In this document: in pieces, positions 1 to 29,575 of the stretch
Layout: each line of letters opens with the position of its first letter
Position numbering within the stretch: the first letter of the stretch is position 1
Source: a virus
Virus record (IMG/VR): IMGVR_UViG_3300047494_000150
Location: 1-29,575 of that record
Direction: 5' to 3' (one strand)
DNA: 29,575 nt
The notes under the pieces: model-generated
Database searches by the model: none
What the model was told of the DNA's origin: nothing
The model's input: the letters and a program-made list of their open reading frames with translations, nothing else
Made by a program: the position numbers and the translations under genes

Positions 1-522
1 CACGTGGATAGCTGAGCGGTCTTGGATGTAGTCTCCAGAATCGCTACCAGCAATACCTTGGTGACAAATTATTAACGCCGGCATATCAATTTTTGATACC
101 CGCGCGCGAAAAGCGTCTGGATCGTGCTGGTAAGGAATAAACTCAACTGAATGCCCACGATAAGAGATATCATTAGTGAACTGCGGGCGGTCTATCACGG
201 CGGCACCTGGTATGAGTTTTAAAAAATCTAGACTATGCTCTGATGATTTCTCGTTAAGTTGGTCATGGTTGCCACGAATAATGTAGCAACTGGTCCTCCA
301 GTCGTCGGGATGCAGTGCCACTTTACTAAAGGTCTTGATCATACGGCTTACTACCTCCCCGCGCATGTTAGCCTTGGTGTCGTGGAGGTCACCCGCCACG
401 ATAAGCGGTACGACCAAATCGTTGGCGTGCTTGATAGCTTGCTGGGTGGCGGCGTCAGCTACCTCGAGCGTGGGGAGGCTGTAGTGGACATCACTTAACA
501 GGACTGCGATTGGTTTAGACAT
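1..522 (-). CDS. Metallophosphoesterase (SbcD/Mre11-like), 3' end outside window
   Basis: The visible 174 residues carry the calcineurin-like phosphoesterase signature in order: D11-x-H13 near the N-terminus, GDLHD at 44-48, GNHD at 84-87 and a later metal-ligand histidine at about 154 (CHQG). These residues hold the two-metal centre of phage and bacterial DNA nucleases and phosphatases of this family. The start ATG (522-520) overlaps the stop of the RecA-like gene as TAATG, and the Shine-Dalgarno GGAGGA lies within the last codons of that gene, so the two are translationally coupled. Next to a RecA-like ATPase, a DNA end-processing nuclease is the likeliest role (inference). The C-terminus is missing from the window, so the capping domain cannot be judged; a protein phosphatase remains possible. 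Confidence 0.85.
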   Translation of the reverse strand, partial: MSKPIAVLLSDVHYSLPTLEVADAATQQAIKHANDLVVPLIVAGDLHDTKANMRGEVVSRMIKTFSKVALHPDDWRTSCYIIRGNHDQLNEKSSEHSLDFLKLIPGAAVIDRPQFTNDISYRGHSVEFIPYQHDPDAFRARVSKIDMPALIICHQGIAGSDSGDYIQDRSAIHV

Positions 523-1382
523 TAGTCCTCCGATTCAGAGCCGCCACAATATTTAAAACCGTCAGCAGTAATGTCAAACTCTACGACTTTAGGCCCAGGA
601 TTGCTGCGGTCAATGTGATTTTTGAACAGCTTCCAGCTCACCTTCGCGCCGATTCTAACTTTCTCACCTTTAACAGTCTTCTCGAGCCAGCCCTTACGCG
701 ACACCTGGTATGTGAGGGAGCTGAAGAAGTTTACGGCTTTACCGCCGGCATTGGTCTTACCGGGGCTACCGATGTTGTCATACGTATAATTTATGATCAG
801 CAGGGCGATATCGTGCAATACGCGTTTAGCGATAAGCTTATTCAGGCCTTCACGGTTGGTCTTGCCCTTACCACCGGGTGACTGGTTGGTCTCGCTTAAG
901 GAGCGCTCAGCGTCTCGCTTGCTAATAACGTTACCGATGGAGTCGATAACGATAAGCAGCTTAGCGCCTGGCTTAGTCTTGATCTGATCGTCGATGAAGT
1001 CGCATACCGCATCAAAGATGTCCTCTGCGATAGACTCTTGCATGATGTGCACACGCCTAGGGTCTACGCCCCAGTCGGTGAAGTCCTTCTTTGTGGTCTT
1101 GCCCTCGGTCTCAACGTAAAGGACCGTAACGCCTTGCTCTTGCGCGGCTTTGATGGCCGCTATGGAGCACGACGTCTTGCCGCTATCGCTATCGCCAGCG
1201 ATCATTACGATCTTGCGAAATGGCAGACCCTTCGTGTTAGTAGATTGCTGCCACCAGTCAGGCATAACGACATACTCCATATCGGCAGCATCCGGCATAT
1301 CGCTAGCGAGAGTTATTTTAGGGCGCTTATTGTAGAGTGCCGCGGTCTTGTCTTTAGCCAACTTCCACCTCCCATTTTCCAT
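522..1382 (-). CDS. RecA-like recombinase/ATPase (phage UvsX/RecA family)
   Basis: 286 residues (numbered from the ATG) with a RecA-fold ATPase core: Walker A GDSDSGKTS at 63-71, a catalytic-type glutamate in YVETEG near 91-94, and Walker B LLIVID at 142-147 followed by SIG. Shorter than bacterial RecA (about 350), as is common in phages. Expected role: strand exchange in phage DNA recombination and replication. Start choice is uncertain. The ATG at 1382 has no clear ribosome site and overlaps the upstream gene by 29 nt. A TTG at 1361 (start MAKDKT) has GGGAGG at good spacing and overlaps the upstream stop as TTGGCTAA, so 522-1361 (279 aa) may be the true gene. The next gene is a metallophosphoesterase, which supports a recombination module. 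Confidence 0.88.
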   Translation of the reverse strand: MENGRWKLAKDKTAALYNKRPKITLASDMPDAADMEYVVMPDWWQQSTNTKGLPFRKIVMIAGDSDSGKTSCSIAAIKAAQEQGVTVLYVETEGKTTKKDFTDWGVDPRRVHIMQESIAEDIFDAVCDFIDDQIKTKPGAKLLIVIDSIGNVISKRDAERSLSETNQSPGGKGKTNREGLNKLIAKRVLHDIALLIINYTYDNIGSPGKTNAGGKAVNFFSSLTYQVSRKGWLEKTVKGEKVRIGAKVSWKLFKNHIDRSNPGPKVVEFDITADGFKYCGGSESED

Positions 1383-1587
1383 TCATAATAGCGTCTATCA
1401 CTGCAAGCTTTAATTCAGCCTTCATAAGCCGTAAAGCGTCTTCAGGATCGAGGTAAGGTGACAACGCGTGCATTTGGTAGAATATCGGTGATTCAGTATG
1501 TACAACGCACGTGTATTCTAGTTGATCTGCAGCCGCCGCTCGTTGCAGGAGCTTCACAGTGAACTTAAAAAACTCATCGTAGCTCAC
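1354..1587 (-). CDS. Hypothetical protein, 77 aa
   Basis: Small, soluble, helix-rich protein with no motif I recognise. It starts at GTG (1587-1585), which overlaps the upstream stop as TAGTG, with an AGAGGGG Shine-Dalgarno six bases before. Its last codons contain the GGGAGG that probably serves the RecA-like gene downstream. Position between a 132-aa protein and the RecA-like gene suggests a recombination-module accessory, but this is context only. Confidence 0.65.
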   Translation of the reverse strand: MSYDEFFKFTVKLLQRAAAADQLEYTCVVHTESPIFYQMHALSPYLDPEDALRLMKAELKLAVIDAIMNGKWEVEVG

Positions 1588-1985
1588 TAAAACCCCTCTC
1601 CGCTCTTTTTACGGAAATGCACGTGGCACTCTTTTAAGATGCCAAACACCCGCTCAAGCTCTGCCAGCTCTACTTCCGCCTCGTCGTAAGCCTTTTGCAG
1701 CTCGAGTACGTGCGGATGGGCCGCCACCAACTCGTTAAGGAAGGTGTCGCTAGGCTTCTTGACGTCGGCGGTAGCCGCTTCCATATAGACACCTGCGCGG
1801 ACGGCTTTGAGGCCAGACTTACGCATGCGTGTGTCCAGGTCGGCGTCGCCCATAAGGTCGGACAGCTGAAACATGGCGGCTAAAAACTCACCTGCTAAGT
1901 CCTGAGCGCCCTGCCCTGAGATGCCTTGTCCGTAAGAGTCGCGCACCTTCAGCTCTAAGTCGGCGATAAATTGCTTGTTATCCAT
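1587..1985 (-). CDS. Hypothetical coiled-coil protein, 132 aa
   Basis: The reading frame is open further upstream to 2039, but the ATG at 1985 has a GGGAGA Shine-Dalgarno about eight bases away and follows the 35-aa gene with a one-base gap, so I start it there. The C-terminal half is charged and helical (the ELQKAYDEAEVELAELERV stretch, roughly residues 90-108) and is likely a coiled coil. No catalytic motif is visible. It sits in the same run as the RecA-like ATPase, so a recombination mediator or other accessory is possible but unproven. Confidence 0.65.
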   Translation of the reverse strand: MDNKQFIADLELKVRDSYGQGISGQGAQDLAGEFLAAMFQLSDLMGDADLDTRMRKSGLKAVRAGVYMEAATADVKKPSDTFLNELVAAHPHVLELQKAYDEAEVELAELERVFGILKECHVHFRKKSGEGF

Positions 1986-1986
1986 A

Positions 1987-2094
1987 TTATTCGTCTCCCG
2001 CGTGTTTGTAGCCCAGCACATAGCCGAGCAAGTATCCAATGAAAAATCCTAAGCACATCAAGATCATGCCGTTTTCGTTAGTGATCAATCCCAT
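1987..2094 (-). CDS. Small single-TM membrane protein, 35 aa
   Basis: A 35-residue reading frame fills what would otherwise be a gap. It starts MGLITNENGM and contains a hydrophobic helix with glycine spacing (about residues 10-28, ILMCLGFFIG YLLGYVLGY), ending in HAGDE. Its ATG overlaps the upstream stop as TAATG, its TAA is one base before the next ATG, and an AGGAG lies about ten bases upstream. This arrangement is the same as for its neighbours, which supports it being real. Function unknown; single-helix phage proteins are often lysis or membrane-perturbing factors. Confidence 0.55.
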   Translation of the reverse strand: MGLITNENGMILMCLGFFIGYLLGYVLGYKHAGDE

Positions 2095-2564
2095 TAGAAG
2101 TTCACTCCTACGCTAACGCCTAGGGTGCCGTTTGTTAAGCCGAAGGCGCCTACCGTAATAGGTCCGATGAACTCTTTTGACGCTGAAACGCCGTAGCAGG
2201 GCGTGAAGCCGTGTAAAGCGTCCAAAGCTACCAGCGCTGAGATATTGATCGTTGATCGCTTAGCCGGCGTCTGGGTGAGTTGTACGCTCATATCCACCTG
2301 TTTCTCAGTATCCACTTTAGAGACTGTATCCTTAGTCTCTACGACGGTGGTTTTCACCTCGCCGTCTGGCTCTTTGACGGTCTCGGTCTTAGTCGTCTCG
2401 TGGATGTCCTTGTCCGCCCGTTGCTCGACTTGAGTCTTAGAGGTTTCCACCAGCTTCACTGCCGGCGGTTGGTTTACAGAGTATCTGCCTGACGCAAAAG
2501 CGGTAGCGATTGCCACTACCGAGATAATAGCTTTGGTCTTGAGATCGAGAGTGGGAAGTGTCAT
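2094..2564 (-). CDS. Membrane-anchored envelope protein with helical stalk (spanin-like topology)
   Basis: 156 residues from the ATG at 2564; the frame is open to 2621 but a longer form would overlap the upstream gene. An N-terminal hydrophobic helix (about 12-28) precedes a Lys/Glu/Thr-rich region (about 38-100) that looks like a long charged helix or coiled coil. The C-terminal part is Gly/Val-rich and amphipathic and ends in VGVNF, an ending reminiscent of outer-membrane strand termini. The topology fits a periplasm-spanning anchored protein such as an inner-membrane spanin, but there is no Rz homology I can assert and no partner o-spanin nearby. Confidence 0.6.
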   Translation of the reverse strand: MTLPTLDLKTKAIISVVAIATAFASGRYSVNQPPAVKLVETSKTQVEQRADKDIHETTKTETVKEPDGEVKTTVVETKDTVSKVDTEKQVDMSVQLTQTPAKRSTINISALVALDALHGFTPCYGVSASKEFIGPITVGAFGLTNGTLGVSVGVNF

Positions 2565-2565
2565 T

Positions 2566-2778
2566 TTAATCTCTGTCCGCTGAGGTTTTGCAGTCAGCCA
2601 GACTAACAAACTGGCCTGCAAGCTGCCAGAAAGTAACCTGCGTATCTTGACTGTTCATAAGCGCAGTCAGTCGATTCTTAGCTACTTGAGTGTCTAGAGT
2701 CTTAATGAGGTCCACGAAATCGTCCATAAGCTCGATGCTGGATGCCTCTATTACAGCAAGGTAGGTGTAGTCTTTCAT
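2566..2778 (-). CDS. Hypothetical protein, 70 aa
   Basis: Soluble, mostly helical protein without a recognised domain. ATG at 2778 has GAGGTG five bases before and overlaps the stop of the upstream gene (ATGA), so it is coupled. It ends one base before the start of the anchored envelope protein. Confidence 0.6.
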   Translation of the reverse strand: MKDYTYLAVIEASSIELMDDFVDLIKTLDTQVAKNRLTALMNSQDTQVTFWQLAGQFVSLADCKTSADRD

Positions 2779-3005
2779 TTTAACACCTCGAGGGCGGCTT
2801 GTCTGGCGACTGCAGCGAGCTGAACGTTTAACGAATTGAGCCGGCCGATCTCAGCTCGCAGGTCGCCTGCCTCGTCTAGCATGATCTTATGCATGTGTGA
2901 GGCGCCGGCGATGAACATATCCTCAGGGCCGCGAGAACCATCAGGCAGGGCTTTAAGTACTTTAGTTGCGGCTTTAATCATCTCAATCTTGTCGAAGTGT
3001 TTCAT
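2775..3005 (-). CDS. Hypothetical protein, 76 aa
   Basis: Helical protein. The segment from about residue 45 to the end, beginning AGDLRAEIGRLNSLNVQL, looks like a short coiled coil. Start overlaps the upstream stop as ATGA and its own stop overlaps the next start the same way. No function can be assigned. Confidence 0.6.
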   Translation of the reverse strand: MKHFDKIEMIKAATKVLKALPDGSRGPEDMFIAGASHMHKIMLDEAGDLRAEIGRLNSLNVQLAAVARQAALEVLK

Positions 3006-3091
3006 AACTTCCTCGCGATAAACATGCCGATCGGCAGAGCTACAGCCATGGTGATAACAATTACGGTAAAGCCGTGAAGAAGCTCTGCCAA
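3002..3091 (-). CDS. Small membrane protein, 29 aa (TTG start)
   Basis: The frame is open up to 3205, but that would overlap the 90-aa gene by 113 nt. A TTG at 3091 lies one base after the upstream TGA, with AAGGTGGG at good spacing, and gives MAELLHGFTVIVITMAVAL and onward: one hydrophobic helix and a basic tail (ARKL). The stop overlaps the next start as ATGA. Function unknown. Confidence is moderate because the protein is very short and the start is non-ATG. Confidence 0.45.
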   Translation of the reverse strand: MAELLHGFTVIVITMAVALPIGMFIARKL

Positions 3092-3092
3092 G

Positions 3093-3365
3093 TCAACCCA
3101 CCTTCTCAAATTCTTTATCCGCGAACCAGATAGATACAGAATACTTATTGCCGGTGGAGGATCTATTTTTATATTCATAAACATATTGATATTTTTTCTT
3201 ACCAACCGCCGTAATCCTTAATAAAGGAAATTCGATCTCCTTAAATTCATCTACCCTACTGATAGCATCACCGATCTTAAACTTTGGCTTATAGAATACT
3301 CGGAACAAATGAACATAAAGTAATACTGGGATAACGAGAATAGAAATAATTGCAAGGATAATCAT
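3093..3365 (-). CDS. Membrane-anchored small protein, 90 aa
   Basis: N-terminal hydrophobic helix (residues 1-24), then a soluble part that begins KFKIGDAI, a pattern typical of small SH3-like beta folds in phage accessory proteins, with alternating aromatic strands (YQYVYEY, YSVSIWF). Start ATG at 3365 has AAGGTGG six bases before and comes one base after the ClpP-like stop. Orientation is probably N-in with a periplasmic or cytoplasmic beta domain; role unknown. Confidence 0.65.
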   Translation of the reverse strand: MIILAIISILVIPVLLYVHLFRVFYKPKFKIGDAISRVDEFKEIEFPLLRITAVGKKKYQYVYEYKNRSSTGNKYSVSIWFADKEFEKVG

Positions 3366-3366
3366 A

Positions 3367-3879
3367 TCAAACCACCTTATCTACGATTTTAAGCTTCAAA
3401 CACTGATCGGCAGTCAGGTAGGTTGTACGCAGGTGAAGCTTATCCCAGGTCTCTTTAGACGTCCCCGTGAGGTCCTGAAGAATGGTTGACCACTGGTCCT
3501 CCATACGCTGGCCCACCTTGATGTCGCGCTTCTGCTCCCAGAGCTCACCTACGTTAGCACTACGCCCTTGATGCACCATCATCCAGGAGTCCTTAGTCAT
3601 GATTCGATTGTCCCCGCTAGCCAGAAGCAACACAGCGGCGGAAGCAACAAAACCAAAGGCCCTGATTTCGATATCACAAGGGCTAGTGCGCATCCGACCA
3701 CTAAAAGCCAGACTGTCGAGAACACTGCCACCAGGACTATTAAGCTCAACCACAACAGGAGCTGCACTCTTAGCCTCCAACGCCGCAAGGTCCTTTGAGA
3801 ACTGTAGATAGGACTTCTCGTCAATTTCGCCCACGATGTACAGGGTACGTTTGTTAGGCTTGAGATGCGTTGATGTCAT
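3367..3879 (-). CDS. ClpP/SppA-like serine protease (S14 family)
   Basis: 170 residues covering the ClpP fold. The oxyanion-hole motif NSPGGSV is at 47-53, the nucleophile elbow AFGFVASAA has Ser80, and the histidine is in WMMVHQG (His103). The usual third triad residue, the Asp before FLSAxEA in ClpP, aligns with Thr152 in RTTYLTADQ, so the triad may be non-standard. The C-terminal LTADQ...KIVD block matches the family. Phage members cleave capsid scaffolds or act as stand-alone proteases; lying in an early-type operon far from head genes, this one is unlikely to be a prohead protease (inference). It has an AAGGCGG ribosome site, its own putative promoter and a 5' leader hairpin. Confidence 0.85.
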   Translation of the reverse strand: MTSTHLKPNKRTLYIVGEIDEKSYLQFSKDLAALEAKSAAPVVVELNSPGGSVLDSLAFSGRMRTSPCDIEIRAFGFVASAAVLLLASGDNRIMTKDSWMMVHQGRSANVGELWEQKRDIKVGQRMEDQWSTILQDLTGTSKETWDKLHLRTTYLTADQCLKLKIVDKVV

Positions 3880-3898
3880 ACTACCGCCTTACAAGAAC

Positions 3899-3963
3899 GG
3901 CGCTCTAGATGTTTTTGACTGGCGAGGAGGTAACGAGGTGTTTGTGCTGACATCTAGAGCGCC
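3899..3963 (-). promoter_or_regulatory. 14-bp perfect inverted repeat, leader hairpin of ClpP-like gene
   Basis: Arms at 3899-3912 (GGCGCTCTAGATGT) and 3950-3963 are perfect complements with a 37-nt loop at 3913-3949. There is no T-run on either side, so it is not a standard terminator. In the minus-strand transcript it would lie within about 20 nt of the predicted 5' end and roughly 20 nt before the ClpP-like start. The loop contains ACCTCCTCG, which resembles the anti-Shine-Dalgarno of 16S rRNA. Possible roles: 5' stabiliser, RNase III site or translational control. Confidence 0.7.
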
Positions 3964-3975
3964 TTTGGGAGGTGA

Positions 3976-4018
3976 TTTATAGTTATTTCAGTATGTCAGT
4001 AAAGCTTACTAAAGTCAA
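3976..4018 (-). promoter_or_regulatory. Candidate sigma70 promoter(s) for ClpP-like gene
   Basis: Two overlapping options on the minus strand: TTGACT (4018-4013), 17 bp, CATACT (3995-3990); or TTTACT, 16 bp, TATAAA (3981-3976). Either would start transcription just before the leader hairpin. Hexamer matches are 4 to 5 of 6. The gap 3880-4050 holds nothing else convincing; a 12-codon frame at 4022-4060 is not supported. Confidence 0.4.
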
Positions 4019-4050
4019 ATCTCACTTCTTATCCGTAACCTTTGGAACAA

Positions 4051-4380
4051 CTAATAGCATATCAGCTTTTCGTCCAAAATCTTATACACCTTGTTCTCCA
4101 GCGCCTGCACTTTAGGGTCGGCCGCTACTGACTGACCATAGCTGGCAGCCGCCATCATATAGATGGCGTGTTTAGAGGGAATAAGAGCGCTGAGGACGAA
4201 CAAAAGCAAGCCTAAACAAGCTAATGCAGTACCTGTTCCTACAGTGCGGCGATTTTCAGTCTCTAGGCCCATGAGGAACACGAACGAGCCCGCCCCTCCG
4301 CAAACCACTCTCATAATTGTTGACAAGGCACTAAGGCCATCCACACAGTCCGCGATGTAGATCAAATATACTAAACTCAT
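4051..4380 (-). CDS. Inner-membrane protein, 109 aa
   Basis: Hydrophobic protein with probably two or three membrane segments (about 18-40 and 48-68, possibly one at the extreme N-terminus), then a charged cytoplasmic-type tail (AADPKVQALENKVYKILDEK). Small membrane proteins of this shape are common in phage early regions. It is separated from the ClpP-like gene by the 3880-4050 control gap and preceded by GAGGAGG. Function unknown. Confidence 0.65.
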   Translation of the reverse strand: MSLVYLIYIADCVDGLSALSTIMRVVCGGAGSFVFLMGLETENRRTVGTGTALACLGLLLFVLSALIPSKHAIYMMAAASYGQSVAADPKVQALENKVYKILDEKLICY

Positions 4381-4399
4381 AAATCCTCCTCAATATTAA

Positions 4400-4768
4400 T
4401 TATTCGTTAGGACGTAAAACTGTCTCAATATCACCCGGCTCAGCCTTAGCAGCCAGCTCAAGGCAGCGCTTATCTACACCATCAAGAAACGCCTCATATA
4501 GCTCCACATGCTCCTCCATCTCCTCAGAAGAAATATGAAGAATTTTGTTGACACTACCTATAGCGTAGAGGAGTGTAAACTCATCTGCAAATGAATGCAC
4601 TACTTCCCAGGCACCATTACCACTACGCTCTAATGTAGCTGAGACGTCTGCATCGATGTCCATATAGCTAATGCCGTTAGTAGTAGAGACCGGCACCACA
4701 ACCACGCCGCCAGCTAATACGTCATCGAGCTTAAGGACTTCTACTTGTTTATAAGCTTGAGCAGACAT
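4400..4768 (-). CDS. Hypothetical acidic protein, 122 aa; first gene of leftward operon
   Basis: First gene after the leftward promoter. The ATG at 4768 has GAGGTG about six bases before; an upstream GTG in frame (4777) is part of that ribosome site and less likely. The protein is acidic, with a beta-rich N-terminal half and a helical C-terminal half rich in Glu (SSEEMEEHVELYEAFLDG). I recognise no family. As the first early-type gene it is a candidate host-takeover protein (inference from position only). Confidence 0.65.
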   Translation of the reverse strand: MSAQAYKQVEVLKLDDVLAGGVVVVPVSTTNGISYMDIDADVSATLERSGNGAWEVVHSFADEFTLLYAIGSVNKILHISSEEMEEHVELYEAFLDGVDKRCLELAAKAEPGDIETVLRPNE

Positions 4769-4872
4769 CAGACACACCTCGCTTGTTATGTAAAAGCTTA
4801 TCGGTGTTTGACGTTAAAAGCTAAAGTTTTTTATTTAAGGTAGTTAAATGAGACGTTTAGACGTCCGAATGC

Positions 4873-4901
4873 TTGAGTTGTAGCATGCTGTGTGGTAGAC
4901 T
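4873..4901 (+). promoter_or_regulatory. Weak candidate promoter for rightward operon
   Basis: TTGAGT, 17-bp spacer, TAGACT, each 4 of 6 matches to sigma70 hexamers, about 130 nt before the first rightward gene. A TGAGACGTTT box lies just upstream at 4849-4858. An alternative -10 (TATACT at 4972-4977) lacks a -35. The rightward operon must be started somewhere in 4769-5028, but this exact site is uncertain. Confidence 0.28.
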
Positions 4902-4920
4902 GTAGGTGTAAATGTTGCTT

Positions 4921-4949
4921 GGGAAAGAAAAAAAAGGGAAAAAAAGAAA
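4921..4949. other. 29-nt homopurine/homopyrimidine tract
   Basis: Only G and A on the plus strand (runs of A8 and A7 separated by GGG). In the leftward transcript it is a C/U-only segment within the roughly 195-nt untranslated leader, close downstream of the strong promoter. It could be a slippery or protein-binding leader, or a region of easily melted or bent DNA. No hairpin precedes it, so a terminator is unlikely. Confidence 0.6.
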
Positions 4950-4969
4950 TACGTTAAGAACTTAAAGTT

Positions 4970-4998
4970 ATTATACTGGGCAGTAAGACATATGTCAA
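4970..4998 (-). promoter_or_regulatory. Consensus sigma70 promoter driving leftward operon
   Basis: TTGACA at 4998-4993 and TATAAT at 4975-4970 on the minus strand, separated by exactly 17 bp: a perfect consensus for the host housekeeping RNA polymerase. Transcription would start near 4963 and run through a leader of about 195 nt to the first gene at 4768. Its strength suggests immediate-early expression of the leftward genes by host polymerase. Confidence 0.88.
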
Positions 4999-5028
4999 GC
5001 AAAGATTAAGCTTAATGGAGAATTAATA

Positions 5029-5253
5029 ATGAATAATAATATAAGGGCTGTACTGATGCGTTCGCAGACTCCTTTCTGGATTAAAGCGTACTGGAAGCTT
5101 CCCTCAGAATTACAGAAAGCCTTTAGCCCTAGTGTATCAGACCTTGGTCCTATGGCTGATAATAAATATGACGCTAATATGAGACATCTTATTGAAAACC
5201 TAGCGCCTTTAGAGCGCTTATGCTATAATCTTGAAAACGAGGAGGTCGTATGA
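5029..5253 (+). CDS. Small protein with LAPLERL-type C-terminal tail, 74 aa
   Basis: First rightward gene, with GGAG upstream. The body is unrecognised. Its C-terminus, LAPLERLCYNLENEEVV, matches the tails of several other small proteins in this window (LLAPLERLALGVPDEL, LSPVERLALGVPDDV, LSPVELLALGVAV). The final codons contain the GAGGAGG that serves the lipoprotein gene, whose ATG overlaps this stop (ATGA). Confidence 0.65.
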   Translation: MNNNIRAVLMRSQTPFWIKAYWKLPSELQKAFSPSVSDLGPMADNKYDANMRHLIENLAPLERLCYNLENEEVV

Positions 5254-5930
5254 CTTACGCTGCTAAGATCTTTACGCCGGTGCTTATTGCCGTCACCTGC
5301 CAACTGCTTATGGCTTGCAGCCCGGCCACCTACGAGGTTGTTGGTACAGGGCCTGTGCTGCCTACACCTACTCCGCCACCACCGACAAGCGTGTCGCCGG
5401 CGCCGCCTGCTTTAGGGCAGATTCAGGAGATTGTATTGGCCTTTAACAACACGCAAGAGGCTCAGGGGTTGGAAGCTATTACACCTGGTCTGGACTGTCA
5501 GCTATTCACAGTCCCCATTAACACGACGTCGATCGCCACTTCGATTTTAACGCCTGTAGGAGGCTTCCTGAACGTTTCAGGCTTTAACCAACCCAACTGT
5601 AGCGGGTGTGGACTTAACGTCTTGCCTGAGGCCCTCCAGAGCGTTTATACGACGTATTTCGAATTACAATGCACCGGGTACCTGGTTTCAACTACCGATG
5701 CTTGGCACACGCTCGCTTTACCGTCAGATGACGGTGCTATTGTATCTGTCGGAGGGCAGCAGGTTGTAAACAATGACGGTCTGCACTCAGTAAGCACTGC
5801 CACAAGTGCTGTATTCCTCTCAACCGGAGTGCACCCAGTAGAAATTGACTACTTACAAGGGCCAGGCCTTATGGCGCTTCAGCTTTTTGAAGACGGTAGT
5901 ATCATAGACCCAGCCCTTTTTTACCACTAA
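5250..5930 (+). CDS. Phage lipoprotein with Pro-rich linker and PA14-like domain
   Basis: 226 residues. A signal peptide ends in lipobox LMAC (Cys23) with Ser at +2, which predicts outer-membrane retention in a Gram-negative host. A Pro/Thr-rich spacer (about 35-55) leads to a beta-rich domain. From about 136 to 215 it has the PA14/GLEYA hallmark: aromatic-rich FELQ...GYL, then LPSDDGAIVSVGGQQVVNNDG, a predicted glycan-binding loop with the DDG and NNDG pairs, and a final LSTGVHPVEIDY strand. Cys pairs at 117/120 may form a disulfide. Known phage lipoproteins often block superinfection by masking receptors, and PA14 domains bind carbohydrate. A host-surface or receptor-masking role is inferred. 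Confidence 0.75.
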   Translation: MTYAAKIFTPVLIAVTCQLLMACSPATYEVVGTGPVLPTPTPPPPTSVSPAPPALGQIQEIVLAFNNTQEAQGLEAITPGLDCQLFTVPINTTSIATSILTPVGGFLNVSGFNQPNCSGCGLNVLPEALQSVYTTYFELQCTGYLVSTTDAWHTLALPSDDGAIVSVGGQQVVNNDGLHSVSTATSAVFLSTGVHPVEIDYLQGPGLMALQLFEDGSIIDPALFYH

Positions 5931-5937
5931 GGTGTAT

Positions 5938-6156
5938 ATGCAAGAATATAAAAAAGCATATTATATCCCGCTGAGACAATGGGTGCGTTATACTGTGCAC
6001 GATCTTGCCTACGCGCTTGTAGTATCTCGTGAGTATCCTTATGGGACTTATCTGCATAACGAACTGTGGTCTTATCGCCCTCCAGGTCTTATAGACGAGC
6101 CGCATTTACTAGCACCACTAGAGCGCCTTGCGTTAGGAGTGCCAGATGAACTTTAA
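5938..6156 (+). CDS. Small protein with LAPLERLALGVPDEL tail, 72 aa
   Basis: ATG at 5938 follows AAGGTG; a GTG two codons earlier is less likely. The N-terminal body is rich in Tyr and Arg (QEYKKAYYIPLRQWVRYTV) and of unknown function. The C-terminal 16 residues belong to the recurring tail family. The codons for LGVP form TTAGGAGTG, the ribosome site of the next gene, whose ATG starts 11 nt before this stop. Confidence 0.65.
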   Translation: MQEYKKAYYIPLRQWVRYTVHDLAYALVVSREYPYGTYLHNELWSYRPPGLIDEPHLLAPLERLALGVPDEL

Positions 6157-6376
6157 ACCTGGCGACAAGGTATGGTTTATAAGTGCCTCAATGACCGGCA
6201 GCGGTCGTATCAATATGACCCAGCAAAATCATCTCTGGATAGATAATCTAATAATAAATGGTAAGAGACACCCAGTGCCAGAGTCGCTTGTGTGCTGGAG
6301 TCGTGACTGTGTTTTTCTAATTCAAACATTATCACCTGTCGAAAGGCTTGCTCTTGGCGTCCCGGATGACGTTTAA
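6146..6376 (+). CDS. Small SH3-like protein with LSPVERLALGVPDDV tail, 76 aa
   Basis: Starts MNFKPGDKVWFISAS, a KPGDKVW opening typical of small SH3-like or KOW-type beta barrels. The end repeats the same C-terminal tail as its upstream neighbour but with different codons at almost every third position, so the similarity is at protein level. Overlaps both neighbours by exactly 11 nt. Function unknown. Confidence 0.65.
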   Translation: MNFKPGDKVWFISASMTGSGRINMTQQNHLWIDNLIINGKRHPVPESLVCWSRDCVFLIQTLSPVERLALGVPDDV

Positions 6377-6563
6377 CAACCGCTCTGTGGAGGACGTTAT
6401 TATTGACCTCCAGACGGCTTTAGCCATTCATCTAGGTTTTCGAGACGACTTTACGATATTGCTCCCTAAGGAGACGGTTGATAAGCTGGGCTTGACCCAG
6501 GTGTCGGGACCTGGTAGTATAACATTTATCGCGATTGATAAAAAACGGAAGGTTAATAAATGA
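6366..6563 (+). CDS. Hypothetical protein, 65 aa
   Basis: ATG at 6366 overlaps the upstream stop by 11 nt (ATGACGTTTAA), the same geometry as the previous junction; the in-frame leucines before it lie inside the upstream tail. Soluble mixed alpha/beta protein (SVEDVIIDLQTALAIHLGF) with a basic end (KKRKVNK). No family recognised. Confidence 0.6.
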   Translation: MTFNNRSVEDVIIDLQTALAIHLGFRDDFTILLPKETVDKLGLTQVSGPGSITFIAIDKKRKVNK

Positions 6564-6604
6564 ACCATAGTAACGTGAAACCTCAACGCGGCGATGAGTG
6601 TTGA
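6560..6604 (+). CDS. Possible 14-aa coupling or leader peptide
   Basis: A 14-codon frame (MNHSNVKPQRGDEC) starts with ATG overlapping the upstream TGA and has GGAAGG seven bases before. Its stop overlaps the next ATG by 11 nt, and that next ATG has no good ribosome site of its own. It may therefore act mainly to deliver ribosomes. It covers the first copy of the 27-28-bp direct repeat. Could equally be chance. Confidence 0.3.
   Translation: MNHSNVKPQRGDEC
6571..6598 (+). repeat. Direct repeat copy 1 (copy 2 at 7334-7360) at gene starts
   Basis: TAACGTGAAACCT followed by ACGCGGCGATGAG occurs here and at 7334-7360, differing by one substitution and one indel. Both copies straddle a gene junction and supply an ATG. 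In copy 1 the ATG opens the 96-aa gene; in copy 2 the ATG runs into a stop after three codons and a GTG at 7364 takes over. Confidence 0.75.
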
Positions 6605-6884
6605 GGAGATTTTGGCTCTAGTTCCTGCTGGTGAATTTACTTTAGAATCCGGATATGAGGTAGGCCCAATATTCGGAGAGAAAATTAAGTTTAAGAACAA
6701 GACTGTAAGTCTTGTAAATAGATCAGCCTACGACACCGTCTGCGCGATGCTCAGGTTGGCGGTTGAGCAGCGTGACAATGCACTTGTAGAGGGAGATAAA
6801 ACAGTCGATTTCTGGGATTCCATTGAAGGCAGAGAACGCGACAACGCCGCGCTGGCACGCATAGCACGAGGGGAGACGGTGTGA
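6594..6884 (+). CDS. Hypothetical protein, 96 aa
   Basis: Starts MSVEEILALVPAGEF inside the first copy of the direct repeat. The C-terminal half is a charged helix (LRLAVEQRDNALVEGDK...RERDNAALARIARGETV), probably coiled coil, of a type common in phage accessory proteins. Stop TGA overlaps the next ATG by one base. Function unknown. Confidence 0.65.
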   Translation: MSVEEILALVPAGEFTLESGYEVGPIFGEKIKFKNKTVSLVNRSAYDTVCAMLRLAVEQRDNALVEGDKTVDFWDSIEGRERDNAALARIARGETV

Positions 6885-7042
6885 TGATTATCTTATCTGG
6901 CATCGGATGCCTAATATTAGTAGTTATGGCTCTGTCTTTAATTGCGGCTCTCTGGCAGGAAATAGCCCTCATTGTATTTGTGGTCGGTACCTGCGCGTTT
7001 TTAGTTTGGTCGGCGAATTACATGTTTGAGGTATTAAAATGA
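6884..7042 (+). CDS. Two-helix membrane protein, 52 aa
   Basis: A 52-residue frame fills the space between its neighbours. It starts MIILSGIGCLILVVMALSL, has a short polar turn (WQE) and a second hydrophobic helix (IALIVFVVGTCAFLVW), then ends YMFEVLK. Its start shares a base with the upstream stop (TGATG) and its stop overlaps the next start (ATGA). The hairpin topology resembles small holins, but the gene is outside the holin pair; role unknown. Confidence 0.6.
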   Translation: MIILSGIGCLILVVMALSLIAALWQEIALIVFVVGTCAFLVWSANYMFEVLK

Positions 7043-7341
7043 GCACCGACAAATCCACGGCACCGATTTACAATGTCAGCCCTGAGACCTTGGGTGAAAT
7101 TACAAGGTGCAAGTCAGTTGAAGAGCATATAGCCAGAAAATGGAAAGCACTCGAAGCAATGGACTTGGGGCATCTGGCTGTTTGCCATATGGACCAACGA
7201 AGAGGACAAACCATGAAATCGACCGCAGCGTGTTTGCATGACTTTGACGATGTTGATCCAGAACCCGGCAAGCCATGGCTCGGTATATGTCGTAAGTGCG
7301 GCAAGAAAGTGAAGCTTGCGGGTGTACCTTGTGTAACGTGA
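7039..7341 (+). CDS. Hypothetical protein with C-terminal zinc-ribbon-like module, 100 aa
   Basis: Residues 1-58 are an unrecognised helical region. Residues 65-87 carry C-x-H and CRKC (Cys65, His67, Cys84, Cys87), a plausible zinc site, followed by Cys98. An internal ATG at 7213 (Met59) has AGAGGA seven bases before, so a separate 42-aa zinc protein could also be made from the same frame. Stop overlaps the second repeat copy. Confidence 0.6.
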   Translation: MSTDKSTAPIYNVSPETLGEITRCKSVEEHIARKWKALEAMDLGHLAVCHMDQRRGQTMKSTAACLHDFDDVDPEPGKPWLGICRKCGKKVKLAGVPCVT

Positions 7342-7363
7342 AACCTGACGCGGCGATGAGCTT

Positions 7364-7555
7364 GTGACAGCCGACCTGCGCGCAAGCGTGCAGCGAGTGA
7401 TGGCTTTGGGCCTCTCGCGCCAATACCTCATAGCTCTTCGCGAAGTCGTCTCCTTCCAAGAAGCTAGAAATGAATGGGACTCAACGATGCTTGTGTTAAC
7501 CGCGAGCCCCGAAGAGCGGGCCGAAGCAGTCATGAAGGTGTTAGTAAATGAGTAA
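7364..7555 (+). CDS. Hypothetical helical protein, 63 aa (GTG start)
   Basis: GTG at 7364 lies at the end of the second direct-repeat copy, where the repeat's own ATG (7356) leads to MSL and a stop overlapping this GTG. The protein is helical and basic in its first half and ends ASPEERAEAVMKVLVNE. The SPEERAE segment faintly recalls the SPLERLA tail, but I do not count it as a member. Overlaps the next gene by 8 nt. Confidence 0.5.
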   Translation: MTADLRASVQRVMALGLSRQYLIALREVVSFQEARNEWDSTMLVLTASPEERAEAVMKVLVNE

Positions 7556-8120
7556 GAAATTTGAGTTGGCTCTTGATACCGAAAAGAAGTTTTTTGGCAT
7601 CTCAATGTTCCGAATCAGAGCTCTGATAAGCTTCTCTTTCGTAAGCGCTGGCTCACTTGGCGGCTATGTGGAAAAAGAAGCGAACCTCAGTCATGAGGGC
7701 AACGCGTGGGTGTACGGCGATGCGCGGGTGTACGGCGATGCGCGGGTGTCCGGCGATGCGTGGGTGTCCGGCGATGCGTGGGTGTACGGCAACGCGTGGG
7801 TGTACGGCGATGCGTGGGTGTACGGCAACGCGCGGGTGTCCGGCGATGCGCGGGTGTACGGCAACGCGTGGGTGTACGGCGATGCGTGGGTGTCGAAGCA
7901 GAATCACTCTATAAACGTCACGAACCTCCGGTACTCATTTACATCTCTTCCTAAGGGTGTGCAGGTGGGCTGCCAATTCATGCCGCTGAAGGAGTGGAAG
8001 GCAAAACATATTGAGGTAGGCGCAGCTCACGGCATGAGTGCTGACCTGAGTAAAGCTTACTTCGAACTGATGCGAGCAGTTCGTCGCATTCAGCGGATTA
8101 CAGCAAAGGAGAGCAAGTGA
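7548..8120 (+). CDS. Hexapeptide-repeat (left-handed beta-helix) protein, 190 aa
   Basis: Belongs to a phage and prophage family that opens FRIRAL...LGGYVEKEANLSHEGNAWV and continues with imperfect hexads V-(Y/S)-G-(D/N)-A-(W/R). Here eleven near-identical hexads (residues about 51-116) should form three to four turns of a left-handed beta-helix. The C-terminal part (INVTNLRYS...VGCQFMPLKEW) matches the capping region of the family. The acetyltransferase active residues of LbH enzymes are not evident, so a binding or structural role is more likely; the exact function is not known. Confidence 0.75.
   Translation: MSKKFELALDTEKKFFGISMFRIRALISFSFVSAGSLGGYVEKEANLSHEGNAWVYGDARVYGDARVSGDAWVSGDAWVYGNAWVYGDAWVYGNARVSGDARVYGNAWVYGDAWVSKQNHSINVTNLRYSFTSLPKGVQVGCQFMPLKEWKAKHIEVGAAHGMSADLSKAYFELMRAVRRIQRITAKESK
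7698..7895 (+). repeat. Eleven tandem 18-bp repeats encoding hexads
   Basis: Eleven in-frame 18-bp units of GGC (GAT/AAC) GCG (T/C)GG GTG T(A/C)C type, ending with TCG. Units differ only at three codons (D/N, W/R, Y/S). The array is stop-free in all six frames. Near-identity at DNA level suggests recent expansion or homogenisation by slippage or recombination. Confidence 0.9.
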
Positions 8121-8123
8121 TAT

Positions 8124-8663
8124 ATGACCAACACACCAACTACCGCCGATGAGCGTGAGGCTTTCCACTACGCCAATCAATTTGTGACCACGCCTCGTAA
8201 AGAGTTACTGGCATGGCAACAAGACAAAGCCGACGACTACCTCGCAGGCATCGCGCACGAGCGCGAGAGTGCGATGTTAGCTGGACAGCTAACAATCCCT
8301 AATATTAGCTCAGAGGCCTATCATTCGAGCGAACCAAGTGCCGACGAGGCGTTTGAGAAGGCCTTGAAGGAAGCTGCAAAGCAGGCTTTGTCAGCTCACC
8401 CGGACTGGGAAACAGGCGCCAAATGGGGCCGCGACTACAGCAAGCGTGAGTCGGCGGCGGAGATTCGACTGAGCCAAACAATTCTTGAACAGCTTCAGCG
8501 CGCCAACAAAGCCTCAGACGCTATCAAGGACGCGCGCAACGCCGAACTCGAAGCTCAAGTAAAAGACACCAATCAGAAGTTCGACGAGGTTTGGGCGAGT
8601 TACATGAACGCCTGCAAGCGCATCGCCGAGCTAGAACAGGGGCCGAAGACAGGTGATGAATGA
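8124..8663 (+). CDS. Hypothetical helical protein, 179 aa
   Basis: Polar protein, mostly alpha-helical. The first 60 residues include an ADEREAF...YANQF region; residues about 110-175 form a long charged helix (LEQLQRANKASDAIKDARNA...RIAELEQ), likely coiled coil. Proteins of this shape are frequent phage accessory products of unknown function. Stop overlaps the next ATG. Confidence 0.6.
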   Translation: MTNTPTTADEREAFHYANQFVTTPRKELLAWQQDKADDYLAGIAHERESAMLAGQLTIPNISSEAYHSSEPSADEAFEKALKEAAKQALSAHPDWETGAKWGRDYSKRESAAEIRLSQTILEQLQRANKASDAIKDARNAELEAQVKDTNQKFDEVWASYMNACKRIAELEQGPKTGDE

Positions 8664-8893
8664 GTCACACTACATGCTTAGTATGCGGAAAGCCTAAAGA
8701 TGTACTACATGCCCATGCCGGATGTCAGGTCGGAATGTCTGCCTGGCTTCCTAAGGGCTGGGAAGCTGGGTATGGGCAGGAGCCGCCAGCTGTTAAATGT
8801 GAGTGTGGGAGTGATAAGACTTACGGCGAGGGGACACCTTTTCATTCAGCGTGGTGCCCTAAGTATGTTCCTCATAAAAGGAGTATTGGATGA
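8660..8893 (+). CDS. Small Cys/His-rich, zinc-knuckle-like protein, 77 aa
   Basis: Cys6-x2-Cys9 with His17, His19 and Cys22 could form one zinc site; Cys47-x-Cys49 with His62 and Cys66 could form a second. The rest is short loops. Such proteins in phages are usually nucleic-acid or protein binders. Overlaps neighbours by 4 nt at both ends; its last codons hold the AAAGGAG of the endolysin gene. Confidence 0.6.
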   Translation: MSHTTCLVCGKPKDVLHAHAGCQVGMSAWLPKGWEAGYGQEPPAVKCECGSDKTYGEGTPFHSAWCPKYVPHKRSIG

Positions 8894-9267
8894 TTACACG
8901 AGATGAAGTGCTTATGGGTAGGGATAAAGAGTTTCCATTAACACCTGAATTGGAGGCAAATCTTGCTAAGCTACTTACTGCTCTTAATAAGTATCGTGCT
9001 ATCTACGGCAGCCCTATGCTGGTTAGTTCAGGATATCGCCCAGGGCACTATAACCGGGATGCAGGTGGCGCTGCTCATAGTAGTCACGTTGTGTGCCTTG
9101 CTTGCGATTTCCATGATTCGGATGGGCAGCTAAAGGCCTGGGTAGCGGCCAACCTGCACGTGCTCGAGGATTGCGGGCTGTATATGGAAGATCCGACACA
9201 CACGAAGACCTGGTTGCATTTGACAGTTCAAGCGCCTAAGTCTGGCCACCGAGTGTTTATACCATGA
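8890..9267 (+). CDS. Endolysin, peptidase M15 family (D-Ala or L-Ala-D-Glu carboxypeptidase type)
   Basis: 125 residues of a single M15/VanY-like catalytic domain. SSGYRPGHYN at 46-55 is the substrate Arg loop. SSHVVCLACDF gives the zinc ligands His66 and Asp73, and TWLHL gives the third ligand His110. It would cleave peptide cross-links of host peptidoglycan. There is no signal peptide, so it needs a holin, yet the holin-like genes are on the opposite strand at the end of the late operon. A good ribosome site (AAAGGAG) precedes the ATG. Confidence 0.85.
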   Translation: MITRDEVLMGRDKEFPLTPELEANLAKLLTALNKYRAIYGSPMLVSSGYRPGHYNRDAGGAAHSSHVVCLACDFHDSDGQLKAWVAANLHVLEDCGLYMEDPTHTKTWLHLTVQAPKSGHRVFIP

Positions 9268-9545
9268 ACAAAGTCAAGGTCGGACAATTGTATATGCTTA
9301 ACATCAGCCGCACTATATTTATAGTTACTGGAAAAAAATCGGACGTAATGTGGCATTTAAAACCGCTCACACACACAAGTTGGCTTGGGGTCAGAACTGA
9401 TCGGGACAGTAATAGTGCATATCTATTAGACTCGACCCTCTATACCCCACTAGATAACTTATGTGCCGTCGAGCTGTTAGCCCTAGGTATTACTGAGGAG
9501 GAATTCCTAGGGATATCCACTCCTCAACCGCACTCGACAGAATGA
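9264..9545 (+). CDS. Small SH3-like protein with VELLALGI tail segment, 93 aa
   Basis: Starts MNKVKVGQLYMLNISRTIF, a small beta-barrel-like opening. Residues about 67-84 (DNLCAVELLALGITEEEF) match the recurring tail, but the frame continues 13 more codons and runs 56 nt into the convergent protease gene. The extension may be accidental read-through of the ancestral tail. Last gene of the rightward operon. Confidence 0.55.
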   Translation: MNKVKVGQLYMLNISRTIFIVTGKKSDVMWHLKPLTHTSWLGVRTDRDSNSAYLLDSTLYTPLDNLCAVELLALGITEEEFLGISTPQPHSTE

Positions 9546-10146
9546 CCTCGCCGTTATCTTGGACGGCGGTATTGACACCAATCACAGTCCCTGTATCCGC
9601 GTCAATCACCGGACCACCCGACATGCCAGGGAATAGGAAGCCCTCACCTGCGAACTGAAGTGCCATACGATGGATGTTGGTTATGTCGCTGCATACGGGC
9701 GATCCGCCCATAGGAAAACCGCAAGCGACAATGTGATGACCCTTAAGAAACATCTCCTCTAGCTTAACCGGGCGAATCTCAACAGGCATCTGATCGAAAG
9801 CGCTAAAATCACCTTCGATGGTAGCCTGATCTAACCGGTCGTCCGCACCAATCACTTTGGCTACCAGGTGCAAATCAGCATCGTCAAACGACCTTACCTC
9901 TACTTCAGGCATTCGTATCTTTGATGAGTGTTGGCCACGTCCCATTGTGCGTTGTACGCAGTGGGCAGCAGTGAGCGCACGCGTAGGCGACACCACCACA
10001 GCCGAGCAGAAGAAGTGATGCGTCTTAGGGTCGATGAGCCTAATCATTGATGGCTTCTTATGTGCAGCAGAGGCGGCGCGTGGGAGCAGCATGCCTAGCA
10101 TAGCCAAGCAGAGACCAATAGCGAATAGGACGGCGACTTTCTTCAT
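9490..10146 (-). CDS. Secreted trypsin-like serine protease (S1 fold)
   Basis: 218 residues from the ATG at 10146, which follows AAAGGG and lies one base after the holin stop. A Sec signal peptide (KK, hydrophobic core, cut after AASA near residue 27) precedes a chymotrypsin-fold protease. TAAHC has His62, LDQATI offers Asp106 and GMSGGPV has Ser176. Cys47 and Cys63 match the conserved disulfide that brackets the trypsin histidine. It should act in the periplasm or outside the cell. A secreted S1 protease at the end of the late/lysis operon is unusual; it could digest envelope proteins at lysis or process surface or virion proteins (inference). Confidence 0.85.
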   Translation of the reverse strand: MKKVAVLFAIGLCLAMLGMLLPRAASAAHKKPSMIRLIDPKTHHFFCSAVVVSPTRALTAAHCVQRTMGRGQHSSKIRMPEVEVRSFDDADLHLVAKVIGADDRLDQATIEGDFSAFDQMPVEIRPVKLEEMFLKGHHIVACGFPMGGSPVCSDITNIHRMALQFAGEGFLFPGMSGGPVIDADTGTVIGVNTAVQDNGEVILSSAVEEWISLGIPPQ

Positions 10147-10147
10147 A

Positions 10148-10339
10148 TTAAGACCCTTTGGTTTCAGTAATCTTCTGAGCGAACTTGCCACTAAAGGCCG
10201 CACCCACAAACGTTAATACACTCGTATCTTTACCGCTAATAGCAAGATATCCGGCGATAAGGAGCGCTAGGATGCACATAAAGCGCATTGAACTGATGTC
10301 ACCTTTTTCGCTTAACAATTCCTTAATAAATGACATCAT
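10148..10339 (-). CDS. Putative holin, 63 aa
   Basis: Starts MMSFIKELLSEKGDISSMRF, then one clear hydrophobic helix (FMCILALLIAGYLAI) and a second weaker one (VLTFVGAAFSG), with a charged C-terminus. This matches small two-helix phage holins that follow an SDDRLDRIE-type protein. Two consecutive ATG codons (10339 and 10336) allow alternate starts, a feature known from dual-start holins. Overlaps the upstream gene as ATGA. Confidence 0.65.
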   Translation of the reverse strand: MMSFIKELLSEKGDISSMRFMCILALLIAGYLAISGKDTSVLTFVGAAFSGKFAQKITETKGS

Positions 10340-10587
10340 TTAAACACCTTCCAAAGCACCGTCAAGATGCCCGCCACAGTGCTTAATAGGCCCACCAGCT
10401 TAAATGCGCCATTGACCATGTGTACATGGCTTTCTACCGGCTTGAGCTTGTCTTCGATCAGTGCCGTTCGCCTAATGTGCTCAGCAAGAGACACCTCCTG
10501 CTTAGCCAAGGTGACATCTACAGAGCCAATATGCTCCACAATCTTATCGATCTTAGACTCTATGCGGTCAAGTCGGTCGTCAGACAT
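10336..10587 (-). CDS. Holin-like/XhlA-type membrane protein, 83 aa
   Basis: ATG at 10587 gives MSDDRLDRIESKIDKIVEHI, a coiled-coil N-terminus, with a single C-terminal hydrophobic helix (about 64-80, LVGLLSTVAGILTVLW) and basic end. This layout is that of XhlA-type phage proteins found beside holins and endolysins. It probably works with the following 63-aa protein in membrane permeabilisation. Confidence 0.65.
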   Translation of the reverse strand: MSDDRLDRIESKIDKIVEHIGSVDVTLAKQEVSLAEHIRRTALIEDKLKPVESHVHMVNGAFKLVGLLSTVAGILTVLWKVFK

Positions 10588-10588
10588 G

Positions 10589-10945
10589 TCACACGCCCAT
10601 TCCAAACATATTGACGTTTACTGTTGTGGTGCCTGGCGTTGTGGACGTCCACACAGCACGAAGCCAGCGATAAGAGACATTAGACAGCTGGACAATAACC
10701 GAGCTACCCGCTGCCTGCGCTGTAGTATTGATCTGGCTCCAGTTAGTCACTACGAAGTTACCGCTATTGGCTTGGCCGACGGGACACACGTCGTTACTGC
10801 CCTGGATGACAAGGCTACCCGCCGCTACGCCGTCACCTTGGACAAGCTGGAAGCTGATGTTTATAAGCTGGTTGGAGTCTATCTGGACGCCGTTACGCGA
10901 GGCTGTGTTGGCGGCAGAGAGTACGTTTACGTTTAGCTGGCGCAT
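10589..10945 (-). CDS. Small beta-sandwich virion protein, 118 aa
   Basis: Beta-rich, Ser/Thr/Val-rich protein with SLVIQGSNDV, a central W (NWSQI), YRWLRAVWTS and TTTVNVNMFG. The pattern is the same as in the 125-aa protein at 14111-14488 (ISIQVSNDY...NTLP...YAVRVIYTATSGTGTLNV), so the two look like distant paralogues of a minor virion protein family. Start overlaps the upstream small gene as TAATG. Confidence 0.6.
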   Translation of the reverse strand: MRQLNVNVLSAANTASRNGVQIDSNQLINISFQLVQGDGVAAGSLVIQGSNDVCPVGQANSGNFVVTNWSQINTTAQAAGSSVIVQLSNVSYRWLRAVWTSTTPGTTTVNVNMFGMGV

Positions 10946-11121
10946 TAGTTACCTGATTTCTTTAAATATTGTATAGCCGAATTGAGGCGCTCCGGGTCGT
11001 GATCTAGCTGGCCTATGCCCTTACAGATATTTAAATGACCATCAGCCATAGCATAATGCTTACCGTAAGCGGCTAGGTTTTTTGAAGTGTGGCATTCTCT
11101 ACATTCCTTAGTAATATCCAC
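10945..11121 (-). CDS. Small zinc-knuckle-like protein, 58 aa (GTG start)
   Basis: A GTG at 11121 overlaps the tail-protein stop (TAGTG), and the stop overlaps the next ATG (TAATG), filling the gap exactly. The protein starts MDITKECRECHTSKNLAAYG and continues MADGHLNICK, matching the phage family CxxC...F.KH...DGH...CK.C. The last cysteine is replaced (ICKGIG instead of CKxC), so the zinc site may be incomplete. Family members resemble HNH-associated or RNA/DNA-binding knuckles; finding one inside a structural operon is odd. Confidence 0.55.
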   Translation of the reverse strand: MDITKECRECHTSKNLAAYGKHYAMADGHLNICKGIGQLDHDPERLNSAIQYLKKSGN

Positions 11122-13127
11122 TAGTTGCCCCCAACCTTTGCAACACTGAACCAGTTTTTAGAAGTTGACGCTACGATGGCGGGCGCCGTGATAGAGCTTG
11201 TGACCTGTACCTTTAAAGTATCGCCCTCGAGGCAATAAAAAACATCACCGACGTTAGCGACTAAGGCTGTCTGCACGCCTCCTGCATACTCGGTGTTTTC
11301 CGCTATCTGCGTTGCACTGCCCGACTGCTGAATCTGAATGTCGAGCGTGTTGTTGAGTGCGATTGTGCCAGAGACGGCGATACAAGCGTTAGCCTGGTAG
11401 TAGTTGGTCGAGGGGCAGGTCCAGATGCCCGTGCTCACTGAGTAGCTGCCAGTCGTGTCGAACTGCTTCGTACCATAGACGACAGTCGCTGCCGTACCGC
11501 TAACAACTGTGCTCGAGCCATATGCTCGCATCGCCACGCGGTCCGTCGCCTGGATGATAGCGGGACCTGACTGACGCGCGATAGAGAAGAAGTTCTCTGT
11601 GACGCTTGAGCTGAAGGTGGCCGACGTGCCGTCTGTGTAAGAGCGCATCGTTACCAAGTCACCAGCATTTAGAGGATAGCCCTTGACTGAAATCTCGGGC
11701 GTCACAGCACCTGAAATGGCCGCTTGCGTTCTAGTTACACCGTCTAACTTGCGTACGCCATTGACGAACAGCGAGCAGACAGTTGCCAGAGATGCCGCGC
11801 TGAACGTCGCTGTCACAGTGAACTGTGCTGAGATGTCGTATAGCCCGGTTACAGGCACCGTGTACGTACCGCCGCTGTAGCTGGCGTTCGTATCTTTGAT
11901 GAGAGTCGGCCATGTGACTATGTTTAGCGATGTGCCCAACGTACCAGTTGGTTGTCCGTTGTAGAGCGCGCTAACTACCGTCTGCGAGCTATCAGCCGAC
12001 TGCGCGGTGTTGGAGCTCCAGCCGACGATTGGGACGTCAAACTTGAAATCTAAAGTCTGTCCACTAGATGCGATCGAAGAGCCTTGAGCCGCACCAAGAC
12101 CACTCGCAGAGCTTGTCTGCGTACCGATATTTACGATGCTACCTGTGTTCGCTAGAACTGTGATACCGAAGAACGTTGATGACGAGAAGCTAGTGGTGGC
12201 GCTACCGACAAGCTGACCAGCAGCCACCTTGGGCGTCACGGTGTCGATAGTTACGTTCGCATTGGCGCCAGCATAACCTATAGAAATAGAAGCCGTGGTA
12301 GCGGTCGTAACGCCAGATGTGAAGTAACCTTGAACAAAGAGCCTATCGCCATCACGCTTCGACTCAAATGAAACGCCTGTTGGAGTACCAAAGCCTACAA
12401 TTGTAGGAGTGTACGACACCCAATCAGTCATCGCGGGGCCTTGGCTTGTTAGCTGCGGACCACCGTAGAACGAGTCGAGGTTCATCGTAAAAACACTTGC
12501 CGATGCCGTCGGGAAGTAGACGATAAAACGAAGTGATGCTGTCGTGATGTTCGTCTGAAACACACCCGAGGCAGTACCGACGCCAGTACCTTGTATGAAG
12601 TTAAACGCGGGACTAACAGCTAGAAACTGCGAGTTGGTCACATCATACACAGCTAATGCGAATGAGTTAGCTGATGTACCGCTTAGGTTAACGTTAGCAG
12701 CACCACTAAAAAAGTTGTATGACACCTTGAACTGCAGCATTTTCCCTTGGTCTTCGATATCGATCGAATACGCAGGGCTGTGAAGCATGTTGCCAGTAGT
12801 TGATGCCGAGCTTGATGTCAGCTGAAGGGAATTAAGGCCCGCAATCGGATTGGTCGACGTGATGCCAAAGCTTAGGTTCCCGGAAGCACCGGAGCCAAAT
12901 GTCGGGGTACCCGTGGGCAGCCCGTTCGTGAGCGTACCGATCGTGCCAAGGCCGAAGCTATTGACAGTGCCGTTTTCAAACGTACCACCAGAGATGTAGT
13001 TCTTCGGACCATTGTAAGTGAGGAGCGAGCCATTAGAGTTAAGGATGCCCGGCAGTGCGTTCACTGCGTTAGGGCTACCTGTTGTGATCGGACCGCTGCT
13101 ACCTGTGCCGCCGTTATTTAATCCCAT
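11121..13127 (-). CDS. Tail fibre/receptor-binding virion protein with C1q-like jelly rolls, 668 aa
   Basis: Modular beta-rich virion protein. Residues 1-40 form a Gly/Asn-rich N-terminal anchor. About 44-222 resemble a carbohydrate-binding jelly roll (NYISGGTFENGTVNSFGL ... FTMNLDSFYGG). About 234-370 hold a WVSYTPT...GFGTPTGV module shared by many environmental phage proteins. Two consecutive C1q/TNF-like jelly rolls follow (about 383-518 and 525-668), each with GTYTVPVTGLYDIS- or GIWTCPSTNYYQ-type strands and ending NFFSIAR or NWFSVAKV. Such tips trimerise and bind host glycans. It lies distal in the late operon, with fibre-like proteins before it. Best call is the receptor-binding or capsid-surface appendage; the attachment point is not known. 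Confidence 0.7.
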   Translation of the reverse strand: MGLNNGGTGSSGPITTGSPNAVNALPGILNSNGSLLTYNGPKNYISGGTFENGTVNSFGLGTIGTLTNGLPTGTPTFGSGASGNLSFGITSTNPIAGLNSLQLTSSSASTTGNMLHSPAYSIDIEDQGKMLQFKVSYNFFSGAANVNLSGTSANSFALAVYDVTNSQFLAVSPAFNFIQGTGVGTASGVFQTNITTASLRFIVYFPTASASVFTMNLDSFYGGPQLTSQGPAMTDWVSYTPTIVGFGTPTGVSFESKRDGDRLFVQGYFTSGVTTATTASISIGYAGANANVTIDTVTPKVAAGQLVGSATTSFSSSTFFGITVLANTGSIVNIGTQTSSASGLGAAQGSSIASSGQTLDFKFDVPIVGWSSNTAQSADSSQTVVSALYNGQPTGTLGTSLNIVTWPTLIKDTNASYSGGTYTVPVTGLYDISAQFTVTATFSAASLATVCSLFVNGVRKLDGVTRTQAAISGAVTPEISVKGYPLNAGDLVTMRSYTDGTSATFSSSVTENFFSIARQSGPAIIQATDRVAMRAYGSSTVVSGTAATVVYGTKQFDTTGSYSVSTGIWTCPSTNYYQANACIAVSGTIALNNTLDIQIQQSGSATQIAENTEYAGGVQTALVANVGDVFYCLEGDTLKVQVTSSITAPAIVASTSKNWFSVAKVGGN

Positions 13128-13128
13128 G

Positions 13129-14109
13129 TTATGCCTGCTTCGCCGTATACGGCACAGACGCCGTCGTTGAGATGACAGAGACTAATTCTGTTGAAACAAA
13201 CCCAGTCTCCATTACGAGCGATCCTAGAGGCCCTAGCTGAATGCTCGGCTGTGAGGCGACAGCCGTCGTCGTGAAGTTGATCCAGATGGTTGCGGTTGTA
13301 GAGTCGTTTTGAATAAGCAAATACTTGCGAGAGGCGTTCACAGCCATAAGCGTTGTCGCTGTCGACGGTGTCGCTGAGGTCGTACCGCTGTTATCTGTCA
13401 GCGTACCTTTGGTCGGCGTGATGGTAGCGCTAGAGACAGTCGTTACCGTGCCGACAGTTGTCACCGTAGCAAGAGTCTGTGCTGAGGCGATAGCGACGGT
13501 AGCATTGAGGTTAGCCGCAGTCGGTTGTACCACCGTCACCGTGCTACTAGAGCTAGTGGGTGACGTGATGAGGCGGCCTGAGCTATCTACCTGCAGAGCT
13601 GCCTGCTGGCCCGTAGAAAGGGTCGGGAGTGTGGTATTAAATACACCACCAATGAGGTCTGACTTAGCCGCAGCTCCGCCGGCAGCTACGCTGCCTTGCG
13701 TGTTAGAGGTGTTGGTCGCGATGGTTGTCAGAGATGCGTTGCCAGATGTTTGGTTAGCAGCTGTCGCCTGCGTACCGCTGTTTGTAGCAATGGTCGTGAG
13801 AGAGGCGTTACCGCCGGTCTGTAGAGCCGCTGTAGAGGCACCAGTCGTGTTCGTGGCGATAGTTGCTAAGCTGTTGTTACCAGTCACCTGGTTAGCTGAT
13901 GTTGCACCTCCGGCTGGGAGGGCTGAGCTTGTGACGGCTACGTTAGGGCCGCTAGAGGCTGATGTACCGCTAAAGGGCTGAAGATTACCGCTACCATCAA
14001 CGAAGCCAACCTCAGTTGAGGAGGGAGGCGCTTGCGTTGTGTTAGTGCCTACAGAGGCGTTGGAGCTTGTACCACCGCTAGATGCCGGGTACTGCATAAA
14101 AAAGCTCAT
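13129..14109 (-). CDS. Repetitive beta-solenoid-like virion/fibre protein, 326 aa
   Basis: Ser/Thr/Ala/Asn-rich throughout. Residues about 73-140 contain three copies of (G)NxSLxTIATN(T/S) spaced about 30 residues, suggesting a fibrous shaft. The C-terminal about 90 residues (LMAVNASRKYLLIQNDS...IWINF...LGPLGSLVMETGFV) form a compact beta domain seen in phage appendage proteins. AAAGGTG precedes the ATG by seven bases. Likely a thin fibre or stalk component. Confidence 0.6.
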   Translation of the reverse strand: MSFFMQYPASSGGTSSNASVGTNTTQAPPSSTEVGFVDGSGNLQPFSGTSASSGPNVAVTSSALPAGGATSANQVTGNNSLATIATNTTGASTAALQTGGNASLTTIATNSGTQATAANQTSGNASLTTIATNTSNTQGSVAAGGAAAKSDLIGGVFNTTLPTLSTGQQAALQVDSSGRLITSPTSSSSTVTVVQPTAANLNATVAIASAQTLATVTTVGTVTTVSSATITPTKGTLTDNSGTTSATPSTATTLMAVNASRKYLLIQNDSTTATIWINFTTTAVASQPSIQLGPLGSLVMETGFVSTELVSVISTTASVPYTAKQA

Positions 14110-14110
14110 G

Positions 14111-14488
14111 CTATTGCACCTTTCCCGTTGCGATAACGTTTAGGGTGCCTGTACCGCTAGTGGCTGTGTATATGACTCTGACTGCATAACCTGCGATAGA
14201 ATCTACGTCGGCATAGCCTGTACCCGTGTTGCCAGTGACCGTGCCCGTAGCGGACATCGGGAGGGTGTTCCAGGTGCCGGGGTTATTGACGCTACCGTCA
14301 GCGTTTTGGCTATAGTCGTTAGATACTTGAATAGAAATCACACCTACAGGCGAGGTGCCCACCCAGGAGCAGCTATAGCTGATCATAGAGAGGTTCTGGA
14401 TGACGGTAACGGCCGAGGTGAGGTTACCCGCCATATTCCCGTTCGTAATGACCGAGAAGGGGGTGAGGATGGGACGGGACGCTGACAT
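14111..14488 (-). CDS. Small beta-sandwich virion protein, 125 aa
   Basis: Ser/Thr/Gly-rich beta protein with ISIQVSNDYSQ, NPGTWNTLP, then YAVRVIYTATSGTGTLNV. This is a widespread pattern of small structural proteins in short-tailed phages, and it resembles the 118-aa product at 10589-10945. SD AAGGGAGA directly follows a nested hairpin (14498-14536), so translation may depend on that structure. Confidence 0.6.
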   Translation of the reverse strand: MSASRPILTPFSVITNGNMAGNLTSAVTVIQNLSMISYSCSWVGTSPVGVISIQVSNDYSQNADGSVNNPGTWNTLPMSATGTVTGNTGTGYADVDSIAGYAVRVIYTATSGTGTLNVIATGKVQ

Positions 14489-14497
14489 CGGATCTCC

Positions 14498-14536
14498 CTT
14501 ATAGGGTGAGGCCTTATGGGCCTAGACACCTATAAG
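14498..14536 (-). promoter_or_regulatory. Nested hairpin before RBS of 125-aa virion gene
   Basis: Outer stem CTTATAGG (14498-14505) with CCTATAAG (14529-14536); inner stem AGGCC (14509-14513) with GGCCT (14519-14523) around a 5-nt loop. No T-run, so not a typical terminator. In the minus-strand transcript the Shine-Dalgarno GGGAGA begins directly at the stem's 3' edge. Could be an RNase III site or a translation control element. Confidence 0.65.
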
Positions 14537-14551
14537 TGGCATTATGTCTCA
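14537..14551 (-). promoter_or_regulatory. TGAGAC-N6-CCA element (copy at 14.5 kb)
   Basis: Minus-strand TGAGACATAATGCCA matches 11 of 15 bases with the elements at 21097-21111 and 28173-28187. Its first three bases are the stop codon of the upstream 1033-aa gene and it abuts the hairpin. Role unknown. Confidence 0.4.
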
Positions 14552-17500
14552 GCTATCTCGCCCGCTACGATCGCTCTCAGCGCTCTGGGAGGCCGTCTGG
14601 TAGCTTTTAGCACCCTTAGCCATGTCTGTAGACGCCTTAGCGCTCGGCTTCTTACCTTGAGGCGCCTGGGGCGCTTGAACGGGTTGCGGTTGGGCGGCTA
14701 TAATAGACATGGGCTGCATCGTATTGTCTAAGGGTTGACCTAGGAATAGAGATAGGCCCAAGCGAGTGTGGTAAGGGATTGGAGTTTCCTCGTCTAAGGC
14801 ACCCGCGATCTCTTGCCCAAGCTTAGTTTGAAGCTGCTGCATGTAGCCCGGATACATAGAGTTTAAATCCTGAATGTCCGATGGCAGCAAGGTCCCGTCC
14901 TTAACGTGCTGAAGGACACTCAGAGGCTGTTGTGCGATACCTACCGCCCTGTTGTAGCGCTGTGAGGCTTGAGCGCTTGGTTTTATAGGTTTATCCAACG
15001 GACCAAGTTGAAGTGGCTTGGGTTTGAGCTGAGCAAGGTATTGAATAGCTTGGGTTGATTGTTGGCTAAGCGCTACTTGATGAGCACCCATATAGTGCCC
15101 TAGATCGCTATTTTGCACTCTGGAGGCGAACTTATTAGGGTCTTTTTGAAACTCCTCGACGAGCTTATCAATCTTTTCATCCCCGCCAGTAGTCGCGACA
15201 ATTTTCGAGCCTAGTACCTGCGCGGTTGGCCTCAGCACGTCGCTTACTGCTTTAGACGTGGTTTGAGCCCCTTTGTAGGCCTTACCTAAAAAGTTCACCA
15301 TGGACTTTACGCCTGGCGCAGAAACTTCGGCTTCTGACGACATAATATTAAGCATGGCTAATTTATAGGCTTCAGGCAGTTCTTTACCGAAGTGAGTCGC
15401 CATACCACCAACTAGCCCGCCAATAACACCACCGCCGAGTCCATGCTCGCCTCCGGCAATACCACCTATCATAGCGCCGGCACCGCTACCGACGTGCTTA
15501 AACAGCTTCCACATACCTGCCGGTGTACCGCTATCTTTAATCGCTTTAATCCGACTGATGCCGTCTTGGATTACATCTCCCGCCCTAATACGCTCAATAG
15601 CACCGTTGGGCAGGATGAATTTTGCATGCTCCGGGGAGCCTTTCATCAGATTGTCAAGCTTACGTACGAGCGCCTTGCTATCGAGAACGACTTTACCGTT
15701 TTCGCGGTACACGGCTCCGGAGAGGAACTGCTTAGCTTCATGCTGGCGTACCATCTCTGCAATATCTGGAAAGGTCTGCTGCAATATCTCTTTGAGCTCA
15801 ACATCACCCTTGGTGGAGAACTTCTTAATGATTTCTTCAGGAGTAAGTTTTTCCAGCTTTGCTTGGAGCTTGCCGGTCCCTTTCCAGTCACCCAAGCCAA
15901 GATGGTCCATAAGCTTTTCATACTTCTCTACATAATCCTGATAGTTAGAGCTTGCTACTTTACGGTCATCGATTAGACCTTGGGCTGCTGTTCTACCTTC
16001 TGCTTTAGCGTCTTTAACGGCTTGCTTTGCCGTCTGACTAGCTTGATCGGCTTCTGCCTGCAGATCCTCTCCAATGCGGCGCGCTCCAGAGCCCACACCA
16101 CTCAAGGCTTTAGTGGAGGTAGCTCGCGCTTGCGCTTGAGCGGCATAGTCTACGACTGACTGGTCCATACCCTCAAGGCCGACTTTTTCACCTTGCTTGA
16201 GGATAAAGTTATTCTTCCAGTCGCCGATCAAAGAGCGTAGGCGATTTAGCCCGAAGCGGGTGTCATCATCTATCGGCCCAGAAGCGCGGCGACGAAGCTG
16301 TTGTCTAAGAGCTTCGAGCCCCCCCACGGTGTCTTTAGTCAAAACTTGGTCGCCAACCTCGTGAAACGTTTTATATAGAGGGCTAGCGGTGCCGATATCC
16401 TGATTTGTCGCTGCGTGTTCAATAAGTGTGTTTCGGAGATTTAGGGCATCCTCGTCTGGGATAGCTACAGTTGCCTCTTGAGCAGCCACGCGCTCTTGTT
16501 CGTCGTGGACAGGACCGTAATCAGATAAAAGACGGTCTTTAAATGACTGTTCAATTGCTTTTCCGCTGTCATGGTTTGAAAACGTAGCGGCGTCATCTAG
16601 ATTGATACCCAAACCTTTTGCTACAGACTCCCGCAACTCAACCGGCAGATTATTGAGTTGCTCAAGCATCTGAGGGTTTTGAGCTCGGTAGAGCTCTTGT
16701 GCCATCTCGAGCGCCTTAGGATCACCGCTCAGAGCTGAGACGATGGTAGGATGGGGGCTGATGCCTAGATCCGCAAACGACTTCTGAAGCGTTTCTGGTA
16801 ATACTAGTTTGTCGCCGCCGTTTACCGTCTTGATCAAACCCTCAAGCCATTGAGCTGCTTTAGGGCCAGGACCTGCTTTCCACAAAGGGCTAACGGCGCC
16901 CGCCATAAGTGCCCCGCCGCCAAGCCCTAAGGCAGCAGAGAGACCGACGTTAGAAATAGCGTTAGTTGCAGTAGCGTCTGGGTCTTGCACCACCATTTTA
17001 GAGATTTCATCGCTACCACCCAAAACAGCCATTTCAGCAGCTTGTTTAGCAGCCTCGGACCCAACGCGAGATAAGTATGACGGCTGAAATGCTTTAGCAA
17101 GCTCTGGCAGCCCCATCTTAGTAGCTTGTGCGGCGGCATCAACGCCTTTAGCTACATCGCTTAAGCCAGCGGCGGCTTGTGCAGCATGCCCCGCAGCTTC
17201 CATACCGGCAGATAATCCGAAGTCAGCCATGCTGCTGCCGACAAGACCTGTCACCTCGCCAGCTGTGTGCGCGCCCGTATGACTACGCCGCTGGATGTTT
17301 TCCGGGTCGATGCCTATCGCTTCCTCAGCAGCCGGCGCTAATGGACCTACGACACCTTGTCCGGCTCCCTCGACAAATGCTTTAGCCTGTTCACCGAGGC
17401 TTGAGTTCTTATAATCGTCAATAGCTTGAGGCATGGCATACCGATAGCCCGCATTAAATGCCTCAGGAGCCTCATGAGGGTCCAGGGTGCCAAGCTGTCC

Positions 17501-17650
17501 GTTTGGATCAAACACCTGGATAGGCGAGCCTTTAGGGAAGCTATATTGACCAGATGCTACAGCATCATGCACCTCGTCGGGGTGCATAGTACCTTTAACA
17601 GGCTGTTGACCTGAGATGTCATATATTGGAACAGACGGGGTGTCTGCCAT
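14549..17650 (-). CDS. Large internal virion (DNA-ejection type) protein, 1033 aa
   Basis: Third and largest of three consecutive internal-type virion proteins. N-terminus (VPIYDISGQQPVKGTMHPDE...GQYSFPKGSPIQVFDPNGQ) is a repeated-type opener seen in many phage ejection proteins. The middle is Ala-rich, with glycine-zipper hydrophobic stretches (about 220-250 and 735-775, for example GAMIGGIAGGEHGLGGGVIGG) that could insert in the host membrane. Long charged helices (about 510-580) suggest coiled coils. I see no transglycosylase motif. By position and composition it should be packaged and injected to form part of the trans-envelope channel. Confidence 0.7.
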   Translation of the reverse strand: MADTPSVPIYDISGQQPVKGTMHPDEVHDAVASGQYSFPKGSPIQVFDPNGQLGTLDPHEAPEAFNAGYRYAMPQAIDDYKNSSLGEQAKAFVEGAGQGVVGPLAPAAEEAIGIDPENIQRRSHTGAHTAGEVTGLVGSSMADFGLSAGMEAAGHAAQAAAGLSDVAKGVDAAAQATKMGLPELAKAFQPSYLSRVGSEAAKQAAEMAVLGGSDEISKMVVQDPDATATNAISNVGLSAALGLGGGALMAGAVSPLWKAGPGPKAAQWLEGLIKTVNGGDKLVLPETLQKSFADLGISPHPTIVSALSGDPKALEMAQELYRAQNPQMLEQLNNLPVELRESVAKGLGINLDDAATFSNHDSGKAIEQSFKDRLLSDYGPVHDEQERVAAQEATVAIPDEDALNLRNTLIEHAATNQDIGTASPLYKTFHEVGDQVLTKDTVGGLEALRQQLRRRASGPIDDDTRFGLNRLRSLIGDWKNNFILKQGEKVGLEGMDQSVVDYAAQAQARATSTKALSGVGSGARRIGEDLQAEADQASQTAKQAVKDAKAEGRTAAQGLIDDRKVASSNYQDYVEKYEKLMDHLGLGDWKGTGKLQAKLEKLTPEEIIKKFSTKGDVELKEILQQTFPDIAEMVRQHEAKQFLSGAVYRENGKVVLDSKALVRKLDNLMKGSPEHAKFILPNGAIERIRAGDVIQDGISRIKAIKDSGTPAGMWKLFKHVGSGAGAMIGGIAGGEHGLGGGVIGGLVGGMATHFGKELPEAYKLAMLNIMSSEAEVSAPGVKSMVNFLGKAYKGAQTTSKAVSDVLRPTAQVLGSKIVATTGGDEKIDKLVEEFQKDPNKFASRVQNSDLGHYMGAHQVALSQQSTQAIQYLAQLKPKPLQLGPLDKPIKPSAQASQRYNRAVGIAQQPLSVLQHVKDGTLLPSDIQDLNSMYPGYMQQLQTKLGQEIAGALDEETPIPYHTRLGLSLFLGQPLDNTMQPMSIIAAQPQPVQAPQAPQGKKPSAKASTDMAKGAKSYQTASQSAESDRSGRDS

Positions 17651-17652
17651 GT

Positions 17653-19545
17653 TTACCTGCTTGGTTTGAATGAGCTAAAAGTACGAGGTGCTTGTTGCTG
17701 TGCACCAGGTGGGCGGAGGCCTAGCGATTTAAGATTATTCTGATAGGAGTTACTATAAATAGACATAAGCTGCTTGAGCTTAGGGCTAGATGTCAAAGCA
17801 GCAGAAAAGCCCGCCGGGTTAGAGCCAATGGTGTCGTTAAGGAATCCAGCATCGCCCTCTTTGTACGTACCCTGGTGTTCGCCAGTACGAATAGCTGATT
17901 GCAACTCATTTATCAGCGTTTTACCGCCTTGAATCTCATCCCAGCTCGTCGCAGTACCTCGTTTATTAGCCAAGGCTTGTGCCTTACTTATGAGATCAAG
18001 CACGTTTTTGTGATTTAAAACGTCTGCTCGCTGCTGCTCACTAGGGATAGTTTGAGCAATTCCCAGACCCGGAAAATAACGTTGGCGCATCTCTTTAGCT
18101 TGAGGGTCGTGCATCATGTCAGCATAAGCAAGGCTGTGTTGGATAGCAGCGTCGTTTACTGGTCCACCATTAGCACCGGCTAAGTTCATAAGCGATTGGC
18201 GTAGTCCGAGCTGCATTTGCCATTGAGCGCGTTGCTGCTGAAGAACTGATAGCGCTTTGTCGGCATTAGCCTTAGCCTGAGGTCCGGCTAATGATGCCGC
18301 GTTCTGTTGGAGAGAGTGCTCCATGATCGCGTTCTGCGTGATACGCGCCATGTCGATTGCATCACGCTTATTGTGATATTTCTGCATATAGGCGCCGACC
18401 AAGGTTTTCTTACGGTCCATATCCGCAACTTGACCTTGTAGGTTTCTGTCCATCTGATGTTGGAGCATTTCGATGGCGGCGTTTGGGCGGTTAGTAGGGT
18501 TAAAGCCGGCAAGGATCATGCCTAGACCAGCAGCGATTTTAGAGTGACTGCCATTACCTTGAGCGTCACCTGTCCAGTACTTATTAGGATCGATGTGGTT
18601 AGCCTGTAGGTCTTTGATGACGCCGTCGAGCTCGCCGTTAACGTCGTTAGAGGCGTCTTGGAAGCTCGCTTGGGCCGCTCTTTGAGCTTCGATGTTATTT
18701 TGCAGTGCGTTTTGATCAAGTACACCTTGTGCGCCTTTAACCGCCGCATCTTCATTAATGCCCTTTTCAGCCAGATCAAACGCCGCGCCCATGCCCGATT
18801 GCGCAGGGTCCATATAATTTGTAGGGCCATTAGCTTGCTGAGGTGCTTGATCATTAGCCGGCCCTTGATCAGGTGGCTGCATACCGGCGAGCTTATCCTT
18901 AGCCATATTAGGCAGAGGAGCTTGCCCCAGTCTTGCTCTGTCAGCATTAAGGACGTCCGTTTGACTAGCCTGAGAAGCTAGCGCTGACTTAGCCGCAGCA
19001 TCGCGGGCATCTTGTCTAGCCTGCGCGTACTGCATAGCCTCGTGGTTAGGCATGCTAGGAGGCTGGCCGTCTTTAAACTCTTCAGTATCCGGATCAACGA
19101 CGTGCATACCGGTAGTAGCACCGTGGAGCGCAGTCGTGTAGTCGTTAACGAAGTCTTTCGGAGCGGGTGTAGGTGCGGGAGGAGCGGCAGCTCTTTGCTG
19201 TTCTAAGATGCCCGGGTCCGCCTCTCTATACTGACTAGCAGGATCCGCAGGAGCAGGTATTGCTGCCGGCGCGCTATCGTTCTCCGCTACCGGCTCTTGC
19301 GGGTCTGCATACATCTTGCGAGGCACTTCACCGCCGCGAGCCATCTTTTGGTCATGAGCTTCAGATGCTTGATCTTGCGTCTGCTCAGCGGTCGCAAGCT
19401 TAGAGAGGGCAGATAGCTGAGCTTGGGCTTCTTTAGGTAAAGTAGCGTGTTGTAGCATGATCTCATGCCCGTCGGGATGCCGGAGAGTGGTGCTCTTAGC
19501 ATCGCTCTTGACGTGCTTGAGCTTACTCATATCCATTTTAAACAT
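17653..19545 (-). CDS. Internal virion protein, 630 aa
   Basis: Ala/Gln/Asp-rich, largely helical. N-terminus has a short DGHEI...HATLPKEAQAQL segment, then MARGGEVPRKMYADP (about 68-82), a GG(K/E)VP motif shared with the 503-aa neighbour. A Pro-rich linker follows (about 91-130), and then long helical regions. The ATG overlaps the upstream stop (TAATG) with AAGGGC before it; ATG codons 4 and 6 are alternatives. Likely an ejection protein assembled with its two neighbours inside the capsid or tail. Confidence 0.65.
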   Translation of the reverse strand: MFKMDMSKLKHVKSDAKSTTLRHPDGHEIMLQHATLPKEAQAQLSALSKLATAEQTQDQASEAHDQKMARGGEVPRKMYADPQEPVAENDSAPAAIPAPADPASQYREADPGILEQQRAAAPPAPTPAPKDFVNDYTTALHGATTGMHVVDPDTEEFKDGQPPSMPNHEAMQYAQARQDARDAAAKSALASQASQTDVLNADRARLGQAPLPNMAKDKLAGMQPPDQGPANDQAPQQANGPTNYMDPAQSGMGAAFDLAEKGINEDAAVKGAQGVLDQNALQNNIEAQRAAQASFQDASNDVNGELDGVIKDLQANHIDPNKYWTGDAQGNGSHSKIAAGLGMILAGFNPTNRPNAAIEMLQHQMDRNLQGQVADMDRKKTLVGAYMQKYHNKRDAIDMARITQNAIMEHSLQQNAASLAGPQAKANADKALSVLQQQRAQWQMQLGLRQSLMNLAGANGGPVNDAAIQHSLAYADMMHDPQAKEMRQRYFPGLGIAQTIPSEQQRADVLNHKNVLDLISKAQALANKRGTATSWDEIQGGKTLINELQSAIRTGEHQGTYKEGDAGFLNDTIGSNPAGFSAALTSSPKLKQLMSIYSNSYQNNLKSLGLRPPGAQQQAPRTFSSFKPSR

Positions 19546-21056
19546 TATTTGCCCTTTTTAGAAGGAACTACGCTCATACCGTGCTTAGCGGCAATGGCAT
19601 GTACGAAGGCGATAGACTTAGCCGAAGGAGATTTAGACTTGGTGATAGATCTAGGCACCACGACGCCACCTTGATCAAGGTCGGCAGGTACCGTGTCGTT
19701 TGCGTATGAGTTCTTAGCGCCATCGACTTTAGGTTTGCCAGGTACTTTCTTACCCACCTTCATCGGGTCAGCACCTTGGTTTACCACTTGCTGTACTTTG
19801 CCAGGTGACAGATAGCGTTCGCCAGGGGAGAGGAGGGCAGGCACTTTGCCGCCTCTAGCAGCGGCTAGGATTTCTGGGTTTGCGGCGACAAAGCCAAGGG
19901 CTTGTTGTGCCAACCCGCCGCCTGCACCTAAGGCCAGATCTCCGCCGAGACTAGCTAATGGGCTTGTGTTAGATGGAACCGCGTCTTGAATACCTTGCAT
20001 GGTGCCCAAAGCGCCATCGCTTCCGTTTTGGAAAGCGGCGTTGTTCTGCGCCTGAATTGAATTGGTATCCGAGCTCGAGCCAAATGGACTAGCGGAGGCG
20101 GGGGCGCCAGAGCTACTAAATAGGCCTCCAAGGGCACTAATACCAGTCCCGATGCCTTTACCAATAGCTGCGCCGGCTTGGCCCATAGCGGCTGCCCCCT
20201 GCGATGCTGACGAGCTGCCGCCACCACCGCTGCTCTGCGATGAGAAGAATTTACCCGCCGCCGACTGCGGGCCTGAAGTAGCGCCTTGGCTCTGGACGAG
20301 CGGAGTAGATGCTGCTCCACCGCCGGCCATCATCTGAGGGACTTTACCGCCCTGCGCAAGGCTTAAAGCGCTGCCTAAGCCGCCTGCCATGTTACCAATA
20401 AGGCTCATCTGCCCGCCAGCTACGGTGTTAGCAACACCTGCGTTGGCACTGTTCTGCGACCCTACAGAGCCCACAGCTGCTTGGTTCTGACCCTGAATGC
20501 CGTTAAGGATGTTCGACTGTTCGGCTTGTGTGGCGTTGGTGTACGCGCCCGTAGCATTAGCCTGCTGATTGGCTTGGTTGGTGGCAAGGCTACCCATTGA
20601 GTTAAGGGCGTTGAGTGATTGGTTAGCTTGTAGGGTGGCGGCTTGGCCTGCTGCCTGCTGCTGGGTGCTAGCGCCTTGCTGAGCAGCTTGGCGTGCGATA
20701 AGGCCGACGTTTTGATTGGCACCACGCTGACCGGCCATAAGCGAGGCTTGGTTAGCGACGTTGGCACCTGTAGCTTGAGCTAGTTGAGCTTGAGCAGGGT
20801 TGGGACCGGTACCGTTAGCGACACCTTGCAGTTGGTTGTAGACGGCGCTTTGATTTCCTAAGCCATTCTGAGCGTTTACGGCGTTTAGGAAGTTTTGTTG
20901 TTGGCTAAGGCCGCTTTGAGCTTGGGTGTAGGCGTTATTTGCCTGATCGACCGTGGTGGGCGTTTGGAGAGGGGTGCCGTCGGCTTTGTAGTTAACTCCA
21001 GCGCCACCACTATTACCTGTTTCGCCGCCTGTAAGGCTGGAGACGAGAGAAGACAC
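19545..21056 (-). CDS. Internal virion protein with GGKVPALLSPGERY module, 503 aa
   Basis: Starts at GTG (21056) with GGAG five bases upstream. Residues 30-210 are Gln/Ala/Asn-rich helices without charged residues; 235-310 are Gly/Ser-rich with hydrophobic zipper segments. GGKVP occurs at 236-240 and 402-406. The C-terminal module (GGKVPALLSPGERYLSPGK...GAKNSYANDTVPADLDQGGVVVPRS, about 402-470) is a recurrent block in phage internal and tape-like proteins. The Shine-Dalgarno partly overlaps the stem of the hairpin at 21064-21099. Confidence 0.7.
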   Translation of the reverse strand: MSSLVSSLTGGETGNSGGAGVNYKADGTPLQTPTTVDQANNAYTQAQSGLSQQQNFLNAVNAQNGLGNQSAVYNQLQGVANGTGPNPAQAQLAQATGANVANQASLMAGQRGANQNVGLIARQAAQQGASTQQQAAGQAATLQANQSLNALNSMGSLATNQANQQANATGAYTNATQAEQSNILNGIQGQNQAAVGSVGSQNSANAGVANTVAGGQMSLIGNMAGGLGSALSLAQGGKVPQMMAGGGAASTPLVQSQGATSGPQSAAGKFFSSQSSGGGGSSSASQGAAAMGQAGAAIGKGIGTGISALGGLFSSSGAPASASPFGSSSDTNSIQAQNNAAFQNGSDGALGTMQGIQDAVPSNTSPLASLGGDLALGAGGGLAQQALGFVAANPEILAAARGGKVPALLSPGERYLSPGKVQQVVNQGADPMKVGKKVPGKPKVDGAKNSYANDTVPADLDQGGVVVPRSITKSKSPSAKSIAFVHAIAAKHGMSVVPSKKGK

Positions 21057-21063
21057 TGAAACT

Positions 21064-21099
21064 CCAAGGCTTTAGGCGCACGAATACGCCTATCCTTGG
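21064..21099 (-). promoter_or_regulatory. Nested hairpin overlapping RBS of 503-aa gene
   Basis: Outer stem CCAAGG (21064-21069) with CCTTGG (21094-21099); inner stem TAGGCG (21073-21078) with CGCCTA (21087-21092) around an 8-nt loop. In the minus-strand RNA the 3' arm CCTTGG runs straight into AG, so the GGAG ribosome site is partly paired. No T-run. Processing or translational control is likelier than termination. Confidence 0.65.
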
Positions 21100-21111
21100 T
21101 AAAACGTCTCA
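21097..21111 (-). promoter_or_regulatory. TGAGACGTTTTACCA element (copy at 21.1 kb)
   Basis: Identical over 15 bases to 28173-28187. The TGA is the stop of the GNAT gene and the final CCA is the start of the hairpin stem. Candidate phage-specific regulatory or promoter element. Confidence 0.45.
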
Positions 21112-21522
21112 GATGAGGTTTAAGCCGATTAGAGTCTGTGAAATGATCTTAAAGCCAAGCGCTTCCGCTCGCTTTAAGACACCTGCATCTTTAGTTGTGG
21201 CCATAATGCCACGTAATTTGAGCGCTTTAGCCTCAGAAACCAAGGCATCTACGACAGCACTAACTGCGGCATGGCGGACATCTGGCGGGCAACGGCCATT
21301 AGTGACAAGCGTATCAATCTGAGCAAAGCCGCCCTCCACCATGCGCAAGAAGCCAGCAGCAAGTGGTTGAGCCGGCGGTTCGAAGGTGTAAATATTAAGC
21401 GCTATAAAGCCTATAGCAGGGAGATTGTCGAGGGTGATGCTAGGCAGCCCCTCATAGCCTTGCGACTCGTGGAGGGCATATATAAGCGGTACGTGGGTAG
21501 GGGCAAAGCGTTCTATTTGCAT
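21109..21522 (-). CDS. GNAT-fold acetyltransferase-like protein, 137 aa
   Basis: Resembles the GNAT protein often found among short-tailed phage tail genes: LAAGFLRMVEGGFAQIDTLVTN (core strands), VRHAAVSAVVDALVSEAKAL (CoA-site helix region, though the classic Q/R-x-x-G-x-G/A loop is not obvious), and DAGVLKRAEALGFKIISQT at the end. ATG at 21522 is chosen; an in-frame TTG at 21579 would add 19 residues but has no ribosome site. The target is unknown, and a structural use of the fold is possible. Confidence 0.7.
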   Translation of the reverse strand: MQIERFAPTHVPLIYALHESQGYEGLPSITLDNLPAIGFIALNIYTFEPPAQPLAAGFLRMVEGGFAQIDTLVTNGRCPPDVRHAAVSAVVDALVSEAKALKLRGIMATTKDAGVLKRAEALGFKIISQTLIGLNLI

Positions 21523-21736
21523 AATTAGAAAAGTGAAGTAGGCCGGGCGCGACTCCGGCTCAGTGGGCCTGTATTTCAAGGTCGAGGGGTGACTTCGCTG
21601 GATACGCAGCCGCGAATTGCTCTTGCGAATCTAGCCCTTGTCATGGCCTGCGTGTCTCCAGGCCGCGTCTCCGGTTTATCAATCCGGTCGATTGCCAGCT
21701 TTCCACGCCGCTACTTCTTAAACAGTATTACATACC
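21523..21736. other. Non-coding gap with several inverted repeats
   Basis: About 214 bases between the gp10-like gene and the GNAT gene, GC-richer than its surroundings. It holds GGCCTG (21645-21650) with CAGGCC (21659-21664) around 8 nt, CCGG-N9-CCGG (21671-21687) and a GCCGG/CCGGC hairpin near 21542-21560. One arm looks like a tRNA anticodon stem-loop with GAT on the minus strand, but no acceptor or T arm fits. Tiny frames in it (21-22 codons) lack ribosome sites. May be a structured leader or a small RNA. Confidence 0.4.
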
Positions 21737-24700
21737 TCAACCGAAAGATCTAGAGGCTTTCGAAGTACGAGTACCTTTCTTAACACCTACAAGCAGGTTA
21801 AGTCCTGATAATGACAGGCCTTGTCCGGCAGCGGCGCCTAACGACGGGTCGTATATTTCTGACACAGTCACTTGGAACGACTCGCACTTCTGGATCTGGG
21901 GGAAGACGCGTGCTTCAAAGACGTTACCCGGCCCACCACCCCAGTTACCGCCCGTACCCCAGGAGGCTTGCGAACCCCACGTGCCGCCATAGTTGTCCGG
22001 CGTGACGATAGTAGCTTGACTAGGAGAGGGGTTGTAGTCATACGCCAGCTGCACATTCAGTTTAAACGGCGTATAGTAGGTACCTAAAAGCAGCATCTGA
22101 TAGAAGCGTTCATAGCCCTGCAACCCTGCCACGTTGAACCATGCGGTCGTAAAGCCGATTAGAACCGGCGTGGAGCCGTCTAGGAATACATTAGGCGTCT
22201 CTTGGAACACCTGTCCGTAGGAATTGAGATAGGTGAGCTGGGAGCCATACAGCGTACTGCTGATCGCTGAGATGTTGCTATGCACACCCCATTGGGACAT
22301 GAAGTAGTCGTACATCAGCGTTAAGCTATTGTTAAGAATGAACCTAACCTGATTAGTAGCTGGGATGCTCTGGGCGCTCACTGCGGTTTGTGAGTTATAC
22401 TGCTCAACTGGAGCACCGATGTAGTTGGTGCTTAAGTCTCGTCCGAGGAGCCAGATTCCTTTGTCGGATTGGAACATGATGCCGTTTGGCATGAGCACGA
22501 TGCTAGACGGATTACTGCATCCCACTGAACTGGTGATAAAGATTGGGTCGGAAAAGTCGCTATTAGCTCCAGTATTGTCAGGTCCGGTCCCTGTGAGATA
22601 GTAGATAGCATCTCTCTTGAATATGATAAGCTTGTCGTCCATCGCGCTGAGGGCAGTAATGGGCCCTGTGCTTCCCTGAGCTCCGCTAGTTGGCGCGATG
22701 TATAGAGTGAGCAAGTCGGACATCTCAACGGGTACTGCCTCGATAACCTGTTTACTAAACCATAGCAGATTTTGGTCCTCGGCGTCAACTAGGAACAGGC
22801 GGTTCTTATATAGAGCTGACATCGTGCAGGCAGGTGCGGCTATATCCTCTACCACGCCGCCAGTTGTATAGATAATGGCGTTACCTAGGATAGCGCTATC
22901 CGTGTTAGTGTCCGTAATCGTAACGAAGTCGACACTTGTAGAATTTAATGTCGGGTTTGTAACGCTGGTGAACTGGTAGTATACCTGCTGGGCAGCGCTC
23001 CAGCGATAGCCTACGATGCGAACCGGATTGGGGGCGGTTTTGTAGGTAAGTCTAAGTGTTGGAACATATAAGGTATTATTCGGAGTACCAGCTGCTGTCT
23101 GAATAGTGACGGGTACGCTCGGCGCTGAGCGGTGCAGGTTACCCTGGTTATCCGTCCACTCATAGGTAAACTGGTAGTAAAACGTCTGGGCGGTGCCGGT
23201 TGTGGTTGTAGTTGCAACTACGTTGTCAGGCCACACATGGAAGCCGTGTTCAACCGGACGAACACCATCATACTCCCAAAGCTGGCCTCCAGTGAGGTGC
23301 AGTGCTCCTGCTATCTCGCTTGAATACTGACCCGAGTTGTTAATCCCAATGCTAGCGAGGTTGACACCTGTCTGGGTGTAGATTGAGGTAAGGGGTACGG
23401 ATGAGGTGCTTGTCGTCTTGTTAATGGTTGTGAGGAAGTCGGCGTAGAGATAGGCCACTTTATACGAGCCCCCCTGTTGCGTCACCGCTGGTAGCACCTG
23501 GCTTGTTGCATACCCACCGCCGTTTGAATACGCTAGGCGCATATAGATGTTGCCGAGCGTGTCGATTAAGAAGTAGGTGGGTTGATCCTTAGACGGCGAG
23601 GTGATGGCGTAGTTGAGCTCACCATAGGTCGCGAGCATATAGACTGTGTTATTGGGGCCTGTAAATGCCTTAGAGCCTAGCCCGACTGAACGCAAGATTG
23701 TGCCATTTTGCGTCACCGTGCCGCCGATAGAGCACGAGACACTGTTTAGGTAGTCAGTCTTAACGCCTGTGGTTGGGTAGGGGGAGATATAGGTGTTCGC
23801 CACCTCATAGACAATATTATTCGTGCCAAAGGCTCCGCTCGGGTTGGTGACGGCGGAGGTGAGCGTATTAACGTTTTGCGCAGTAATCACCGGCCTTGTC
23901 GACAGGGCGGGCCCTAAGATCTGGTTATAGCATAGGGTGTACCCATTAGTCGAGGTGCTATCCCAAAAGGTCACCCATACGAAGGCTTGCACAGGGTCGG
24001 CAGCAAGACTCATGAGGCTAGCTGTATGACCTGTAATGATGACAGGCACCGCGACACTAAAGCTTGAGGTGACATAGGTGACCGCGATAGTAGTGCTAGT
24101 CGCCGACCATGCCAGGTATAGGTTGCCGGCGAGCACAACGCCGTCGTAGCCGGTTGTAAGGCTCACTACGGTCGAGGTACCACTCACCGACACAGTACCT
24201 ACTGTAGACGCGTTGGTGCTGCTGACGAATAGTACTTGAAGCGTGCTAACTCCTCCTACAGTCGCCATATAAGTTATGGCGAAATAGTTGCCTAGGACAA
24301 ACACTCTAGGGTTGGTGGCAGTGCTAGGGAGTGCGGTGCGCGAGACAATCTGTTGTCCTGTAGAGCTATCGCTCACCTGGTAGTAGCCGAGGGAGTTGTC
24401 GATGTACACCAAACAAACTAAGCCGTTAGCGGCGATGGCACTGTCAGGAGCTGTCTGTGAGGTGCTCACGCGCACGAGCGGTAGCGTGCTTAGGCTAATA
24501 GGCTGGACGATGCCTCGGTTAAGCCACGACTGCGTATCCTGGCTGTATGCATAAAGGCTCGAGCCAGTAGCGGTGAGATTACCGTTAAGCGTCGTAAGAT
24601 TGGTCTGCAGTGTATTAGGTAAAGATGTTAAGTTACTGAAACCATTACGCTTAGTAAGACGCCCCACCTTATTAAACACCGTATTGGTGAGATTGGTGAA

Positions 24701-24787
24701 GCTTGAGGTGCTTAGCTGATAAGGGTCGGTTTTCGAATCCAACCCTTTGGCAAAGTTGATGGCGACGGGTTGCTTCTGAAGTGCCAT
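21737..24787 (-). CDS. Large tail protein, P22 gp10-like (hub/nozzle), 1016 aa
   Basis: Beta-rich protein of Ser/Thr/Val/Tyr strands. The N-terminal signature INFAKGLDSKTDPYQL followed by TNLTNTVFNKVGRLTKRNGF is typical of phage packaged-DNA stabilisation or tail hub proteins that close the portal channel. The middle contains TWEW-like beta blades (FTYEWTDNQGNLHRSAPSV), then SALYKNRLFLVDAEDQNLLWFSK, consistent with a propeller-like nozzle. It lies directly after the fibre-linker genes and before internal virion proteins, as in other short-tailed phages. Start overlaps the upstream stop (TAATG). Confidence 0.75.
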   Translation of the reverse strand: MALQKQPVAINFAKGLDSKTDPYQLSTSSFTNLTNTVFNKVGRLTKRNGFSNLTSLPNTLQTNLTTLNGNLTATGSSLYAYSQDTQSWLNRGIVQPISLSTLPLVRVSTSQTAPDSAIAANGLVCLVYIDNSLGYYQVSDSSTGQQIVSRTALPSTATNPRVFVLGNYFAITYMATVGGVSTLQVLFVSSTNASTVGTVSVSGTSTVVSLTTGYDGVVLAGNLYLAWSATSTTIAVTYVTSSFSVAVPVIITGHTASLMSLAADPVQAFVWVTFWDSTSTNGYTLCYNQILGPALSTRPVITAQNVNTLTSAVTNPSGAFGTNNIVYEVANTYISPYPTTGVKTDYLNSVSCSIGGTVTQNGTILRSVGLGSKAFTGPNNTVYMLATYGELNYAITSPSKDQPTYFLIDTLGNIYMRLAYSNGGGYATSQVLPAVTQQGGSYKVAYLYADFLTTINKTTSTSSVPLTSIYTQTGVNLASIGINNSGQYSSEIAGALHLTGGQLWEYDGVRPVEHGFHVWPDNVVATTTTTGTAQTFYYQFTYEWTDNQGNLHRSAPSVPVTIQTAAGTPNNTLYVPTLRLTYKTAPNPVRIVGYRWSAAQQVYYQFTSVTNPTLNSTSVDFVTITDTNTDSAILGNAIIYTTGGVVEDIAAPACTMSALYKNRLFLVDAEDQNLLWFSKQVIEAVPVEMSDLLTLYIAPTSGAQGSTGPITALSAMDDKLIIFKRDAIYYLTGTGPDNTGANSDFSDPIFITSSVGCSNPSSIVLMPNGIMFQSDKGIWLLGRDLSTNYIGAPVEQYNSQTAVSAQSIPATNQVRFILNNSLTLMYDYFMSQWGVHSNISAISSTLYGSQLTYLNSYGQVFQETPNVFLDGSTPVLIGFTTAWFNVAGLQGYERFYQMLLLGTYYTPFKLNVQLAYDYNPSPSQATIVTPDNYGGTWGSQASWGTGGNWGGGPGNVFEARVFPQIQKCESFQVTVSEIYDPSLGAAAGQGLSLSGLNLLVGVKKGTRTSKASRSFG

Positions 24788-25902
24788 TACATCATCTCTT
24801 TAGCAACCAGCTTAGCGTGGCTCACGCCTGTGGTACCGCCACTACCTGTATTCTGAGCATAGACGGTGTAAGTATACGATCCAGGAGATCCAGCGACAGA
24901 AAAGTCAGTGTGTGCTAAGGAGCTAACCGGGATAGCTACAGAAACTCCAGTGCCGCTAGGTCCAAAAGACATCTGCGTTAACTCTGTACCGCCGTTGTAA
25001 AACGATAATATGGCGTTGCTGCTAAATCCAGCTGCAGAAGCGAATAGGTTTGAGTTGACAGACAGGTTGCCGTCATCAATAAGCCTAAGCTCTACCGGGT
25101 TGCCATTGGTGGTGATGGTGCAAGATAGGTTGGTGACTGCAGCGGGAGCGCCGAAGCCATTGGTGGTGCTGAAGGTGCCCGAACTGCTAGAAACGACATA
25201 GTTAGGGGCGACGATTAAGGGTGTAATCGTGTGATTGGCGATGTTGGCGGCAGTAAGGCCTTTAGCCGTAAGGATGCCTGCTGCTAGGTTGCCGGAGTTG
25301 TCAAGCGTCGAGAAGCTTTGCGCTGACGGTAAGGCGGCGGGGAATATAAAGGGGTATTGCGAGGCAATGCTGGCATTGTTTTGTAGAGAGACACCGTTAG
25401 TGGCACCGGCCGTGTTAGGGCGTATAACAATAGAGCCAATATCGAAGTTAGCTGGTGTGGTACTGCCAGTACCTTGCCTCCACGTGAACGTGCCGCTCGC
25501 ATAGCTCTCACCGGGGATGTTGGCGATAGTGGCTGCTACCTGCCCGCCTGAGGTAATCTGAACGTAGTTGGTGCCGTCGTAGTACCACAGATCAGGTAGA
25601 GCGACGCCCTCACTTCCAAGCTTGCTATAGAGCGTGCCAATTGTGGTTGGCAAAGAGGTTTGTAGTTGTAGGCTAACCCCTGACAAACCTGTAGCCGGGT
25701 TGTTATAGAACGGCAGCGGGCCAGGTGCTACTCCGAAGTTGATGGCGTTTTGCGTAATCGGTACGCCGCTGCCAGGTTGATGCGTGTGCCCGTCAATTGT
25801 AGTTAGCGATTCGTTAATCTCAGTTGCGTAGGCGGGTCCTGCGTCAAGAGCAGAGCCTACTACCGGTACTGAAAGTCCCATGTTAGGAGTATTAGTAGCC
25901 AT
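24787..25902 (-). CDS. Tail appendage/fibre protein, 371 aa
   Basis: The N-terminal segment SALDAGPAYATEINESLTTIDGHTHQPGSGVPIT is the classic tail-adaptor opener, with DGHTHxPGSGVPI characteristic of phage appendage proteins. The rest is beta-rich with NGVSLQNNASI and repeated Ser/Gly strands; the C-terminus (about 230-371) is likely the distal domain. TGATG and TAATG overlaps couple it to both neighbours. Probably the connector between tail hub and receptor-binding proteins. Confidence 0.7.
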   Translation of the reverse strand: MATNTPNMGLSVPVVGSALDAGPAYATEINESLTTIDGHTHQPGSGVPITQNAINFGVAPGPLPFYNNPATGLSGVSLQLQTSLPTTIGTLYSKLGSEGVALPDLWYYDGTNYVQITSGGQVAATIANIPGESYASGTFTWRQGTGSTTPANFDIGSIVIRPNTAGATNGVSLQNNASIASQYPFIFPAALPSAQSFSTLDNSGNLAAGILTAKGLTAANIANHTITPLIVAPNYVVSSSSGTFSTTNGFGAPAAVTNLSCTITTNGNPVELRLIDDGNLSVNSNLFASAAGFSSNAILSFYNGGTELTQMSFGPSGTGVSVAIPVSSLAHTDFSVAGSPGSYTYTVYAQNTGSGGTTGVSHAKLVAKEMM

Positions 25903-26201
25903 CAGAACACCATCAAATCGATTGTAACCGCCGCAGAGGCGACCAAGGTCAGCGTCAATGCGGGGGTGAGGTTTGTATCTTGGGTATCATAAATCTGTGC
26001 CCAGGAGCCGTGATAGCGCACAGGAAACCAACCTTGGAGTTTAGCACCTAGCTTGTGGTTCACCGTGTTAGTGCCGCTTGCTAGCGTTACGTTCTTAAGG
26101 AAGGTAGGTGTAGCGAGGGGGCTATTGAGCGTTGGTTCAATGAAGGTGGCCCAGGTCGTCTGCGTGGCGTCTAAGCTTAGTTTCTGAGGTAGTTTAGACA
26201 T
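25902..26201 (-). CDS. Conserved small tail protein, 99 aa
   Basis: The ATG at 26201 overlaps the upstream stop (TGATG); the frame is open to 26249 but that lies inside the neck gene. Carries the familiar phage pattern VNHKLGAKLQGWFPVRYHGSWAQIYD followed by LTLTLVASAAVTIDLMVF, a compact beta domain often encoded beside tail fibre genes. Exact place in the virion is not known. Confidence 0.65.
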   Translation of the reverse strand: MSKLPQKLSLDATQTTWATFIEPTLNSPLATPTFLKNVTLASGTNTVNHKLGAKLQGWFPVRYHGSWAQIYDTQDTNLTPALTLTLVASAAVTIDLMVF

Positions 26202-27391
26202 CAGAATCCTCCCTGATAGCCGCCAGGTCCGCCTTGTCCATTCCCCCAAGGCCCCCCACGTACGTCACTAATAGTATCCGGCTGCCCCGCATCCCTGTTA
26301 GCAGCGCTTGCGTTAATACGCTCTGTAAGGGCTTGGAGCTGCATGACTAGAGATGAGGTGTCAGACTCCTCTTTAGTGAGGGCATAATAGGCAGCTTTAA
26401 CGATGATGTACTCAGTCCAACCGCTAATACCTACTGACGTGGTGTCTGTGTCGAGGAGTAGCTCTGTAAGGCGTGGGATGTACCATAGGCGGATACCCTG
26501 ACCAGACGACGGGATGGGAATGAACTGAATGTTATTGCCCATAACCCGATAGCTAGGGTTAAAGACACCGTATAGGCTGCTGGCACTATTAGGGAAGACG
26601 TATTTATTCCTATCTGCAAAGTTGAACTTCTCAAGCGTTACATAAGCATTGGGATAGGTGTTAAGGGCAAGGTCGACACCTGTTAGCTTATAGAAGGGGG
26701 GCGGGGTGACTGTAGTGCCGTTCTGCGCCGTAAACGTATTAGAGCCATTAGGAAGCGGATAGTAGTTTAGCGAGCCATTAGTTTGAAAGCTAACTGGAGG
26801 TGCTAAGAAATAGTCCTCATACACCGTCACCAGAAGGTCATAGAGCTCGAACATGCTCTGGTTGATATACCCACGCCATTCGCTGTCGGTGACAAACTGA
26901 CTATTTACTCTATCAGCCCGCTGCTTAGCCGCTAAGCGTAATGAAGATAGCGACTGCTCACCCGTGGGCGTAGGGATGGCGGATGCGCTCGCTGCGTAGG
27001 AGCTGATACCGGTGTTGGGGTAGGTGCTTGCCGCTGGGAAGGCGCTAAAGGTGCTGTAGGTAGGCAGGCCGACTAATGAGCTAGGGGCGGTCACTTGTAG
27101 CCAGTTTGCACCATTGGAGTAGTATACAAGCTGGGTGTCTGCCGCAAGGACATGCTGGTGGTTGGTTGCCGCTACCTGATACCAGTACTGGGTGTTGAGG
27201 TTTACGGTTGTGTCAAGCGTCTGGGTAGCGAGTGGGCTACCTGTAACTGTGGAGATTGTGGAATATGTAATGTTATCCAGACTACGCTGGACGACATATG
27301 AGGTGGCACCTGCCACCAATGACCATGACGCCAATACCTGTTGGTTTGACGTCTGGGCGGTAAAGTTTTGCGGGATACCTGGAGCAGCCAC
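26201..27391 (-). CDS. Neck/head-tail adaptor-like protein with N-terminal FN3 domain, 396 aa
   Basis: GTG start at 27391 with AGGGA seven bases upstream. Residues about 5-78 form a fibronectin type III domain (IPQNFTAQTSNQQVLASWSL...SYVVQRSLD...YWYQVAATN). From about 146 the protein matches phage neck/adaptor proteins: LRLAAKQRADRVNSQFVTD, then EWRGYINQSMFELYDLLVTV, then beta strands, and a helix YIIVKAAYYALTKEESD. The C-terminus is Gly-rich (GPWGNGQGGPGGYQGGF). The FN3 addition to an otherwise buried adaptor suggests it is exposed on the neck. Confidence 0.7.
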   Translation of the reverse strand: MAAPGIPQNFTAQTSNQQVLASWSLVAGATSYVVQRSLDNITYSTISTVTGSPLATQTLDTTVNLNTQYWYQVAATNHQHVLAADTQLVYYSNGANWLQVTAPSSLVGLPTYSTFSAFPAASTYPNTGISSYAASASAIPTPTGEQSLSSLRLAAKQRADRVNSQFVTDSEWRGYINQSMFELYDLLVTVYEDYFLAPPVSFQTNGSLNYYPLPNGSNTFTAQNGTTVTPPPFYKLTGVDLALNTYPNAYVTLEKFNFADRNKYVFPNSASSLYGVFNPSYRVMGNNIQFIPIPSSGQGIRLWYIPRLTELLLDTDTTSVGISGWTEYIIVKAAYYALTKEESDTSSLVMQLQALTERINASAANRDAGQPDTISDVRGGPWGNGQGGPGGYQGGF

Positions 27392-27410
27392 TATAACGTC
27401 CCTAATGAAA

Positions 27411-27460
27411 TCGGGGCCGTTGACGGAGACGTTTTAAGCCTCTTTACACTGACGCCCCGA
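27411..27460 (-). promoter_or_regulatory. Hairpin between virion genes at 27.4 kb
   Basis: TCGGGGC (27411-27417) pairs with GCCCCGA (27454-27460), with a 36-nt loop. In the minus strand it begins four bases after the upstream stop and ends shortly before the AGGGA and GTG start of the neck gene. The plus strand of the loop contains GAGACGTTTTA, the core of the TGAGAC element in reverse orientation. Weak as a terminator (no T-run). Confidence 0.45.
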
Positions 27461-27463
27461 GTC

Positions 27464-28078
27464 TTATTGTACTGATGAGTTATTGAGCAGGAACGTCGCG
27501 ACGATGCTGCTACCAGAGGCCGGGTTAGCCGGGATACTGGTAGTGACGCTCGTGCTTGTAGGTGCCAGTGTTTGGAGCAAGAAGATAGCGCCGGGCTGCA
27601 CTGCCACGTTAGCGTTAGCCGAAAGACTGGGGAGGGCGCAAAGTTCAACGCTCGAAATACCTGAGTTACCGACAGCTTTTACTGTTCCTGTACCCGCACC
27701 TACGGCTGTAGCGACGAATGCTAGGCCAGGGGCGGCCGTGAGCGATGCTGGAAGGCCAGCTGCTACCCACTGCGCCTGGGTTGTGGTGCCCAGAGATACG
27801 ATTTGATAGAGGGTGCCGACCGAGAAGGAGCCGCCCGCGATGGCGCTACCCGTTTGAGGGCTTACCATATTGGCGTCGATAGCATAGCAAGCGTAGTAGT
27901 TATCTTGCATCAGGATCTGATAGATGCCGGTAGCGAGGCGAGTGACCGACGAGACGCCGAGGCCGGCGAATGAGCTAACAGCCCCTGAAGCACCGATTTG
28001 GATGGTGCAGTCGAGTGCGATAGGCATGACGTGTTGAGAATACAGCTTGCCCTGGTTAGGGAAGTTACGGTTAGCCAT
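27464..28078 (-). CDS. Virion surface or head protein, 204 aa
   Basis: Starts MANRNFPNQGKLYSQHVMPIALDCTIQIG, an opener shared by a group of phage head/decoration proteins (NRNF-x-N-G-K-L-(Y/F)-S-x-H-V-x-P). The remainder is beta-rich with Gly/Ala/Ser linkers. As the first gene of the late block after a structured leader it may be produced in many copies. The GAGGG ribosome site lies inside one arm of the 28079-28163 inverted repeat. Confidence 0.6.
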   Translation of the reverse strand: MANRNFPNQGKLYSQHVMPIALDCTIQIGASGAVSSFAGLGVSSVTRLATGIYQILMQDNYYACYAIDANMVSPQTGSAIAGGSFSVGTLYQIVSLGTTTQAQWVAAGLPASLTAAPGLAFVATAVGAGTGTVKAVGNSGISSVELCALPSLSANANVAVQPGAIFLLQTLAPTSTSVTTSIPANPASGSSIVATFLLNNSSVQ

Positions 28079-28163
28079 TATGAGACCCTCAAACCTGCTC
28101 TAAGATCACCACTTATCAGACACGCAGGCTAGTCCGGTGGGCAAGCTTAGAGGGTATCTCATA
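28079..28163 (-). promoter_or_regulatory. Switch-like leader with alternative hairpins over SD
   Basis: Pairing 1: TATGAGACCCTC (28079-28090) with GAGGGTATCTCATA (28150-28163), 12 pairs with one bulge; in the RNA it hides the GAGGG ribosome site and touches the start codon. Pairing 2: CTCTAAG (28098-28104) with CTTAGAG (28146-28152), 7 pairs, with CACC/GGTG inside. The two share bases 28150-28152, so they exclude each other. Pairing 2 would free the ribosome site. This is the geometry of a translational switch or attenuator. Confidence 0.55.
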
Positions 28164-28172
28164 GCTCATACG

Positions 28173-28187
28173 TGGTAAAACGTCTCA
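28173..28187 (-). promoter_or_regulatory. TGAGACGTTTTACCA element (copy at 28.2 kb)
   Basis: Exact 15-base match to 21097-21111, again in a non-coding leader of a structural gene and again preceded by CTCA a few bases upstream (CTCA-N-TGAG). It lies about nine bases before the switch-like leader. Confidence 0.45.
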
Positions 28188-28212
28188 CGTTTGAGCTGAT
28201 ATGGCTTATATT

Positions 28213-28545
28213 CTATTTGGACAGGCGTTGCTTAAGGTAAAAGTTAACGTTAATAACGTTATCCTTAGGCACTACAGTATCTTGCGAAGCCAACGCTTCG
28301 CTTACCTTATCTGCCTTTAGTACACCGACGTAGTTCTCAAAAGCAGAATGAATGCTACTAAAAGGGCCGTTAGGTCCTGAGGAGAACTTATCCTCCCAAT
28401 AAAAGCCTTCATAAGGCTTTCCTCTAATATCATCCATAACAGTTCTTAATGTATAAATGCGCAGGCTATCGATGGTCACCTTTTCGCCTTTTGCGCTAAG
28501 TGCATAGCATTTATAGGGTACGTCGGGGTGTTGGATGTCGCTCAT
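28213..28545 (-). CDS. Hypothetical protein, 110 aa
   Basis: Soluble mixed protein with aromatic-rich central segment (YEGFYWEDKFSSGPNG). I recognise no family. Start overlaps the upstream stop (ATGA). Last of the small accessory genes before the late block; the 134-nt space after it carries regulatory elements. Confidence 0.6.
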   Translation of the reverse strand: MSDIQHPDVPYKCYALSAKGEKVTIDSLRIYTLRTVMDDIRGKPYEGFYWEDKFSSGPNGPFSSIHSAFENYVGVLKADKVSEALASQDTVVPKDNVINVNFYLKQRLSK

Positions 28546-28739
28546 AAAGCCTCCTCGGTTTGAATGCGCGTAACAGTCTTAATATTCAACTCATACTGGA
28601 AGCCGAATACGTCCTGAAGGGTGACGGTAGCTCCCTTATCTGTGAACTCTACGTCAGTGGCGATGCACCCTTCTTTTGACGCCATATAGGCGGCAATTTT
28701 ACGTAAAATCCACTCATTCTGCGGAGTTACCGGTTTCAT
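28542..28739 (-). CDS. Hypothetical protein, 65 aa
   Basis: Small protein, helical first half (NEWILRKIAAYMASKEG) and beta second half. Strong GAGGAGG ribosome site that is also the end of the 28-aa gene upstream. Unknown function. Confidence 0.6.
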   Translation of the reverse strand: MKPVTPQNEWILRKIAAYMASKEGCIATDVEFTDKGATVTLQDVFGFQYELNIKTVTRIQTEEAL

Positions 28740-28740
28740 A

Positions 28741-28827
28741 TCATCCTCCTCGGATAATAACTATATAACCTAGCGCGTTTAACGCTTCTAATGACTTCTT
28801 ACTAATTCGCTTTACAACTATCACCAT
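28741..28827 (-). CDS. Possible 28-aa basic peptide
   Basis: A frame MVIVVKRISKKSLEALNALG followed by YIVIIRGG fills the gap between its neighbours; its last codons form the GAGGAGG of the next gene. An AGG eight bases before the ATG is a weak ribosome site. Tight packing supports it; the length argues for caution. A TTGACC at 28862-28857 with a poor -10 might be a promoter. Confidence 0.4.
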   Translation of the reverse strand: MVIVVKRISKKSLEALNALGYIVIIRGG

Positions 28828-28858
28828 GTACTTAACCTAAACCCTGCCTAGACAAAGG

Positions 28859-29122
28859 TCAAGCACCTGTCTTAAGTTTGGGCACTTGCAGTAAGACATA
28901 ATAACCACAGAAATCACATGTTTCGCCATCTGCGCTCTTAGTCTCGATTAGGGTCGAGAAGTTACTCTGCCCTTTGCGTCCATTATATTTAAACGCATCT
29001 AGACACTGGCAGTGGGGTGTGGCCTTTTGTTGGGCAGGTAGCTTAAGCGCGGTATCAACGGAGATCCTGCTAAGGATGTCGTCAGCATCATCTGCCAAAA
29101 GCTCAGTGATAGGGTTTTTCAT
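28859..29122 (-). CDS. Small Cys-rich protein, 87 aa
   Basis: N-terminal helix (ITELLADDADDILSRI), then Cys38-x-Cys40 and Cys69-x2-Cys72 (HCQC and CDFC), plausible zinc ligands. Start overlaps the upstream stop (ATGA); its TTAGGAG ribosome site is encoded by the LALGV tail of the upstream protein. Unknown role. Confidence 0.6.
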   Translation of the reverse strand: MKNPITELLADDADDILSRISVDTALKLPAQQKATPHCQCLDAFKYNGRKGQSNFSTLIETKSADGETCDFCGYYVLLQVPKLKTGA

Positions 29123-29556
29123 ACAGCAACTCCTAAGGCTAAAAGTTCAACTGGGGACAAAAAGCTTATTAAATCCAACAACTTTAAATAGCACGGCGTT
29201 AAGTCGGAGGCGTAGGCGGCGTAGGTGGCGTAGGAGGTGGCGTAGGAGGTGGCGTAGGCGGCGGCGGCGGCGGCGTAGGAGGTGGCGTAGGCGGCGGCGG
29301 CGGCGGCGACGGCGGCGTAGGAGGTGGCGTAGGAGGCGGTGGTGGTGGCGGTGGCGTAGGCGGCGGCGGCGGCGGCGGCTCTATTATACTCTAGCTGCTG
29401 CGTTGTAACTGAGGTAGGATCTTTAAGCCATTGGGCTACTAGAGGTAAGTAAATTGAATTAGGATCTACTGCCAAGGCACAATTGTAAGCAAATTGCACC
29501 TGTATCTGGCGGGGTAGTTTTGTAAGAAGATTCTCTAAGTCAATTCTAGTTTTCAT
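29119..29556 (-). CDS. Ala/Tyr-repeat protein with LSPVELLALGV tail, 145 aa
   Basis: Residues 1-58 are a helical domain (TRIDLENLLTKLPRQIQVQF ... LVAQWLKDPTSVTTQQL). Residues 59-117 are a low-complexity Ala run with Tyr/Ser/Thr at intervals (AAYATSYA-type). Such arrays after a helical domain are known in phage proteins loosely annotated as putative immunity-like, though that label is weak. The end, FLSPVELLALGVAV, belongs to the recurring tail family, on the opposite strand to its other members. Ribosome site AAGGG precedes the ATG. Confidence 0.65.
   Translation of the reverse strand: MKTRIDLENLLTKLPRQIQVQFAYNCALAVDPNSIYLPLVAQWLKDPTSVTTQQLEYNRAAAAAAAYATATTTASYATSYAAVAAAAAAYATSYAAAAAAYATSYATSYATYAAYASDLTPCYLKLLDLISFLSPVELLALGVAV
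29206..29380 (-). repeat. GGC/GTA-rich trinucleotide repeat tract
   Basis: About 175 bp of mixed GGC, GTA, GGA and GGT triplets (plus strand) encoding the Ala/Tyr/Thr/Ser array on the minus strand. It is open in an opposing frame as an Arg/Trp run, a by-product. Likely length-variable by slippage. Confidence 0.85.
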
Positions 29557-29575
29557 TGCTTTTGCCCTTCTACAT

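Follow-up and report, generated by a model that had tools for sequence, protein, structure and literature searches.

Five small proteins with a shared C-terminal tail

The window, that is, the whole stretch of DNA analysed here, is an IMG/VR virus record of 29,575 bases in which neither an Rfam family nor a tRNA was found. Genes are mechanically called open reading frames (ORFs), unless a cited record carries annotation. A sequence-only reading of this DNA had proposed that a similar peptide recurs at or near the C-terminus of five small proteins, and all five peptides are indeed encoded in the following genes:

5029..5253, + strand: 74-aa protein with tail LAPLERLCYNLENEEVV; motif at 5200-5232, 4-nt overlap with the next start
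5932..6156, + strand: 74-aa protein with tail LAPLERLALGVPDEL at 6109-6153
6146..6376, + strand: 76-aa protein with an FKPGDKV start and tail LSPVERLALGVPDDV at 6329-6373
9264..9545, + strand: 93-aa protein with a VKVGQLY start and tail LCAVELLALGITEEEF followed by 12 more residues; no gene directly 3′ on the same strand
29119..29556, - strand: 145-aa Ala/Tyr-repeat protein with tail LSPVELLALGVAV, homologous to DUF6931-matching relatives; 19 nt between its start and the end of the contig

When the C-terminal 45 aa of 2,376 ORFs were scanned with BLOSUM scoring, the tails of the window scored between 30.2 and 39.4, far above the maximum of 24.6 reached by about 7,100 shuffled tails. Furthermore, a degenerate DNA pattern of the motif matched three times in the window, against 0.00 matches expected in shuffles. 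A chance origin of the tails is ruled out by these controls. The SPVERLALGV pattern described earlier is correct for the window, but it is only the flavour of this particular phage; the tail of 5029-5253, LAPLERLCYNL, already bridges to the LExIIYDI form of the relatives.

Recurrence of the tail in related phages

Relatives were collected through the 1,016-aa protein encoded at 21737-24787, which gave 13 direct hits and then 80 by alignment, and whole records were read for 26 of them. This protein had no relatives in the phages collection, and the 6146 protein retrieved none when used as the sole query. Because the genomes were read in blocks no longer than 20 kb, genes spanning block edges may be missed, and many records are fragments; "absent" below means absent from the sequence read.

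In total, 46 tagged small proteins were found in seven genomes (11 in G017, eight each in G012 and G034, six in G010, five in G000, and four each in G004 and G031). Their tails share the consensus [LM][TS]xLE[KR][IVL][IVL][YFL][GDN][IV], in which the glutamate is present in 45 of 46 proteins, the preceding L, V or I in all 46 and the S or T in 41, while 0-17 residues follow the motif. With an iterated profile (score of at least 14), 3,450 ORFs yielded 27 C-terminal matches, compared with two internal ones and none after shuffling. The C-terminal enrichment in related phages, the absence of which had been named as grounds for abandoning the idea of a tag, is thus present.

Across IMG/VR, a DNA pattern for LEKIIYDI matched 19 stretches. 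Apart from a single 39-aa ORF, the ORFs of at least 30 aa bearing this motif are confined to the clade, which speaks against an IMG/VR-wide motif. A pattern for LSPxExLALG matched four contigs, and the only ORF found there carries the motif far from its C-terminus. The literature search returned nothing on a C-terminal tag shared across small phage proteins.

Selection on the peptide and genome-specific flavour

The second and third tails of the window share 11 identical residues encoded by only two identical codons. Since synonymous codons are randomised in the tails, selection acts on the peptide, as had been suggested from the window alone. Over all comparisons, identical codons were used at 251 of 571 identical residues, close to the 227 expected from codon usage, which excludes recent gene conversion, though older exchange may have occurred. 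It had also been suggested that the tail may be a mobile coupling cassette; on this view, a DNA element serving translational coupling would encode the peptide only incidentally. In the window, four of the five tails do overlap the next start codon (5250, 6146, 6366 and 29122), but this is not general, as most tails in the relatives lack an overlapping downstream start. Combined with the randomised synonymous positions, this makes the cassette hardly credible.

Each genome carries its own flavour of the tail, such as SPVERLALGV in the window, LTKLEKVIYGV in G017 and LEKIIYDI in G010. Among the class B proteins (defined below), tail similarity was 35.9 within genomes and 27.6 between genomes, a difference reached by none of 5000 label permutations, or by two of 5000 when the window genome was left out. 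Tails of the same genome are 65% identical, while the corresponding bodies are only 21% identical; this is the opposite of tails diverging freely on conserved bodies, the other observation that would have spoken against a tag. As for the DUF6931-type proteins, agreement of the tail with the flavour of the genome that encodes it is clearest in G000, G017 and one copy in G004. The higher GC content of the window (51%, compared with 37-43% in the tagged relatives) may account for part of its flavour.

Kinds of body

The bodies had been described as unrelated, which is correct at the sequence level, but what can be distinguished is two or more kinds of body, namely small, putatively barrel-like ones and those of the Ala/Tyr-repeat DUF6931 type, rather than five proven unrelated proteins. 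Class A comprises 15 Ala/Tyr-repeat proteins; matches to DUF6931 (PF22011) were obtained for some of them, with E values in relatives of 1e-7 (above the cut-off) and 8e-5 (below it). All four tagged proteins of G031 belong to this class. The window protein 29119-29556 matched no Pfam family at E ≤ 1, hence has no direct PF22011 match, and is placed here by homology: in phmmer its body matched protein 25 of G017 (3e-13), which has the PF22011 match of 1e-7, and protein 8 of G004 (2e-17), although the repeat composition may inflate both values. Nothing on DUF6931 was found in the literature search.

Class B comprises 31 proteins of 69-99 aa, for which neither Pfam nor PHROGs gave a confident family and whose bodies show no general similarity in phmmer, except for two pairs. 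A start of the form FKxGDxV is common among them, and several small bodies begin in a similar [FV]KxGDxV-like manner. The best match to KOW/SH3 families was PF00467 at an E value of 0.0074, below the cut-off. AlphaFold2 predicted five strands and a C-terminal helix for this class, with a pLDDT of 74.5 and pTM of 0.59 for a relative (L137:7095-7337) and low overall confidence for the window 6146 protein (pLDDT 64.8, pTM 0.31; helix at 64-70). Foldseek searches with the former model returned mostly small barrels (FeoA, YorP, PetP, SH3 and NusG), all at E values of at least 0.08, and nothing usable with the latter.

A MoxR-DUF2201 pair beside the tagged genes

A MoxR-like AAA_5 ATPase and a DUF2201_N/DUF2201 protein are encoded in G004, G010, G012, G017 and G034, which, the window aside, are all the class B genomes. 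The pair is also present in G020 and G031, and phylogenetic profiling did not find it in the other 19 of the 26 relatives (excluding the fragment G000). Every tagged genome of the clade other than the window encodes both proteins, although these genomes belong to one clade and are not independent. In the DUF2201 protein, a metallopeptidase domain with an HExxH motif is joined to a VWA domain whose MIDAS motif, DxSGS, is intact. Every DUF2201 protein read retains HExxH, and those of the clade all retain DTSGS. No report on MoxR with DUF2201 was found in the literature search.

A common arrangement is class B genes followed by MoxR, DUF2201 and then the DUF6931-type protein, with variations in G004 and G034. 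In four genomes, a position within 5 kb of the pair was found for 20 of the 33 tagged genes, but for only 53 of the 218 remaining small genes (Fisher test, 5e-5). The window sequence contains no MoxR or DUF2201 gene, and its record ends beside the DUF6931-type gene. Because only 19 nt separate this gene from the end, the expected MoxR and DUF2201 neighbours would fall outside the record. A scan for DUF2201 alone gave 30 loci; these include a further tagged genome, G047, with seven tails, and G049, which has three. In G050 and G052, DUF2201 is present and no class B tails were seen.

Recurring tails in other phages

To detect recurring tails de novo, small proteins were compared with the N-termini as control, and those pairs were counted whose bodies differ but whose final 20 residues resemble each other. 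In 28 records with DUF2201, 222 of 52,821 pairs were similar at the C-terminus and 33 at the N-terminus, while in 26 records without DUF2201, including parts of T4, KVP40, phiKZ, SPO1, ICP1, P1 and Mu, the corresponding counts were nine of 25,405 and eight. The two sets differ with a Mann-Whitney p of 3.5e-4, a statistic that ignores kinship. None of these seven control phages showed recurring tails.

Other recurring tails were [TS]xLxxALL in G054, xKVL[FY]G in G055 and PEEFI in Vibrio phage phiKT1024, in which three tagged annotated genes lie directly downstream of an annotated metal-dependent peptidase. G054 and G055 are AT-rich, yet bear these still other flavours. Weaker recurring tails were seen in G053, G020 and pYD6-A. 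Recurring tails were lacking in a set of DUF2201 phages, several of them N4-like: N4, Pylas and AD45-P3 (40 kb read), as well as KB57 and Possum (20 kb read each). Therefore, a MoxR-DUF2201 pair is not sufficient for tails to occur.

Proposed function of the tail

The recurrence on 46 proteins, the C-terminal enrichment, the randomised synonymous codons, the genome-specific flavour and the conservation of the tail over the body bear out the earlier proposal of a portable C-terminal peptide tag. From these sequence patterns, we infer a common partner that would read the tag. The partner is more probably encoded by the phage than a conserved host factor, since the flavour differs between related phages. 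The best candidate would be the phage's own MoxR-like AAA+ ATPase together with the DUF2201 protein, and we consider this docking model, in which the tagged proteins act as adaptors, as likely to hold as to fail.

In such a model, the tail would be a short C-terminal docking peptide, predicted as a short helix, through which a phage would bring all its tagged proteins to a single common partner; co-evolution with that partner would make the tag vary from phage to phage. The DUF6931-type proteins, likewise tagged and usually encoded near the pair, would be recruited in the same manner. While the variable bodies would bind differing targets, the tail would pass these on to the ATPase/peptidase, which would remodel or cleave them. 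The near-invariant glutamate could complete the metal site of the MIDAS, similar to the UBL ligands of Rea1. This MIDAS idea cannot apply to every lineage, because the glutamate varies in the flavours of G054 and G055. More tentatively, and with a clearly smaller chance of being correct, several lineages may use a private C-terminal code on fast-evolving small proteins to feed an adaptor-dependent AAA+ ATPase/metallopeptidase machine for remodelling or degradation.

The tag provides a sequence handle on many small hypothetical phage proteins and links them to one uncharacterised ATPase/peptidase pair, whose role thereby becomes testable through tail swaps or mutation of one glutamate or of the MIDAS. 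If the adaptor model is true, the variable bodies would be a lead to the targets, whether of host or phage.

Comparison with known systems

Short terminal peptides that route different proteins to one partner are exemplified by the T4 capsid-targeting sequence, the encapsulin cargo-loading peptides and ssrA. In contrast to these, the phage tail differs between related phages, and its partner is only a candidate.

A similar pair, a MoxR ATPase with a vWA protein carrying an N-terminal metallopeptidase domain, is present in group 2.2 jumbo phages, where a role in virion assembly has been proposed; a search of the text of that study found no shared C-terminal motif (PMC7824862). In Rea1/Midasin, an AAA+ machine, the MIDAS binds differing clients, Ytm1 and Rsa4, through a glutamate that completes the metal site, and thus offers a precedent for the proposed glutamate role. 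However, the Rea1 ligand is a folded UBL domain, while the phage tail would bind as a short C-terminal helix (PMC6624252). The passages of PMC7159879 on bacterial MoxR-vWA ternary conflict systems describe a third component together with variable effectors, sometimes peptidases, and contain no shared C-terminal tag; these systems are cellular, and their third component is VMAP, iSTAND or FtsH.

Alternative explanations

The tagged proteins could instead form one fast-evolving SH3/KOW-like family in which the tail is a conserved structural helix, inherited vertically and without a partner. The FKxGDxV start of many class B bodies, the predicted five strands plus C-terminal helix and the mostly small-barrel Foldseek matches are in line with this. 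However, the same tail occurs on Ala/Tyr-repeat proteins and on the non-KGD protein 5029-5253, and its flavour tracks the genome across dissimilar bodies, which makes this explanation unlikely. Genome-specific matching across bodies would equally fit mutual recognition, with the tail mediating contacts among the tagged proteins or between them and the DUF6931-type proteins. This is less probable again, as it leaves the association with MoxR-DUF2201 in lineages with other tails unexplained. The partner could also be another phage protein, for example an 81-aa protein that is confined to LExIIY-tailed genomes. Of the records searched, only G010, G012, G017, G034 and G047 contain it; its gene lies between two tagged ones in G012, and it co-occurs with the tags to a degree similar to MoxR-DUF2201. 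No copy was found in the window or in two tagged genomes, G049 and G004 (the latter a fragment), nor does it have a homolog in G054, G055 or the searched regions of phiKT1024, and so this partner seems improbable.

The tail could also be a packaging signal that places proteins in the virion, much as the T4 capsid-targeting sequence does. This would agree with a short portable sequence on dissimilar proteins and with the virion-assembly role proposed for the jumbo-phage pair (PMC7824862). We regard it as slightly more improbable still, given that the tagged genes cluster with MoxR-DUF2201 and that relatives having the 21737 structural-region protein lack the tags. Finally, the hydrophobic endings LALGV and LALL superficially resemble ssrA, which could hint at a degron for a host protease. 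The differing flavours of related phages make this reading very improbable, and the residues beyond the motif indicate that the tail is not a degron of the free-C-terminus (ssrA) type.

Endings in other genomes and an 81-aa family

Ala/Tyr-repeat proteins of genomes G001 and G006 (L016:4280-5286, L024:10593-11424) terminate in the tag-related motifs EFNDLELMLMRS and EFSELEKLLL. Since the MoxR-like ATPase and DUF2201 protein pair was not found in the sequence read from these two genomes, the ending on Ala/Tyr-repeat proteins may be older than the tag system.

In Vibrio phage phiKT1024, seven small proteins end in PE[EDM]F[IV] (L272:13311-19348, +), near a metal-dependent peptidase gene. A family of 81-aa proteins (METNIALFTLL...DRKIVI) occurred, among the records searched, only in genomes bearing LExIIY-type tails:

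L172:7244-7489, (-), 81-aa family
L036:12034-12279, (+), 81-aa family

Proteases and other genes

Genes in the window
522-1382, (-), UvsX-like recombinase (phrog_97, E 8.6e-33)
3367-3879, (-), head-maturation-protease-like gene (phrog_94)
7548-8120, (+), 190-aa protein (phrog_7964, E 1.1e-62)
8890-9267, (+), endolysin-like gene (phrog_894)
9490-10209, (-), trypsin-like serine protease, judged by eye from AAHCV and GMSGGP

The putative serine protease has a hydrophobic N-terminus; a subtilase-family gene adjoins MoxR-DUF2201 in G010, G012 and G034. The phrog_94 gene is surrounded by small genes, and about 7 kb separate it from the large-gene run beginning near 11 kb. Tandem VYGDARV/VSGDAWV repeats characterize the 190-aa protein, and the endolysin-like gene immediately precedes the tagged gene at 9264.
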